The translations under genes and the position numbers were made by a program. The notes under the pieces were generated by a model. It was given only the letters and a program-made list of their open reading frames with translations, ran no database searches and was not told the origin of the DNA. A stretch of DNA of 64,000 bases from Herbiconiux ginsengi (lineage in GTDB: Bacteria; Actinomycetota; Actinomycetes; Actinomycetales; Microbacteriaceae): positions 34,960 to 98,959 of the forward strand of contig NZ_FNPZ01000001.1 in NCBI RefSeq assembly GCF_900107435.1. Reading direction: 5' to 3'. The stretch's first letter is position 1. Each line of letters begins with the position of its first letter. This document shows, piece by piece, positions 1 through 64,000 of this stretch.

Positions 1-1713
1 CCAGTTGCGGTTCTGCTGACCCACGTAGAGCAACTGCTTCTCGTCGTCGATCCCGAGGTCGCGGATGTTCTCCGGCAACGTGATCGTGCGGGTGACCTCG
101 TCGGTGTCGGCGTTCATCTCGAAGATGCTCCGGCTGTTCTGGTCGCCCAGATACAGCCGATCCTTCGACTGCGAGAACGCCGATCCGGCCGGCAGCTGCG
201 CGTTCGACTTGTTCACCGAATCCAGCGCACCCGTGACCTCGTAGTCGACCGACCCCGTCGGGGTGCCGGGATCGGTCGGGCCGCCCGGGTCGGGGTTCGG
301 CTCGCATCCGAGGCACGGCCCGGGGTTCGAGGGGTCGATCTTCTGCGGCGCCTCGTCGTCGGTCACGGCCTTGCCCGAGTCGTTCTTCACGATGGTGAGC
401 CCGTCGAAGTACTGGCCGTCGGCGGTGCGCGACTCGTAGCGCAGTGTGTCACCGGCCACGTCGATCAGCTGGTAGAGCTCGACATCGCCCTTCAGCTTCT
501 TCAGGTGGGCGTCGTTCTCGGTCCACAGGCGCGGGCCGGCGTTGGAGTACATCTTCGAGCCGACCACCGACACGGCGTACACCGGCCCGTCGTAGTTCAG
601 GTCGGCGTTCCATGTGGCCGGGTTGCCCTTCTCGGCATCGTTCGAGTTGCCCCGGCCGTAGTTGTGGTCGTGGCCCTGCAGCACGAGGTCGACGTTGTGC
701 GACTCGAACAACGGCAGCCAGGCCTCGCGGATGGCGCGGTTGTTGCGCCCCTCGTCGAGCGAGAACACCGGGTGGTGGAAGTAGACCACGGTCCACTTGT
801 TGGGGTTCTCGTCGAGGGTCTTCGAGAGCCAGGCGGTCTGCACGGCGAGAGCCGCGGCATCCGTGATGTTCGAGTTCAGCGAGATGAACCGCACGCCCTG
901 GTAGTCGGTGTAGTACACGGTGCCTTTGAGGAGGGCCTCGATGCCGGCCGACCCGGTGGGCCCGTTGTCGGGGTACTCGAACTGCGCCTGCCACTGCGTC
1001 GAGAGCTGCGCCCCCTCGTACTCGTGGTTGCCGGCAGCGGCGAGGAAGTTCTGCGTGCCGAACTGGTAGCCGGCGGCGTCGAACACCTCTCCCCACTGCG
1101 AGTCGTTGTTCGCCTCGTCGATCAGATCGCCGGCCTGCAGCACGATGCTCGCGTCGGGGCGGTCGCGGAAGGCGTTGCGGATGACGCGGCTCGCGTCGCT
1201 CTTGATGCCGTTCTGCACATCGCCGAGGTAGATGAACGAGAACGGCTCGGCGGTCGCGGCCGCGGTCGTGAAGTGCTGCCACTCGCTGAAGTTGGTGCCG
1301 TCGCCCACGCGGTACTGGTATTGCGTGCTCGGGGCGAGTCCCGTGAATTTCACGGTGTGGAAGGCCTCGTCGTAGTTCGCGGTCGACACGTCGGTGTTCT
1401 CCGAGGCGTCGACCGTGAGGATGCCGGTCGGATACGGCGTGGCCGTCGCCACCCGGTACTCGGCCTTGGCCGTGGTGACGCCCTTCGAAGTGCGCCAGGT
1501 GACGGCCTGCGAGGTCGACAGGTCGCCCGAGGGCGTGAGAACGACGCGGTCGGGCACCACGGAAGGTCCGTGCTGCTGCACCGGGGTCACGGTGGCGGCC
1601 GTGGCGGTCGATCCCATCCCGAACACCGGGGTGAGGAGGGCGGCCGCGACGGCCGCGGTGGCGATGCCCGCGAGCATCCGCCTTCCGCGGGTTCGCGTGG
1701 AGTGTTTCGTCAT
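1..1713 (-). CDS. Secreted metallophosphoesterase (purple acid phosphatase-like), 3' end beyond window
   Basis: Only the first 571 codons are inside the window; the reading frame runs open through base 1. The start is ATG at 1713, preceded by a GAAAGG ribosome site. A signal peptide (residues 1-40, Arg-rich then hydrophobic) is followed by a fibronectin-like N-terminal domain (about 48-150). A calcineurin-type phosphoesterase domain (about 155-410) carries the metal-ligand blocks GDVQN, GDLID, GNHE, HHPVFS and GHDHNYGRGN. After a Pro/Gly-rich linker, the visible C-terminus looks like YVTN-type beta-propeller repeats (DRLYLGDQNSRSIFEMN). It should release phosphate from esters outside the cell. 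It lies 62 bp downstream of a paralogue on the same strand, so the two are probably one transcription unit. The substrate is unknown. Family assignment is firm; the full domain content cannot be seen. Confidence 0.9.
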   Translation of the reverse strand, partial: MTKHSTRTRGRRMLAGIATAAVAAALLTPVFGMGSTATAATVTPVQQHGPSVVPDRVVLTPSGDLSTSQAVTWRTSKGVTTAKAEYRVATATPYPTGILTVDASENTDVSTANYDEAFHTVKFTGLAPSTQYQYRVGDGTNFSEWQHFTTAAATAEPFSFIYLGDVQNGIKSDASRVIRNAFRDRPDASIVLQAGDLIDEANNDSQWGEVFDAAGYQFGTQNFLAAAGNHEYEGAQLSTQWQAQFEYPDNGPTGSAGIEALLKGTVYYTDYQGVRFISLNSNITDAAALAVQTAWLSKTLDENPNKWTVVYFHHPVFSLDEGRNNRAIREAWLPLFESHNVDLVLQGHDHNYGRGNSNDAEKGNPATWNADLNYDGPVYAVSVVGSKMYSNAGPRLWTENDAHLKKLKGDVELYQLIDVAGDTLRYESRTADGQYFDGLTIVKNDSGKAVTDDEAPQKIDPSNPGPCLGCEPNPDPGGPTDPGTPTGSVDYEVTGALDSVNKSNAQLPAGSAFSQSKDRLYLGDQNSRSIFEMNADTDEVTRTITLPENIRDLGIDDEKQLLYVGQQNRNW

Positions 1714-1775
1714 GGGCTGACGGCCTTTCGGTGCGGTCGTGCTGCTCGGGGTAGAAGAGTCGGGTGCGAAGGCGC

Positions 1776-4010
<2,235 letters not shown>

Positions 4011-4257
4011 ACGGGTGAACGTCCTTCGAGTGGAGACGGCGGAGCCGACAGGAGAAAAGCCCGCGCGGGGTCAGCGGGCGACGCGGATCACACTATGGGC
4101 CGCGTGAGCGCCATCCCGGGGGAATCAGAGAGAGTTCACCTGCCTGTTACCGCCTGCTGGAGAACCCGACCGTCCGTTTGCCGAGACAGATCGTCTCGTC
4201 TCCGGGACAGCCTCCGCGGGGAATAATCGGCCACCCCACCCTGCTGAGAAGAGGGTC

Positions 4258-5355
4258 ATGACTCAGCTCTCCGTACTCGACCTGATCCCCGTCCGAACCG
4301 GCCAGTCGTCGGGTGATGCCGTCGCCGCGAGCCTCGGGCTCGTGCGCACCGCCGAACGGCTCGGCTTCACCCGCTTCTGGGTGGCCGAGCACCACAACAT
4401 GCCGGCCGTGGCATCCACCTCCCCGTCGACGCTGATCGCGCATTTCGCGGCGCAGACCTCACGCATCCGTCTGGGGTCGGGCGGTGTGATGCTCCCGAAT
4501 CACGCTCCGCTGTCGATCGCCGAGCAGTTCGCGCTGCTCGAGGCGATGCATCCCGGGCGCATCGACCTCGGCCTCGGGCGTGCGCCCGGCTCCGACCCGG
4601 TCACCTCCTACATGCTCCGCGGCCAGCGCACCACGACGGACGCCGACCCCGCCGAGACCTTCCCCACCGACGTCGAGACCGTGGCCGCGCTGCTCGGTTC
4701 CGACCGCTCGCTCGCGAGCGAGCCGTTCGGCGAAGACGACCAGCCCGCCGTCGGCCTCAATATCAGGGCCCGGGCTTACGAGTTGAAGGCGACTCCGCGC
4801 ATCCGCACGGCTCCCGAGATGTGGCTGCTCGGATCGAGCAACTTCAGCGCCACACTCGCGGCGAGCCTCGGCATGCCGTTCGTGTTCGCGAACCACTTCG
4901 GGCAGCCGGGCATCGAGCAGGCGCTCGAGCTCTACCGCAGCCGCTTCCAGCCGTCGGAGGCGCTGGCGGCGCCGAAGACCTTCCTCACCGTGAACGTCTC
5001 CGTGGCCGACACCGACGACGAGGCGCAGCTCGTGACGCTCCCGCAGCTCATCTCGATGGCGCGGCTGCGCACCGGTGGCGCACTCACGCCGCAGCTCACG
5101 ATCGACCAGGCGCGCACGACCGACCTCAGCGTGGCCGAGCAGGAGTTGGTGCTGGAGCAGTCGCGGCGCTGGCTCATCGGCACGGCCGAATCGGTGGAGC
5201 GTCGCATCCGCGCGCTCGCCGAGCAGTACGGGGTCGACGAGGTCATGGTCTCCCCCGCCGGCGGCGCGTGGGCCGCCGATCCGTTCGACGCCACGCCCTC
5301 CCGCGAGCGCACCCTCGAACTCCTGGCGTCCCGATTCCCCGAGCTCGCCGCTTAG
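4258..5355 (+). CDS. LLM-class flavin-dependent oxidoreductase (luciferase-like monooxygenase)
   Basis: 365 aa, a typical length for single-domain bacterial luciferase-like monooxygenases. The N-terminal half has the family pattern: a beta strand with LDLIPVRTG, then the WVAEHHN segment (about 43-49), then the flavin-site region RIRLGSGGVMLPNHAP and ALLEAMHPGRIDLGLGRAPG. This layout matches the MsnO8/YhbW-type group, which uses reduced FMN from a partner reductase. The substrate is not predictable. The start is ATG at 4258 with an AAGAGGG ribosome site just upstream. It is divergent from the phosphatase pair across 247 bp and convergent with the VIT gene, with a stem-loop between. Confidence 0.88.
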   Translation: MTQLSVLDLIPVRTGQSSGDAVAASLGLVRTAERLGFTRFWVAEHHNMPAVASTSPSTLIAHFAAQTSRIRLGSGGVMLPNHAPLSIAEQFALLEAMHPGRIDLGLGRAPGSDPVTSYMLRGQRTTTDADPAETFPTDVETVAALLGSDRSLASEPFGEDDQPAVGLNIRARAYELKATPRIRTAPEMWLLGSSNFSATLAASLGMPFVFANHFGQPGIEQALELYRSRFQPSEALAAPKTFLTVNVSVADTDDEAQLVTLPQLISMARLRTGGALTPQLTIDQARTTDLSVAEQELVLEQSRRWLIGTAESVERRIRALAEQYGVDEVMVSPAGGAWAADPFDATPSRERTLELLASRFPELAA

Positions 5356-5379
5356 GCCGAGGCGTCGCCCTGGCCGGGT

Positions 5380-5442
5380 AAAGGTGCACATGAGCGAGAC
5401 TGACGCCGTATAGGCGTGCCACTCCACCGCATTTGCACCGTT
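5380..5442. terminator. Long imperfect stem-loop between convergent genes
   Basis: The outer arms AAAGGTGCA and TGCACCGTT face each other, an imperfect middle follows, and a perfect inner hairpin (ACGCC, loop GTATA, GGCGT, 5403-5417) closes it. It sits between the stops of the monooxygenase and the VIT gene and probably ends transcription from both sides. Confidence 0.5.
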
Positions 5443-5458
5443 ACACGCCACGCACCGA

Positions 5459-6193
5459 CTACACGACGCCCGTCGTCCCCAAGAGGGACCCGATCGCGAA
5501 GGTGGCTGCGAGTGCCAGTGCGCCGCCGATCACGACGCGCAGCGTAGCGCGCCAGATGCGGGCACCGCCGATCCACGCGCTCACCGATCCGGTCAGGATC
5601 AGGGCGAGTATCACCACCGCGAACGTCGCGGCCACCCGGATCTCGGCCGGGAAGAGCAGGATCGACAGGAACGGCAGCAGCGCCCCCACCGTGAACGCGA
5701 GAGCCGACGCGCCCGCCGCCTGCCACGGGCTCACGAGGTCATCGGGGTCGATGTTGAGCTCGGCCGACAGATGCGCGGCCAAGGCGTCGTGTGCCGTGAG
5801 CTCCTTCGCCACCTGCCGCGCCGTCTCGGAGGTCAGCCCGCGCTGCTCGTAGATGCCGGCGAGCTCGGCGAGCTCTTCCTCCGGCATCTCGTGCAACTCG
5901 CGCCGCTCTTTGGCGATCAGCGATTTCTGGCTGTCGGACTGGCTGCTCACCGAGACGTACTCGCCGAGCGCCATCGAGATCGCCCCACCCACGAGCCCCG
6001 CGATGCCGGCGGTGAGGATGGGAGCGACGGATGAGGTCGCCCCGGCGACCCCCACCACGATCGCCGCCACCGAGACGATTCCGTCGTTCGCTCCGAGCAC
6101 GCCCGCGCGCAGCCAGTTCAGGCGGCCGGCGAGGCCTTCGACGTGGGGCTCATGGGGGTGGGCCCCCACACCGGGAAACTCTGTCTCAGACAT
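5459..6193 (-). CDS. VIT1/CCC1-family iron/manganese transporter
   Basis: About 244 aa from ATG 6193 (MSETEFPG). A GTG 18 bp upstream is also open, but neither start has a strong ribosome site. The family signature RLNWLRAGVLGANDGIVSVAAIVVGVAGA (written here only as its start RLNWLRAGVLGANDG) is followed by a second membrane segment. A charged cytosolic stretch rich in Glu (KERRELHEMPEEELAELAGI) follows, then three C-terminal membrane helices. VIT1/CCC1 proteins move Fe2+ or Mn2+ across membranes; the acidic loop is the metal-binding part in known members. It is a single gene, convergent with the monooxygenase, with no partner genes visible. Confidence 0.9.
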   Translation of the reverse strand: MSETEFPGVGAHPHEPHVEGLAGRLNWLRAGVLGANDGIVSVAAIVVGVAGATSSVAPILTAGIAGLVGGAISMALGEYVSVSSQSDSQKSLIAKERRELHEMPEEELAELAGIYEQRGLTSETARQVAKELTAHDALAAHLSAELNIDPDDLVSPWQAAGASALAFTVGALLPFLSILLFPAEIRVAATFAVVILALILTGSVSAWIGGARIWRATLRVVIGGALALAATFAIGSLLGTTGVV

Positions 6194-6251
6194 GTCACCA
6201 TGCAACCACACTGCAGGAGCGGTGTGGCACTCCCGCGGTCCCTGCCACGTC

Positions 6252-8066
6252 TCAGCAGCTCGTGAGGCTCTCCACGCCAGCCCCCAGCGAGTTCGGCCCG
6301 CCCAACAAGGTGACCTTGGTGTTGTCGAAGAAGGCGAAGCTCAGCTTCACGTCTTGCGGCACGCAGGTCCCGGGCACCACGATCAGCGGCGAGCCTTGCG
6401 CGCCGGCCAGGGCCGACCCGGCGAGCGCATCCGGGAAGTTCAGTCCGGTGGCCAAGAAGACGCGGTCGCTCGGATGCGTGCCGTCGGTGTTGTCGTACGC
6501 ATCCTTGTTGATCGCGAGCGAGGCCGCGAACCGGTCGGCGCCGGCCACGCGCTGCGTCTGGATGCCCGGCAGAGCCGCGATCGATGACTGAATGCCGGTC
6601 GACACCGAGTTCGGTCCGCCTGCGATCGTCACGTTCTTCACCTTCAGCGTGGTCAGCAGGGCTGCTGTTTCCGGGTCGACGGATGCTGCGCCGCCGTTCA
6701 CCAGGATCACCGGCTCCCCGTTGTGCCCGCCCGCCCCGCTGGCGCTCAGTGCATCCGGGAAGTTGAGGCCGGTCGCCACATAGGCACCCGTCGCGCCGGT
6801 GCCGAAGGCGCGCTGGGCGACCTTCCGCGAGACCTCGAAACGGTCGGCCCCGCTGATGCGGGTGACGGTGGCGCCGGGGAGCAGTACAGCGAGCTGCGTC
6901 GCGACGCTCGGGCCGACCGAGTTCGGTCCGCCCACGATCACCACGTCGTCGGGGTCGAGCTTCGTGAACTCGGCCGCGATGCTCGCGGGCAGCGAATCGG
7001 TCGTGGTCAGCAGCAGCGGTGCATGGTCTTTGACGGCCGCCGGGCCAGCGGAGAGCGCATCCGCGTAGCCTGTGCCGGTGGCGAGGTAGACCGTCTTCGC
7101 GCCGTCGGGGTAGGCTTCCTCGGCGATGGCCACCGACTCGGAGTAACGGTCGGGTGCCTGGATGCGGTCGACGTCGATGTGCGGGTAGCCGAACCAGTCG
7201 GTATAGATGATCCAGAAGTTGAGGTTGCCGAAGCTCGCACACTTCCCCTCGATGCCCGCCAGGGCGTCGGAATCGGGCTGGTAGGGCGTGTAGTTGTAGA
7301 GCGAGGCGGTGGCCTGCGTGCGGATCGTCAGCTCCGTGCCGTCGCATCCGGCGGCATCGCTGTACTTCACGACGACGGGCACTCCGACCTGGTACTGGGT
7401 CGAGCCGGGGTCGACCTTGTAGTCCTTCAGGGTCCAGGCCGCCCAGTACACCTGCTTGAAGAACCCGGCGTAAGCGGGATTGCACGGCGCCGAGTCCGAG
7501 CAGTCGAACCCGGTGGCCTGCTGGTACTGCTTGTCGACGGGCCAGTCGTCGCCGACGAGCTGGGACTCCTTCTGGATGAGCACGAGCAGCGCCCTCTGGC
7601 TGATGCCGCACGCCTGCCCGACCCTCGCGACGATCGTGGCGGCCGACTCCGATCCCGAGCCCGCGTAGGCGGTGCACCGGCTGTCACCCGCCATCGACGG
7701 GGTGGCGGTGCGGTAGTCCTTGAGGCACGTGTACCCGGGCTGGCAGGTGGGAACCTGGGCCTGCAGGAAGGACTGCACGGCACCCGCCGACATCGCCGTT
7801 CCGGTGTACATGTTCTTGTCGCTGATGATGTCGTCGGCGCGGAAGCTCGTCGTCACCGGTGCGGCGTTCGGAATCGCGACCAGCTGGTCGTCGAGGGAGA
7901 ACGACGATTCCGACGACGGATCGGGGGCCGGGTCCGAGGTCGGAGCGGGCACCGGCTGCTCCTCGGCTGCCACGGCACCGACGGCGCCCCCGGCGACCAG
8001 CCCCACCGCCAGCAGCAGTCCGAGCAATCCGGTGAGGGGGTTCCTGAGCGGCGACGTCGTCTTCAT
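6252..8066 (-). CDS. Secreted protein with lysozyme-like domain and three cell-wall-binding (CW_binding_2) repeats
   Basis: 604 aa. A signal peptide (1-34, cut near AVAAEE) and an acidic Pro/Ser linker lead into a domain at about 75-285. That domain contains paired Cys residues and a QKESQL segment at 165-170, resembling the catalytic Glu-Ser of transglycosylase/lysozyme folds; Glu167 is the likely acid. From about 292 to the end there are three CW_binding_2 repeats (DRYSESVAIAEEAYP, DRFEVSRKVAQRAF and DRFAASLAINKDAY mark their starts, each followed by VGGPNSV or a close variant). These bind the wall. The architecture suggests a peptidoglycan-acting or adhesive surface protein. The enzymatic assignment is inference from one motif; the wall-binding repeats are secure. 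Confidence 0.85.
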   Translation of the reverse strand: MKTTSPLRNPLTGLLGLLLAVGLVAGGAVGAVAAEEQPVPAPTSDPAPDPSSESSFSLDDQLVAIPNAAPVTTSFRADDIISDKNMYTGTAMSAGAVQSFLQAQVPTCQPGYTCLKDYRTATPSMAGDSRCTAYAGSGSESAATIVARVGQACGISQRALLVLIQKESQLVGDDWPVDKQYQQATGFDCSDSAPCNPAYAGFFKQVYWAAWTLKDYKVDPGSTQYQVGVPVVVKYSDAAGCDGTELTIRTQATASLYNYTPYQPDSDALAGIEGKCASFGNLNFWIIYTDWFGYPHIDVDRIQAPDRYSESVAIAEEAYPDGAKTVYLATGTGYADALSAGPAAVKDHAPLLLTTTDSLPASIAAEFTKLDPDDVVIVGGPNSVGPSVATQLAVLLPGATVTRISGADRFEVSRKVAQRAFGTGATGAYVATGLNFPDALSASGAGGHNGEPVILVNGGAASVDPETAALLTTLKVKNVTIAGGPNSVSTGIQSSIAALPGIQTQRVAGADRFAASLAINKDAYDNTDGTHPSDRVFLATGLNFPDALAGSALAGAQGSPLIVVPGTCVPQDVKLSFAFFDNTKVTLLGGPNSLGAGVESLTSC

Positions 8067-8175
8067 TCCGCGATGCTAACCGGAATCGACAGCTGTCGCC
8101 CACTCATCGGGGGTGAACTTTCAGTGCATTCCCACGCGCTACGCTCGTGGCGACCGGAGGAGGCCAGCGCACACC

Positions 8176-8892
8176 ATGTCAGCCCCCGCATCCGCTCTCC
8201 CCGTCGTGTCGCCCGTCGATGTGCTCGTCGCGCTGCACCCCGATCGAGGCGACCCGGCGACAGACCAGCGGATGCTCGCCGCCCTCGCCGCGCCCCTCGC
8301 CTCAGCCTCTGCTTCCCGTCTTCCCGGCGAAGAACCCGGCATCGAGGCCGCCGCAGTCGACACCACCTTCGCCATCACACACCACTGCTCCGCGTGCGGC
8401 TCCACCGGCCACGGCCGTCCGCTGCTCGTGTCGGCCGACGGCGTGCCCGTGCCCGCCGTGCACCTCAGCCTCAGCCGCGCCGCCGGCTGGGTCGCGCTCG
8501 CGGCGACACTCGCTGCTCCGGTCGGCATCGACATCGAATCGCTCTCGTCCGTGCGAACCGCCGCCTTCGACGACGTCGCGTTCGACGACCACGAACGAGC
8601 CACGCTGATAGCTCACGCCGAAACCCACGGCCCCGCCGCGGCCGACCGGATGCGCACTCTCGCGTGGGCGGCGAAGGAAGCCGTGCTGAAGGCGGCCGGC
8701 ACCGGCCTCCGCGCCGACCCCCGCACCGTTCCGCTCGACCTCGACCGTCCCGATGACCTCGTCGCGCTGCGGAGCGGGTCGCCGCGCCTGGTCGTGCTGC
8801 CCGGAATGCCGGCCGGGGTGCTCGGCTGTCTGGCCGTCGTCGCCGACCGGCGTCCCCGCATCCGCGTCGTCACGCCGTCGTTCACCGTCTGA
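8176..8892 (+). CDS. 4'-phosphopantetheinyl transferase superfamily protein
   Basis: 238 aa. The start is ATG 8176, with a GGAGGAGG element 12 nt upstream; a longer open frame from 8113 lacks a site. The two signature blocks are present: GIDIE (the Mg-binding Asp/Glu pair, about residue 118) and WAAKEAVLKAAGTGLR (the WxxKEA block, about 164). It would transfer the phosphopantetheine arm from CoA to a carrier-protein serine. Two genes away on the other strand lies a peptide synthetase with one carrier domain, which makes that protein the obvious local substrate. A role in general secondary metabolism or siderophore assembly is possible too. It is convergent with the M1 peptidase. Confidence 0.88.
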   Translation: MSAPASALPVVSPVDVLVALHPDRGDPATDQRMLAALAAPLASASASRLPGEEPGIEAAAVDTTFAITHHCSACGSTGHGRPLLVSADGVPVPAVHLSLSRAAGWVALAATLAAPVGIDIESLSSVRTAAFDDVAFDDHERATLIAHAETHGPAAADRMRTLAWAAKEAVLKAAGTGLRADPRTVPLDLDRPDDLVALRSGSPRLVVLPGMPAGVLGCLAVVADRRPRIRVVTPSFTV

Positions 8893-8914
8893 GCACTGGA
8901 TGCTGAAGGCGGAA

Positions 8915-8929
8915 GGCTGAAAACCAGCC
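8915..8929. terminator. Short hairpin between convergent genes
   Basis: GGCTG, loop AAAAC, CAGCC. Five base pairs with no T-run, immediately next to the stop of the M1 peptidase gene. A weak candidate for bidirectional termination. Confidence 0.3.
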
Positions 8930-10261
8930 CTAGAGCTTCGGCAGGCTCTTCCCGTAGACCCAGCGCTCCACGATCGGCCCCACGAGATCGCTCCCCGAGT
9001 GCGCCTCCATGATCTCCACGAAGTCCTCCGTCGACACCAGCCCGAAGCGGCATTCCGAGACGTAGGAGCGCAGCGAATCGAAGAACACGTCGTCGCCGAG
9101 CGCCCGCCGGATGGCGTGCAGCGCGAGCGCCCCGCGCTTGTAGACACGGTCGTCGAACATCGACTGCGGACCCGGATCGCCGATCACGATGTCCTTCGGC
9201 TGCGCGTTCACCTGCGCGCGGTGCGCCGCCGCGCTCGCGTCGGCCGACTTGCCGCCGCTGGCCTCGGCCCAAAGCCATTCCGCGTAGCAGGCGAACCCTT
9301 CGTGCAGCCAGATGTCGCGCCAGCGTGCCAGCGTGAGGCAGTTGCCGAACCACTGGTGCGCGAGTTCGTGGGCGATGAGCCGGTCGGTTCCGTGGAGTCC
9401 GTCGACGTGGTTGCGCCCGAAGATCGCGAGCCCCTGCGCTTCGAGCGGGATCTCCAGCTCGTCGGGCGTCACGACCACCGCGTAGGAATCGAACGGATAC
9501 GGCCCGAACAGCTCGCAGAACAGGGCCATCATGTCGGGCACCCGCCCGAAGTCGATGGCCACCTCGCGCTCGAGCGCCTGCGGGTAGAAGAGGGTCTGCG
9601 GCACGGGCTCCGACGCGATCGACCGCGAGCGGTAGCGGCCGATCTGCACCGTGGCGAGATACGTCGACATCGGCTGCCGCATCTCGAAGGTCCAGATCGT
9701 GCGCCCGGAGCGGTTCGCGCGCGACACCACCGGGCCGTTCGACACCACCGTGTACCCGGCCTCGCAGGCCAAGGTGATGCGGTAGAGCGCCTTGTCACTC
9801 GGATGGTCGTTGCAGGGAAACCAGGATGCCGCCCCACTCGGCTGCCCGGCCACGATCACGCCGTCGGCGAGCTCTTCCCAGCCCACTTCGCCCCATTGGC
9901 TGCGGATCGGATGCGGCGCCCCGCGATAGCGCACCACCACGGTGAACTCGATCCCGTCGGCCAGCGGCCGTTCGGGCGTGATCACGAGCTTGCGCGGCGT
10001 CTCGGCGAGCTTGCGCGGCCGCTCCCCGTCGACGGTCACCTTCACCACGCTGAGGCCGGCGAAATCGAGGCTGAAGCGCTCCAGCGGCATGGTGGCCCGG
10101 GCGCGGATGATCGCGACCCCGTTCAGCCGGTTCGTGGCCACCCGGTAGTCGAGATCGAGGTCGTATTCGAGCACGGAGTAGCCACCGTTGCCACTCGTCG
10201 GAAGGTAGTCGTCACCCGCCGACGCGGCCCCCAGAGAGGATGATGGTGGATTGGCTGCCAT
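8930..10261 (-). CDS. M1-family zinc aminopeptidase (short form)
   Basis: 443 aa from ATG 10261. A GTG at 10282 would overlap the upstream synthetase gene by 13 bp. The N-terminal saddle domain starts at GGYSVLEYDLDLDYR. The exopeptidase motif is LEAQG (about 273-277) in place of GAMEN, as in many actinobacterial members. The zinc site is HELAHQWFGN (about 298-307) with the third ligand Glu in LHEGFACYAEW about 20 residues on. The protein lacks the large C-terminal helical domain of PepN, as short M1 enzymes do. It removes N-terminal residues from peptides. It directly follows the Pls-like synthetase on the same strand, so it is co-transcribed and may trim or degrade that enzyme's product. 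This role is inference, from my memory that epsilon-polylysine producers carry a Zn aminopeptidase acting on the polymer. Confidence 0.9.
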   Translation of the reverse strand: MAANPPSSSLGAASAGDDYLPTSGNGGYSVLEYDLDLDYRVATNRLNGVAIIRARATMPLERFSLDFAGLSVVKVTVDGERPRKLAETPRKLVITPERPLADGIEFTVVVRYRGAPHPIRSQWGEVGWEELADGVIVAGQPSGAASWFPCNDHPSDKALYRITLACEAGYTVVSNGPVVSRANRSGRTIWTFEMRQPMSTYLATVQIGRYRSRSIASEPVPQTLFYPQALEREVAIDFGRVPDMMALFCELFGPYPFDSYAVVVTPDELEIPLEAQGLAIFGRNHVDGLHGTDRLIAHELAHQWFGNCLTLARWRDIWLHEGFACYAEWLWAEASGGKSADASAAAHRAQVNAQPKDIVIGDPGPQSMFDDRVYKRGALALHAIRRALGDDVFFDSLRSYVSECRFGLVSTEDFVEIMEAHSGSDLVGPIVERWVYGKSLPKL

Positions 10262-10269
10262 GGATGCGG

Positions 10270-13200
10270 TCAAGTCTGCCACGGTGCGATCGGATTGCCC
10301 GCCCAGAGCGATCCGCTCGGCACCCGCTCGCCGCGCATCACCAACGACGCCGGGCCCACGCTGGCGTTGCGGTCGACCGCGGCCGCCGGCAGGATGACGC
10401 TGTGCGGACCGAGGGTTGCGCCCTCGCCCAGCACGACGGAGTCCAGTTGCATGATGCGGTCATGGAAGAGGTGGGTCTGCACGACGCATCCGCGGTTCAC
10501 GGTCGATCCGTCGCCGAGGGTGATCAGATCGGCCTCGGGCAGCCAGTACGACTCGCACCAGACCCCGCGCCCGATGCGCGCTCCGAGTGTGCGCAGCCAC
10601 ACGGCGAGCGCCGGGGTGCCGGAGGCGTTGGCCGCGAACCAGGGGCGCGCCACGGTCTCGACGAAGGTGTCGGAGAGCTCGTTGCGCCACACGAACGACG
10701 ACCAGAGCGGATGCTCGCTCACCACGATCCGCCCCACCAGCAGCCACTTCGCGGCGGTCGAGACGAGCGCGGCGACGGCTCCCGCGGCGAGCATCACGAC
10801 GCCGGAGAGCAGGATCGCCCAGCCGAGACCGATCTCGGTCCACAGCCATTCCAGGGTGACGAGGATGCCGAGGGCGATCCAGGCGGTCACGACGACGGGC
10901 ACGATCCGCAGGATCTCCCAGACCGCGCGGGCGAGCTTGAGCGAGGCCGGCGGGCGGAAGGTGCGGGCCTCGTCGAAGTCGGAGACCGTGCGCCGCAGCC
11001 GCACGGCCGGATTGCCGAGCCAGGAGGAACCGCGCTTCCCGTTCTTCGGCGCCGAGGAGAGCACGGCCACCAGGCCGTTCCGGGGCACGCTGCGGCCCGG
11101 CCCCGCGATACCGCTGTTGCCGAGGAACGCACGACGGCCGATCTTCGCCTTGCCGATGCGCAGCCAGCCGCCGCCGAGTTCGTAGGAGGCCACCATGGTG
11201 TCGTCGGCCAGGAACGCGCCCGGAGCGATGGTGGTGAGCGCGGGCAGCAGCAGCACCGTCGAAGCCTCGACGTTGCGGCCCACCTTCGCCCCGAGCATCC
11301 GGAGCCACCACGGGGTGGCGAGGCTGGAGTAGATCGGGAAGAGCAGGGTGCGGGCGCTGTCGAGGATGCGCTCGGTCGACCATGCCTGCCAGCCGATGCG
11401 ACTGCGCACCGGGTAGTAGCCCTCGCGCAGCCCGATGCCGAGCAGGCGCACCGAGCCCACCACGAGCAGCGCGTAGGCCGCGCCGGCCACGATCACGGCG
11501 AGCGGCGTCGCCAGTGCCGCCCGGGCCGCCGCTTCGCCGAGCGTCGCGGGGTCGCCGATCATGGCACCGACCACGAGGGCGCCGAGCAGCACCGAGACGG
11601 CCGGCAGCGCCGACATGCCGAGCGAACCCAGTGCGTAGGCGATGAGCCAGCGCTTGGCGGGCAACGGTCGCGCCGCCGGCCAGGGTCGCCGGGCGGAGCC
11701 CACGCGGGTGGCGGGCGAGCCGGCCCAGCGTTCGCCGCTCGGCACCCGGCCCGACACGGCGGCGCCGGCCTCGACCTCGGCTCCGCGGCCGATGTTCGCG
11801 CCGCCCAGCAGGGTGCTGCGCGAACCGATGGTGGCGTCGGCGCCGATGTGGATGCGCCCCACCCGGAAGGTGTCGCCGTCGAGCCAGTAGCCCGCCAGGT
11901 CGACCTCGGGTTCGATCGCGGCACCCGCGCCGATCGAGATCATCCCGGTGACCGGGGGCAGGGTGTGCAGGTCGACCCCGCGGCCGATCTTCGCGCCGAG
12001 CGCGCGGGCGTAGTAGCTGATCCAAGGGGCTCCCGCGAGACTCACCGATCCCGCCAGCTGCTGCACCTGCTCGGCCAGCCAGACGCGCAGGTGCACGGTG
12101 CCGCCGCGCGGATAGTCGCCGGCTCGCAGACCGGTGAGCAGGAGCCGCGCGGCGACCACCGAGATCGCCATCTTGCCGGGTGGCGTCACGAAGAGCACGA
12201 AGCCCACCAGCACCCACCACCACGAGACCGTGGGAAAGAAGGTGTGCGCTCCGGCGGCCGAGAGCAGGTTGTTGGCCGCCGAGAGATAGACGAACCAGCG
12301 CAGCCCCACGATGACGTGCAGGGGGATGCCGAGCAGCGTCTGCGCGATGCGGCTGGATGCCGGCGTCACGAGCACAGGCCGGTCCGCTCCTCGACCGGAG
12401 CCGCTGCCGGCCGGGGCCCGGCTGTCCAGCTCCTCGGCGAGCGAGCCGATGCGGGGGTGGTCGTAGATGTCGGAGACCCGGGTGTCCGCGAAGTGCTCAC
12501 GGATGGCGGACACGAGTTGCGCCGCCGAGAGCGAGCCACCGCCGTGGGCGAAGAAGTCGTCGTCGGGACTCTCCACCGGCACACCGAGGATGGCCGACCA
12601 GCGTTCGGCGAGCCAGGCGGCGGTGGGCGAGAGGTCGGCGTTCGCGGCGTTCCCGTCTCCGGATGCGGGCAGCGGCCAGGGCAGGGCCGCCCGGTCGACC
12701 TTGCCCGAGGTACGCGTCGGCAGCGACTCGACCACGGCGAGCAGCGGCACGAGCGCTGCGGGCAGCTCTTCGCGCAGGCGGGCGTTCGCCGCGTCGCGAT
12801 CGAATTCCGCGCCGTCGGCGAGCGCCAGGTAGCCCACGAGAACCTGGTTGCCCGCGGCCGTGGTCTTCACCACGGAGGCGGCGCCGGCCACTCCCTCGAG
12901 GCCTTGCAGCGCCGCATCCACTTCGCCGAGCTCGATGCGGCGGCCGCCGAGCTTGACCTGGTCGTCGGCGCGGCCCACGAAGATCAGTCCGGCCTCTTCG
13001 AAGCGCACCAGGTCGCCGGAGCGGTACGCGCGCTCCCAGCCGAGGCTCGGGAAGGGCGCGTACTTCTCGGCGTCCTTCGCCGGATCGAGGTAGCGGGCGA
13101 GCCCCACTCCCCCGATGATGAGCTCGCCGGTCTCCCCCTCGGCGACGCGGGCTCCCGAGGCGTCGACGACGGCGAGCATCCACCCGTCCAACGGAAGGCC

Positions 13201-14301
13201 GATGCGCACCGGACCGCTGCCGAGCAGTGACGCGCAGGCGACGACGGTGGCCTCGGTCGGGCCGTAGGTGTTCCAGACCTCTCGACCGCGCGCGGCGATG
13301 CGCGCCACCAATTCGGGCGGACAGGCCTCACCGCCGAAGATGACCAGTCGCACGAGCTCGAGCGATTCCTCGGGCCAGAGTGCGGCCAGGGTCGGCACCG
13401 TGGAGACCACGGTGATGCCGTGAGCGATGAGCCAGGGGCCGAGGTCGACCCCCGAGCGCACGAGCGAGCGCGGGGCGGGCACCAGGCAGGCGCCGTTGCG
13501 CCAGGCCAGCCACATCTCCTCGCAGGAGGCGTCGAAGGCCACCGAAAGACCCGCCAGCACCCGGTCGCCGGGGCCGATCGGCGACTGCTGGAGGAAGAGG
13601 CGCGCCTCGGCGTCGACGAAGGCCGCGGCCGAGCGATGTGTGACGGCGACGCCCTTGGGCACGCCGGTCGAGCCGGAGGTGAAGATGACCCAGGCGTCGT
13701 CGTCGGGCGTCGGGCCGCCGACGGCCGGGATCGTGCCGGTGGGGGTGGCGAGCGACGGCGTCGCGTCCGGCGGGAGATCGTCGACGGAGTCATCGTGGTC
13801 GACGGCGGAGATCCCCTCGCCGCCGACCACGTCGACGGGGGCATCCACAGCGCCCGCGGTGGCCGCGCCCGGCGCATCCGCTGATTCCGCCGCAGCGGCA
13901 CGCGGGGCGAAGACGCCCCCGACGCCCACCACGCCCACCACGCGCGCCTCGCCGAACACGAGCTGCGCCCGCTCTTCGGGGTCGTCGGCATCGACCGGCA
14001 CGTAGGCGGCACCCACCGCCAGCACGGCGAGGATCGAGACGTACAGCTCCCGTGTTCCCGATGGAATCCGGATGCCTACCTTGTCGCCCCGCCGCACCCC
14101 GGAGCGACTGAGCACGGCCGCCTGAGCGTTCACGAGGCGCAGCAGCCGGCGGTAGCTCACCGCACCCTCGGGCGAATCCAGGGCGAGCGCATCCGGGTTC
14201 TCCACCGCGGTCTGCATCAGGATGTCGATCAACGTGCGCACGGGCGTGGCCCGCGCCCCGGCATCGAGCACGCGCTGTAGATCGGCGTTGTCGTCAGTCA
14301 C
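10270..14301 (-). CDS. Pls/PosA-type non-ribosomal peptide synthetase (A-PCP plus membrane C-terminal region)
   Basis: 1343 aa. GTG 14301 is chosen because GGAGAGG lies 7 nt upstream; an in-frame ATG at 14334 has no such site. The adenylation domain covers about 15-535, with A3 IFTSGSTGVPKG, A4 FDASCEEMW, A5 NTYGPTEAT, YRSGDLVR and the lysine motif TRTSGKVDR. The carrier domain (about 555-625) has HGGGSLS, with Ser590 as phosphopantetheine site. The remaining 700 residues hold about six membrane segments separating three hexapeptide-repeat (left-handed helix) domains. There is no condensation, thioesterase or reductase domain. This is the layout of epsilon-poly-lysine synthetase and relatives, which join one amino acid into a chain and may export it. 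The substrate cannot be read reliably. A low-complexity insert of about 65 residues separates A2 and A3. Confidence 0.9.
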   Translation of the reverse strand: MTDDNADLQRVLDAGARATPVRTLIDILMQTAVENPDALALDSPEGAVSYRRLLRLVNAQAAVLSRSGVRRGDKVGIRIPSGTRELYVSILAVLAVGAAYVPVDADDPEERAQLVFGEARVVGVVGVGGVFAPRAAAAESADAPGAATAGAVDAPVDVVGGEGISAVDHDDSVDDLPPDATPSLATPTGTIPAVGGPTPDDDAWVIFTSGSTGVPKGVAVTHRSAAAFVDAEARLFLQQSPIGPGDRVLAGLSVAFDASCEEMWLAWRNGACLVPAPRSLVRSGVDLGPWLIAHGITVVSTVPTLAALWPEESLELVRLVIFGGEACPPELVARIAARGREVWNTYGPTEATVVACASLLGSGPVRIGLPLDGWMLAVVDASGARVAEGETGELIIGGVGLARYLDPAKDAEKYAPFPSLGWERAYRSGDLVRFEEAGLIFVGRADDQVKLGGRRIELGEVDAALQGLEGVAGAASVVKTTAAGNQVLVGYLALADGAEFDRDAANARLREELPAALVPLLAVVESLPTRTSGKVDRAALPWPLPASGDGNAANADLSPTAAWLAERWSAILGVPVESPDDDFFAHGGGSLSAAQLVSAIREHFADTRVSDIYDHPRIGSLAEELDSRAPAGSGSGRGADRPVLVTPASSRIAQTLLGIPLHVIVGLRWFVYLSAANNLLSAAGAHTFFPTVSWWWVLVGFVLFVTPPGKMAISVVAARLLLTGLRAGDYPRGGTVHLRVWLAEQVQQLAGSVSLAGAPWISYYARALGAKIGRGVDLHTLPPVTGMISIGAGAAIEPEVDLAGYWLDGDTFRVGRIHIGADATIGSRSTLLGGANIGRGAEVEAGAAVSGRVPSGERWAGSPATRVGSARRPWPAARPLPAKRWLIAYALGSLGMSALPAVSVLLGALVVGAMIGDPATLGEAAARAALATPLAVIVAGAAYALLVVGSVRLLGIGLREGYYPVRSRIGWQAWSTERILDSARTLLFPIYSSLATPWWLRMLGAKVGRNVEASTVLLLPALTTIAPGAFLADDTMVASYELGGGWLRIGKAKIGRRAFLGNSGIAGPGRSVPRNGLVAVLSSAPKNGKRGSSWLGNPAVRLRRTVSDFDEARTFRPPASLKLARAVWEILRIVPVVVTAWIALGILVTLEWLWTEIGLGWAILLSGVVMLAAGAVAALVSTAAKWLLVGRIVVSEHPLWSSFVWRNELSDTFVETVARPWFAANASGTPALAVWLRTLGARIGRGVWCESYWLPEADLITLGDGSTVNRGCVVQTHLFHDRIMQLDSVVLGEGATLGPHSVILPAAAVDRNASVGPASLVMRGERVPSGSLWAGNPIAPWQT

Positions 14302-14365
14302 TCGAGTACCTCTCCGGGTCGGCGTCCGACTCACTCCTCACCGTACGCGTGCCGAGCCTAGGGAG

Positions 14366-14398
14366 CGGAGGTGACTCGCAGGTGAACAGACGGTGACG
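14366..14398 (-). promoter_or_regulatory. Three-unit PHO-box-like array upstream of the Pls-like operon
   Basis: On the synthetase strand three contiguous 11-mers read CGTCACCGTCT, GTTCACCTGCG and AGTCACCTCCG. The middle one fits the Streptomyces PHO-box unit G(G/T)TCAYYYR(G/C)G at all 11 positions, the third at 9 of 11, the first less well. A TAGGCT hexamer at 14355-14360 follows. The array thus overlaps the place of a -35 box, as in PhoP-activated promoters. The expected binder is the RegX3 encoded at 53.4 kb. Confidence 0.6.
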
Positions 14399-14405
14399 CG
14401 ACTGG

Positions 14406-14429
14406 GAGAACGAATGTTCTGGTATTCTC
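14406..14429. promoter_or_regulatory. Overlapping palindromes and -10 box upstream of the tetR gene
   Basis: AGAAC-gaat-GTTCT (14407-14420) is a perfect inverted repeat. It overlaps a wider GAGAA/TTCTC pair (14406-14410 and 14425-14429). TATTCT (14423-14428) fits a -10 box whose start point would be the A of the ATG at 14435. A TetR dimer here would block its own promoter and might also touch the divergent synthetase promoter. Confidence 0.5.
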
Positions 14430-14434
14430 GGAGC

Positions 14435-15019
14435 ATGTCCACCGCCGCAACCGCCACCGCCGCAACACCGCCGAAGGTGTCCGAGGCGCGCGAGCGTCTG
14501 GTGCGGGTGGCCTCGGAGCTGTTCTACCGCGAGGGCATCCACAGCGTCGGCATGGATCGCATCCTGGCCGAGGCCAGCGTCACCCGCGCCACCATGTACC
14601 GCCACTTCTCGGGCAAGGAGGCCCTGGTGGCCGCCTACCTCGAGCGCGAGGACGCGGTGATCCGCGGCTACTTCAGCACCGACGGCGACCCGGCACCGGC
14701 CGAGCTGGTGCGGCTCGTCATCGACGGGATCGCCGACGACATCGGCCGCTACCACACCCGCGGCTGTCCGTTCATCAATGCGGCGGCGGAATACCCCGAC
14801 GCGACGAGCGAGGTGCGCCGCATCATCGAGCGGCACCGCGAGTGGTTCCGTTCGACGCTCCGCGACGCGCTCGTGGATGCGGGCGTCGCGGACGCCGAAA
14901 CCGTGGCGGGTTCGCTCGTGATGCTGCGCGACGCCGCCCTGGTCGGCGCCTACCTCGACGGTGTCGAGGTGGCGCGCCCGGTCTTCGTGGCCACGGCGCA
15001 CGCCCTCGCCGGCCTCTAG
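14435..15019 (+). CDS. TetR/AcrR-family transcriptional regulator
   Basis: 194 aa, the usual TetR size. The N-terminal helix-turn-helix (about 15-62) reads ARERLVRVASELFYREGIHS, then VTRATMYRHFSGKEALVAAYL, which is characteristic. The C-terminal ligand domain is unassigned, with CPFINAAAEYP in the middle as in the YxaF/AefR-like group. The ATG at 14435 lacks a ribosome site but lies 7 nt after TATTCT, so it is probably read from a leaderless mRNA. It is divergent from the Pls-like synthetase, with palindromes in the gap. It is therefore likely a local repressor of itself and perhaps of the synthetase operon. Confidence 0.9.
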   Translation: MSTAATATAATPPKVSEARERLVRVASELFYREGIHSVGMDRILAEASVTRATMYRHFSGKEALVAAYLEREDAVIRGYFSTDGDPAPAELVRLVIDGIADDIGRYHTRGCPFINAAAEYPDATSEVRRIIERHREWFRSTLRDALVDAGVADAETVAGSLVMLRDAALVGAYLDGVEVARPVFVATAHALAGL

Positions 15020-15103
15020 CCCCTCCCCCTTCCGCTCCCCCTCCCCCCTTCCGCTCCCCCTCCCGTCTCCCGACCGCGCAGGCTCGTTCGGGAGGACTGA
15101 GGT

Positions 15104-15134
15104 CGTTCGGGAGGACTGAGGGTCCTCCCGAACG
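15104..15134. terminator. Perfect 13-bp stem-loop between convergent genes
   Basis: CGTTCGGGAGGAC, loop TGAGG, GTCCTCCCGAACG. The left arm is preceded by another direct copy (TCGTTCGGGAGGACTGAGG begins near 15084 and again at 15103). It lies between the tetR stop and the stop of the Eis-like gene. A likely bidirectional terminator. Confidence 0.7.
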
Positions 15135-15184
15135 TAAAACCGCCGCGGATGTCCTCCCCGGCGACGGACGCACCCCGGGCCGGG

Positions 15185-16471
15185 TCAGAAGTGGGTGATG
15201 CCGTAGGGCTGCTCGACCGGCGCGAGCAGGCGGGCGAGGGACGCCGCCGCGCCCGGCACCTGCTCGGCGAGCTGACCGGCCGCCGCCAGCACCCGCGGGT
15301 CGACGCCGCCGAGGTACACCGAGCCCAGCGCCGAGGCGTCGAGTTCGAGGTCGGGAGCCGCCGCGTCATCGCGGGCGACGCTCGCCCGCCCGCCCTCCAC
15401 GCGCATCCGGTACCGCCCCGTCGCGTGCCCGAGGGGGTCGGACACCCCGAACACGATCGACCCCTCGTTCACGTAGCCGCGTGCTTCGAACGCCGCCACG
15501 ACGTCGAGGATGCGCATCCAGAGCCAGTCGTTCACACTCTTCACCGAGACCAGCCGCCAGTCGGCGAGCGCCCAGCGCAGCGGGTCGTCGGCCGGCGCGG
15601 CACCGTAGGTCACCGTGGTCACCAGATCGAGCGACGCGAGGAACTGCCAGAGCCCGAGGTAGGCGTCGGCGTTCTGCGCCACGAGGTCGACGACCTCGAC
15701 GATCTGCGGATCGGACTCCCACCCCGAGAACCGGTAGGTCACGTAGCCGTCGATCACGCCCGACTCGTCGTAGTGGAGGGCCCCGCGAACCGACCGGTCT
15801 TCTTCACCCTTCTCGCCGTCGAGTCCCGACACACGCCCCCAGTACTTCGTGTGGCGATCGACCGATCCGACCCGCCCCTCGTGGAACCCGGCGAAGACGC
15901 CCGGGCCGAGCGTCGCGATCTCGCGGGCGTCGATCAGTTCGCATCGCCCCCGCGGCGTCGCGAGCAGGCGGAACCGCTGGTCGGTCGCCACCGAGATCGA
16001 GTGCACCGTCGTGGCGACACCGAAGCCGAACCGCCGGTAGATCGTGGCCTCCGACACCGTGAGCGCGGCGATGGCATAGCCGTCGGCGACGGCCCGATCG
16101 AGATCGGCCTCCATCATGTGGCGGAGTATGCCGTTGCGGCGATGCGTCGGCCGCACGGTGACCGCCGAGATGAGGTGCGCCGGGAGCGGGGCTTCGCCGC
16201 CCACGTTGATGGTGCGCTCGAACGTGGCGAACGTCGCCACCGGCACCTCGCCACCGAGCGACGCGTGCGGCCGCGTGCGGGCGTATGCCCCCGTGAGCAT
16301 CTGCCCGTCGTTCACCATGTCGGCGGATGCCCGTGCGAGCGCCTTGTCGTCGAGGCGCGGCTCGTGGAAGCCCTGCGTCTCGGCCTGGAGCCACGCCCGG
16401 GTGGCTTCGCCGCCCTCGCCCTCGGAAGCGGCGGCGAACGTACGGAAGTCGTATTCGGTGATGGAACCCAT
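15185..16471 (-). CDS. Eis-like GNAT acetyltransferase
   Basis: 428 aa, close to the length of Eis proteins. The N-terminal GNAT domain holds the acetyl-CoA loop (VTVRPTHRRNGILRHMM, about 106-122) and the YRRFGFG segment. A second GNAT-like domain follows, then an SCP2-like C-terminal domain (from about 320), ending in PYGITHF. The C-terminal carboxylate acts in catalysis in known Eis enzymes. Eis proteins acetylate amines on aminoglycosides or on lysines of proteins and peptides. Its real substrate is unknown. It is convergent with the tetR gene and divergent from the DUF385 gene, with 43 bp between the starts. Confidence 0.88.
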   Translation of the reverse strand: MGSITEYDFRTFAAASEGEGGEATRAWLQAETQGFHEPRLDDKALARASADMVNDGQMLTGAYARTRPHASLGGEVPVATFATFERTINVGGEAPLPAHLISAVTVRPTHRRNGILRHMMEADLDRAVADGYAIAALTVSEATIYRRFGFGVATTVHSISVATDQRFRLLATPRGRCELIDAREIATLGPGVFAGFHEGRVGSVDRHTKYWGRVSGLDGEKGEEDRSVRGALHYDESGVIDGYVTYRFSGWESDPQIVEVVDLVAQNADAYLGLWQFLASLDLVTTVTYGAAPADDPLRWALADWRLVSVKSVNDWLWMRILDVVAAFEARGYVNEGSIVFGVSDPLGHATGRYRMRVEGGRASVARDDAAAPDLELDASALGSVYLGGVDPRVLAAAGQLAEQVPGAAASLARLLAPVEQPYGITHF

Positions 16472-16514
16472 GGTGCAACGCTACGCGATGCCACCGACGC
16501 GCTAACGTGTGGCT

Positions 16515-16937
16515 GTGAGCGACTTCAACCAAGGCATCATCGACGAATTCCGCGCCAACGGCGGTCGGGTCGAGTCAGGCGGGTTCGGAACAGGGCTCGT
16601 GCTGCTGCATCACATCGGCGCCAAGTCAGGCGTCGAGCGGGTGAGCCCGGTGCTCGGCATCCCCCAGGGCGACGGCAGCATCCTCATCGCCGCGTCGAAG
16701 GCCGGGGCACCAGACGACCCGGCCTGGCTCGGCAACCTGCGCGCGCATCCGGATGTCTCCATCGAGACCGGCGACGGATCGCGCGTCGAGACCGCCCCCG
16801 TGCACGCCGAGGTGCTGAGCCCCGATGAGCGCGATGCGGGCTGGCAGCAGTTCCTCGACCGCTCGCCCGGCTTCGCACAGTACGAGGCGAGAGCCGGCGG
16901 CCGCATCATCGCGGTGGTTCGCCTCAGCCCCCGCTAG
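16515..16937 (+). CDS. Nitroreductase/deazaflavin (F420)-dependent-type protein, DUF385 fold
   Basis: 140 aa. The GTG at 16515 is chosen because TAACGT (16503-16508) ends 7 nt before it and there is no ribosome site: a leaderless start. The core motif set is that of the split-barrel F420-binding family (Ddn/DUF385): LLHHIGAKSGVERVSPV, then GSILIAASKAGAPDDPAWLGNLRAHP. Members bind F420H2 or flavin and reduce various small molecules. Cofactor and substrate cannot be decided here. It is single, divergent from the Eis-like gene. Confidence 0.85.
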   Translation: MSDFNQGIIDEFRANGGRVESGGFGTGLVLLHHIGAKSGVERVSPVLGIPQGDGSILIAASKAGAPDDPAWLGNLRAHPDVSIETGDGSRVETAPVHAEVLSPDERDAGWQQFLDRSPGFAQYEARAGGRIIAVVRLSPR

Positions 16938-16968
16938 CGTCGGCCGAAAGCCCCGTTAACGAATGGTG

Positions 16969-16990
16969 GAGAGGGCCGAAGCCCTCCCCA
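16969..16990. terminator. Hairpin after the DUF385 gene
   Basis: GAGGGC, loop CGAA, GCCCTC (16972-16987), extended by GG/CC after one mismatch. It lies between convergent stops and probably serves as a terminator. Confidence 0.6.
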
Positions 16991-17035
16991 CGCAGGAGTC
17001 TAGCAAGTCCGCCGGGTGAACGGCGAATGACGTCG

Positions 17036-17320
17036 TCACCGGCTGAGCAGACCCGCGCGCTCCGGATGCCGGTCGAACCACTGCCCGACGTACCAGCACA
17101 TCGGCACCACCCGATACGGCGTCGTGGCCTCGACGTCGTCGACGGCGTAGCTCACGATCTCGCCGGCCAAGCCCTGTCCGCGCTTCTTCGGATCGGTGAA
17201 GGTGTGGGTGAACGAGATGGTGTTGTCGTTCACGACGTAGTCGACGGCGCTCGCCATGGCCCCGTCGACCCGGAGGGTGTAGCGGTGCTGGTCGGCGTCA
17301 TGACTGAATTCGCGTGCCAT
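17036..17320 (-). CDS. Small GNAT-type acetyltransferase (YjdJ/Gcn5-like)
   Basis: 94 aa, the size of the minimal N-acetyltransferase family (Acetyltransf_CG). It has the beta strands ending in ISFTHTFTDPKKRGQGLAGE, where the KKRGQGLA loop binds acetyl-CoA, and the C-terminal VPMCWYVGQWFDRHPE block. The substrate is unknown. It sits in front of the transketolase-like gene on the same strand, but the 49-bp gap between them shows no coupling. Confidence 0.88.
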   Translation of the reverse strand: MAREFSHDADQHRYTLRVDGAMASAVDYVVNDNTISFTHTFTDPKKRGQGLAGEIVSYAVDDVEATTPYRVVPMCWYVGQWFDRHPERAGLLSR

Positions 17321-17369
17321 GCTTCCACCCTACGTCCGCTTCGAGGCGCGATGGTCGGAACGGGACGGC

Positions 17370-19709
17370 TCAGCGCACGACGTCGAGTGCCGCGCTCACG
17401 ATCGACTCCACGTCGATGCCGTGGTGACGGTAGACCTCCTCGAGCCCACCCACCTGCCCGAAGTGGCTCACTCCGAGATGCCGGGCCGGCACCCGGTTGA
17501 TGCCGGCCAGGAAGGCGAGGGTGTGCGGATGCCCGTCGAGCACGGTGACCATGGGGCGGGCGCGGGCCGCCGGGAAGAGCTGGCCGAGGATCCAGTCGGG
17601 CGCATCCGCCAGTCCGTCACGTGCCTGAACGGCGTCGAAGAGGAGTCCGGGGCTCGTGACGCAGACCACGTCGACGGGCACGCCGAGTGCCTCCAGCCGC
17701 TCGGCGGCCACGAGGGCGTCGGGCACCAACGCGCCCATGGCGACGAGAGTGACAGCAGCTCCGACACCCGGATCAGCTCCGGGGCCTGCTTCCCGCAGCA
17801 CGTAGCCGCCCGCCACCACCTGCCGCCGGCGCCGCTCCCGCGCCGCAGGGTCGGTCGGCACCGCGCACAAGCGCTGATCCACGGGCTTCGTCGAGAGCCG
17901 CAGATACGCCGAGGTGCCGTTCGGCCGCCCGAGCCGGGCGAGGGATGCCAACAGCGTCCACTCCACGTCGATCGCGAAAGCGGGCTCGTAGCTCACGACT
18001 CCCGGCTGCTCCAGACCGATCGAGGGTGTGGTGATCGACTGGTGCGCACCACCCTCGTAGGAGAGGGTCACGCCCGACGGCGTGCCGACGAGGATCGACT
18101 GGCCGCCCGCGTAGATGCCGTACGACCACGGTTCGAGCGCCCGCCCGACGAAGGGATCATAGAGCACGCCGATCGGGAACAACGGTTCGCCCCAGCGGCT
18201 CCACGTGGCGCCGAGCTCGCCGATCAGGCTCACCAGGTTGACTTCGGCGATGCCGAGTTCGATGTGCTGTCCGGTGGGCTGCTCGCGCCAGTGCACGGTG
18301 GTCTCGGCGTCGTCGCTGAACCAGTCGGGCCGGTCTTCGATCGACCACACCCCCACCTTGTTGAGCCAGCCGGCGAGGTTGGTGCTCGAGCTCACGTCGG
18401 GGCTCACGCTCACGACGCGTCGCGCCGCTTCGGGAGCCGCACGCGTGAGGTCGAGCAGCGCCCGGCCGAGCGCGGCCTGGGTCGTGGCGGTGCCCGCGGG
18501 CGTGCGCCCGAAGTCGGCAGGCACGGCCGGAGGCTCGGCGAGCGCGACAGGTTCGCGGTGCAGCCGCCGTGCCGTGTCGGCGCACACCAGGCCCGCCGCG
18601 CTCGAGGGGTCGAAGCGCGACCAGGGCGCATCCGCGTCTTCCCGCAGCTTCACCGCCAGCTCGCCGTACTGCACATCGGTGAGCAGGGAGGAGTGGTTCT
18701 GCGGATGTCCCTCGAGCGGCAATCCGTACCCCTTGATGGTGTAGGCGAGGATGGCGGTGGGCCGGTCGTCGTCGATCTGCGCGTAGGCCTCGCGAAGCGC
18801 GTCGAGGTCGTGGCCGCCGAGATTGCGAATGGCGGCGAGCAGCAGTTCGTCGTCGATGCCGCCGATGAGCTCCGCGATCGACGCCGAACGCTCCCCCGAA
18901 CCCGGCAGCCGGTCGCGCAGTTCGGCGGCGGAACAGCGCAGCAGTCGCTGGAACTCCGGGTTCGGCATCTCCAGGATGCGGCGCCGCAGCGCCTGCCCGC
19001 CCGGCCGCGCGAGTACGTTCTCGAGCAGCCGCCCGAAGCGCACCGTGATCACCTGCCAACCGGCCGCCTGGAACAGGCGCTCGAGCTTGCCGGCCGCGAT
19101 GTTGGGCACCACACGGTCGAGCGACTGCCGGTTGAGGTCGACGATCCAGACGACCTCGCCCAGTCCGGCGACACCCTGGTCGAGCACCGCCTCCCACACC
19201 GCTCCTTCGTCGAGCTCCGCGTCGCCCACCAAGGAGTACTGCCGCCCGCGACCCGCGGCGTCGCTGAGGCTCCCGACATAGCGGCGCGAGACGGCGCCCC
19301 AGATCGGGGCCGTCGCACCGATGCCGACCGAGCCGGTGGAGTAGTCGACCGGATCGGGGTCTTTCGTGCGGCTCGGGTAGCTCTGCAGCCCGCCGAACTC
19401 GCGCAACGTGGTGAGGTGATGCTCGTCGAGCTCACCGAGCAGGTAGTTGATGGCGTGCAGCACGGGCGAGGCGTGTGGCTTCACCGACACGCGGTCTTCG
19501 GGCCGGAGTTGGCCGAACCAGAGCGAGGTCATGATCGACACCATCGACGCGCTGGAAGCCTGATGCCCGCCGACCTTGATGCCCGACGGATTCGGCCGCA
19601 CCCGGTTGGCGTGATGGATCATCGAGGTGGCCAGCCACAGCACGCGGCGTTCGATGCTCTCGAGGGCGGCCAGGGTGGGGGCGGTGTTCTCCCGCGCGGA
19701 TGTGCTCAT
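17370..19709 (-). CDS. Thiamine-diphosphate enzyme of the transketolase / homodimeric pyruvate dehydrogenase E1 type
   Basis: 779 aa from ATG 19709, with GGGGG shortly upstream; ATG 19721 is an alternative. The N-terminal ThDP domain has IKVGGHQASSASMVSIMTSL and the ThDP/Mg motif GDAELDEGAVWEA...DLNRQS (about 175-205). The pyrimidine-binding domain follows (HIELGIAEVNLVSLIGELG, about 525), then a transketolase C-terminal domain to the end. The N-terminal block resembles AceE more than sugar transketolases, but the protein is about 100 residues shorter than AceE. It may act on pyruvate, a branched 2-oxoacid or a ketose. A divergent Lrp/AsnC regulator 97 bp away favours a link with amino-acid or oxoacid supply. 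Confidence 0.82.
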   Translation of the reverse strand: MSTSARENTAPTLAALESIERRVLWLATSMIHHANRVRPNPSGIKVGGHQASSASMVSIMTSLWFGQLRPEDRVSVKPHASPVLHAINYLLGELDEHHLTTLREFGGLQSYPSRTKDPDPVDYSTGSVGIGATAPIWGAVSRRYVGSLSDAAGRGRQYSLVGDAELDEGAVWEAVLDQGVAGLGEVVWIVDLNRQSLDRVVPNIAAGKLERLFQAAGWQVITVRFGRLLENVLARPGGQALRRRILEMPNPEFQRLLRCSAAELRDRLPGSGERSASIAELIGGIDDELLLAAIRNLGGHDLDALREAYAQIDDDRPTAILAYTIKGYGLPLEGHPQNHSSLLTDVQYGELAVKLREDADAPWSRFDPSSAAGLVCADTARRLHREPVALAEPPAVPADFGRTPAGTATTQAALGRALLDLTRAAPEAARRVVSVSPDVSSSTNLAGWLNKVGVWSIEDRPDWFSDDAETTVHWREQPTGQHIELGIAEVNLVSLIGELGATWSRWGEPLFPIGVLYDPFVGRALEPWSYGIYAGGQSILVGTPSGVTLSYEGGAHQSITTPSIGLEQPGVVSYEPAFAIDVEWTLLASLARLGRPNGTSAYLRLSTKPVDQRLCAVPTDPAARERRRRQVVAGGYVLREAGPGADPGVGAAVTLVAMGALVPDALVAAERLEALGVPVDVVCVTSPGLLFDAVQARDGLADAPDWILGQLFPAARARPMVTVLDGHPHTLAFLAGINRVPARHLGVSHFGQVGGLEEVYRHHGIDVESIVSAALDVVR

Positions 19710-19761
19710 GGTGACCCCCATGGCACCACCACGGCGCAGAAGGCACAATAGAAGGGAGGAA

Positions 19762-19781
19762 ATTGACGCAGATTGCGCAAT
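19762..19781. promoter_or_regulatory. Palindromic operator candidate for the Lrp regulator
   Basis: ATTGCGCAAT (19772-19781) is a perfect 10-bp palindrome. With AATTGACGC just before it, it makes a larger imperfect repeat. It lies 25 bp before the lrp start, in the gap shared with the transketolase-like gene. Lrp/AsnC dimers bind such sites, so it is a likely autoregulatory and divergent control point. Confidence 0.5.
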
Positions 19782-19806
19782 TCGAGAGCGATCGGAAGGC
19801 ATCCGG

Positions 19807-20313
19807 ATGGCCACGCTGAACACGAACGAGGTCGCCGCCGGCCGCACCCCCGGTCGCACCGCCGATGCGATCGATGCCGCCATCCTGCGCCGCCTCAGCG
19901 ACGATCCGGATGTCACGACTCTCGCCCTGGCCGAGAGCACCGGTCTGGCCCGCAACACGGTGCGCGCACGGCTCGCCCGCTATCGGGCCGGCGGCGCCCT
20001 GAAGTCGTTCGAACGCCGGATCGATCCGGCGTTCCTGGGCTATCCCCTGCACGCCCATGTCATCACGAAAGTGACCCAACGCAAACTCACCTCGGTCGCC
20101 GAAGCCCTGGCCGGCATCCCCGAGGTGCTGGAGGTCAGCGGCCTGTCCGGAGTCGCCGACCTCCTCGTGCACGTGGTGTCGCGCGACGCCGAAGATCTCT
20201 ACCGGGTGACCGGCCGCATCCTCGCCATCGATGGCGTGAAGCGCACGAACACGGGCCTGGTGATGCAAGAGCTGGTGGGCTACCGCGTCACCCAGCTGCT
20301 CGACGAGCACTGA
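19807..20313 (+). CDS. Lrp/AsnC-family transcriptional regulator
   Basis: 168 aa. An N-terminal helix-turn-helix (about 20-65: DAIDAAILRRLSDDPDVTTL, LARNTVRARLARY) is followed by the RAM/AsnC ligand domain (from about 80), with VTQRKLTSVAEALAGIPEVLE and SGVADLLVHVVSRD. Length and layout are standard. The start ATG 19807 is preceded by GGAAGG. It is divergent from the transketolase-like gene and most likely controls it in response to an amino or oxo acid. Confidence 0.9.
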   Translation: MATLNTNEVAAGRTPGRTADAIDAAILRRLSDDPDVTTLALAESTGLARNTVRARLARYRAGGALKSFERRIDPAFLGYPLHAHVITKVTQRKLTSVAEALAGIPEVLEVSGLSGVADLLVHVVSRDAEDLYRVTGRILAIDGVKRTNTGLVMQELVGYRVTQLLDEH

Positions 20314-20338
20314 TCAGCGGCGGCCTGAGCACCGACGG

Positions 20339-20410
20339 TGCCCCTGGAGGGACTCGAACCCCCAACCTGCTCCTTAGGACGGAGTCGCTCTTCCATTGAG
20401 CTACAGAGGC
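20339..20410 (-). tRNA. tRNA-Arg (anticodon CCT)
   Basis: A 72-nt cloverleaf read on the minus strand. The acceptor stem is GCCTCTG/CAGGGGC with one G-U, the D stem GCTC/GAGC, the anticodon loop GTCCTAA and the T arm GGGGG-TTCGAGT-CCCTC. The anticodon stem has an A-C mismatch at its top pair (27-43). CCA is not encoded. Confidence 0.92.
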
Positions 20411-20443
20411 TGACCCGTCGAGTTTAGCGGGTGCGCATCGAAC

Positions 20444-20941
20444 TCACGCCGCCGCCTCGAGGAAGGTCTCCCACTGCGGCTCTGCCCGCTCGGCACCCTT
20501 GATCGACCAGCCGGCCTGGTGCGGCATCCGGGGCGAGAAGCGCAACGACCAGCCCATCTCGGCCGGGGTGCGGTCGCCCTTCACGTTGTTGCAGCGCAGA
20601 CAGCAGGCCACCAGGTTCTCCCAGGTGTCCTTGCCCCCTCGGGAGCGCGGCTGCACGTGATCGATCGTCGTGGCAGACGATCCGCAGTAGCCGCAGCGCT
20701 GATTGTCTCGGCGCAGCACTCCGCGACGGGACACCGGCATCATCCGGTTCATGGGCACCCGCACGTAGCGGGTGAGCAGGATGACCGCGGGCCGCTCGTA
20801 GGCACCGGACGTGCCGAAGACCGGATGCTCGTCGTCGCTCGCGAGCACGCGCGCCTTCTCGTTCAAGACGAGAACGAGCGCCCGCTTGAACGAGACGACT
20901 CCCAGCGGTTCATATCCTGCGTTGAGTACCAGTGTTCGCAT
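20444..20941 (-). CDS. HNH endonuclease
   Basis: 165 aa from ATG 20941, with AGGGAG upstream. The upstream in-frame extension to 20992 has no site and is rejected. The first 75 residues are the conserved actinobacterial N-terminus (MRTLVLNAGYEPLGVVSFKR). The HNH domain (about 80-135) has CGYCG, then TIDHVQPRSRGGKDTWENLV and CLRCNNVKGDR: zinc knuckle plus catalytic His and Asn. This single-gene family is widespread in actinobacteria next to housekeeping genes. Its DNA target and role (repair or phage defence) are unknown. tRNA-Arg follows at its 3' end. Confidence 0.9.
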   Translation of the reverse strand: MRTLVLNAGYEPLGVVSFKRALVLVLNEKARVLASDDEHPVFGTSGAYERPAVILLTRYVRVPMNRMMPVSRRGVLRRDNQRCGYCGSSATTIDHVQPRSRGGKDTWENLVACCLRCNNVKGDRTPAEMGWSLRFSPRMPHQAGWSIKGAERAEPQWETFLEAAA

Positions 20942-21023
20942 GCTCTCCCTTTCGAAGAGACCTGGACGGCTTCCAGGTGTTCGATGATTCACATGTCGAC
21001 GACGGGATCGGGAGACGAATGGG

Positions 21024-21058
21024 CAACAAAAAAGGCGCCGTCACAATGACAGCGCCTT
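21024..21058 (-). terminator. Classical intrinsic terminator (minus strand)
   Basis: AAGGCGC-C-GTCA, loop CAA, TGAC-A-GCGCCTT (21032-21058), with a run of A on the plus strand at its left. On the minus strand it is a GC stem followed by TTTTTTGTTG. No minus-strand gene stops just before it; the NlpC/P60 gene ends 214 bp away behind another hairpin. This raises the possibility of a separate small transcript. Confidence 0.75.
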
Positions 21059-21207
21059 ACTCACAGAGTCAAGTATCTGGCTCTGACTCAGTCCACTCGT
21101 GTGCCTGCGCACGAGCAGCAGGAGGCGATCCGTGGTGCGGATGCTCCTACCCTGTGTCATCAGGCTCTCCAGATCTCGAGGACGATCAGAGCAACAGGTT
21201 ACGACAC
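21034..21207 (-). ncRNA. Candidate small RNA or leader between two hairpins
   Basis: The 331 bp between the HNH gene and the NlpC/P60 gene hold no convincing protein gene. The stretch from about 21207 down to the strong terminator at 21024-21058 is bounded upstream by a perfect 14-bp hairpin, as expected for an independent short RNA. No known RNA family is recognised. A 67-codon open frame (21041-21244) overlaps both hairpins and looks spurious. Confidence 0.25.
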
Positions 21208-21241
21208 AATCGGCGTGCCACATATTCGTGGCACGCCGATT
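21208..21241 (-). terminator. 14-bp perfect hairpin after the NlpC/P60 gene
   Basis: AATCGGCGTGCCAC, loop ATATTC, GTGGCACGCCGATT, 31 bp beyond the stop of the NlpC/P60 gene. It lacks a clear T-run. A likely terminator or 3'-end stabiliser of that mRNA. Confidence 0.6.
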
Positions 21242-21272
21242 CATGTCTCGGTAACGAAGTGTTTACACGCCG

Positions 21273-22346
21273 CTAGGCGACGATCCGAACGAAGTAATAG
21301 CTTCCCCAGACGGGCCGGTGCTCGACGTAACGGCCCCAGTCGGGCGAGTCGATCATCGTTCCGTCGCCGGCGTAGATGCCGATGTGACCGATCGGATACA
21401 CCATGAGGTCTCCGGCCTGCGCGTCTTCGGGAGCGATCGGGATGCCCATGGCGGCCTGGTTGCTCACCGTGCGTGGCAGGTAGATGCCGAACGCGCCGAA
21501 GACGTACTGGGTGAGTCCGTCGCAGCCGAAGCTCGTGTCGGGGCTCGCACCGCTGCCGTAGGGCACGACGCCCACGAACTGCTCGGCGAAGGCCACGATC
21601 GCGGCGCCGCTGTAGGAGCCCGAGGGCGGGTTGACCGTGAACGCGCCGGAGCCGCTCGCCGTGGCGCCCTTGGCTGCGGCGGCGTCAGCGGCACGGTTCG
21701 CGGCCTCGGTCGCGGCCACCGCGGCTGCAGCGGCCTCGCGGGAGGCGGCGAGCTCTTCGGTGGTGGGGGCCTTGTAGTTGTCGCGGCTGATCGCGAGGGC
21801 GGCGGAGGCGTCGGGCACCTCGAGCGTCTGTGCACCGCTCAGCGAGGCATCCGTGGCCACGCCGCTGTCGAAGTTGCCGCCACCGCCGAAGGCGTAGGCC
21901 GGGAGGGCCATGGTGGCGACGAGGGCGGCGGCGAAGGTCATCACGACCACGCTGACGGCGCCCTTCTTCGTCGGCTTCTTGACGCGGGGCATCCGGATGC
22001 TCGGACCGCGCTTGACCGGAACGGTCGATGCCTTGTCCACAGCTGCCGGAGCCGTCGGGAGCGCGAGCTCGAGGGCCTTCACGGCCTCCGGGGCGCGGGC
22101 GATGTCGCCGGCCGCGGGCGCCGTGGAAGCGGCCGACGAGGGCGGCGCGACCTTCGCGAGCACGAGATCGGTGCCGGGCGAGGCCTCCGGCGTCACCGAC
22201 GCGGCGGTCTCGCGAGCACGTGCCTCAGCTTCACGCCACTCGCGCCGCGAGAGCGGCTGGGAGGGAGTGGCTGCTGAAGGTGTCTCGGGTCTATTCGGGT
22301 TTTCGGGGTTTCGCTCGGAATCGGGCGACTCACCATATGGGGCCAA
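21273..22346 (-). CDS. NlpC/P60-family cell-wall peptidase
   Basis: About 357 aa if read from TTG 22346, which has GGAGG 8 nt upstream; GTG 22364 gives six more residues but no proper site. A charged cytosolic N-terminus (about 1-125) precedes one membrane segment (about 130-155), so this is a signal-anchored or late-cleaved secreted protein. An Ala-rich coiled region follows (about 195-235), then the NlpC/P60 domain. There FGCDGLTQYVF supplies the catalytic Cys and GHIGIYAGDGTMIDSP the His. It cleaves peptide cross-bridges of peptidoglycan. A 118-nt leader separates the likely promoter from the start. Confidence 0.9.
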   Translation of the reverse strand: MAPYGESPDSERNPENPNRPETPSAATPSQPLSRREWREAEARARETAASVTPEASPGTDLVLAKVAPPSSAASTAPAAGDIARAPEAVKALELALPTAPAAVDKASTVPVKRGPSIRMPRVKKPTKKGAVSVVVMTFAAALVATMALPAYAFGGGGNFDSGVATDASLSGAQTLEVPDASAALAISRDNYKAPTTEELAASREAAAAAVAATEAANRAADAAAAKGATASGSGAFTVNPPSGSYSGAAIVAFAEQFVGVVPYGSGASPDTSFGCDGLTQYVFGAFGIYLPRTVSNQAAMGIPIAPEDAQAGDLMVYPIGHIGIYAGDGTMIDSPDWGRYVEHRPVWGSYYFVRIVA

Positions 22347-22488
22347 AATATAATCCTCCGGCACCTCTCGCAGCTAGGGCACTGCTCCCGTCCACACCGA
22401 ATTGCGTGCGTAGTCAATGACCAAGAGACGGGAATCGAGGTGTCTTGGCCCGCGTCCCTGACCGTCAGGTGGTGCTGGGACTCGTTAG

Positions 22489-22517
22489 AGAATACGGGAG
22501 GGTTCGGGGTTTGTCAC
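22489..22517 (-). promoter_or_regulatory. SigA-type promoter of the NlpC/P60 gene
   Basis: On the minus strand GTGACA (22512-22517) and TATTCT (22489-22494) are separated by exactly 17 bp. The expected start is near 22482. The resulting leader was checked for the c-di-AMP riboswitch common before wall hydrolases; its conserved segments were not found. Confidence 0.55.
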
Positions 22518-22570
22518 TTCGCAACCCGCCTTTTTTAACAATTCCGTAACGCTGCATCCGCTCGAGAGAT

Positions 22571-23263
22571 TTAGATACCAACGAATATATGGCTCGCGAC
22601 CTCGTTGGGCAGTTCGAGGCCTTCGCCGTAACCTTCAACCTCGACTAGAACGTAGGAACCGACCGACGTGAAGGCCGCCGTGGCCCCCGGGACGATGCCC
22701 GACTGCTTCAGCTGCAGCAGGAGTTCGGGATCGACCTGCGCCGGTTCGCCGAGACGACGGATGGTCTTCGTCTGCGGGCCGACGGCCCCGTGCACCAGCG
22801 TCACGATGTTCACCACGCCCTTGGTGAAGGGGATGGCCGCGGCCTCGCCGAAGGCGTCGAGGCCCGGGATCGGGTTGCCGTAGGGCGACTCGGTCGGGTG
22901 GTCGAGCATGTCGAGAATGCGCCGCTCCACCTGCTCGCTCATCACATGCTCCCAGCGGCATGCCTCTTCGTGCACGAGCTCCCACTCGAGTCCGATGACG
23001 TCGCTCAGGAGGCGCTCGGCGAGACGGTGTTTGCGCATCACGGAGATGGCCTTGCGGCGCCCGACCTCGGTGAGTTCGAGGTGGCGGTCGAGCGAGACCA
23101 CGACGAGGCCGTCGCGCTCCATCCGGCCGACGGTCTGCGACACGGTGGGGCCCGAGTGGCCGAGACGCTCCGAGATGCGGGCACGAAGAGGATTGATGTT
23201 CTCCTCCTCGAGCTCGAGGATCGTGCGGAGATACATCTCGGTGGTGTCGATGAGATCTGCCAA
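22571..23263 (-). CDS. DtxR/IdeR-family metal-dependent repressor
   Basis: 230 aa, the full three-domain length of DtxR/IdeR. A winged HTH (about 5-70: TTEMYLRTILELEEENINP, LGHSGPTVSQTVGRMERDGL) is followed by the metal/dimer domain with LERLLSDVIG-like and HEEACRWEHVMS ligand segments. A C-terminal SH3-like domain ends it. It represses iron (or manganese) genes when loaded with metal. The identity IdeR versus MntR rests on length and the SH3 domain. It is divergent from serC with 91 bp between. A weak iron-box-like sequence (12 of 19 positions) covers 23278-23296. Confidence 0.9.
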   Translation of the reverse strand: MADLIDTTEMYLRTILELEEENINPLRARISERLGHSGPTVSQTVGRMERDGLVVVSLDRHLELTEVGRRKAISVMRKHRLAERLLSDVIGLEWELVHEEACRWEHVMSEQVERRILDMLDHPTESPYGNPIPGLDAFGEAAAIPFTKGVVNIVTLVHGAVGPQTKTIRRLGEPAQVDPELLLQLKQSGIVPGATAAFTSVGSYVLVEVEGYGEGLELPNEVASHIFVGI

Positions 23264-23285
23264 TGAATGCTCCTAGGCCTTGTGA

Positions 23286-24473
<1,188 letters not shown>

Positions 24474-24481
24474 CCCGCTCG

Positions 24482-24556
24482 CGTTCAGAAACGCAAACGT
24501 CGCTCGAACCCAGCCCGTAGGGGCGCCGGTTCGAGCGACGTTTGCGTTTCTGAACG
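24482..24556. terminator. Perfect 29-bp inverted repeat between convergent genes
   Basis: The left arm 24482-24510 (begins CGTTCAGAAACGCAAACG) and right arm 24528-24556 are perfectly complementary, with a 17-nt loop. It fills almost the whole gap between the serC stop and the DUF3027 stop, without a T-run. It is far longer than needed for termination. Confidence 0.75.
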
Positions 24557-24557
24557 G

Positions 24558-25253
24558 TCAGCGACCCGACCAGGGGCCTTCCGCGTGTGGGTCCTCGTCG
24601 TAGTCGTCATCCGACTCGTCCTCATCCGAATCGTCAGCAGCTGCGCCCGATTCCCCGGCCTCGGCCGCCGCCTCGAGCTCGTCGTCGTCGGTGACGTGGT
24701 CGTCGATGTCGATGCCGTTGTCGAGGTCGAGCCCGTCGTCGAGATCGTGGTCGTCATCGTCCTCGTCGGAGTCTTCGTCGTCGAGGGCATCCTCATCCGA
24801 CTCCTCGTCCTCGTCGTCGGCCGTAGTCGCCTCGGCGAGCTCCTGAGCGAGCGTGTACTCGGCCAGACGCTCCGACCACGGCACCCAGTCGGGGGCGATG
24901 AGGGCACTCTCGCCGGGCAGCATCTCGATCTCGAGCACCGTGGGCACGGAGGACTCGTCAATGCGCGACAGCGTCACCGTCCAGTGCCAGCCCGGGTAGC
25001 CCGGCAGCTTCGACTCGAAGTGCAGGCTGAGCACGTGATCCTCGTCGGCGATCGATCCGACCACCTCGCCGATCGTGGCCGCCGGCGTGATCTCGAGCAG
25101 CGCCGTGCGAGCCAGGTCGACGGATGCGAGCAGCACCTCGTCGACGACCGGCGCCGGCTTCTCCTCGACCGCGTCAGCGGGCTCGCCGATCTGGCCGTCG
25201 TTCAGCTCGTCGTGCTCGACCTGCTCTTCGTCGACGGAGTCGTCGGTCGCCAC
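24558..25253 (-). CDS. DUF3027 family protein
   Basis: 231 aa. The conserved DUF3027 core (about 40-140) has DLARTALLEIT, LPGYPGWHWTVTL and MLPGESALIAPDWVPWSERL. The tail from about 145 is extremely acidic (Asp/Glu runs) and ends EGPWSGR. No function is established. The gene is conserved beside serC in actinobacteria. Its GTG start (25251-25253) overlaps the TAG stop of the upstream Csp gene by one base, so the two are translated together. The acidic tail could mimic nucleic acid or bind basic proteins; that is speculation. Confidence 0.88.
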   Translation of the reverse strand: MATDDSVDEEQVEHDELNDGQIGEPADAVEEKPAPVVDEVLLASVDLARTALLEITPAATIGEVVGSIADEDHVLSLHFESKLPGYPGWHWTVTLSRIDESSVPTVLEIEMLPGESALIAPDWVPWSERLAEYTLAQELAEATTADDEDEESDEDALDDEDSDEDDDDHDLDDGLDLDNGIDIDDHVTDDDELEAAAEAGESGAAADDSDEDESDDDYDEDPHAEGPWSGR

Positions 25254-25633
25254 TAGGCGTCCAGCTCGTCTGCGACCTTGCGGAGCAGAGCGGCGATCTT
25301 GCGGCTGTGGGCGTTGTCGGGGTAGCGCCCGCGCTTGAGGTTTCCGCCGATGGAGTCGAGCACCTTCACCAGGTCTTCGATGATCACCGCCATGTCATCG
25401 GCCGGCTTGCGCGCCAGCTTCTGCAGACTCGGGGGCGCCTCGAGCACCCGCACCGAGAGCGCCTGGGCTCCGCGCTTGCCGTCGGCGATGCCGAACTCGA
25501 GCTTCGAGCCCGCCTTCACCGTGACACCGGCGGGCAGGGCTGACGCGTGCAAGAACACTTCCTGGCCGTCATCGGAACTGATGAAGCCGAAGCCCTTCTC
25601 GTCGTCGTAGAACTTGACCTTGCCGGTAGGCAT
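25253..25633 (-). CDS. Cold-shock domain protein with C-terminal extension
   Basis: 126 aa from ATG 25633, with GAGGAG upstream; a longer frame to 25939 is spurious. Residues 1-65 are a cold-shock domain (GKVKFYDDEKGFGFISSDDG, EVFLHASAL) carrying both RNA-binding motifs in slightly changed form (FGFI, VFLH). The extension of about 60 residues (LARKPADDMAVIIEDLVKVL...) is helical and typical of the actinobacterial CspB-like group next to DUF3027. It binds single-stranded nucleic acid. It is coupled to DUF3027 by a one-base overlap. Confidence 0.92.
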   Translation of the reverse strand: MPTGKVKFYDDEKGFGFISSDDGQEVFLHASALPAGVTVKAGSKLEFGIADGKRGAQALSVRVLEAPPSLQKLARKPADDMAVIIEDLVKVLDSIGGNLKRGRYPDNAHSRKIAALLRKVADELDA

Positions 25634-25712
25634 CGTGAATCTCCTCGTGTAATCGGCCCGAATACCTCTCGTGGCCACTGACCAGCCTACCGGTGCACGT
25701 ATCCTTAGTGAC

Positions 25713-25976
25713 GTGAGTGAAGAAGAGAAGACGCCGACGAGCCGCGCAGAGCGGTCGCTGGCCTTCATGGTCGCGGCGACCATCGGCCTGTCGGTGCTCG
25801 CGTTCCTGGCCGTCATCATCGGCACACTGCTCGGGGTGCGCGACTTCGGTTCGGGCGTCTGGCCCACCATCATCTTCCTGCCGCTGATCGGTCTGCCGAT
25901 CGGACTCGTGCTCATGATCATCCTGCTCGTGCTCAGCACGCGTCGACGGCTGCGCGACGCTCGCGGGAGTCGATGA
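25713..25976 (+). CDS. Small two-helix membrane protein
   Basis: 87 aa. GTG 25713 is chosen; there is no ribosome site but TATCCT ends 8 nt upstream (leaderless type). Two hydrophobic helices (about 18-42 and 52-75) are joined by a short GVRDFGSG loop, with a basic C-terminus RRRLRDARGSR. No domain is recognised. Its stop overlaps the start of the helicase-associated gene (ATGA), so it heads the operon with the XPB pair; such small membrane proteins recur there in actinobacteria. Function unknown. Confidence 0.82.
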   Translation: MSEEEKTPTSRAERSLAFMVAATIGLSVLAFLAVIIGTLLGVRDFGSGVWPTIIFLPLIGLPIGLVLMIILLVLSTRRRLRDARGSR

Positions 25977-28033
25977 GCGATTCGCTCCCCCTCGCCCGGC
26001 GGCTCAGCGCCCTCGATGACGACGCGCTAACCGCTCTCCTGGTGATCCGGCACGTCCCGTCACGCGACGTGCGCGACTTCTTCGACCTCGCCGACGCCCT
26101 GCTCGACCCGGCATCCGTGCGCCTGGCCCTGCGCCCGCTCGACCGGGCGACGATCGCCGCACTGGCCGACGACGCCTCCTCCGGAGCGACGGATGCACCG
26201 GAGAAGACCGCCCAGACCCTGATCGAGCTCGGTCTGGCCGAATCGGCACCGGATGCGCCGCACCGGTTCCGCGCATTCGCAGCAGTGGCCGAGGTGGCCG
26301 CCGCGGTGTTGGCCGAAGCGCCTTCGGAGACCGCAGACGCTCCTTCGACGGCTCGGGAAGCCGCAGCCGGCGGCCTCCCGGATGCGCCGGGCGAGCCGAC
26401 CGCACAGGCTCCCGTGGCCGCCGCCCCGTCGGTCGACGCCCTGGCGAGCGAACGAGCCTTCATCGCCCTCTCGGCCATCTCCGAGCTCGGCCAGCAGCTC
26501 CGCGCCGCGCCGATGCGCCTGCTCGCCCGCGGCGGGCTCTCGTCCGGTGAGGAGAAGCGCCTGGGCGCCCTGCTCGCCGTCGAACCCGCCACGATCGGCG
26601 CCCTGGTCGAGGTGGCCACGGCTGCCTGCCTGGTGACGGTCGACACCGACACCCTGCTCTCCACGACGCGGGCCGACGAGTGGAGCCTGCTGCCGAGCGC
26701 CGAGCGCTGGCTCGCGCTGGCCACGGCCTGGATCGACAGCCTCGACGAGCCGGTGCGCCGCGCACTCCACACCACGACGCCCACCGACGCACAGCAGGCC
26801 GCGTCCGCCACCCCACCCTCGCCGCGCACTCCGACGGAAGGCGAGGCGGCGGGCGAGTGGATCAGCGGCGCGGCTCTCCACTCCACCTACGCGGCGCTGT
26901 TCCCCGCGGCCGACGAGGCCATGCGCGCCGCACTCGCGCAGGTGGACGCCATCGCCGAACTCCTCGGCCTCACGGTCGACGGACGCAGCACCCTCTTCGG
27001 TCACGCGGCCCTCGCTGCGAGCGCGAGCACTCCCGCGGCCGCCGCGAAGTGGACCACGCCCGACTCCGCCGCGGCGACCACCGCGGGCGCAGCCGACGCC
27101 AGCGCGAGCACAGACGCGGCCGACCTCGAGGCCCTCACCGAGGCGCTGCCCCCCGAGGTGACCCAGGTCTACCTGCAGCACGACCTCTCGGTCATCGCGC
27201 CGGGCCCGCTGGTTCCTCCCGTCGACGCGCGCATCCGTCTGCTCGCCGATCTCGAGAACCGCGGGGTCGCATCCACCTACCGCATCTCACAGCCGACCAT
27301 CGATCGGGCGCTCGCTTCGGGAGAGACCGAAGAGTCGCTGCGTGAGTTCCTCGCGGCCACCTCGCTCACCGGCCTCCCCCAGGCGCTCGACTACCTGCTC
27401 GCCGAGGGCGGGCGGCGGCACGGTCTCGTGCGCGTGCGCCGACTCGGCGAGGCCCCGCGCGCCGACGGCGGTGCGCCCACCTCCTCTCCCTATGGTTCCC
27501 GCACCCTCATCCGCACCGCCGACCGGGCGCTCCTCGGCGCGATCGCCGTCGACCAGTCGCTCGCTCCGCTGGGCTTGCGCCGCGACGACGACGGATCGCT
27601 CTCCAGCCGCGTCGACGCCACGGCCGCCTACTGGTTGCTGGTCGACGCACGTTACCCGGTGCTCGCCGAAGACGCCGAGGGTCGCGAACTCGTGATGCGC
27701 CGTGCCCGCGTCGCCACGACGCCGTCCGCTCCGGCCACGAGCGGGCCCCGCTCCCCCGCGGCCGTCGCCGAGTTCGTGCAGCGCCTGCGCGAGTCCTCCG
27801 CCCGTTCGGCTCCCGCCGACGAGAGCGCCTGGGTGGCCCGCCAGCTCGACAAGGCCGTGCGCTCCCGCACGCCGGTGACCATCGAGGTGCGGATGCCCGA
27901 CGGCAGCAGCGTGCGCCTCGACGTCACTCCGCTCAGCCTCTCGAACGGCCGCCTGCGCTGCGTCGACGTGCGGGCCGGCATCGAGCGTACGGTGCCCGTG
28001 GCGAACATCCAGCTCATCACCTCGCCCGAGTGA
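25973..28033 (+). CDS. Helicase-associated (XPB/Ssl2-like N-terminal) protein
   Basis: 686 aa. A large helical Ala-rich protein with the PF13625-type domain in its second half (VYLQHDLSVIAPGPLVPPVD, STYRISQPTIDRALASGET). The last 80 residues are WYL-like (PVTIEVRMPDGSSVRLDVTP, GRLRCVDV). Long Ala/Glu-rich linkers lie at about 95-150 and 270-300. It corresponds to mycobacterial Rv0862c, always beside the XPB helicase. A role in DNA repair or helicase control is inferred from this pairing. Its stop overlaps the open frame of the next gene. Confidence 0.88.
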   Translation: MSDSLPLARRLSALDDDALTALLVIRHVPSRDVRDFFDLADALLDPASVRLALRPLDRATIAALADDASSGATDAPEKTAQTLIELGLAESAPDAPHRFRAFAAVAEVAAAVLAEAPSETADAPSTAREAAAGGLPDAPGEPTAQAPVAAAPSVDALASERAFIALSAISELGQQLRAAPMRLLARGGLSSGEEKRLGALLAVEPATIGALVEVATAACLVTVDTDTLLSTTRADEWSLLPSAERWLALATAWIDSLDEPVRRALHTTTPTDAQQAASATPPSPRTPTEGEAAGEWISGAALHSTYAALFPAADEAMRAALAQVDAIAELLGLTVDGRSTLFGHAALAASASTPAAAAKWTTPDSAAATTAGAADASASTDAADLEALTEALPPEVTQVYLQHDLSVIAPGPLVPPVDARIRLLADLENRGVASTYRISQPTIDRALASGETEESLREFLAATSLTGLPQALDYLLAEGGRRHGLVRVRRLGEAPRADGGAPTSSPYGSRTLIRTADRALLGAIAVDQSLAPLGLRRDDDGSLSSRVDATAAYWLLVDARYPVLAEDAEGRELVMRRARVATTPSAPATSGPRSPAAVAEFVQRLRESSARSAPADESAWVARQLDKAVRSRTPVTIEVRMPDGSSVRLDVTPLSLSNGRLRCVDVRAGIERTVPVANIQLITSPE

Positions 28034-28068
28034 CCGGCCCGCAGCAAGCCGCCGTAAGCTTGTCTGTT

Positions 28069-29709
28069 ATGCCCGACGGCCCTCTCATCGTCCAAAGCGA
28101 CCGCACCGTGCTGCTCGAGGTCGCGCATCCGGATGCCGAATCCGCACGACACGAGCTCGCGGTCTTCGCCGAACTCGAACGCGCCCCCGAGCACGTGCAC
28201 ACCTACCGCATCACCCGGCTCGGGCTCTGGAACGCCCGCGCGGCCGGTCACTCGGCCGAGGAGATCCTGGCCACGCTCGACCGCTTCTCGAAGTTCGCGG
28301 TGCCGCAGACGGTGACGATCGAGATCGTCGAGACCATCGGCCGCTACGGCAAACTCGTGATCGAGCGCCAGAGCGAAGGGCCGCTCGTCCTGCGCTCCAC
28401 CGACCCCGCAGTGCTCGCCGAGATCACCCGCGGCAAGAAGGTGGCGCCGCTGCTCACCCAGAAGCTCGACGACGGCACCTGGAGCATCGAGCCCTGGGCC
28501 CGCGGGCAGCTGAAGCAGGAGCTCATCAAGCTCGGCTGGCCGGCCGACGACCTGGCCGGCTTCACGCCCGGCACTCCCCACGAGATCGATCTCGACCTCA
28601 CCGAGTGGCACCTGCGCGACTACCAGCAGAAGGCCATCGACAACTTCTCCGCCCATGGATCGGGTGTCGTGGTGCTGCCCTGCGGCGCCGGCAAGACGCT
28701 CGTGGGTGCGGGCGCGATGGCCACCGTCAAGACGAACACGCTCATCCTCGTCACCAACACCGTGTCGGCCCGGCAGTGGCGGGCCGAGCTCCTGAAGCGC
28801 ACGACGTTGACCGAAGACGAGATCGGCGAGTACTCCGGCCTCGTGAAGGAGATCAAGCCGGTCACCATCGCGACCTATCAGATCCTCACCTCCAAGCGCA
28901 GCGGCAAGTACGCGCACCTCGAACTCCTCGACGCCCTCGACTGGGGCCTGGTGGTCTACGACGAGGTGCACCTGCTGCCCGCCCCGGTGTTCAAGCTCAC
29001 CGCCGACCTGCAGGCCCGCCGACGCCTCGGCCTCACCGCGACGCTCGTGCGCGAGGACGGCCGCGAATCCGACGTGTTCAGCCTGATCGGACCCAAGCGC
29101 TTCGACGCCCCGTGGAAGGAGATCGAGGCGCAGGGCTACATCGCACCCGCGAACTGCTACGAGGTGCGCGTCGACCTTCCCTTCCACGAGCGGATGACCT
29201 ACGCGGCCGCGGCCGACGACGAGCGTTACCGGCTCGCCGCCACCGCCCCGGCGAAGCTGGAGGCGACGCGGCAGCTGATCGAGCATCACCGCGGCGAGCG
29301 CATCCTCGTGATCGGGCAGTACCTCGATCAGCTCGACGAGCTCTCGCGCGAACTCGGCGCCCCGGAGATCACGGGCGCGACCCCGGTACCCGAGCGGGAG
29401 CGGCTGTTCCAGGCCTTCCGCGAGGGCGAGGAGAAGATCCTCGTGGTGTCGAAGGTGGCGAACTTCTCGATCGATCTGCCCGAGGCGAGCGTGGCCATCC
29501 AGGTCTCCGGATCGTTCGGCTCCCGTCAGGAGGAAGCGCAGCGCCTCGGCCGCCTGTTGCGGCCCAAGGAGTCGGGACTGCCCGCGAGCTTCTACACCCT
29601 GGTCGCCCGCGACACCGTCGACCAGGAGTTCGCGCAGAACCGCCAGCGCTTCCTGGCCGAGCAGGGCTACGCCTACAGCATCGTGGATGCCGATTCGCTC
29701 GCGGCCTGA
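28069..29709 (+). CDS. XPB/Ercc3-type DNA helicase
   Basis: 546 aa from ATG 28069, the conserved N-terminus MPDGPLIVQSDRTVLLEV. GTG 28030, overlapping the previous stop as GTGA, is an alternative. The accessory N-terminal domain (1-175) precedes the SF2 core: Walker A PCGAGKTL (about 204), motif II DEVH (about 298), GLTATLVREDGR, and motifs V/VI with SGSFGSRQEEAQRLGRLLRP. It is a 3'-5' DNA helicase like Rv0861c/Ercc3, thought to act in repair. It is translated from the same operon as its helicase-associated partner. Confidence 0.93.
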   Translation: MPDGPLIVQSDRTVLLEVAHPDAESARHELAVFAELERAPEHVHTYRITRLGLWNARAAGHSAEEILATLDRFSKFAVPQTVTIEIVETIGRYGKLVIERQSEGPLVLRSTDPAVLAEITRGKKVAPLLTQKLDDGTWSIEPWARGQLKQELIKLGWPADDLAGFTPGTPHEIDLDLTEWHLRDYQQKAIDNFSAHGSGVVVLPCGAGKTLVGAGAMATVKTNTLILVTNTVSARQWRAELLKRTTLTEDEIGEYSGLVKEIKPVTIATYQILTSKRSGKYAHLELLDALDWGLVVYDEVHLLPAPVFKLTADLQARRRLGLTATLVREDGRESDVFSLIGPKRFDAPWKEIEAQGYIAPANCYEVRVDLPFHERMTYAAAADDERYRLAATAPAKLEATRQLIEHHRGERILVIGQYLDQLDELSRELGAPEITGATPVPERERLFQAFREGEEKILVVSKVANFSIDLPEASVAIQVSGSFGSRQEEAQRLGRLLRPKESGLPASFYTLVARDTVDQEFAQNRQRFLAEQGYAYSIVDADSLAA

Positions 29710-29769
29710 GACCGGCATCCCCGACCGGTGAATGCGCAAGGGAACCTGCCGGAAATCATCCCAGATGTT

Positions 29770-29801
29770 CTCAGACTTCCCTCAGCGAACCCGCAGATAA
29801 T
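29770..29801 (+). promoter_or_regulatory. Promoter with 11-bp-spaced direct repeats before the response regulator
   Basis: CTCAG at 29770-29774 and again at 29781-29785 are exactly one 11-bp step apart, a spacing used by OmpR/PhoB-type regulators. GATAAT (29796-29801) is a good -10 box, 7 nt before the ATG. Autoregulation by the encoded regulator is likely. Confidence 0.5.
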
Positions 29802-29807
29802 GGACGC

Positions 29808-30497
29808 ATGACCGGCCCCCGCATCTTGATCGTCGACGACGAACCCAACATCCGCGACCTCCTCACCACGAGCCTGCGCTTCGCCGGCTTCGCGGTGCGT
29901 GCTGTCTCGAACGGCGCCCAGACCATCTCCGCCGTGCTGGAGGAGGAGCCCGACCTCATCATCCTCGACGTGATGCTGCCCGACATGAACGGCTTCGGCG
30001 TCACCAAGCGGCTGCGGGCGGCGGGCTACACCGCCCCCATCCTCTTCCTCACGGCCAAAGACGACACCGAAGACAAGATCACGGGTCTCACGGTCGGCGG
30101 CGACGACTACGTCACGAAGCCCTTCAGCCTCGACGAGATCGTGGCGCGCATCAAGGCCATCCTGCGCCGCACCATGCAGGCCGACGAGGATGCGATCATC
30201 CGAGCCGGCGAACTCACCATGGATCAGGACACGCACGAGGTCTTCGTGGGCGACGCCGCGATCGAGCTCTCCCCCACCGAGTTCAAGCTGCTGCGCTACC
30301 TGATGCTGAACCCCAACCGCGTGCTGTCGAAGGCCCAGATCCTCGACCACGTCTGGGAATACGACTTCAACGGCGACGCCGGCATCGTGGAGAGCTACAT
30401 CTCCTACCTGCGCCGCAAGCTCGACGCCCACACCGAGGAGTCGCTCATCCAGACCAAGCGCGGCTTCGGGTACATGCTGAAGGTGAGCAAGGCGTAG
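29808..30497 (+). CDS. OmpR/PhoB-family response regulator
   Basis: 229 aa. The receiver domain (1-118) has the acidic pair DDE (10-12), phosphoacceptor Asp54 in IILDVMLPD, Thr in FLTAK and Lys in VTKPF. The winged-helix domain (about 130-226) has ELSPTEFKLLRYLMLNPNRV and GIVESYISYLRRKL. It closely resembles the TrcR/PrrA/TcrX group. The start is leaderless, 7 nt behind GATAAT. The cognate kinase follows after 12 bp. The signal sensed is unknown. Confidence 0.93.
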   Translation: MTGPRILIVDDEPNIRDLLTTSLRFAGFAVRAVSNGAQTISAVLEEEPDLIILDVMLPDMNGFGVTKRLRAAGYTAPILFLTAKDDTEDKITGLTVGGDDYVTKPFSLDEIVARIKAILRRTMQADEDAIIRAGELTMDQDTHEVFVGDAAIELSPTEFKLLRYLMLNPNRVLSKAQILDHVWEYDFNGDAGIVESYISYLRRKLDAHTEESLIQTKRGFGYMLKVSKA

Positions 30498-30509
30498 CCT
30501 TTCCGGAGC

Positions 30510-32258
30510 ATGCTCAACGCCATCCTGAAGCAGTGGAACTCGATCTCACTGCGCTCCAAGATCACCGGGGTGACGGTGTTGATGCTCACCTTCGGTCTCG
30601 TCGTGTCGGGCGTCGGAACGATGATCGTGCTCCGCACCTATCTCTTGCAACAGGTCGACAGCCAGCTCGATTCGGCGAGTAAAGACCCGTCGCCCTTCCT
30701 CGGGCCGGATGCCACGACCGAGCAGTTCCGCATCGAAGACATCACCTCGGCACCCACCGACTACTTCGTGGGCCTGCTCGACGCCTCGGGCAACCTGATC
30801 GTGTCGAACTGGGGCGACCGCGACGAGAACACCATGCCGAACTCGCAAGTGTCGCTCGACACCTCGAACCTGCTGGGCGGCAAGGTGTTCAGCGTCGACT
30901 CGATCGACCAGCGCACCGAATGGCACGCGATCGCCACCACGGTGTACCTCTTCGGCGGCGACGGATCGCTCGGCACCGTGGTGATCGCGAAATCGCTGGC
31001 CGAGACCGAGAAGACCACGGCGACCTACCTCTCGATCTTCCTCGCCTTCGGCGTGGGTGTCGTCATCCTGGGCGCGATGCTGACGCGCCTGCTCGTCACG
31101 TCGACCTTCGGCCCCCTCCGCGAGGTGGAACGCACGGCCGCGGCCATCGCCGACGGCGGCGACTACAGCCGCCGCATGTCGGATGCCACCCCCAACACCG
31201 AGGTCGGGCGGCTCAACCGCTCGCTCAACACGATGCTCTCGCGCATCGACTCGGCCTTCGCCGACCGAGCGAAGACGATCGACCAGATGCGCCGCTTCGT
31301 GGGCGACGCTTCCCATGAGCTGCGCACGCCGCTGGTCTCGGTGCGCGGCTATGCCGAGCTCTACCGCATGGGCGCGCTGCAGACCCCCGAAGACGTGGCC
31401 CAGGCGATGGATCGCATCGAGAAGGAGGCGATCCGGATGGGCACGCTCGTCGAAGACCTCCTCGAGCTGGCCCGTCTCGACGAGACCCGCCCGCTGCAAC
31501 TCGCCCCGGTCGACCTCGTGCCGCTCACCCTCGACGCGGCGATGGATGCACGCGCCGCGAGCCCGGGCCGAATCGTGTCGGCCATCCTCCCGCAGGGGCA
31601 GACGCCGGTGTCGTTCGCCCCCGGCATCGAGGGACTTCCCCAGGATCCGGATGCGCCGGGTGCGCCCCGTACCCCCTCCACCGCCACACGCCCCATCGCC
31701 TTCGCGAACGCCACCCTCGCCCGTCTCCGTCGCCGGCCGAGGTCCGGGGCCGGGTCGGCCGCGGCATCGGGAAATCTCACCGGGCCCGTTCCCGAGCTGG
31801 CGGCAGGCCCGCCCGCGGAGAGCGCACCCCTCGTCGCGATCCCCGAGATGCAGCCCGTGGTGCTCGCCGAGGAGAACAAGATCCGGCAGGTGCTGACCAA
31901 CCTCATCGGCAATGCGTTGCGCTTCACCGATGCCGACAGCCCCATCGAGCTGTCGTTGCAGGTCGACGAGGGCCGCCGTGTGGCCACGATCGACGTGATC
32001 GACCACGGCGAGGGCATCCCGCCGCAGATCCGCGAGAAGATCTTCCAGCGCTTCTACCGCGCCGACTCCTCGCGCACCCGGGAGACCGGCGGATCGGGCC
32101 TCGGGCTCGCCATCGTCTCGTCGATCGTCGCGGCGCACCACGGCACCGTCGAGGCGCTCGAGACGCCGGGTGGTGGCGCGACCTTCCGCGTCACCCTCCC
32201 CCTCATGCCCGTCGGTGCGGCCCCCACGCCTCCGCCCACGAAGCCCATCCCGGCCTGA
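30510..32258 (+). CDS. Sensor histidine kinase (partner of the preceding regulator)
   Basis: 582 aa. A first membrane helix at about 18-41, an extracytoplasmic sensor of about 130 residues, and a second helix at about 172-194 lead to a HAMP domain (195-247). The HisKA dimer domain has the phospho-His269 in DASHELRTP. The ATPase domain lies at about 455-570 (NLIGNALRF, DHGEGIP, GSGLGLAIV). A Pro/Ala-rich insert of roughly 90 residues (about 360-445) stands between HisKA and the ATP domain, where other kinases have a short linker. The C-terminus is Pro-rich. It forms a two-gene operon with the regulator. Confidence 0.92.
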   Translation: MLNAILKQWNSISLRSKITGVTVLMLTFGLVVSGVGTMIVLRTYLLQQVDSQLDSASKDPSPFLGPDATTEQFRIEDITSAPTDYFVGLLDASGNLIVSNWGDRDENTMPNSQVSLDTSNLLGGKVFSVDSIDQRTEWHAIATTVYLFGGDGSLGTVVIAKSLAETEKTTATYLSIFLAFGVGVVILGAMLTRLLVTSTFGPLREVERTAAAIADGGDYSRRMSDATPNTEVGRLNRSLNTMLSRIDSAFADRAKTIDQMRRFVGDASHELRTPLVSVRGYAELYRMGALQTPEDVAQAMDRIEKEAIRMGTLVEDLLELARLDETRPLQLAPVDLVPLTLDAAMDARAASPGRIVSAILPQGQTPVSFAPGIEGLPQDPDAPGAPRTPSTATRPIAFANATLARLRRRPRSGAGSAAASGNLTGPVPELAAGPPAESAPLVAIPEMQPVVLAEENKIRQVLTNLIGNALRFTDADSPIELSLQVDEGRRVATIDVIDHGEGIPPQIREKIFQRFYRADSSRTRETGGSGLGLAIVSSIVAAHHGTVEALETPGGGATFRVTLPLMPVGAAPTPPPTKPIPA

Positions 32259-32340
32259 GCCTGCCCTCATCCGCAGGCTTTTGCGCTCATCGGCCCCACG
32301 GAAGCGCCACAACGTGCGGATCAATGGACGTCGGATGCGG

Positions 32341-32590
32341 TCACGTCGTCACGGGCAGACTGCGGATGACGGCGGCCACATCGGCACCGGCCTCGAGGAG
32401 TGCAACCGACCGTGCGGCGAGGGCGGTCACCTGCTCATCGAGGGCATCTGCGGTCTCGGCGCGAACAGGGGACGCATCGACACGTGCACCCCGAGAACGG
32501 CCGCCAGCTCGGTGATGGACATGGCCGGACCAGCGGACTCCGCGTCACCGCCGATCACGCCGAGCCGTTCCACATCGCGCACCCGCTGAA
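32341..32590 (-). pseudogene. Remnant of a MerR-type regulator gene
   Basis: On the minus strand the frame reads DVERLGVIGGDAESAGPAMS then ITELAAVLGVHVS. A one-base shift follows and the sense continues as ASPVRAETADALDEQVTALA...RSLPVTT before a stop. This matches the second half of MerR proteins (helix 3, then the coiled dimer helix). The N-terminal recognition half is absent. It is a broken, probably non-functional gene; the family call is moderate. Confidence 0.5.
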
Positions 32591-32593
32591 CTC

Positions 32594-32790
32594 ACGGGGG
32601 AAGAGCCCAGCCACCTGGCCCTCCCGCGCGACTTCGCGGCGACGGACGTGTTCTTCCCCCACCCGGTCCACGGCCCCCTCACCTGGGTCTCGGTGGTGAA
32701 CCCCGCCACCACGATGACCCGCGTACTCGACCTGCTGAGAGCAGCGCACAGCGCAGCTCGCGCCCGCACGAACCGCCACCACCCTGATCG
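32594..32790 (+). pseudogene. Fragment of a DUF6194-like gene
   Basis: An open stretch reads EEPSHLALPRDFAATDVFFP, HPVHGPLTWVSVVNPATT, then a helix LDLLRAAHSAARAR. This resembles the last third of DUF6194 proteins (MPHPVY...WV..LNP...LL..AH). No start and no upstream part are present. With the MerR remnant it fills most of the 681 bp between the kinase and groEL, a patch of decayed DNA. Confidence 0.45.
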
Positions 32791-32809
32791 CATCGCAACG
32801 GGCCCCACC

Positions 32810-32863
32810 CGACGACCCAGGGTGAGCGCGAGGCCGCGGAGCGACCTCACTCGAACATGTCGC
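32810..32863 (+). repeat. Dispersed 54-bp repeat, copy 1
   Basis: Begins CGACGACCCAGGGTGAGCGC and ends CGAACATGTCGC. Copy 2 at 53263-53316 lies in inverted orientation and differs at only two positions. It stands in non-coding DNA downstream of a gene remnant and near the groEL 3' end. Confidence 0.85.
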
Positions 32864-32894
32864 TTCGCGCCGCAGAAGCGGCGGCGCGAACAGC

Positions 32895-32923
32895 AAAACG
32901 CCCCCCGCCGAAGGCGGAGGGCG
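32895..32923 (-). terminator. Intrinsic terminator of groEL
   Basis: On the minus strand an 11-bp GC stem with one mismatch closes on a CUUCGG-type tetraloop (CGCC-TTC-GGCG) and is followed by TTTTGC. It begins 17 bp past the groEL stop. Confidence 0.85.
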
Positions 32924-32939
32924 CTTTGTTGCAGCTAGC

Positions 32940-34595
<1,656 letters not shown>

Positions 34596-34604
34596 TCAGG
34601 TGTG

Positions 34605-34631
34605 TTAGCACTCAGAGTTCACGAGTGCTAA
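34605..34631. promoter_or_regulatory. CIRCE operator (HrcA binding)
   Basis: TTAGCACTC-N9-GAGTGCTAA, a perfect match to the CIRCE consensus, 46 bp before the groEL start. HrcA binds it and represses groEL at normal temperature. Confidence 0.97.
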
Positions 34632-34638
34632 AGCAATA

Positions 34639-34665
34639 CTGGCACTCGATGGGTGGGAGTGCAAG
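34639..34665. promoter_or_regulatory. Second, degenerate CIRCE-like element
   Basis: CTGGCACTC-N9-GAGTGCAAG keeps the inner GCACTC/GAGTGC arms and the exact 9-nt spacer but has lost the outer TTA/TAA. It lies 7 bp from the perfect CIRCE and just before the stop of the DUF3048 gene. Confidence 0.6.
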
Positions 34666-34670
34666 TGAGC

Positions 34671-35741
34671 TCACACTGCGGGAGGCACGACCGTGACGCT
34701 GCCCTGGTCGAGCGGAACCAGTTCCACCCAGGTGTTGCCGGGGGCCAGCCGCACGGTGGCACCGAGGTCGTCGAGGAGCCGGATCGGGGAGGTCGGGGCA
34801 TCCTTCGCCCAGCTCGCGTGCACCGTCTTTCCGCCGGTCGACACCCACGCCTCACCCGAGGCGACCATCACAGCCCGCGGCACCTCGGCGTCGTAGTCGT
34901 AGACCTCGTCGACCCGGAGGGTCACCACGTTGGTGGCCGAGAGCTGCGTTCCGGAGTCGTCGAGATCGGGCGATCCCTCCTGCAGGCGCAGGAATTTCGC
35001 GGAGGGCGCATCCCACGTCCAGCTGGGGAAACGGGCATCCGAGAAGACCAGGTCGAGGGAGCCCGTGGGCGTTCCGTCGAGCGCAGCGGTCGAGGTGGCC
35101 ACGTCGAAGGAGTAGGCGAACTGCTGCCCGGGCGCCGCGAGATCGGAGTGCTCCTCCACCAGGTCGGCCGCCTTCACCACCACGTCATGCGGGCTGTCGC
35201 GGCCGTCCATCCGGTAGAACGTCGATTCCGTGTCGCTCTGCCCGTGGATGGCGCTGTAGACGGGAGCCGCACGCATCATGTCGACGAACTGCTCCTGACC
35301 GCCCGAGAACGCGACGATGCCGCCGAACGACGACAGGATGTCGGGATCCATCGGCCGGATCGACCGCACCGGGCCGATCAGATCGGGCACGTCGGACTGC
35401 CAGATCGCGACGTACCGCGTGATCCCGCCTTCGACCAGCTCCTCGAACACGATGTCGGTGCGGTCGAGCCCGATCTGCGGACGGGCGTCTTCGTGGTTGT
35501 CGATCTTCGCCGCCAGCGAGGGATTCCTCAGGGAATCCGCCGCCACGAGCGTTCCACGCAACGGCGCCGGCGCCGTGGGCGCGGGCGTCCGGTAGTCGGA
35601 GGAGTACGCGGCCGTCGGCGTCACGGAGGGCGCGGGCAGCACCGGCTGTGCGGTGCAGGCCGCGAGCGCCGACACCGTGACCGCCAGGGCGGCAGCGGAT
35701 GCGTTGCGCACGGCACTCCGACGTCGGCTGGTCACGCCCAC
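34671..35741 (-). CDS. DUF3048 (YerB-like) lipoprotein
   Basis: 356 aa. A signal peptide ending in the lipobox ALAAC (Cys about 29) is followed by a Thr/Pro linker and the two DUF3048 domains: NPSLAAKIDNHEDARPQIGLD and DIVFEELVEGGITRYVAIW in the first, GDLVF-type and TVHASWAKD in the C-terminal one. YerB-type lipoproteins lie on the outer face of the membrane; their biochemical role is not known. The start is GTG 35741, or GTG 35735. The gene ends close to the groEL operator, so read-through into groEL is possible. Confidence 0.9.
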   Translation of the reverse strand: MGVTSRRRSAVRNASAAALAVTVSALAACTAQPVLPAPSVTPTAAYSSDYRTPAPTAPAPLRGTLVAADSLRNPSLAAKIDNHEDARPQIGLDRTDIVFEELVEGGITRYVAIWQSDVPDLIGPVRSIRPMDPDILSSFGGIVAFSGGQEQFVDMMRAAPVYSAIHGQSDTESTFYRMDGRDSPHDVVVKAADLVEEHSDLAAPGQQFAYSFDVATSTAALDGTPTGSLDLVFSDARFPSWTWDAPSAKFLRLQEGSPDLDDSGTQLSATNVVTLRVDEVYDYDAEVPRAVMVASGEAWVSTGGKTVHASWAKDAPTSPIRLLDDLGATVRLAPGNTWVELVPLDQGSVTVVPPAV

Positions 35742-35807
35742 AGACTAATGCCGCGGGTCTTCACCACGAACACACTCCGTCGTGCGCCGCGGAACCCCGG
35801 AGGGAAA

Positions 35808-36011
35808 TCAGGCAAGCCGGACGGACTCGGCCTGCGGCCCCTTGGATCCGGTGCCGACTTCGAAGACGACCTGCTGACCTTCTTCGAGGACCTTGTAGCC
35901 CGCCATGTCGATGGCGGAGTAGTGGACGAACACGTCCTGTCCTCCGTCGTCGACCGTGATGAAGCCGTAGCCCTTTTCAGCGTTGAACCACTTAACGGTT
36001 CCATTCGCCAT
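35808..36011 (-). CDS. cspA: CspA-type cold-shock protein
   Basis: 67 aa, the classic single-domain length. RNP1 is KGYGFITV and RNP2 is VFVHYSAI, both intact, and the protein starts [17 protein letters not shown]. It binds single-stranded RNA and DNA and melts secondary structure. It is monocistronic, with a leader of roughly 50 nt behind a TTGTGC-N16-TAGGAT promoter. A second, extended Csp is encoded at 25.3 kb. Confidence 0.97.
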
Positions 36012-36070
36012 GGTTACTCCCAAGTGCTGTGTTTCTGCAGAAGTGACACAGTTGCCACCACCGATTCCAA

Positions 36071-36098
36071 ATCCTAATCGGGCAGATTCGTCGCACAA
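36071..36098 (-). promoter_or_regulatory. Promoter candidate of cspA
   Basis: On the minus strand TTGTGC (36093-36098) and TAGGAT (36071-36076) are 16 bp apart. The transcript would start near 36064 and carry a 53-nt leader. Confidence 0.45.
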
Positions 36099-36197
36099 TG
36101 GCTCGAACGGCGAAAACGTCAGATCGTGACCGCAACTCAACACGACTGAAACACGCGCGTAATATTGCGCGCCGAAAACGGCTCTCGCCGCCGGTGG

Positions 36198-36806
36198 CTA
36201 CAGCGCACCGGTCTCGTCGGCCGGCGGATCGGCGGGCACCTCACCGGTTCCGGCGTCCAGGCCGGGGCCGGCGTAGTCGGTGCCGAGCACCACCGTGAGC
36301 GCGGCTCCCTGGAAGGTGGAGGACTGCTCGGTGGCGGCATTGCCGAGCAACTGCGCGAGGCCCAGGGCCGCCCCCTCGTTCGCCGGGTCTTCGTAGTAGA
36401 CGGTGGTGGTGGCGAAGTCGGTCGAGCTCGCGTTGGCCATGGTGCCGACGTTCCAGCCGCCGGCGATGGCGGCCTGCCCCACGCGGCCGGCGAGCCCCAC
36501 GTTGTCGGTTCCGTTCAGCACGGTCACCGCGAGGGTGCCGTCGGTCACCGGCGTGATCGTCGGAGTCGGAGTGGGGGTGTCGGATGGCGCTGCTGTGCTG
36601 GTGCCGCCGAACGCATCCGTGAACTGGATGTTGTTGTTGATCACGGCGAGGTAGGTGACGCCGCCGCCCACTAGGAGAGCGGTGGCGAGGGCGGCCCAGG
36701 CCACCACGATCCAGCCGCGGCCGCGTGGCCGGGGTCCGCGATGGGCGCCCACGCGTTCGCGGTGGGCGGGCAGGTGGTCGAAGCTGTCCTCGGGGAAACG
36801 GGCCAT
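36198..36806 (-). CDS. LytR_C-domain membrane protein
   Basis: 202 aa. A cytosolic basic N-terminus and one membrane helix (about 33-56) are followed by a Thr/Pro linker. The LytR_C domain (about 92-180) starts LAVTVLNGTDNVGLAGRVGQ and has the usual FATTTVYYEDPANEGAAL. The domain is outside the membrane and is thought to act near the wall. It follows DUF3263 by 15 bp, an arrangement conserved in actinobacteria (Rv0430-Rv0431). Confidence 0.9.
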   Translation of the reverse strand: MARFPEDSFDHLPAHRERVGAHRGPRPRGRGWIVVAWAALATALLVGGGVTYLAVINNNIQFTDAFGGTSTAAPSDTPTPTPTITPVTDGTLAVTVLNGTDNVGLAGRVGQAAIAGGWNVGTMANASSTDFATTTVYYEDPANEGAALGLAQLLGNAATEQSSTFQGAALTVVLGTDYAGPGLDAGTGEVPADPPADETGAL

Positions 36807-36821
36807 GGGGTGAGTGAGGTC

Positions 36822-37112
36822 CTAGTCGTCGCGCGACAGCAATCGAGCGGAACGCGCGGCCATTCGCGCATCCCGCACCCGCTGAAGCCTCTTGATGAGC
36901 ATCGGATCGTGCGCGAGAGCGGCCGGGGAGTCGATCAGCGCACCGAGAAGTTGATAGTACCGGGCCGAGGAGAGACCGAACTCCTTGCGGATGGCCTGCT
37001 CCTTCGCGCCGGCGTGCTTCCACCACGCGCGCTCGAAGGCGAGGATGCGGGCGTCGCGGTCGTTGAGAGGAGCGGGCACACCCGGCTGCGGCAGTTCTTC
37101 GGCGGCGGCCAT
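36822..37112 (-). CDS. DUF3263 protein
   Basis: 96 aa. It contains the whole DUF3263 motif: ILAFERAWWKHAGAKEQAIR, then FGLSSARYYQLLGALIDSPA. The latter reads like a helix-turn-helix, so the protein may bind DNA; no function is proven. It is in an operon with the LytR_C gene. Confidence 0.9.
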   Translation of the reverse strand: MAAAEELPQPGVPAPLNDRDARILAFERAWWKHAGAKEQAIRKEFGLSSARYYQLLGALIDSPAALAHDPMLIKRLQRVRDARMAARSARLLSRDD

Positions 37113-37216
37113 CCCGCTCCTTCCTTCTCGAATTCTGTCGTCATCATATTCGCGCGCGCCTCAACGCTCGCCGATAGCGGCGGCGGGCCGCGCGATCATC
37201 GGCTGCCCCGCAGCGC

Positions 37217-37690
37217 TCAGTCGGCGCTGTCGTCGTTTCCGGGCCGGAACATGGAGAGATGCGGGATGCCCGCCTCCACGAACTCGTCGCCGAAGGCCAC
37301 GAAGCCGAACCGGGCGTAGAGCGGAGCGATGTAGCTCTGCGCATGGAGCAGCATCGATTCGTCGCCGAACTGGTCGAGCACCTGGGCGATCAGCACCTGC
37401 GCCAGACCCTGCCCCCGGAAATCCGGATGCACGACGACCCGTCCGATCAGCCGGCGCGCGTCTTCGTGCTCGGGCTCCGCATCCGTCAGCACCCGCAGGT
37501 AGGCGACCGTCTGCCCGCCCTCGGCGATCCAGTAGTGCAAGGTCTCGGGCTCGGCGTCGCGCCAGTCGAGCTCGGTCTCGTCGACCTTCTGCTCCACGAA
37601 GAAGACGTCGGTGCGGAGCTTCAAGAAGGCGTAGAGCTCGGCGGTCGTCAGCTCGGTCCAGCGCTTCTGAACGGGGGAATGGGCAGCCAC
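37217..37690 (-). CDS. ElaA-like GNAT acetyltransferase
   Basis: 157 aa. The ElaA pattern is clear: LRTDVFFVEQKVDETELDWRD near the N-terminus, then the acetyl-CoA loop VVHPDFRGQGLAQVLI (about 87-102), HAQSYIAPLYARFGFV and a C-terminal PHLSM. The substrate is unknown. It is divergent from msrB with 59 bp between starts. Confidence 0.9.
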   Translation of the reverse strand: MAAHSPVQKRWTELTTAELYAFLKLRTDVFFVEQKVDETELDWRDAEPETLHYWIAEGGQTVAYLRVLTDAEPEHEDARRLIGRVVVHPDFRGQGLAQVLIAQVLDQFGDESMLLHAQSYIAPLYARFGFVAFGDEFVEAGIPHLSMFRPGNDDSAD

Positions 37691-37749
37691 CTGCCAGAGT
37701 TTACTGGGATGATTGACGATCGTCCGCCCGAATCATTTGCAGGAGCACC

Positions 37750-38151
37750 ATGACCTACGAGGTACAGAAGTCCGACGACGCCTGGCGCGAAGAACTCTCC
37801 AGCGAAGAGTTCGCCGTGCTGCGCGAGGCCGCCACCGAACGCCCCTGGACGGGTGAGCTGCTCGACGAGAACCGCGAGGGCGTCTACAAGTGCAAGGCCT
37901 GCGGTCAGGAGCTGTTCCGCAGCACCACGAAGTTCGACTCGCACTGCGGCTGGCCGAGCTTCTACGACCCGACCGGTTCAGACGCGGTGGAACTGATCGA
38001 AGACCGTTCGCTCGGCATGGTGCGCACCGAGGTGCGCTGCTCGAACTGCGGGTCGCACCTCGGTCACCTCTTCGACGACGCACCGCAGACGCCCACGGGC
38101 GACCGCTACTGCATGAACTCGATCTCGCTCAGCTTCGAAGCGGCCGAGTAG
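37750..38151 (+). CDS. msrB: Peptide-methionine (R)-S-oxide reductase
   Basis: 133 aa, standard MsrB length. The zinc cysteines are CKACG (about 47-50) and CSNCG (about 97-100), then HLGHLFDD, and the catalytic Cys in RYCMNSISL near the C-terminus. It repairs R-methionine sulfoxide in proteins using thioredoxin. The start ATG 37750 has AGGAGC upstream. The nitroreductase gene starts 2 nt past its stop. Confidence 0.97.
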   Translation: MTYEVQKSDDAWREELSSEEFAVLREAATERPWTGELLDENREGVYKCKACGQELFRSTTKFDSHCGWPSFYDPTGSDAVELIEDRSLGMVRTEVRCSNCGSHLGHLFDDAPQTPTGDRYCMNSISLSFEAAE

Positions 38152-38153
38152 GA

Positions 38154-38705
38154 GTGCCCGGCGTCAAGGAGGCGATGCTCGCCCGGCGTTCGTCGTCGAA
38201 GGTGACGGATGTCGCGCCCAGCCACGCCGAGATCGCCTCGTTCGTCGACGCGGCCGGCCAGCTCGCCGACCACAGCGGACTGCGACCGTGGCGCATCATC
38301 GAGATCCGCGGCGACGCTCGCGACGTCTTGGGCGGCGCGCTGGCCAAGGCTGACGGCGCAAAGGGGAAGGATGCCGAGAAGTTCCGTGGCAAGGCCCACC
38401 GCGCCCCGCTCGTGCTGGCCGTCGTTGCCTCGTTCAAGCCGAGCCACAAGGTGCCGCGCTGGGAGCAGGAGGCCGTGGCGTCCGGGGTGGCGCACGGACT
38501 CTCACTGCTGCTCGACGACGAGGGCTGGGGCGTGTTCTGGCGCACCGGCGAGCTGACCCGCACCGAGCCCGTGCGAGCGGCGCACCGGCTCGGCAAGCAC
38601 GAGGAACTGCTCGGCTGGCTCTACGTCGGCGGCCTGCCCGACCGCGGCAAGAAGGAGCGGCCGAAGGGGCGCATCCGTCTCGCGGAGCACCTCTCCAGCC
38701 TCTGA
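38154..38705 (+). CDS. Nitroreductase-family flavoprotein
   Basis: 183 aa from GTG 38154, which directly follows the msrB stop. ATG 38175 is an alternative, but its AAGGAGG is too close. The fold signature is AMLARRSSSKVTDVAPSHAE with ADHSGLRPWRIIEIRGDAR at the N-terminus, and RWEQEAVASGVAHGLSLLLDDEGWG in the middle. It is an FMN oxidoreductase using NAD(P)H. Coupling to msrB suggests a part in redox repair; the substrate is unknown. Confidence 0.88.
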   Translation: MPGVKEAMLARRSSSKVTDVAPSHAEIASFVDAAGQLADHSGLRPWRIIEIRGDARDVLGGALAKADGAKGKDAEKFRGKAHRAPLVLAVVASFKPSHKVPRWEQEAVASGVAHGLSLLLDDEGWGVFWRTGELTRTEPVRAAHRLGKHEELLGWLYVGGLPDRGKKERPKGRIRLAEHLSSL

Positions 38706-38720
38706 GCGCCCACACGCTCT

Positions 38721-38788
38721 GTTTCGGGAGGAGCTGAAGCGAACCTCGCCCGCAATCGCGGGAGGTTCGGCTGTCCTCCTCCCGAAAC
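38721..38788. terminator. Compound stem-loop between convergent genes
   Basis: The outer arms GTTTCGGGAGGAG (38721-38733) and CTCCTCCCGAAAC (38776-38788) are perfect. Inside them CGAACCTC/GAGGTTCG and CCGC/GCGG form further stems. The outer arms share TTCGGGAGGA with the stem-loop at 15104. Confidence 0.7.
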
Positions 38789-38797
38789 GCGCCAAGG

Positions 38798-39589
38798 TCA
38801 GAGAGCGGCGAGCCACTCGGCGAATGTCTGGCGGCCCAGCCGGGCACCCCGAGCGGTGAGCAGGGTGCCGTCGCGCAAGGCCCGGCCCCACGCGCCGGGC
38901 AGCGGCACCTGCAGCACCGGGCGCTTCTGCCCGGTGGCTGCGAGGTAGCGCCGCACCATTTCGGCCATGTTCTCCTCACGCGGACCGCCGAGGTCGCGGT
39001 CGAGCCCGCGCGGATCGCCGAGCGCGATCTCCACGAGCGCCTCCGCCACCTCGACTGCCGCGACCGGCTGCGACCGCATGGTGGGCACGAGCTGCAGCGG
39101 CCCCATCCGCCCCTGCTCCGCGATCTGCACGGCGAATTCGTGGAACTGGGTGGCGCGCAGGATGCTCCACCCGACGGGCTCGGCCATGACCAGGTCTTCC
39201 TGCACCTTCTTGCCCGCATAGTAAGCCGACGGCGCCGCGGCCGCCCCCACGATCGACAGCGCCACGTGGTGCGGAACCCCGGCCGCACGCTCGGCGGCCA
39301 GAAGGTTGCGAGTGACGGCGCCGAAGAACGCGGTCGACGTCGCCGCCGAGGTCGTGGCGATGGAGGAGACGTCGATCACTGCCGCACACCCGGCGAGCAC
39401 GACGGTCAGCCCTCGCGGCGCACCCGACGCCGCGGCCCCCTCCGTCACCCCGGCGGTCGCTGCATCCTGGGCACTCAGATCGTGGCCCGTGGAGCGGGTC
39501 AGCACCACGGCAGCGTGCCCCGCCGCGCCGAGCAGCTCCACGACGTGCCGCCCCACCGCGCCGGTGCCGCCGGCCACCGCGACCCTCAT
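38798..39589 (-). CDS. NAD(P)-binding NmrA/epimerase-type protein
   Basis: 263 aa. The Rossmann motif [15 protein letters not shown] opens the protein. The short-chain-type YxxxK is YYAGKK (about 122-127), and the region VGWSILRATQFHEF is typical of atypical SDRs of the NmrA kind. Such proteins are redox sensors or epimerases/reductases. It overlaps the upstream membrane gene by 4 bp. The operon is divergent from an ECF41 sigma factor, whose usual partners are carboxymuconolactone decarboxylases, oxidoreductases or epimerases, which this fits. Confidence 0.88.
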   Translation of the reverse strand: MRVAVAGGTGAVGRHVVELLGAAGHAAVVLTRSTGHDLSAQDAATAGVTEGAAASGAPRGLTVVLAGCAAVIDVSSIATTSAATSTAFFGAVTRNLLAAERAAGVPHHVALSIVGAAAAPSAYYAGKKVQEDLVMAEPVGWSILRATQFHEFAVQIAEQGRMGPLQLVPTMRSQPVAAVEVAEALVEIALGDPRGLDRDLGGPREENMAEMVRRYLAATGQKRPVLQVPLPGAWGRALRDGTLLTARGARLGRQTFAEWLAAL

Positions 39590-40101
39590 CGTTCGGCCCC
39601 CACACCCGTGGGGCGCGCTTCGTCGGCGCCGTCATCCGCGTTCACGACCGCATCCGCAGCGCCGGCCGCGCCACCTCCCCCCGCGCCGACCGGCGTCACC
39701 ACCACGGGCCGGGCGGGCAGCGCCAGCAGCACACCGAGCGCGAGACTGATGCCGAGACTCACCACGTTGCCCACGACGTCGATCGCCGAGCCTTCGAGGT
39801 GCAGCAGGTGGTAGTCGAAGTGGATCGCGCCGAATACGGCCCAGCCGAGCCCGACGACCCGCCCCGGCGCCGCCGTGCGCGTGAAAACGGCGGCCACGCT
39901 CGCGGCGGTCAGCCCGAGGTAGAGCCCGCCGACGTCGCGGATGAGGTGCTCGTTGAAGGGCCCGTCGGCCGAGATCCAGGTGAGGCCGAGCCCCGGGAAG
40001 GCGTCGTAGAACGACTCGGGCAAGAAGGCGGCCCAGAGGCCGACGTAAGCACCGAGGATCGCCGTGGCGGCGAGCAGGATGCGTCGAGGTGTGCTGTTCA
40101 T
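39586..40101 (-). CDS. Four-helix membrane protein, ECF41-linked
   Basis: 171 aa from ATG 40101. Four hydrophobic segments (about 6-26, 50-72, 82-100, 112-132) are followed by a Gly/Ala/Asp-rich tail. FPGLGLTWISADGPFNEHLIRDVGG after the first helix (key residues FNEHLIRDVGG) is shared with a family of uncharacterised actinobacterial membrane proteins. No enzymatic motif is visible. A CGTC box about 10 nt before the ATG implies a nearly leaderless mRNA. Its stop overlaps the NmrA gene start. Confidence 0.82.
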   Translation of the reverse strand: MNSTPRRILLAATAILGAYVGLWAAFLPESFYDAFPGLGLTWISADGPFNEHLIRDVGGLYLGLTAASVAAVFTRTAAPGRVVGLGWAVFGAIHFDYHLLHLEGSAIDVVGNVVSLGISLALGVLLALPARPVVVTPVGAGGGGAAGAADAVVNADDGADEARPTGVGAER

Positions 40102-40110
40102 ACCCGTCAA

Positions 40111-40137
40111 GACGAGACGCGGGCCCGGAATGTGAAC
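40111..40137 (-). promoter_or_regulatory. ECF41-type promoter of the membrane protein/NmrA operon
   Basis: On the minus strand GTTCACA, 16 bp, CGTC. The ECF41 consensus as I recall it is TGTCACA-N16-CGTC; five of seven -35 bases, the exact spacer and all -10 bases match. Confidence 0.6.
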
Positions 40138-40141
40138 CGCA

Positions 40142-40168
40142 CCTCACATCCGGCCGCCCGACCTCGTC
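40142..40168 (+). promoter_or_regulatory. ECF41-type promoter of the sigma factor gene
   Basis: On the plus strand CCTCACA, 16 bp, CGTC, matching the same pattern (TCACA-N16-CGTC) in the other direction, 5 bp from the minus-strand copy. It suggests that the sigma factor transcribes its own gene. Confidence 0.55.
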
Positions 40169-40226
40169 TGAACAGGTGACGGAGCGCCGCCGACGCGGGA
40201 TGATGGGCGTAGCGAGGGAGTGACGG

Positions 40227-41147
40227 ATGAGCGGACCCGACGACCGCCCCACGGTCGACGCCGAGGTCATCGGCGAGCGCCGGCACCTGATGAGCCTGGC
40301 CTATCGGATGCTCGGCACGGTCGCCGAGGCCGAGGACGCGGTGCAGGAGACCTACACGCGCTGGTACCGGATGTCGCCGGCCGAACGCGACGCGATCGAG
40401 GCGCCCCGAGGATGGCTCACCCGGGTGTGCAGCAGGATCTGCCTCGACGTGCTCGCCTCGGCGCGGGTGCGTCGCGAGCGCTACATCGGCCCCTGGCTGC
40501 CCGAGCCCGTGCCCTCCGACACCTTCGCCGGCGCGCTCGGCAGCGGCGGGGCATCCGGATCGGAGGATCCGCTCGACCGGGTGACTCTCGACGACTCGGT
40601 CAGCACCGCCTTGCTCGTCGTGCTCGAAGCGATGACGCCGGCCGAGCGGGTGAGCTTCGTGCTGCACGACGTGTTCGCGGTGCCGTTCGACGAGATCGCG
40701 GAGACGGTGGGGCGTTCACCCGCGGCCGTGCGCAAGCTCGCGGCATCCGCTCGTCACCGGGTGTCGGCGAGTCGTGCCCGGCAGGTGAGCCGGGCGCAGC
40801 ACGATGAGGTGGTGCGCGCGTTCTCGGCAGCGAGCCGCACGGGCGACTTCTCGGCCCTCATCGCGGTGCTCGATCCCGACGTCGTGCTGCGCTCCGACGG
40901 CGGTGGCATCGTGTCGGCCGCCCGCCATCCCGTGCGGGGTGCCGACAACGTGGCCCGTTTCCTCTTCGGCCTGCTGTCGAAGCGCCCCGGACTCGAGGTG
41001 GTGGAGCAGGAGACGCCCGACGGCCTCGGCTATGCCATCTGGGAGGAGGGCCGCATCGTCGGCGTCGTGACGTTGAACGTGGTCGACGGCGCGGTCGCCG
41101 ATCTGTGGATCGTCGTCAACCCCGACAAACTGTCGCTCTGGAACTGA
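40227..41147 (+). CDS. ECF41-family RNA polymerase sigma factor (SigJ-like) with SnoaL-type C-terminal domain
   Basis: 306 aa, longer than a plain ECF sigma. Region 2 (about 18-85) has LAYRMLGTVAEAEDAVQETY. WLPEP follows at about 90. Region 4 (about 125-180) has MTPAERVSFVLHDVFAVPFD, then EIAETVGRSPAAVRKLASSA-like helices. The C-terminal SnoaL-like domain (from about 190) carries DGGG and ends with NPDKL (298-302), both hallmarks of ECF41, where this domain controls activity in place of an anti-sigma factor. The ribosome site is GAGGGAG. It is divergent from its likely target operon. Confidence 0.93.
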   Translation: MSGPDDRPTVDAEVIGERRHLMSLAYRMLGTVAEAEDAVQETYTRWYRMSPAERDAIEAPRGWLTRVCSRICLDVLASARVRRERYIGPWLPEPVPSDTFAGALGSGGASGSEDPLDRVTLDDSVSTALLVVLEAMTPAERVSFVLHDVFAVPFDEIAETVGRSPAAVRKLAASARHRVSASRARQVSRAQHDEVVRAFSAASRTGDFSALIAVLDPDVVLRSDGGGIVSAARHPVRGADNVARFLFGLLSKRPGLEVVEQETPDGLGYAIWEEGRIVGVVTLNVVDGAVADLWIVVNPDKLSLWN

Positions 41148-41190
41148 CACAGCGGTCGGCAGCCGGGCGGGCGTGGCCTACGATTGTCCG

Positions 41191-42492
41191 GTGACTGAAC
41201 TGGATTCCGCTCCAGTCGACGAAGACTCCCCCTCAGCCCCGGTCGGCCCCGCCCAAGACACGGACGCCGGGCCCGCGCCCATCCGCGACGTGGGCGTCGT
41301 GCGCCGCTGGCTGGCCATCGTGGCGCTCGCACTCGGCGGCTTCGGCATCGGCGTGACCGAGTTCGTGACGATGGGGCTGCTGCCGAATATCGCCCGAGAC
41401 CTGCTGCCCGGCACCTACTCGGTCGACCCGGCATCGGCCAACGCTTCGGCCGGCTACCTCGTCTCGGCCTACGCCCTCGGTGTCGTGATCGGCGCTCCGA
41501 CCATCGCCGCCGCGGCCGCCCGCTGGCCGCGCAAGCGCCTGCTCGTGGTGCTCGTGTCGGTGTTCGTGGCGGGCAACCTGCTCTCGGCCGTGCTGCCCTC
41601 CTTCGGTCTCGTGCTCGCGGCGCGCTTCCTCAGCGGACTGCCACATGGCGCCTATTTCGGCATCGCCTCGCTCGTCGCGGCGTCGCTGATGGGCCCGGGC
41701 AAGCGGGCGCGGGGAGTCTCGTTCGTGCTCGCCGGTCTCGCCATCGCCAACGTCGTCGGCGTGCCCGCGGGCACCTTCATCGGCCAGGAGCTCGGATGGC
41801 GCAGCGCCTATCTCATGGTCACCGTCATCTTCGCGCTGACGCTCGTGGCCATCCTCGCGGCCGTGCCGTTCCGCCCGGGCGACCCGAGCGCCACGATGCG
41901 GAATGAACTGCGCGTCTTCAGCCGGTTGCAGGTGTGGCTCACCCTGGTGCTGGCGTCGATCGGTTTCGGCGGCGTGTTCGCCGTGTACACCTTCATCGCC
42001 CCCGTGGTCACCGACGTCGCCGGTCTCGCGAGCGGCGTGGTGCCCTGGGTGCTCGTGATGTTCGGCGTGGGCATGACGGGCGGCAACTTCCTGAGCGGCT
42101 GGCTCGCCGACCGTTCGGTGAGCCGCACCCTGCTGGCCAGCCTGAGCGCCCTCGGGCTCTCAGCCCTCGGATTCGCCTTGTTCGCGAACACGACCCCAGG
42201 CCTGTTGATCTTCATCTTCTTGATCGGCGCCTGCGCAGGAGCCTGCTCCCCCGCCATCCAGACCCGGCTGATGGATGTCTCGCACAACGCCCAGTCGATC
42301 GCGGCCGCACTCAACCACTCCTCGCTCAACATCGGCAACAGCGTCGGCGCCTTCCTCGGCGGCCTGGCCATCGCGGCCGGGTTCGGCTATCTCTCGCCGG
42401 CCGTCGTGGGCGTAGGGCTCGCGGCAGTGGGCCTCGCCGTGCTGGTGCTCTCACTCGGCATCGACCGTCGTCGGGCGCGCGCCGCCCACTAG
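41191..42492 (+). CDS. MFS efflux transporter (AraJ/DHA1 type)
   Basis: 433 aa from GTG 41191; TACGAT ends 7 nt before it, a leaderless start. Twelve membrane helices are visible. Motif A-like GVTEFVTMGLLPNIA stands in the first helix pair, and GAPTIAAAAARWPRKRLLV in loop 2-3 is the DHA1 signature. The N-terminal 35 residues are an acidic Pro-rich cytosolic tail. It is probably a proton-coupled exporter of sugars or drugs. The substrate is unknown. There is no local regulator. Confidence 0.92.
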   Translation: MTELDSAPVDEDSPSAPVGPAQDTDAGPAPIRDVGVVRRWLAIVALALGGFGIGVTEFVTMGLLPNIARDLLPGTYSVDPASANASAGYLVSAYALGVVIGAPTIAAAAARWPRKRLLVVLVSVFVAGNLLSAVLPSFGLVLAARFLSGLPHGAYFGIASLVAASLMGPGKRARGVSFVLAGLAIANVVGVPAGTFIGQELGWRSAYLMVTVIFALTLVAILAAVPFRPGDPSATMRNELRVFSRLQVWLTLVLASIGFGGVFAVYTFIAPVVTDVAGLASGVVPWVLVMFGVGMTGGNFLSGWLADRSVSRTLLASLSALGLSALGFALFANTTPGLLIFIFLIGACAGACSPAIQTRLMDVSHNAQSIAAALNHSSLNIGNSVGAFLGGLAIAAGFGYLSPAVVGVGLAAVGLAVLVLSLGIDRRRARAAH

Positions 42493-42501
42493 GGTGTGGG
42501 C

Positions 42502-42966
42502 ATGCCCGTGCGCCGCGCCACCCTCGACGACCTCGACGCCGTCGCCCCGCTCTTCGACGCCTACCGCGAGTTCTACGGTCTTCCCGGCGATTCCGGCACC
42601 TCAGCCGCCGCTCGGGCCTACCTCGGCGACCGGATGAGCCGCGGTGAGTCGATCGTGCTGGTCGCGTCGGCCGATCCCGGAGCGGCCGCGCCTTTCGACG
42701 GGTTCACGCAGCTCTACCCCTCGTTCTGCTCGCTCGAGCTCGCTCCGATCTTCGTGCTCTACGACCTCTTCGTGCACCCGGATGCGCGGGGCCGGGGAGT
42801 CGCGACCGCCCTGCTCGATGCGGCCCGGCAGCTCGGGCTCGACGCCGGTGCCGCGCGACTCGAGCTCTCCACCGCCCACACGAACACGTCGGCGCAGCGC
42901 CTTTACGAGTCGCTCGGCTGGATGCGCGACGAGGAGTACCTACATTACGAGCTCCCCCTGAGCTGA
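42502..42966 (+). CDS. GNAT-family N-acetyltransferase
   Basis: 154 aa from ATG 42502, 7 nt behind TAGGGT (leaderless type). The acetyl-CoA loop is LFVHPDARGRGVATALLDAA (about 90-109), with NTSAQRLYESLGW (about 133-145) as the C-terminal motif. Substrate unknown. It follows the MFS gene by 9 bp but has its own promoter. Confidence 0.9.
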   Translation: MPVRRATLDDLDAVAPLFDAYREFYGLPGDSGTSAAARAYLGDRMSRGESIVLVASADPGAAAPFDGFTQLYPSFCSLELAPIFVLYDLFVHPDARGRGVATALLDAARQLGLDAGAARLELSTAHTNTSAQRLYESLGWMRDEEYLHYELPLS

Positions 42967-43028
42967 CCGGACCCTTCCGGCGCGGGGAGCCGGGCGATAG
43001 CATCAGGCAACGTTTCCGAGGAGGAATC

Positions 43029-43322
43029 ATGACCGACCCGAACGCACCGCAGCCCTACGTCATGCCGCCCGCTCCGCAGTACGGCCAGACGGTGCACGGG
43101 CCGGCCCTGCCGCCCAAGTCGACGGCGGCCGCCTACGCCTTCATGCTCTTCACCCTCGTCGGTGTGGCGGGCATCCAGCACTTCTATCTGGGCAAGATCG
43201 GTCGCGGCATCCTCTGGGTGCTCACCTTCGGACTGCTGGGCATCGGCACGGTCATCGACCTGTTCACGCTGCCGTCGCAGACGAAGACCATCAACGCGCG
43301 CCGGGCGGTCGGCATCCGCTGA
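43029..43322 (+). CDS. TM2-domain membrane protein
   Basis: 97 aa. A Pro/Gln-rich cytosolic N-terminus (1-30) precedes the TM2 domain: two helices with GIQHFYLGKIGRGILWVLTF between them and DLFTLPSQT at the end. GAGGAGG precedes the ATG. TM2 proteins are widespread with no fixed role. Confidence 0.92.
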   Translation: MTDPNAPQPYVMPPAPQYGQTVHGPALPPKSTAAAYAFMLFTLVGVAGIQHFYLGKIGRGILWVLTFGLLGIGTVIDLFTLPSQTKTINARRAVGIR

Positions 43323-43345
43323 TCCCTTCGGCATCCGCTGAGCAC

Positions 43346-43379
43346 GCGGTGTGTGGGGCCGGCTGCGGGACTCGAACCC
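43346..43379. repeat. Duplicated tRNA-Thr 3' end (downstream copy)
   Basis: A 34-bp exact copy of 43432-43465: the 3' third of the tRNA-Thr gene (acceptor strand and T arm) plus 11 bp of flank. Between the copies is a perfect ACGACGC/GCGTCGT hairpin (43381-43397). Confidence 0.9.
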
Positions 43380-43442
43380 CACGACGCATCGCGTCGTGCG
43401 TCACCCGACCCGGCCACGCGGATGACTCAGGGCGGTGTGTGG

Positions 43443-43515
43443 GGCCGGCTGCGGGACTCGAACCCGCAACCCCCGCTTTACAAGAGCGGTGCGCTACCAA
43501 TTGCGCCAAGCCGGC
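43443..43515 (-). tRNA. tRNA-Thr (anticodon TGT)
   Basis: 73-nt cloverleaf on the minus strand. Acceptor GCCGGCT/AGCCGGC, D stem GCGC/GCGC, anticodon stem CCGCT/AGCGG with loop CTTGTAA, T arm GCGGG-TTCGAGT-CCCGC. All stems pair perfectly. CCA is not encoded. Confidence 0.97.
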
Positions 43516-43575
43516 TGGCTGAACACCTCATTCTAGCCACGGCACGGAGGCCGATCCGGTCACCGGCCGATCCGA

Positions 43576-44487
43576 TCAGCCCGCCGCGGTGGGCGTGGGC
43601 GTCGGCGTCGCAGTGGAGGAGTCGTCGCCCGAGACCTGCAGCACGAAGCTCGAGAAGGCATCGGCGTCGGTGAGCGAACCGGTGTACTTCTGGCCGTTCA
43701 CCAGAACGGTCGGGGTACCGGTGACGGCCTGCTCAGTGGTGTTCGGCAGCGGACCCTGCAGGGCGCGGGAGGTCGCATCCGCCACCCAGCCCTTGAACTG
43801 GGTGTCGTCGATGCAGGTGTCGATGTCGCCCTGCGCCGTCACCCCGGCCTGCTTCACGAGGTCTTTCAGGGTGTCGTCGTCGAGGCCCTCGGTGTTCTCG
43901 GCCGGCTGGTTCGAGTAGAGCAGGCCGTTGAACGCCCAGAACTGGTCGGGCGAGTAGTTCGCCACGCAGGCGGCCGCGTTCGCGGCGCGGGTGGAGTACT
44001 TCGAGCCGAGCGACGAGCGGTCGAGGATGGAGAGCGGGTGGATCTCGACGGTCGCGACCCCCGATTTCACCCAGTCGCCGATCTGGGCGTTGTTGGTGCT
44101 CTCGAACTGGCCGCAGAAGGGGCACATGTAGTCGACGTACATCCGGATGTCGACGACACCGGAGGACGTGTCGGGCGTGGTGGGCACGGGGTCTTCGCCG
44201 GCGGCGAGCGCGGGCGTGGTGACGGCGGTGAAATCGGTGCCGATGGTGATGCCGTCGCTGGCCATGTTGAGCGGGCCAGGACCGGCTGGCTTCAGCGTGG
44301 AGGTGATGACGAGCGTGATGCCCACGACGATGGCGATCACGACGACGCTGAGCGAGGAGATCAGGATGACCCGGTTGCGGATGTCTTTCTTGCGCTGCTC
44401 CTCACGGAGCTGCTTCGCCTTCTCACGCGCAGCCTCGCGTCGCTGATTCTTCGAAAGACGCGAGTCGTCTGGTCCGCCAGTGGTCAT
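43576..44487 (-). CDS. Membrane-anchored DsbA/thioredoxin-like oxidoreductase
   Basis: 303 aa from ATG 44487; the upstream frame to 44616 is rejected. A highly charged cytosolic N-terminus (about 1-37) precedes one membrane helix (about 39-62). The DsbA-like domain (about 105-285) has the CPFC active site in YMCPFCGQFE, two further Cys (AAACVANY, DTCIDD) and the cis-Pro loop TGTPTVLV. It forms or isomerises disulfides in exported proteins, as in mycobacterial MSMEG/Rv2969c-like enzymes. The C-terminus ends in Thr/Pro repeats. The leader contains two copies of a 14-bp repeat. Confidence 0.92.
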   Translation of the reverse strand: MTTGGPDDSRLSKNQRREAAREKAKQLREEQRKKDIRNRVILISSLSVVVIAIVVGITLVITSTLKPAGPGPLNMASDGITIGTDFTAVTTPALAAGEDPVPTTPDTSSGVVDIRMYVDYMCPFCGQFESTNNAQIGDWVKSGVATVEIHPLSILDRSSLGSKYSTRAANAAACVANYSPDQFWAFNGLLYSNQPAENTEGLDDDTLKDLVKQAGVTAQGDIDTCIDDTQFKGWVADATSRALQGPLPNTTEQAVTGTPTVLVNGQKYTGSLTDADAFSSFVLQVSGDDSSTATPTPTPTAAG

Positions 44488-44765
44488 TCGTGGATGCTCC
44501 GTGTGTTCTGAGTTGGCCGTGTTCTGAGTTGGACCGTGGTCGCCTCGATCGGGCGGCTTTCCCGATGGGACACAACTTCTCAATGATAGTAGGAAGGGAG
44601 TCTGGGAGATCGCCACAGGCCAGCTGAATGCAGAGGTGAATTCCGCGTCGGCGGGCGTGTCCGGGTCGTGCCATAATTGCCCCTGGGTCTTCGACGGAGC
44701 AGGCCCGTTAATCCATCACAACGGATCGTCCGGCACGTACCTGCCGGTGAAGGAGTAATAGAACC

Positions 44766-45866
<1,101 letters not shown>

Positions 45867-45880
45867 CAGCAACCGTTCTA

Positions 45881-45917
45881 GACTCTGCCGTGGCCCCTCG
45901 AAGGCCACGGCAGAGTC
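45881..45917 (+). terminator. Terminator of the ABC ATPase gene
   Basis: GACTCTGCCGTGGCC, 7-nt loop, GGCCACGGCAGAGTC: a perfect 15-bp stem followed by GTTTCC, 15 bp after the stop. Confidence 0.85.
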
Positions 45918-45959
45918 GTTTCCGCACACGATCGCCGCGATCAGCACCTGGATGAACCC

Positions 45960-47240
45960 ATGAGCGCCTCCCTGAACATCACGTCGGCCACCGCCGACCC
46001 CGGTCTACTCGACCTGCCCTGGAACATGCCGCTGGACGAATGGCCAGACCGCTACATCGCGGCCCTCCCCAAAGGCATCTCGCGCCACCTCGTGCGCTTC
46101 GCCCACCTCTCCGGCCACGTCATCGCCATCAAGGAGACGACTGACGAGATGGCCAAGCGCGAATACGACATGCTGCGCACCCTGCAGCGCCTCGACGTGC
46201 CCTGCGTCGATCCGCTCGCCGTCATCACCAACCGAGCGGATGACGCGGGCGAGCCCCTGAACTCGGTGCTGGTCACCCGGCACCTCAAGTTCTCCCTCCC
46301 CTATCGGGCCCTGTTCTCGCAGCAGCTGCGCCCCGACACGGCCACCCGTCTGGTCGACGCCCTCGCGGTGCTGCTCGTGCGCCTGCACGTCATCGGCTTC
46401 TTCTGGGGTGACGTCTCGCTCTCCAACACGCTCTTCCGGCGCGACGCCGGCGCCTTCGCGGCCTACCTCGTCGACGCCGAGACGGGTCAGCTCTACGACG
46501 GCCTCTCGAACGGCCAGCGCGAAAACGACCTCGAGATCGCCCGCGTCAACATCGCCGGCGAGTTGATGGACCTCGAAGCCGGCGGCCGCGTCGACGAGGA
46601 ACTCGACCCGATCAAGCTCTCCGACGGCATCGTCGCGGCCTACCGCTCGCTCTGGAAGGAGCTGACGGGCTCCGAGTCGTTCAGCTCCTCGGAGCGGTGG
46701 CGCATCAACGAGCGCGTCGACCGCCTCAACGATCTCGGCTTCGACATCGAGGAGCTCGCCATCAAGACCACCGAGGGCGGCACCACGGTGCGCATCCAGC
46801 CGAAGGTGGTGGATGCCGGGCACCACCAGCGTCGCCTGCTGCGCCTCACCGGGCTCGACGCCCAGGAGAACCAGGCGCGGCGACTGCTCAACGACCTCGA
46901 CTCCTACACGGCGAAGTATGGCCGCAAGGACTATGACGAGGAGATGGTGGCGCACGAATGGCTGGCCAAGGTGTTCGAGCCCGTCATCCGCGCCATCCCG
47001 CGCGATCTGAAGGGCAAGCTCGAGCCGGCGGAGGTCTTCCACCAGCTGCTCGAGCACCGCTGGTTCATGAGCCAGGACCAGAACCGCGACGTGCCGCTGG
47101 CCGAAGCGCTCTCCTCCTACATCGACACGGTGCTCCGGCACCGTCGCGACGAGGCCACCGTGATCGACCCGCCCACCGGCACCTTCACCCTGGCCATCCC
47201 GCTGGCCGACGGCGAAGCCGACTGGCGCCAGAACGTCTGA
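45960..47240 (+). CDS. DUF4032 protein with a kinase-like N-terminal half
   Basis: 426 aa. Residues about 30-200 look like a degraded or atypical protein-kinase fold: a Lys in VIAIKET (about 58), a helix with Glu (KREYDMLRTL), FFWGDVSLSNTLF (catalytic-loop Asp and Asn, about 153-163) and LVDAETG (metal Asp, about 176). The DUF4032 domain follows (about 225-400: RWRINERVDRLNDLGFDIEE, LEHRWFMSQ). The family is conserved in actinobacteria without a known function. Phosphotransfer is inferred from residues only. It is convergent with rlmB across a long inverted repeat. Confidence 0.85.
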   Translation: MSASLNITSATADPGLLDLPWNMPLDEWPDRYIAALPKGISRHLVRFAHLSGHVIAIKETTDEMAKREYDMLRTLQRLDVPCVDPLAVITNRADDAGEPLNSVLVTRHLKFSLPYRALFSQQLRPDTATRLVDALAVLLVRLHVIGFFWGDVSLSNTLFRRDAGAFAAYLVDAETGQLYDGLSNGQRENDLEIARVNIAGELMDLEAGGRVDEELDPIKLSDGIVAAYRSLWKELTGSESFSSSERWRINERVDRLNDLGFDIEELAIKTTEGGTTVRIQPKVVDAGHHQRRLLRLTGLDAQENQARRLLNDLDSYTAKYGRKDYDEEMVAHEWLAKVFEPVIRAIPRDLKGKLEPAEVFHQLLEHRWFMSQDQNRDVPLAEALSSYIDTVLRHRRDEATVIDPPTGTFTLAIPLADGEADWRQNV

Positions 47241-47243
47241 CCT

Positions 47244-47310
47244 CCTCGCGACCCGCCAAAATCCGCCCCTCGACCGGCGATATCAGGGCGGATTTTGGCG
47301 GGTCGCGAGG
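47244..47310. terminator. Perfect 25-bp inverted repeat between convergent genes
   Basis: Arms 47244-47268 (begins CCTCGCGACCCGCCAAAA) and 47286-47310 are exactly complementary around a 17-nt loop. A further half-arm GGTCGCGAGG follows at about 47323. It starts 3 bp after the stop of the DUF4032 gene and ends 23 bp before the stop of rlmB. Without a T-run it is an unusual terminator. Confidence 0.75.
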
Positions 47311-47333
47311 ATTGAGTGCGAGGGTCGCGAGGG

Positions 47334-48368
47334 TTACGAGGAGCGCTGACGGGCGATCTCGTAGAGGGTGACCGAGGCCGCGATACCGGCGTTCAGCGAC
47401 TCCGTGCCCGAAGAGATCGGGATGGAGACGACCGCATCGCAGGTCTCGGTCACGAGACGGCTCAGGCCCTTGCCTTCGTTGCCCACCACGACCACGATCG
47501 GGCCCTCGGCGAAATCGAGCCCGGGGAGGCTGACGTCGCCGTCGCCGTCGAGGCCGATCACGAAGACACCGCGGGCCTTGAAGGCCTTGAGCGTCTGCGT
47601 GAGGTTCGACGCCATGGCCACGGGGGTGCGCGCGGCGGCACCCGCCGAGGTCTTCCACGCCGACGCCGTCACGCCCACCGAGCGACGCTGCGGCACGATC
47701 ACGCCGTGTCCGCCGAATGCGGCGGTCGAGCGGATGATGGCACCGAGGTTGCGCGGATCGGTGATGCCGTCGAGCGCCACGAACAGCGGCGTCTTGTGCT
47801 TCGCGAGCACCTCGTCGAGCAGGGTCTCCGGATGCGCGTACTCGTAGGGCGGAACCTTCAGCGCGAGCCCCTGGTGCACCGAGTCGTGGCCGGAGAGGCG
47901 GTCGAGCTCGGGGCGCATGACCTCCATCACCGGGATGCCGCGCTTGTTGGCCAGCGACAGCGCCTCCTTGACACGCTCGTCGACCTCCACCCGGAAGGCC
48001 ACGTAGAGCGCTGTCGCGGGGATGTGCGCGCGCAGCGCCTCCACGACCGAGTTGCGGCCGGTGACGATCTCGCTGTCATCCGCCTTCTTCACGCGACGGG
48101 CGGGAGCGGTGCGTGGCGCATCCTGACCCCGCTCGTTCGACGACCGGGTGCCGGGCGGACGCTTTCCGCCGGAAGCGGCCGCGTAGCGCTCGCGCGCCGC
48201 CTTCGCCTTGCCCGCGGGGTGGTAGGGCCGGTCTTCGGCCTTCGGCGTGGGCTTCTTGCCCTCGAGAGCCTGGCGACCCTGACCGCCCGATCCGACGGCC
48301 TTGCTGCCCTTGGTGCCCCTGCGTACGGCGCCGGCCCTCGAGGGGCGGCCCGTTCCTGATTTAGCCAT
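47334..48368 (-). CDS. rlmB: 23S rRNA (guanosine-2'-O-)-methyltransferase, TrmH/SpoU family
   Basis: 344 aa from ATG 48368. A basic, Gly/Ser/Lys-rich tail of about 85 residues, usual in actinobacteria, precedes the substrate-binding domain (about 95-170, [20 protein letters not shown]) and the SPOUT domain (about 180-344). The three knot motifs are [35 protein letters not shown] and [20 protein letters not shown]. It methylates the ribose of a peptidyl-transferase guanosine (G2251 in E. coli numbering). It overlaps cysS by 8 bp. Confidence 0.93.
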
Positions 48369-49794
48369 CGAGACTCCAGTGCGCGCCGTTCGGCGTGTCT
48401 TCAATTGATATTCCGGCTTGTCCGAGTTCGTCCCGGATGCGATCCGCGGTTGCGAAGTCGCGGTTGGTGCGCGCCGTCTCCCGATCGGAGATGAGGCTCT
48501 CGACCAGAGTACCCAGTGCCCGCTCGGCGGCGGCGTCCCCGCCGGTGGCCCATTCGGGCGAGAGCGGGTTGATGCCGAGGACCTCGGTCATGGCGAGCAC
48601 CTGGCCGAGGAGCGTCGCGGTCTCGGCGAGGTCTTCGTCGTCGAGCGCGGCGTTGCCGCGGCGCACCGTCTCGTGGATGACGGCGATGGCCTGCGGAACG
48701 CTCAGGTCGTCATCCATCGCCTCACGGAACTCGGCGGGGATGACGAGCTCGGAGGTGCCCGCGAACCGGGTGCCGGCCAGTCGCCGCTCGGCGCGCTCGA
48801 GGAAGCCCTCGATGCGCGACACCGCGGCCTCGGCCTCGGCCAGCGCGCCGTCGTGGAACTCGAGCGTCGAGCGGTAGTGCGCCGCGCCGAGGTAGTAGCG
48901 CAGCACGACGGGGCGCGCCGACCCGATCAGCTCGGAGGCGAAGATCGAGTTGCCGAGCGACTTCGACATCTTCTGACCGGTCACGGCGACGAGGCCGTTG
49001 TGGATCCAGAGATTGGCGAACGGATCACCGGCCGCGTGCGATTGCGCCACCTCGTTCTCGTGGTGCGGGAAGCGCAGATCGAGCCCGCCGCCGTGGATGT
49101 CGAATTGCGCACCGAGGTACTTGGTCGACATCGCGGAGCACTCGATGTGCCAGCCCGGCCGCCCGCGACCCCAGGGGCTCGGGAACGCCGCCGATTCGGG
49201 TTCGCCCGGCTTGTGGCCCTTCCAGAGCGCGAAGTCGCGCACATCCTTCTTGCCGCGCGAATCGGAGTCGGTGGCGGGCGCCATGTCGTCGAGCTTCTGA
49301 TGCGTCAGCTCGCCGTAGTCGGGCCAGCTCGCGGTGTCGAAGTACACGTCGCCGGTGCCGTCGTCGGTGGCGTAGGCGTGCCCGGCGTCGATGAGGCGCT
49401 GGATGATGGCCTGCATCTCCGGGATGCTCGCGGTCGCGCGCGGCTCGTAAGTGGGGGGAAGCACGCCGATCGCGGTGTAGGCGGCCGTGAACTCGAGCTC
49501 GATGCGATAGGCCAGCGCCCACCATTCCTCAGGGCTGCCGGCCGCGGCGCTCTCGGCGGCGTTGATGAGGATCTTGTCGTCGATGTCGGTGACGTTGCGC
49601 ACGAAGGTAACGGCGTAGCCGCTGTAGGAGAGCCAGCGGCGCAACTGGTCGTAGACCAGCGCGGAACGGAGGTGGCCGATGTGCGGAGACGACTGCACGG
49701 TGGGCCCGCAGACGTAGATCCCGACCTGGCCCGGGACGAGAGGCGTGAAGTCGGTGAGCGCGCGGGCCTTGGAATCATGGAGTCGCAGAGTCAC
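48361..49794 (-). CDS. cysS: Cysteinyl-tRNA synthetase
   Basis: 477 aa, full length. The class I motifs are HIGH as [14 protein letters not shown] (about 36) and KMSKS as [10 protein letters not shown] (about 275). The zinc ligands are Cys in VCGPTVQ, Cys in WHIECSAMS and [15 protein letters not shown]. It charges tRNA-Cys. It is not the MshC paralogue, which lacks the anticodon-binding C-terminal part seen here ([15 protein letters not shown] to the end). It is co-transcribed with rlmB downstream. Confidence 0.97.
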
Positions 49795-49856
49795 TGCGTT
49801 AGTTTACTGTGCTGGTGCCGCAGAGCAGGCTCCGCGGCACCAGCCGGAACCCGGTG

Positions 49857-50693
49857 CTACTGCTGGATGAAGGCGAGGAGGTCGGGGTTGAGGGTGTCAG
49901 CGTGCGTCGTGAGCATGCCGTGCGGAAAGCCCTCGTAGATCTTGAGGGTGGAGTTGCTGAGCAGCTCGTGCTGCTTGAGCGAAGCGTCCTTGTAGGGCAC
50001 GATCTGGTCGTCGTCGCCCTGCGTGACCAGGACCGGAACGGAGATCGCCTTCAGATCATCGGTCTGGTCGGTCTCGGAGAACGCCTTGATGCCCTCGTAG
50101 TGGGCCAGAGCGCTCCCCATCATGCCCTGGCGCCACCAGTTGGCGACCACGGGCTCGGACACCGTGACGCCGGGGCGGTTGAATCCGTAGAACGGCCCGG
50201 ATGCCACGGCCTGGAAGAATTCGGCCCGGTTCGCGGCCAGCGCGGCACGGAAGTCGTCGAACACCGAGATGGGCAGCCCCTCGGGGTTGGCGTCGGTCTG
50301 CACCATCAGCGGAGGCACGGAGGACACGAGGACGGCTTTCGCCACTCGCCCCTGCGGTTCGCCGTACTGGGCGACGTAGCGCGCGACCTGACCGCCGCCG
50401 GTGGAGTGCCCGATGTGGATGGCGTTGCGCAGATCGAGGTGCTCGACCACCGCCGAGGCATCGCTGGCGTAGTGGTCCATGTCGTTGCCGGTCGCGGTCT
50501 GGGAGGACCGTCCGTGACCGCGCCGATCGCTGGCGATCACACGGTAGCCGTGCCCGAGGAAGAAGAGCATCTGGGCGTCCCAGTCATCCGCGGAGAGGGG
50601 CCATCCGTGGTGGAACATGATGGGCTGGGCGTCGCGGTTGCCCCAGTCCTTGTAGAAGATCTCCGTGCCATCGTCAGTCGTTACGAACGCCAT
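49857..50693 (-). CDS. Alpha/beta hydrolase (non-haem chloroperoxidase-like)
   Basis: 278 aa from ATG 50693, with GGAGAG 6 nt upstream. The oxyanion region is MFHHGWPLSADDWDAQMLFF, the nucleophile elbow GHSTGGGQ (Ser about 99), the acid Asp in QGDDDQIVP and the His in FPHGM. This set is that of cofactor-free haloperoxidases and related perhydrolases. It may hydrolyse esters or form peracids. It breaks the cysS-ispDF series conserved in mycobacteria, so it looks inserted. Confidence 0.92.
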   Translation of the reverse strand: MAFVTTDDGTEIFYKDWGNRDAQPIMFHHGWPLSADDWDAQMLFFLGHGYRVIASDRRGHGRSSQTATGNDMDHYASDASAVVEHLDLRNAIHIGHSTGGGQVARYVAQYGEPQGRVAKAVLVSSVPPLMVQTDANPEGLPISVFDDFRAALAANRAEFFQAVASGPFYGFNRPGVTVSEPVVANWWRQGMMGSALAHYEGIKAFSETDQTDDLKAISVPVLVTQGDDDQIVPYKDASLKQHELLSNSTLKIYEGFPHGMLTTHADTLNPDLLAFIQQ

Positions 50694-50739
50694 GATCACT
50701 CTCCGTTTGCCTGTCGCCCCACCTTTGTGTGCGACCAGC

Positions 50740-51921
50740 CTAGACGGAGACGAGACAGGTGGCTATGGCCGTCAGACCCTCTCCCCGACCCGGGAAACCC
50801 AGGCCGTCGGTGGTCGTGGCCGACACCGAGACGGGTGCGCCGAGGATCGACGTGAGCAGCGCATCCGCCTCCACCTTGCGGGGGGCGAAGCGGGGGCGGT
50901 TGCCGATGAGCTGCACCGAGACATTGCCGATGCGGAATCCGGCGGCGGAGAGGATGTCGCGGGTGCGCGCCAGGAAGACGTCGCCGTGAGCGCCGGCCAA
51001 CTCGGGGTCGGCGGTGCCGAAGCGGCTGCCCAGGTCGCCGAGACCGGCGGCGCCGAGCAGGGCGTCGCAGATGGCGTGGGCCACGACGTCGCCGTCGCTG
51101 TGACCGGCGAGGCCCGGTTCGCCGGGCCAGTGCAGGCCGGCGAGCCAGAGCTCCGCCTCGGGGTCGAAGGCGTGCGCGTCGACGCCGACGCCGGTGCGCG
51201 GCAGGGGCGCTCGGCCGAAGGAGCCCTGACGCCGCAGCACGTCTTCTGCCCGCTCCAGGTCGTCGGCCGTGGTGATCTTGAACGCGAGCGCCGACCCGGC
51301 CACGACGCCCACAGGATGCCCGGCCTCGCGCACCAGCGCGGCGTCGTCGGTGAAGTCGGCGGCGGCCAGCGCGTAGGCCTCGACGAGATGCGTCCGCGGA
51401 AAACCCTGGGGGGTCTGCACCGCGGTGAGCTTCGAGCGGTCGATCGTGTCGCGCACGGTGCCGTCGCCGGCCACGCCCTTGATGGTGTCGGTGACCGGGA
51501 GACCCGGGATGACCCCGTGGCCCAGGTCGCGAACGGCCGCCACCACGCGGTCAAAGACGTCGGGCGGAGTGAACACCCGGGCGGCGTCGTGCACGAGCAC
51601 GACCTCCACCTCGGGCGGGAGCACCTCGAGGCCCGCAGCGACCGAGCGCTGACGCGTGTCCCCGCCGGCCACCACGACCGCGGGCATGCGCAGCTCGTCG
51701 AGCTGAGCGGATGCCGCGCTCACGAGGGCCGCCGGAACGACGACCACGAGGGCCGCCTCCTCGGACATGCCGCGAACGGCATCCATCGATCGCGACAGGA
51801 TGCTCCGGCCGCCGATCTCGACGAACGCCTTCGGTTCGGGGCGGCCGAGACGGCTGCCCGACCCGGCGGCGACCACGATCACCCCCACCGAAGCGGGGGC
51901 CGCCGAGGGGCGCTGCTCCAC
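50740..51921 (-). CDS. ispDF: Bifunctional IspD/IspF enzyme of isoprenoid synthesis
   Basis: 393 aa. Residues 1-232 are IspD ([20 protein letters not shown] for CTP binding, [18 protein letters not shown]-type AVQTPQGF). Residues 242-393 are IspF (the zinc Asp-x-His as DAH 248-250, [36 protein letters not shown]). IspD makes CDP-methylerythritol and IspF cyclises the later intermediate in the MEP pathway. They are separate genes in mycobacteria, fused here. GTG 51921 is the only plausible start; it lies 34 bp after the carD stop without a clear ribosome site. Confidence 0.95.
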
Positions 51922-51955
51922 GGCAGAACCGGAACCGATGACGAGACGGAGCGGG

Positions 51956-52438
51956 CTAGGAGGCCAGCACCTCGTCGAGCACCAGCGAGGCCTTCTCCTC
52001 GTCGGTCTTCTCGGCGAGAGCGAGCTCGGAGATCAGGATCTGACGGGCCTTCGCGAGCATGCGCTTCTCACCGGCGGAGAGACCGCGGTCTTGGTCGCGG
52101 CGCCACAGGTCGCGCACGACCTCGCTCACCTTGATGACGTCGCCCGACGCGAGCTTCTCGAGGTTCGCCTTGTAGCGGCGCGACCAGTTCGTGGGCTCTT
52201 CTGTGAAGGGGGCGCGCAGCACTTCGAACACCTTGTCGAGGCCCTCGCGGCCGATGACGTCACGCACGCCGACCAGGTCGACGTTGTCGGCGGGTACCTC
52301 GATCGTCAGGTCACCCTGCGTCACACGGAGTTTGAGGTAGATTTTCTCTTCGCCCTTGATGACCCGGGTCTTCACCTCGGAAATCGTTGCGGCTCCGTGG
52401 TGGGGGTAAACGACTGTTTCGCCAACCTCAAAAAGCAT
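51956..52438 (-). CDS. carD: CarD-family RNA polymerase-binding transcription factor
   Basis: 160 aa. The N-terminal Tudor-like RNAP-interacting domain (about 1-55) has [17 protein letters not shown]. The helical DNA-contact domain follows, with [20 protein letters not shown]; its Trp about 85 is the residue that wedges open promoters in known CarD. It stabilises open complexes at rRNA and housekeeping promoters. It is followed by ispDF as in mycobacteria. Confidence 0.97.
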
Positions 52439-52564
52439 GAATGGATGTCCTTCCGTGGCTACCAGGATACCACAGGGGGTATGTAGTTAGGGTGTCCTAA
52501 CCAGCCCACGGAGGCCCGCTCGTTGTAAGCTCGAGCCAAAGCGTTTACGACTCTGGAGGGTCTT

Positions 52565-53155
52565 GTGAGAGCTCGGTTCGCGGCATCCGTTCTGGTGGTC
52601 GCCCTCGTCGGCTTCGGCACTGCCGGGTGTGCGTTCATCACCCCGCAGGCCACCACGAACATCGTCGAGACCTCCGACGGCGTCAACGCCACGATCGGGC
52701 AGGTCCACGTGCGCAACGCCACACTGATCAGCGAAGACGGCACCCTCGCGAGCATGCTCGTGTCATTCGTGAACTCCGGCGACGACAGCCAGAAGCTCAC
52801 CGTGCAGTATGAAGACGGCGCCACCGGCGAGCGCGCCAGCCAGCAGGTCACCGTGCCCGGCGAGAGCGCCATCACGAGCTTCGGCGCCGACGGCGGCGAG
52901 CAGATCCTGCTCAACAACGTCTCGAAGCCGGGCAGCCTCTTCCCGGTCTACTTCCAGTACGGCGACGTCGAGGGCAAGCAGGTGCTCGTGCCCGTGCTCA
53001 ACACGAGCCTGCCGGAGTATGACGGCCTGGCGCCGACACCGACCCCCACCATGACGCTCCTCCAGTCGCCGCCGCCGACGCTCGTCGAGACGCCTCACGA
53101 CGGCCAGGCGCCGTCCACCGGCGAGCCGACTCCCACCGAGACTCCCGCCGGCTAA
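52565..53155 (+). CDS. LpqE-like lipoprotein
   Basis: 196 aa from GTG 52565, with TGGAGGG upstream. The signal peptide ends in the lipobox FGTAGC (Cys about 21). An immunoglobulin-like beta domain (about 35-155) has VHVRNATLISEDG and VPGESAITSFGADGG. The tail is a Thr/Pro-rich stretch. Position opposite carD matches Rv3584 (LpqE) in Mycobacterium, which supports homology. The domain resembles copper-chaperone (PCuAC/DUF461) folds, but no metal motif is visible. Function unknown. Confidence 0.85.
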   Translation: MRARFAASVLVVALVGFGTAGCAFITPQATTNIVETSDGVNATIGQVHVRNATLISEDGTLASMLVSFVNSGDDSQKLTVQYEDGATGERASQQVTVPGESAITSFGADGGEQILLNNVSKPGSLFPVYFQYGDVEGKQVLVPVLNTSLPEYDGLAPTPTPTMTLLQSPPPTLVETPHDGQAPSTGEPTPTETPAG

Positions 53156-53262
53156 GAGATTCCGCCCGTTGCTCGGGCCCGGCAACCGAGCTGTGCTGGC
53201 TGCCGAGGGGGCCGTGCTTCGCGCGGCCTCCTCGGGCGTCGCCGGTCCTTGCCCGGCGCCGC

Positions 53263-53316
53263 GCGACATGTTCGCGTGAGGTCGCTTCGCGGCCTCGCGC
53301 TCACCCTGGGTCGTCG
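53263..53316 (-). repeat. Dispersed 54-bp repeat, copy 2
   Basis: Inverted copy of 32810-32863 with two mismatches in 54. It lies in the 250-bp gap between the lipoprotein gene and the regX3 stop. That gap otherwise holds only GC-rich DNA without a gene. Confidence 0.85.
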
Positions 53317-53405
53317 ACAAAGGCCTGTTGCGTGCGGTGCCGCACCTAAGTCGTCGGGAAACGAGATGGCGGTACGCCTGTTTCGGCGATACCGCCGTGC
53401 TTCAC

Positions 53406-54086
53406 TCAGCCTTCGAAGCGGTACCCCAACCCCCGCACCGTCACCAGCAGGGTGGGCTCCGAGGGCAGCTTCTCGATCTTCGAGCGGATGCGCTTGATGT
53501 GCACGTCGAGGGTCTTGGTGTCGCCGAAGTAGTCGGAACCCCAGACCCGGTCGATCAGCTGACCGCGGGTCAGCACACGCCCCGCGTTCCGCAGCAGCAG
53601 CTCGAGCAGTTCGAATTCCTTCAGAGGCATGGCCACCTCTTTGCCGTTCACGGCCACGGTGTGCCGCTCGACGTCCATCGACACCGGACCGGCCACGAGC
53701 TGCGGCTCGGCGGCATCCAGCACCTCCAGCTGACGCCGCAGCACGGCCCGGATCCGCGCGAGCAGCTCGCGCGTCGAATACGGCTTCGTGACGTAGTCGT
53801 CGGCGCCGAGCTCGAGGCCCACCACGATGTCGATCTCGGAGTCCTTGGCGGTGAGCATGATGATCGGCACCGACGACCGGGTGCGGATCTCGCGGCACAC
53901 TTCCGTGCCGGGGATGCCCGGGATCATCAGGTCGAGCAGGATGATGTCGACCCCGCCGCGGTCGAACTCGCTGATGGCGCTCGGCCCGTCGGGCGCAACG
54001 GTCACGCCGTAGCCCTCGCGGCGGAGCAGGTAGCTGAGCGGTTCGCTCAGCGCGGCTTCGTCTTCGACCAGCAGGATGTGGGTCAT
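53406..54086 (-). CDS. regX3: Phosphate-response regulator RegX3 (PhoP/PhoB type)
   Basis: 226 aa. The receiver domain has DE in LLVEDE, phosphoacceptor Asp52 (IILLDLMIPG), Thr in MLTAKDSEID and Lys in VTKPYSTREL. The winged helix (about 130-226) has VAMPLKEFELLELLLRNAGR and DTKTLDVHIKRIRSKIE. It matches RegX3/PhoP closely, and senX3, phoU and gpm neighbours confirm it. Its start overlaps the senX3 stop (ATGA). It should bind the 11-bp direct repeats found before phoU and before the Pls-like operon. Confidence 0.93.
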   Translation of the reverse strand: MTHILLVEDEAALSEPLSYLLRREGYGVTVAPDGPSAISEFDRGGVDIILLDLMIPGIPGTEVCREIRTRSSVPIIMLTAKDSEIDIVVGLELGADDYVTKPYSTRELLARIRAVLRRQLEVLDAAEPQLVAGPVSMDVERHTVAVNGKEVAMPLKEFELLELLLRNAGRVLTRGQLIDRVWGSDYFGDTKTLDVHIKRIRSKIEKLPSEPTLLVTVRGLGYRFEG

Positions 54087-55237
54087 CGTTTCTCTCCTTG
54101 AGGAAGTGCCGAGGCGGGGGGCGCCTCCGGAAGCCGGATGGTGAACGTCGAGCCCTGGCCGATCTGCGACCAGGCGCGGATGTCTCCACCGTGGTTCTGC
54201 ACGACGTGCTTCACGATGCTGAGCCCGAGTCCGGTTCCACCCGTGTTGCGCGACCGCGCCTGGTCGACGCGGAAGAACCGCTCGAACACGCGCGGGAGAT
54301 CTTCGTCGGGGATGCCGATCCCCTGGTCGGTCACCACGAGCTCCACGACACCCTCGTCGTGGTGCACGCCGATGCCGACGCGCGATCCGTCGGGCGAGTA
54401 CTGCACGGCGTTGGCGATCAGGTTGTTGATGGCGAGGGTGAGCAGCGCTTCGTCGCCCATCACCTGCACGTGCTTGGCGCCGCCGACGGCGAGCGTCATC
54501 CCCCGCGCGTCCGCCACCACGTGGTTCTGGTCGACGGCGGAGGCCACCACCTCGTCGAGGTCGATGCGCACGGCCGCCGCCAGGATGTCGGTGGACTGCA
54601 GTCGCGAGAGCTCGATGATCTCCCGGGTGATCTGCGAGAGGCGGGTGGCCTCGGTGCCCATCCGCTTCGCGAAGCGACGCACCTGCTCCGGGTCGTCGGA
54701 GGCCGGGTCGAGAGCCTCGGCGAGCAGGGCGATGGCGCCGATCGGCGTCTTCAGCTCGTGACTGATGTTCGCGATGAAGTCACGGCGCACCTCTTCGAGG
54801 CGGTAGGCATCGGTGCGGTCCTCCGCCAGCACGAGCACGTAACGGCTGCCGAGCCGCGCGGCCTGCACGTCGAGATGGATGCTCGCCTCGCCGAACGGTC
54901 CCCGGGCGAGCGTCACCTCCTCGCTCACCGACTCGCCGGTGCTGCGCACGCGGGCCACGATCTCGAGGATCTCCTCGTGCACCAGCAGCTGGTTCACCAC
55001 GAGTCCGTAGGTATAGGCCTTCGCCGAGGACTTGACCACGTTGTTCGACGGGTCGAGCACGAGGCCGGCGGAGTCGAGGGCGTCGATCACCTGATCCACC
55101 CCGTCGGGCACCGCGGAGGAGACGACGGTGACCGCGTTGTTTCCCCGCCGTTCAGCCATGTGGAGCAAGATGACGAATCCCGCTCCCACAGCGAGGCCGA
55201 GTGCCACAGACAACAGCACCAACCAGCCTGTTTCCAT
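54083..55237 (-). CDS. senX3: Phosphate-sensing histidine kinase SenX3 (PhoR type)
   Basis: 384 aa from ATG 55237. TAGTGT stands 8 nt upstream on the minus strand, so the longer frame to 55315 is rejected. One N-terminal membrane helix (4-27) precedes a PAS domain (about 45-145, SAGLVLDPSNNVVKSS). HisKA with His160 in NISHELKTP and the ATPase domain (NLIANAVQYSP, DQGIGIP, GTGLGLSIV) follow. It phosphorylates RegX3 when phosphate is scarce; PhoU damps this in related systems. Confidence 0.94.
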   Translation of the reverse strand: METGWLVLLSVALGLAVGAGFVILLHMAERRGNNAVTVVSSAVPDGVDQVIDALDSAGLVLDPSNNVVKSSAKAYTYGLVVNQLLVHEEILEIVARVRSTGESVSEEVTLARGPFGEASIHLDVQAARLGSRYVLVLAEDRTDAYRLEEVRRDFIANISHELKTPIGAIALLAEALDPASDDPEQVRRFAKRMGTEATRLSQITREIIELSRLQSTDILAAAVRIDLDEVVASAVDQNHVVADARGMTLAVGGAKHVQVMGDEALLTLAINNLIANAVQYSPDGSRVGIGVHHDEGVVELVVTDQGIGIPDEDLPRVFERFFRVDQARSRNTGGTGLGLSIVKHVVQNHGGDIRAWSQIGQGSTFTIRLPEAPPASALPQGEKR

Positions 55238-55309
55238 AGCCACTACACTAGTGAGTCCCCCTGGGCCCGAGGCCCGGTATCCCATGGCGGAGCCGTTGCT
55301 TCCTGGACT

Positions 55310-55342
55310 GTTCAACTTCCCGGCACCTCGCGTTAACCTGCC
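55310..55342 (+). promoter_or_regulatory. PHO-box-like direct repeats in the senX3-phoU gap
   Basis: Three contiguous 11-mers: GTTCAACTTCC, CGGCACCTCGC, GTTAACCTGCC. They match the PHO unit at 8, 7 and 9 of 11 positions. The place (between the kinase and phoU, 40 bp before phoU) is where Streptomyces carries its autoregulatory PHO boxes. Confidence 0.5.
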
Positions 55343-55382
55343 CCGGGAAGGATTGCATCACCGAAGAAAGGACCCTGCACGC

Positions 55383-56039
55383 ATGCGTGAGGTATTCCAG
55401 CAAGAGCTGCGCGAAGTCCAGGAGCGTCTCGTCGAGATCTCCGAACTCGTCACCGTGGCCATCACGAACGCCACCGAGGCGTTCAACGAGTCCAACGTCA
55501 CCCTCGCCGAGATGGTGATCGCCGAGGACTCGAAGATCGACGCCCTCGCGTCGAGCCTCGACGAGTTGGCGATCAACATCCTCGCCCTGCAGCAGCCGGT
55601 CGCCCGCGACCTGCGCATCGTGGTGACGGCCCTTCGGGTGAGCTCCTCCCTCGAGCGGATGGGCGACATCGCCGAGCACATCGCCCAGCTCGCACGCTAC
55701 CGCTACCCCGACAAGGTCGTGAAGAAGAGCCTGCGCCAGACCTTCGCCGAGATGGGCCGTCTCGACGTCGAGATCGCGAAGAAGCTCACGGTGCTGCTGC
55801 AGACCGAGGACATCGCTCTCGCCGACGAGATGCGCAACGACGACGACAAGATCGACGAGCTGCACGTGAGCGTCTTCGACGCGGTGCTCGGTTCGCACTG
55901 GAAGGGCGAGGCGGTCGACACGGTCGACGTCACGCTGGCCAGCCGCTACCACGAGCGCTTCGCCGACCACGCCGTGAGCATCGCCAAGAAGGTGCAGTAC
56001 CTGGCCACCGGCGAGTGGCAAGGCGCCACGGCCTCCTGA
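55383..56039 (+). CDS. phoU: Phosphate-signalling protein PhoU
   Basis: 218 aa with two PhoU three-helix repeats (about 8-95 and 115-205): MREVFQQELREVQERLVEIS at the start, RDLRIVVTALRVSSSLERMGDIAEHI at the end of repeat 1 (key part ERMGDIAEH) and ASRYHERFADHAVSIAKKV in repeat 2. The two metal-binding helices are intact. PhoU links the state of the Pst transporter to the SenX3 kinase. AGAAAGG precedes the ATG. It is divergent from senX3-regX3. Confidence 0.96.
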   Translation: MREVFQQELREVQERLVEISELVTVAITNATEAFNESNVTLAEMVIAEDSKIDALASSLDELAINILALQQPVARDLRIVVTALRVSSSLERMGDIAEHIAQLARYRYPDKVVKKSLRQTFAEMGRLDVEIAKKLTVLLQTEDIALADEMRNDDDKIDELHVSVFDAVLGSHWKGEAVDTVDVTLASRYHERFADHAVSIAKKVQYLATGEWQGATAS

Positions 56040-56059
56040 CGGAGACACCCTCCGTTCAC

Positions 56060-56102
56060 CGAAGAAGCCCCGGACCTCCTACGAGGTGCCGGGGCTTCTT
56101 CG
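56060..56102. terminator. Strong bidirectional terminator between phoU and gpmA
   Basis: CGAAGAAGCCCCGG and CCGGGGCTTCTTCG form a perfect 14-bp stem. An inner ACCTC/GAGGT stem continues it after one bulged G. The AAGAAG/CTTCTT ends give T-rich exits on both strands. Confidence 0.85.
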
Positions 56103-56122
56103 TGTTCGTGACCTTTTCGGGG

Positions 56123-56875
56123 CTACTTCTTGCCTTGGGCCGCGACCGCTGCGGCTCCGGCGGCGGCGGCCTCGGGGTCGAGGTACTCGCCCGGCCCGAG
56201 GGGCGCGAACGAGGCATCCAGCTTGTAGACGAGCGGGATGCCGGTGGGGATGTTCAGCTCGGCGATCTCGTCGTCGGAGATGCCGTCGAGGTGCTTCACC
56301 AACGCGCGCAACGAGTTGCCGTGGGCGGTGACGAGCACCGTCTTGCCGAGCGCCAGGTCGCCGGTGATGTCGGACTCCCAGTAGGGCAGCATCCGCTCGA
56401 TCACGTCTTTCAGGCATTCGGTGCGCGGCACGTCGTCGCCGAGGTCGGCGTAACGGGGGTCGCCGACCTGCGAGTACGGGTCGTCGTCGGAGATGGGGGG
56501 CGGCGGCACATCGAAGGAGCGGCGCCAGGTCTGGAACTGCTCGGGGCCGTACTCGGCGAGCGTCTGCGCCTTGTCTTTGCCCTGCAGGGCGCCGTAGTGG
56601 CGCTCGTTGAGGCGCCAGGAGCGCTTCACGTCGATCCACAGGCGGTCGGCCACCTCGAGAGCGAGGTTCGCGGTCTGGATGGCCCGGGTCAGCCGTGACG
56701 TGTAGAGCACGTCGGGCAGCAGGCCCGACTCGGCCAGCAGTTCACCGGCGCGCTTGGCCTCGCCGACGCCGAGCTCGGAGAGCGGCACGTCGACCCAGCC
56801 GGTGAACAGGTTCTTCTGGTTCCACTCGCTGTTGCCGTGGCGCAGCAGGATCAGGGTGTAGGGCTCAGTTGGCAT
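56123..56875 (-). CDS. gpmA: 2,3-bisphosphoglycerate-dependent phosphoglycerate mutase
   Basis: 250 aa. The phosphohistidine motif [18 protein letters not shown] (His about 11) is followed by [17 protein letters not shown], and the second catalytic His lies in [11 protein letters not shown] (about 186). It interconverts 3- and 2-phosphoglycerate in glycolysis. A short Ala-rich tail ends the protein. Position beside senX3-regX3-phoU matches mycobacteria (gpm1 at Rv0489). The divergent methyltransferase starts 68 bp away. Confidence 0.96.
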
Positions 56876-56943
56876 GCCCCAATCCTATGGGAGCGACGCG
56901 GATGCGCGGGGGCCGGGCCATCGCCGCATGGTTGGATGGAGCC

Positions 56944-57768
56944 ATGCCGATCGGGGCCGTCACGCGGGGAACCACCAACACCAATCGCCTCCGCCGCGTC
57001 GACCGCTGGATAAGCACACTCGGCGTCCTGCAGCGCACCGACGACCCGCTCGTGGTCGACCTGGGCTACGGCGCCAGCGGGGTCACCGCATTCGAATTGC
57101 AGGCGCGGCTCGCGAGGGTGCGGCCCGACGTGCAGGTCACGGGTCTCGAGATCGCCCCGGAGCGGGTGGCAACCGCGGTGGCCCAGTTGAAGGACGTGCG
57201 CGACGGACGCACCTCGTTCGCCCGGGATGCACGCGTCGCCTTCGCGGTGGGCGGGTTCGAGGTGCCCTTGCCCGCGGGCAGGCGGGCTGCCGTCATCCGT
57301 GCCTTCAACGTGCTGCGGCAGTACGACGAGACGGCGGTGCCGGATGCCTGGCGCCTGATGGTCTCGCGGCTGCAGCCGGCCGGGCTGCTGGTGGAGGGCA
57401 CCTGCAACGAGGTGGGCCGGGTGAGCAGCTGGGTGGCGGTGGGGCAGGGCGGCCCCGAGTCGTTCAGTGTGTCGCTGCGCCTGACGGAGCTCGAGCACCC
57501 GTCGATCGTCGCGGAGCGATTGCCGAAGGTGCTCATCCACCGCAACGTGCCCGGCGAGCCCGTGCACCGGTTTCTGGCCGACCTCGACCGGTTCTGGCAG
57601 CACAACGCCGGGCTCGGCACCTACGGGCCGGCTCAACGCTGGATCGCGATCGCCGCGGCGATGACGGGCGCCGGATGGGACGTGCGCACGCCCCGCAAGC
57701 GCCTCCGGCTCGGCGAACTCACCGTGCCCTGGGCGCAGGTCGAGCCCCGCGGCTACTCCTGGGGGTAG
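56944..57768 (+). CDS. Class I SAM-dependent methyltransferase
   Basis: 274 aa from ATG 56944. The SAM site is VVDLGYGASGVTAFELQARL (about 40-59; motif I is DLGYGASG), then VTGLEIAPERV (acidic loop, about 72-82). The expected motif IV is changed (AAVIRAFNVLRQYDE). The C-terminal half (LIHRNVPGEPVHRFLADLDR) is peculiar to an uncharacterised actinobacterial family beside gpm. The substrate is unknown. Its stop lies 6 bp from the stop of the convergent lipoprotein gene, so the two transcripts must overlap. Confidence 0.86.
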   Translation: MPIGAVTRGTTNTNRLRRVDRWISTLGVLQRTDDPLVVDLGYGASGVTAFELQARLARVRPDVQVTGLEIAPERVATAVAQLKDVRDGRTSFARDARVAFAVGGFEVPLPAGRRAAVIRAFNVLRQYDETAVPDAWRLMVSRLQPAGLLVEGTCNEVGRVSSWVAVGQGGPESFSVSLRLTELEHPSIVAERLPKVLIHRNVPGEPVHRFLADLDRFWQHNAGLGTYGPAQRWIAIAAAMTGAGWDVRTPRKRLRLGELTVPWAQVEPRGYSWG

Positions 57769-57774
57769 CCCGCG

Positions 57775-58200
57775 CTACTTGACGGGCAGCACGACCTCAC
57801 GGCCGTCGACCTGGACGGTCAGGGGCTCGGCGGGAGTGACTTTCGACGGCGTCCAGAAGACCGAGGTGTGCGGCACGAAGTCCATGGTGCACGGCCCGTC
57901 GGACACCGGCATGGTGGTGATGGCGACCGTGTTGCCCTCACCGGCGGGCTCGACCACGCTGATGTGCGAGCCGATCACCGGGCAGGTGGAGCTACCGGAG
58001 ATGGCGATGGCGATGCTGTCGCCCTCGCCGATCCAGAAGGCCTGCAGGCCGTCGTCGCCGCCCTCGGACTCCTGGGCGACGTGCTCCTCGTCGGGCAGCC
58101 CGGAGAAGTTCTCGGTGGGCCCGGTGACCGTGCAGCCGGCCAGCAGCAGCGACGCGGCGAGAACGGGCAGAGCGATCAGGGCGGAGGTGCGCATCTTCAT
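57775..58200 (-). CDS. Putative lipoprotein of unknown function
   Basis: 141 aa from ATG 58200. The signal peptide has the lipobox LLLAGC (Cys about 22). The mature part is a small beta protein with two Cys (SSTCPVIG, GPCTMDF) that could form a disulfide, and it ends VDGREVVLPVK. No family is recognised. It lies downstream of the FUSC gene on the same strand, with 42 bp between. Confidence 0.82.
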   Translation of the reverse strand: MKMRTSALIALPVLAASLLLAGCTVTGPTENFSGLPDEEHVAQESEGGDDGLQAFWIGEGDSIAIAISGSSTCPVIGSHISVVEPAGEGNTVAITTMPVSDGPCTMDFVPHTSVFWTPSKVTPAEPLTVQVDGREVVLPVK

Positions 58201-58242
58201 GCTGCTAACGGTATCGAACACTGAGGGCCGCGCGAGCACTTT

Positions 58243-59361
58243 TCACTGACTGATGTCGGGGAGGGTGCGGAAGGCTTCGTCGGCGGGCATGCCGCTGGCG
58301 CCCAGGAGGTCGAGCACGAGCGGGCGGATGGAGAGCACCAGGGCCGCCTCCGAGACCGGCTCGTCGGGAACGAGGGTGCGCGGATCGAGAGTGATGGCGA
58401 TGAGGACCAGGCTCTGCCGCACGATCGGGCGGAGCTCGGGCCGGTCGATGCTCTGCGCCAGCATCGACCCGGCGCTCTGCAGACCGGCGAAGACCTCCGC
58501 GATCTCGGGCCGCGGCCGCCCGGCGGGCAGCACGGCCAGGCGGCGGCTCACCACCCGCAGATTGCGGGCGCCCCGATCCAGGTTCAGCTGCATCACCTGC
58601 AGGTCGGCGAGCTCGCCCCGGTGCTTGCGGAGGAAGGGCGAGATGCGCGCGATCGCCACGGCGGAGTCGATCGACGCCTTCCACTGGTCGAGCAGGCCCT
58701 GCGTCTCGCGCGCGCGACCCAGCACGACCTCGGCCGTGTGCTGGTCGCCGAGTCGCAGCACGGTGACGAGCGATGAGGTGAGACCGTTGAAGACGGCGAA
58801 GAACTTCAGGGCCTCCCGCCGCGCCGCCCGACGCGGGTCGCGCGGCAGCAGCGCCGTGCAGGCGAGCCCGACCAGGCCACCGACCACCGCGTCGGCCGTG
58901 CGGGTGAACGGTCCGCCGGGCGGCACCGGGGTGAGCGCCACCAAGGCCGCCTGCACCGCCGCCACGATCGGGATGCCCGGCAGCGGTGACAGCGCACGGG
59001 TGACGGCGAGCACCGCCAGCATGGTCAGCGCGAACTGCCACAGCCCTTGGCCGAAGGCGAGCAGGATCAGCTCGCTGAGGGTGATGCCGATCGTCATCGC
59101 GATGGCCGTCTCGAGCACGCGGCGCGGCCGGGCGTCGAGCACCAGACCGAGACTCGACAGACTCACGGTCACCGCGGCGATCGGGAACTCGTGGCCCAGC
59201 ACGTAGCGCGCGAGCGCGTACGCGACCGTCACGGCGACGACGAGTTGCAGGATCGCCGCCGCGCTCGCCCAAGTGCGGTCGACGCCGCCGCGCGCGGTGG
59301 CCTCCCAGCGGCGCCGGAGCATGACGGGTGTCTCGTCGTCGGCCGGCGTCGCGTCGGTCAT
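58243..59361 (-). CDS. FUSC-family membrane protein (aromatic acid exporter-like)
   Basis: 372 aa. About six membrane helices in the first 190 residues carry the FUSC pattern (AAVTVSLSSLGLVLDARPRR, VLETAIAMTIGITLSEL, TRTADAVVGGLVGLA). A cytosolic helical domain follows (about 190-372). FUSC proteins resemble AaeB-type exporters of aromatic acids, but this is a half-size form that would need to dimerise. The substrate is unknown. It is 6 bp downstream of the YgfZ gene and part of that operon. Confidence 0.88.
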   Translation of the reverse strand: MTDATPADDETPVMLRRRWEATARGGVDRTWASAAAILQLVVAVTVAYALARYVLGHEFPIAAVTVSLSSLGLVLDARPRRVLETAIAMTIGITLSELILLAFGQGLWQFALTMLAVLAVTRALSPLPGIPIVAAVQAALVALTPVPPGGPFTRTADAVVGGLVGLACTALLPRDPRRAARREALKFFAVFNGLTSSLVTVLRLGDQHTAEVVLGRARETQGLLDQWKASIDSAVAIARISPFLRKHRGELADLQVMQLNLDRGARNLRVVSRRLAVLPAGRPRPEIAEVFAGLQSAGSMLAQSIDRPELRPIVRQSLVLIAITLDPRTLVPDEPVSEAALVLSIRPLVLDLLGASGMPADEAFRTLPDISQ

Positions 59362-59367
59362 GCGCGT

Positions 59368-60540
59368 CTAGCGGGAGCGGGCGCCCAGCCGGGGCAGGCG
59401 CGGCACGCGACCCACCGTGGCACCAGCCTCGGGCGAGACGATCTCTTCCGCCGTGGCGGCGACGTCACCGTCGGCGGTGCGCACGACCACCGGGGCGTCG
59501 ACCGGCAGCTGGCGCTTCACCACAGCGAGCGCGATCGGCCCCCACTCGTGGTGGATGGCGACCGAGGTCACGTGCCCGGCGGCATCCTCCGCACCGGAGG
59601 CGAACACCTCGTCGCCCGCGACAGGGAGCACGGCATCCGAGCCGTCGAGGTTCAGCAGCACCAGGCGGCGCGGCGGGTGCCCGAGGTTGTGCACCTTCGC
59701 CACGGTCTCCTGCCCGCGGTAGCAGCCCTTGCTCAGGTGCACCGCCGACCGCATCCAGTCGAGCTCGTGCGGGATGGAGCGCTCGTCGACCTCGGTCGAC
59801 AGGCGCGGCCGCCAGGCAGCGATGCGGAGCGCCTCGGCGGCGAGCAGCCCTGCCACACCGAGCTCCCCAGACCGCACGGCCTCCACCAGCTGCGGGAGCG
59901 CGGATCGCGGCACGAGCGTCTCGCGCCAGAACCAGCTCGCACCCGGATGCTCATCAACCACGGCGTACTGCACTCCGCCGGCCACGACCTCGGGCCACGG
60001 GTCGGCCCAGGTGAGGGGATGCCCGTTGCCGGTGTGCGCCAGGGCCGCGAGGGCCGCCGGAGCGGCGGTGTCGGGCCCGTCGGCGAGCCATCCGATGGTC
60101 GCGAACTCGTCGCTGCGATCGGCGATCTCGACGCGGAGCATGAAGCGCATCCGCTGCAGCCACTGTTCGAGCGGCGCGGTCTCGGCGGCGTCGACCAGCA
60201 GCCAGGCGGTCTCGCCGTCGTCGAAGAGGCGGATGGCGTGCTCGATGCGGCCGTTGGCACTGAGCAGCAGCGTCTCGGCCGAAGCGCCGGGGGCGAGCTC
60301 GCGGATGCTCTGGCTCGTCACCGAGTCGAGCCAGCTCAGCCGATCGGGGCCGGAGACCGAGATGACACCGCGGTTCGACAGGTCGACGACGACGGATGCG
60401 CCGGAGCCGACGGGCGCACCCGAGCCGCCCGCGAGCATCCGCTGTTCGACGATCGGGTTGCCGTAGTGCGCGGCGATGCCCTCGTCGGGAACGGATGCCG
60501 CGACGGCACCCGGGAGATCGAGGAACGGCGAGGCCGTCAC
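59368..60540 (-). CDS. ygfZ: YgfZ/GcvT-like folate-binding protein
   Basis: 390 aa from GTG 60540; a TTG at 60549 overlapping the previous stop is also open. The GcvT-like folate fold begins VVDLSNRGVISVSGPDRLSW, and the YgfZ signature is KGCYRGQETVAKVHNLGHPP (about 240-259), with its conserved Cys. It helps repair or assemble certain iron-sulfur proteins, in a folate-dependent manner. It is operonic with the nitrobindin-like gene before it and the FUSC gene after it. Confidence 0.92.
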   Translation of the reverse strand: MTASPFLDLPGAVAASVPDEGIAAHYGNPIVEQRMLAGGSGAPVGSGASVVVDLSNRGVISVSGPDRLSWLDSVTSQSIRELAPGASAETLLLSANGRIEHAIRLFDDGETAWLLVDAAETAPLEQWLQRMRFMLRVEIADRSDEFATIGWLADGPDTAAPAALAALAHTGNGHPLTWADPWPEVVAGGVQYAVVDEHPGASWFWRETLVPRSALPQLVEAVRSGELGVAGLLAAEALRIAAWRPRLSTEVDERSIPHELDWMRSAVHLSKGCYRGQETVAKVHNLGHPPRRLVLLNLDGSDAVLPVAGDEVFASGAEDAAGHVTSVAIHHEWGPIALAVVKRQLPVDAPVVVRTADGDVAATAEEIVSPEAGATVGRVPRLPRLGARSR

Positions 60541-60545
60541 GGCGC

Positions 60546-61148
60546 TCAATCCGCCTTCGCGAGTCGCGCCGAGGCGTGAGTGCGCAGGTCTTGACCGAGG
60601 GCCGCGATGTCCCACGCCCAGAGCAGGTGGTTGTCGACGAGACCGTAGATGCGGGTGGCGGCCGCGTACTCCTTGGCCGACTGGGTGCGCACCACGGCGT
60701 CGGTGGCGAGATCGATGCGCGGACCCTTGACCTGGCCGAGGTAGAGCTCGCTGACGCCGGTGGGGTGCACGATCGACACCTCGATGTCGAAGCCCTCGGC
60801 CGAGTTGCGGAGCGTCTCGACCGACTGGGCGGTGTTGAACGGGCGGGGACCGACGCCCGGGAGCATGCCCGGACCCGCGTCGCCCTCGATGTGCAGGCGG
60901 GCGAGCCGCCAGTAGCCGGTCTCGGAGGTGAGCGGCTGGCCTTCGACGTCATCGCCGAGCAGCCAGGTGTAGGAGCTGTAGTTCAGAAAGGGCAGCCCGT
61001 CGTGGCTGAAGCTGATGCGCTGACCGAACTCCTGCGAGACGTTCTCGTCTCCCACGGCGTAGTCGATGACGCCCGTGCCTTCCCAGACCCCGATCAACCA
61101 CGACAGGGGCACCAGCTCGGCGGGCAGGCCGGTGGGGATCTCGATCAC
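60546..61148 (-). CDS. Nitrobindin-like FABP-fold haem protein (DUF1794)
   Basis: 200 aa. The family motif GxWxGxG appears as GVWEGTG (about 20-26). The ten-stranded barrel continues with FSHDGLPFLNYSS, TGYWRLARL and VHPTGVSELYLGQV. The likely axial haem His is in THASARL near residue 191. Relatives in mycobacteria (Rv0813c, Rv2717c) bind haem or fatty ligands and are proposed to handle nitric oxide or peroxynitrite. Which ligand is bound here is unknown. Its stop lies 5 bp before the YgfZ start. Confidence 0.9.
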   Translation of the reverse strand: MIEIPTGLPAELVPLSWLIGVWEGTGVIDYAVGDENVSQEFGQRISFSHDGLPFLNYSSYTWLLGDDVEGQPLTSETGYWRLARLHIEGDAGPGMLPGVGPRPFNTAQSVETLRNSAEGFDIEVSIVHPTGVSELYLGQVKGPRIDLATDAVVRTQSAKEYAAATRIYGLVDNHLLWAWDIAALGQDLRTHASARLAKAD

Positions 61149-61167
61149 AGGCTCAGCACCGCAGCTT

Positions 61168-61281
61168 TCAGCGCTGGCCGCGGAACAGCTTGTAGACGAC
61201 GACTCCCGCCGTCCAGGCGATGGCGAGGCTCGCGAGCCCGAGAAGCCCGATGAACAGGAGTTCTAGCGCGACGTAGGACAT
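61168..61281 (-). CDS. 37-residue single-helix membrane protein
   Basis: A short frame with ATG at 61281 and stop at 61168: MSYVALELLFIGLLGLASLA, then a continuing helix, then VVVYKLFRGQR. It is one hydrophobic helix with a basic C-terminal end. It starts 2 bp after the stop of the upstream membrane protein and ends 19 bp before the nitrobindin start, so it fits neatly into the operon. Too short for usual gene finding; function unknown. The tight spacing is the main reason to believe it. Confidence 0.65.
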   Translation of the reverse strand: MSYVALELLFIGLLGLASLAIAWTAGVVVYKLFRGQR

Positions 61282-61283
61282 GT

Positions 61284-61571
61284 CTAAAGCTTAGCGCCCG
61301 CCGCGAAGGCCAAGGGACCCAGCACCACGGTGGCCAGGGCGAGGATGACGACCGCACCGCCGACGCTCGCCGAGACGCGGTTCACGAAGCCCTTGCGTTC
61401 GCGCACGAGCAGCTGGACGCCGAAGGTCACGAGCAGCGCGAGGCCCAGCACCACGGGCATGAACACGAGGAATTCCCCCGGAGTCACGAACACCCCGACG
61501 GCCGCCACGGCGAGGATCGTCAGGATCCACACCGGGACTACGCTTCTCATGAGCAGACTCATACCCGTCAT
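61284..61571 (-). CDS. Small three-helix membrane protein
   Basis: 95 aa (ATG 61571, or ATG 61562). Hydrophobic helices lie at about 10-28, 34-53 and 68-90, with RERKGFVNR between the second and third. No domain is recognised. It is divergent from the glnR-like gene by 45 bp and heads the operon running to FUSC. Function unknown. Confidence 0.8.
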   Translation of the reverse strand: MTGMSLLMRSVVPVWILTILAVAAVGVFVTPGEFLVFMPVVLGLALLVTFGVQLLVRERKGFVNRVSASVGGAVVILALATVVLGPLAFAAGAKL

Positions 61572-61616
61572 TCTGCCCGATAGTATGTACCGCAGGCGTT
61601 CTCTGGAGGATCTTAC

Positions 61617-62309
61617 GTGGCGCAGTTGTTGATCCTGACCTCTGCGGTCGACCGCGAGGTGTTACCCGCGCTCTCGCTCCTGAGCCATCGCACCCGCCAG
61701 ATCCCCGCCGAAGCATCGCAGCTGGTCAACACCCCGAACAGCGATCTCATCTTCGTCGACGCCCGCCACGATCTCGCCAGCGCCCGCTCGCTCTGCAAGA
61801 TCCTGTCGAGCACCGGCATCGGCGTTCCGGTCGTGCTCATCCTCACCGAGGGCGGGCTCACCGCGGTCAGCGCCGAATGGGGCGCGGCGGATGTCGTGCT
61901 CGAGACGGCCGGGCCCGCTGAAGTCGACACGCGCATCCGTCTCGCCATCGGCCGGCAGGTGCAAGACCAGTCGACCTCGAAGATCCAGGCCTCCGGTGTC
62001 GTGATCGACGAGGCGAGCTACTCGGCCCGCGTGCACGGCCGCCCGCTCGACCTCACCTTCAAGGAGTTCGAGCTGCTGCGCTTCTTCGCGATGCACCCGT
62101 CGCGGGTGTTCACGCGCGAGCAGTTGCTCAGCGAGGTCTGGGGCTACGACTACTTCGGCGGCACCCGAACGGTCGACGTGCACGTGCGGCGGCTACGGGC
62201 GAAACTGGGCGACCTCGAATCGCTGATCGGCACCGTGCGCAACGTGGGGTACCGCTTCAACTTCTTCGAGGACGACAATGAGCGACTCGCTCACACTCTC
62301 AATCAGTAG
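61617..62309 (+). CDS. glnR: GlnR-like orphan response regulator
   Basis: 230 aa from GTG 61617, with TGGAGG upstream. The receiver-like domain (1-115) keeps the central Asp48 (LIFVDARHD) but has Thr-Ser where the acidic pair should be and no conserved Lys. It is therefore an atypical, probably phosphorylation-independent receiver, as described for GlnR. The winged helix (about 130-220) has [20 protein letters not shown] and [16 protein letters not shown]. No kinase is nearby. GlnR controls nitrogen genes. The glnR-mshD order equals Rv0818-Rv0819. Its last 32 bp overlap mshD. Confidence 0.87.
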
Positions 62310-63189
62310 CCCCGACGACGCACGCGAGCCATTCCTGCGCCTGGTAGCCCGAGCGGCCCTGGTCGACGGTCAGCAGCCGTTCAACGATCAGGCCCTGGTG
62401 GATGCGGGCAAGGGCTCGCGCTCGCTCCTGCTGGCCCAGCGCAGCGGCACCGTCGTGGGGGCCGCGATCGTGGGGCAGGGCGAGCTGGAGTTCGTGATCG
62501 ATCCCGAATGGCGCGAGGAGGGGCTGGGGCGGCAGTTCCTCGACATCCTGTTGCGCAACCAAGGGGTGCCGGGCCCGGATGACGAGGGGCTGCGGGCCTG
62601 GGCGCACGGCGACCATCCGGCGTCGCGACGCCTGGCCGCCAGCCATCGCTTCGACGCGGTGCGCACCCTCCTGCAATTGCGGCGCGAGCTGCCCGCCACG
62701 CTGACGGCGCCGGATGCGCCGGCCGGCTTCACGCTGTCGACCTTCCGCGGCGGCCGCGACGTCGACGACTGGGTCGACCTGAACGCCCGGGTCTTCGCCG
62801 AGCATGCCGAGCAGGGCGGACTCACAGCCGAAGACCTGAGCTTCCGCCGCTCGGAGTCATGGTTCGAGCCCGACGACTTCTTGCTGCTGCGCGACGCATC
62901 CGGGCGCCTCGTGGGCTACAACTGGCTCAAGATCGAGCCCGACGACGAGCGGGTGGGCGAGATCTACGTGATCGGCATCGAGGAGGGGCACGCCGGGCAA
63001 GGCCTCGGCCGCTTCCTGATGAACCGCGGTCTCGCCCGCCTGGTGGAACGCGGATGCTCGCAGGCCGCCTTGTTCGTCGACGCCGACAACACCCGCGCCG
63101 TCGCCCTCTACCGGTCGCTCGGTTTCACCGACCACACCATCGACGTGCAGTACCAGCAGCGTCTCCCGCTCCGTCCGCAGCGCCGCTGA
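62278..63189 (+). CDS. mshD: Mycothiol synthase (MshD)
   Basis: 303 aa with two GNAT domains, as in MshD. The N-terminal one is partly degenerate ([20 protein letters not shown], about 82-101). The C-terminal active one has [20 protein letters not shown] (about 229-248), and [20 protein letters not shown] ends the motif set. It acetylates the cysteine amine of Cys-GlcN-inositol, the last step of mycothiol synthesis. The ATG lies inside the end of the glnR-like gene, so translation is coupled. Confidence 0.93.
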
Positions 63190-63234
63190 GGTATCCTCGA
63201 AACCACTCCCGTGCGGGAGCGATGGGAGTTCAGG

Positions 63235-64000
63235 ATGCTCGCTCGGCTCAACCGGGGTGCGACGGTCGGCGCGATCGTCGTGCTGCTGACCGCCGTGCTC
63301 TCCCCGGTGATCGCCGCACCGGCCTCCGCCCACGAGGCCGCGACGGCGCCGACACCGACGTCGACGACGGAGGCCGGCCCGACGCGGCCGTTCGGGTCGC
63401 ACCTCGTCGAGCTCGCCGCAGGAGCCGCGCTCCCGCCGGGCGGCGTCGCGGCCGCCGATGCGGACACGGCTGCCGCATACACCGCGTGGAAGGCGAAGTA
63501 CGTCAAGGCCGGTTGCGGCACGGGTCGCTACTACGTCGACGCCTCCAGCTCCACCGGTTCGATGGTGGTGTCGGAGGGCCAGGGTTACGGCATGGTGGTC
63601 ACCGCCTTGCTGGCCGGCCACGACCCGTCCGCCCGCGCCGTGTTCGACGGGCTCTTCCGCTACGTCGACGACCACCCGAGTGAGGTCGACCCCGAGCTCA
63701 TGGCCTGGCACCAGAAGCCCGATTGCACGAGCATCCCGGGCGACGCCGGATCCGCCACCGACGGCGATCTCGACATCGCGTTCGCGCTGCTGCTCGCCGA
63801 CACCCAGTGGGGCTCCGCCGGCGCGGTCGACTACGCCGCCGAGGCAGCGACGCTCATCGCCGCGATCGAGCGCAGCGAGTTCAACCCCAGCACGCACCTG
63901 CCCCTGCTCGGCGACTGGCCGGCCCCGGGCGACGGATACTGGTTCGCCACGCGCACCTCCGACCTCATGATCGACCACTTCCGCGCCTTCGGAGACGCCA
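63235..64000 (+). CDS. Secreted glycoside hydrolase family 8 enzyme, 3' end beyond window
   Basis: The first 255 codons are visible. A signal peptide (1-31) ends in APASAHEA. The GH8 catalytic domain begins near residue 80. SEGQGYGMVVTALL (about 112-125) contains the catalytic Glu, and ATDGDLDIAFALLLAD (about 181-196) the conserved Asp residues of the clan. MAWHQKPDC and WFATRTSDLMIDHFRAFGD fit as well. GH8 enzymes cleave cellulose, chitosan, xylan or mixed glucans; the specificity cannot be told. A TATCCT box (63192-63197) and a CTCCC/GGGAG hairpin lie in the leader. Confidence 0.9.
   Translation, partial: MLARLNRGATVGAIVVLLTAVLSPVIAAPASAHEAATAPTPTSTTEAGPTRPFGSHLVELAAGAALPPGGVAAADADTAAAYTAWKAKYVKAGCGTGRYYVDASSSTGSMVVSEGQGYGMVVTALLAGHDPSARAVFDGLFRYVDDHPSEVDPELMAWHQKPDCTSIPGDAGSATDGDLDIAFALLLADTQWGSAGAVDYAAEAATLIAAIERSEFNPSTHLPLLGDWPAPGDGYWFATRTSDLMIDHFRAFGDA

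Follow-up and report, generated by a model that had tools for sequence, protein, structure and literature searches.

Within the window (the whole 64,000-nucleotide stretch of Herbiconiux ginsengi DNA under analysis), an operon for a Pls-type polyamino-acid synthetase lies behind a run of 11-nt direct repeats, and the locus raises the question of which regulator these repeats serve and which condition turns the operon on. The original prediction was phosphate starvation acting through SenX3-RegX3. Phosphate control of the pls operon is well supported by the comparisons described here: the array is likely a PHO box (i.e., 11-nt direct repeats recognized by a regulator of the PhoB/PhoP/RegX3 type) that would place the pls-M1 peptidase operon in the Pho regulon.

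The pls operon and the repeats before it

The operon and its promoter include the following features, of which the promoter elements were read directly:

8930..10282, minus strand: M1-family peptidase with HELAH-X18-E (Pfam), overlapping the end of pls by 13 bases
10270..14301, minus strand: pls, a Pls/PosA-family single-module synthetase with a GTG start (TIGR02353, Pfam and structure match)
14355..14360, minus strand: -10-like box TAGGCT of the pls promoter
14366..14376, minus strand: PHO-like unit 3, AGTCACCTCCG, promoter-proximal
14377..14387, minus strand: PHO unit 2, GTTCACCTGCG, which contains GTTCACCT
14388..14398, minus strand: PHO-like unit 1, CGTCACCGTCT

The synthetase (1343 aa) scores 732.1 bits against the Pls/PosA model TIGR02353, above the curated cut-off of 423.1, and has the layout of the family: an A domain (PF00501), a PCP (PF00550), the GGxS serine in HGGGSLSA and a hydrophobic C-terminal part (hydrophobic runs at residues 687-717, 886-958, 1013-1032 and 1126-1194). 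The single A domain, PCP and membrane C-terminal part are shared with Pls of Streptomyces albulus (7wew) and with PosA of Acinetobacter baumannii as outlined in PMC10522769. The closest solved structure to the A domain is the epsilon-poly-L-lysine synthase 7wew (E 2e-185); the A-domain stretch FDASCEE is identical to 7wew in the alignment, with the pocket stretch as in the Lys enzyme, and the operon is predicted to yield a polylysine-like polymer. An M1 peptidase homolog follows pls within ~2.3 kb in 110/110 of the pls loci compared, while pls matches above 900 bits were found in 45 of the 119 genomes searched, H. ginsengi included. Downstream of the operon, on the same strand, the window encodes a CWB2 cell-wall binding repeat protein (6252-8066).

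The three units abut on the minus strand (14398-14388, 14387-14377 and 14376-14366), exactly where the original prediction had read three contiguous 11-mers on the synthetase strand with one exact PHO unit. The middle unit alone is an exact GTTCACC; the outer two read xGTCACC and differ at unit positions 1-2. A PHO box is expected to hold at least two direct 11-nt repeat units with the core GTTCACC, and here there are three, one of them exact. Ten bases (N10) separate the AGTCAC of unit 3 from TAGGCT, five bases separate the end of the array from the same box, and 53 bases lie between TAGGCT and the GTG start of pls at 14301. The array had been assigned to the position of a -35 box; it does precede TAGGCT, but it covers roughly positions -18 to -50 relative to the inferred start and is longer than a -35 box, like an activator site. 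Similarly, PhoB-dependent promoters of E. coli such as phoA lack a -35 box and keep ten bases between the -10 box and the nearest repeat. The PHO box of S. coelicolor is likewise built of 11-nt repeat units with GTTCACC (PMC4415409), and the pls array resembles the Streptomyces/actinobacterial PhoP/RegX3 type presented in that source in its 11-nt direct repeats, its GTTCACC core and the presence of SenX3-RegX3 in the genome. It differs from the Streptomyces PHO boxes known from the same source in that the regulated gene is a polyamino-acid synthetase and the outer units are xGTCACC, while the PhoB core of E. coli is CTGTCAT (PMC4415409) as opposed to GTTCACC/GTCACC at the array. The pls leader carries a further element, CGCGTACGGTG (14339-14349, minus strand), which is invariant in 6/6 same-genus promoters.

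The pattern TCACC-N6-TCACC-N6-TCACC has a single match in the 4,853,715-base genome, at the pls array (reversed control, 0), and the array is the sole site of the 64 kb window when both strands are scanned at phases 10, 21 and 32 for a two-unit score of at least 12.5. The exact two-unit motif GTTMACC-N4-GTTMAYC has one occurrence in the genome, at pstS. With up to three mismatches allowed, the same motif gives 285+337 matches (reversed control, 64+63), and this search of 622 matches is too loose to rank the pls site. Among the matches listed, two have one mismatch, one inside an ORF and the other between two genes pointing the other way.

Single-unit in-phase sites (GTTMAC-N10-TANNNT) number 16 in the genome versus 6 in the control. 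The genes behind them include a HAD hydrolase, an MFS/ATG22-like transporter and CorA (by Pfam), and no classic phosphate gene was found downstream of the 16; thus, this list is counted as neutral or against the PHO reading. At several of these single-unit sites (L187-L202) the start codon lies at most 10 bases from the -10 box (CorA, the MFS/ATG22-like transporter and the HAD hydrolase; a Dyp-like peroxidase by eye), and this subset may represent leaderless promoters that carry a single unit. The gene of the window that starts at about 55383 is taken from its position to be phoU; GTTCAAC and GTTAACC stand 22 bases apart upstream of it, but it is set aside as support because no -10 box was seen in the pstS/pls phase.

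Conservation and promoter phase among relatives

Six genomes of the genus, H. ginsengi included, have a tetR gene divergent from pls, and alignment of their intergenic regions reveals four conserved blocks in otherwise diverged DNA: (i) an (A/G)GAAC-N4-GTTCT palindrome, (ii) GTTCACCT and the 11-nt unit that follows it, (iii) a TANNNT at fixed distance and (iv) CGCGTACGGTG in the leader. The GTTCACCT of unit 2 is invariant in 6/6, and TANNNT stands at the same distance from the units in 6/6. The TCACC core of unit 1 is kept at 11 nt in 4/6 (it is degenerate in L030 and L032), and unit 3 reads GGCCATC in L029. A seventh genome of the genus (G015, locus L235) has the same TetR operator and units. 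In eight more genomes of the genus the pls gene is more distant; seven of these carry, immediately before pls, a GTTMAY at a ten-base spacing from a -10-like hexamer, and the eighth (L038) has the in-phase unit at the head of a short gene that precedes pls. In seven of these eight, tetR was not found beside pls (the remaining one, G009, was outside the search). All 15 readable pls operons of the genus therefore have an in-phase GTTMAY unit, 14 of them directly before pls, while a sixteenth genome (G007), with a fragment of pls only, is outside the count. The -10-like hexamer is weak (CACAAT, CACCAT or GACAAT) in 8/15, and the full three-unit form is not kept in all of the relatives. Loss of the repeats in close relatives that retain the operon, which would have spoken against the original prediction, is thus not what the genus presents.

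Beyond the genus, 110 pls upstream regions were drawn from two collections (30 + 80), and 102 were kept after 8 near-duplicates were dropped. GTTMACC occurs in the sense direction in 49 of the 102 promoters (antisense, 11; reversed, 2; complemented, 1). Spacers between GTTMAY and a [TCG]ANNNT hexamer are most often 10 bases (21 loci) or 21 bases (19 loci), values one repeat apart; other spacers from 4 to 25 are each represented by 0-4 loci, and the antisense count is 4 at each peak. A two-unit score of at least 11 is reached at phase 10 by 41/102 promoters, at phases 4-9 and 11-16 by at most 3/102, and at antisense phase 10 by 4/102, where the sites of L137 and L140 are those of a divergent pstS. 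Dinucleotide shuffles of the pls promoters reach this level in a mean of 0.12 and a maximum of 1/102.

The phase was first read from 24 other loci, and in the 74-locus subset 24/74 promoters score at phase 10 versus at most 3 at other phases; as the score weights were set after the spacer counts over all 102 promoters, the 74 loci test the phase but are not fully blind for the weights. Other gene starts in the same loci reach the two-unit level in 6/334 cases, of which two are pstS (L118 and L155) and the other four immediately precede pls in its own orientation (L175, L177, L184, which is a PPK2 gene, and L185; no Pfam match was found for this gene in L175 and L185). Among 16 further pls promoters, 9 reach 11, seven of these with at least 11.6, and in one (L247) a control phase does as well.

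With genera placed in the groups to which we take them to belong, in-phase promoters are found in 12/27 Microbacteriaceae (15 with leader sites), 9/14 Micrococcaceae (11) and 2/2 Intrasporangiaceae, and in 1/25 Mycobacteriales, 0/4 Pseudonocardiales and 0/2 others; because the loci are related, these phase counts are not independent events. The other 61/102 promoters fall below the two-unit score, and the element is mostly absent from the Rhodococcus, Nocardia, Tsukamurella and Pseudonocardiales loci examined. Judged by this distribution, the element is older than the genus, common in the Micrococcales examined and scarcely seen in Mycobacteriales.

The neighbors of pls were also compared. A pstS gene is divergent from pls within 3 kb in 8/110 loci (L118, L137, L140, L145, L151, L155, L175 and L177), from seven Microbacterium and one unclassified Microbacteriaceae, and in L137, L140, L145 and L151 the pstS and pls matches end ~180-195 bases apart. 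PPK2 is encoded in the pls flank of three loci: in L166 and L184 its gene immediately precedes pls in the same orientation, and in L123 it lies downstream. An in-phase PHO-like site stands at the head of the upstream PPK2 genes (L166, 1974-2939; L184, 2046-2939; two Arthrobacter records). In loci that lack a proximal site, strong sites farther upstream are sense in 7 and antisense in 4, and the four antisense sites are the pstS sites of L118, L137, L140 and L155. The pstS and PPK2 neighbors represent few evolutionary events, and they point in the same direction as the motif.

The pstS comparison and the candidate regulators

For the pstS comparison, one promoter was taken per genome from 20 genomes and H. 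ginsengi itself, with 5 of the 21 belonging to other genera of the family. Where a genome had several PstS-like genes, as many do, the choice was made by reading-frame length before the promoter was seen; the upstream regions of the other PstS-like matches of H. ginsengi were outside the scoring. GTTHACC-N4-GTTHAYC is present in 21/21 pstS promoters at N32 before TANNNT (10+22), which is the pls phase plus two repeats. The pls array thereby shares unit, period and promoter phase with pstS of its own genome and of relatives, at a lower matrix score. A matrix trained on pstS gives 13.65 for the window site and at least 25.1 for 20/21 of the pstS promoters themselves. At a threshold of 9.75 it retrieves 45/102 pls promoters, 0/29 amtB promoters (1 of 30 amtB loci was dropped as too short) and 7/334 other gene starts (four pstS and one ppk2 preceding pls); at 6.95 it retrieves 56 pls versus 3 amtB, and at 25.1, the level set by neighboring pstS genes, no pls promoter. 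The expectation that the pls sites would score with pstS sites is thus borne out in the separation of pls from amtB at 9.75 but not in the height of the window score, which is far below pstS.

The exact motif GTTMACC-N4-GTTMAYC occurs at 68 sites in 70 genomes (1 for the reversed motif). In the 60 genomes also covered by the pstS search, 38 of 60 exact sites lie within 350 bases of a pstS match (coordinates compared by hand); the 22 that remain include two pls promoters, those of G022 and G084. The genes that follow such sites in relatives were examined at 13 loci (10 with a reading frame, 9 by Pfam). They include PPK2 (locus L278 of G015, unlinked to pls) and CDP-glycerol glycerophosphotransferase (G080), as well as genes whose products have no obvious tie to phosphate, among them a prolyl oligopeptidase, a SpoU methylase and a DUF3147 protein.

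Four regulators encoded in the window and the elements of the tetR promoter bear on the choice of binding protein:

14407..14420, no strand: palindrome AGAACGAATGTTCT, a likely operator for TetR that lies in the tetR promoter, on the upstream side of the array
14423..14428, plus strand: -10-like box TATTCT of tetR (read directly), 6 bases before the ATG
14435..15019, plus strand: TetR-family regulator, divergent (PF00440)
53406..54086, minus strand: RegX3, the proposed binder (best structure match 2oqr)
54083..55315, minus strand: SenX3-type sensor kinase
61617..62309, plus strand: GlnR, a rival binder of 11-nt repeats (PF21695, 143.4 bits)

The original prediction had placed SenX3-RegX3 in the window, and the two genes are there. 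The best solved-structure match of RegX3 is M. tuberculosis RegX3 (2oqr, E 1.6e-100), followed by MtrA (5.9e-58), such that a cognate response regulator for a PHO box is encoded in the genome. The partner kinase is of the PnpS/PhoR type, with scores below the cut-offs of those models. RegX3 shares 29/33 residues with its M. tuberculosis counterpart over TRGQLIDRVWG...RSKIE, a stretch presumed to hold the recognition helix.

The main rival to RegX3 is MtrA, which has a similar site. By this account, MtrA or another OmpR-type regulator of 11-nt repeats would be the binder, either by itself or competing with RegX3, and would convey envelope or growth signals, not phosphate. The published MtrA site of S. 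coelicolor, G/T-T-G/A-A-C-C-N5-G-T-G/T-A-C, has the period of the array (PMC5650626), MtrA is reported to regulate nitrogen and phosphate metabolism in Streptomyces (PMC10704036), and the proximal units GGTAACC of L053, L139 and L153 fit an MtrA half-site. MtrA is nevertheless unlikely to be the regulator: all three units have C as the third core base (TTCACC in unit 2, GTCACC in the outer units), a position occupied by G/A or G/T in the S. coelicolor site; agreement with pstS extends to unit, phase and -10 box in 21/21; and pls has pstS and ppk2 as neighbors. Control of pls by GlnR, as a nitrogen-consuming enzyme, is very improbable. GlnR is encoded in the window and GTCAC-N6-TTCAC has GlnR spacing, but the array, with TTCAC as its middle unit, holds no GTnAC-N6-GAAAC-type pair. 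GTTMACC occurs in 0/29 amtB promoters, and GlnR-like pairs (loose pattern) occur in 15/29 amtB (not in L225 of H. ginsengi), 2/102 pls and 0/21 pstS promoters. GlnR was set aside on this amtB comparison, which is a weak control in the genus of H. ginsengi, where few amtB promoters have the loose pattern.

The TetR-family protein could instead be the real switch, with the 11-mers as leftover or weak accessory elements, and the AGAAC/GGAAC-N4-GTTCT palindrome is indeed kept in 6/6 tetR-linked promoters and in L235. Within the flanks covered, tetR stands beside pls in 6/110 loci, all of the same genus. TetR is rejected as the main switch because no homolog was found in the covered flanks of the other 104/110 loci, many of which have in-phase units; its putative operator also lies within the tetR promoter, on the far side of the array from pls. 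As an explanation of the array, TetR is about as improbable as GlnR, if marginally less so. The position of the putative operator makes self-repression the simplest role of the protein, and through this site the protein would add a second input at the level of the genus. The tetR promoter is near-leaderless in look, with the palindrome just upstream of its -10 box (14407-14428). That the repeats arose by chance in GC-rich DNA has a negligible probability. Two-unit matches with up to three mismatches are frequent in the genome and speak for chance, but the triple match is single, the units are conserved in phase in relatives, and shuffles reach at most 1 versus 41 observed; these counts already contradict chance.

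Proposed place of the pls operon in the response to phosphate

With RegX3 as the probable binder of the array, a mechanism may be proposed. In phosphate shortage, SenX3 would phosphorylate RegX3, and RegX3 dimers would then occupy units 2 and 3, and unit 1 as well, in head-to-tail order. The subunit nearest the promoter, at a ten-base spacing from the -10 box, would do the work of a -35 box by recruiting RNA polymerase. The phase of the units is that of the pstS promoter in the same genome. The activated operon would yield the polylysine-like polymer and its peptidase. The divergent TetR-family protein would bind the palindrome between the two genes, most simply to repress itself and possibly to tune the operon. 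Four points go beyond the original prediction: the likely operator for TetR, conservation outside the genus, the precise phase, and pstS and ppk2 as neighbors.

The control proposed for H. ginsengi differs from what is named for S. albulus, in which the regulators of pls given in the available parts of the reports are HrdD and MprAB/PepD (PMC8506220) and AdpA (PMC8994273), with PHO control not among them. RegX3-SenX3 is up in omics data of a high-yield strain, with no link to the pls promoter drawn in the available part of that report (PMC10157215). In the literature searched, mostly open-access, no PHO box or PHO control of a pls gene is described by title or abstract.

The pls operon appears to be a further member of the Pho regulon, common to many Micrococcales. 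The polymer is probably a product of phosphate-starved cells, as pstS-type repeats stand before pls and are kept in many relatives. We know of no clear cellular role for Pls-type polymers. A tentative and broader proposal, held with less than even confidence, is that the Pls-type polymer has long been an arm of the Pho response in Micrococcales: pls and its M1 peptidase would belong to the Pho regulon (in some loci next to pstS or behind ppk2), and the polycation may be made just when the cell is short of phosphate, wall teichoic acid or polyphosphate. It could then replace altered wall polyanions or neutralize them, act together with polyphosphate, or win phosphate from competitors by killing them. 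The promoter code common to pls and pstS points to phosphate starvation as a condition in which to seek the polymer. This shared code would tie Pls-type polymers to phosphate physiology and would predict the strains and media that yield them.
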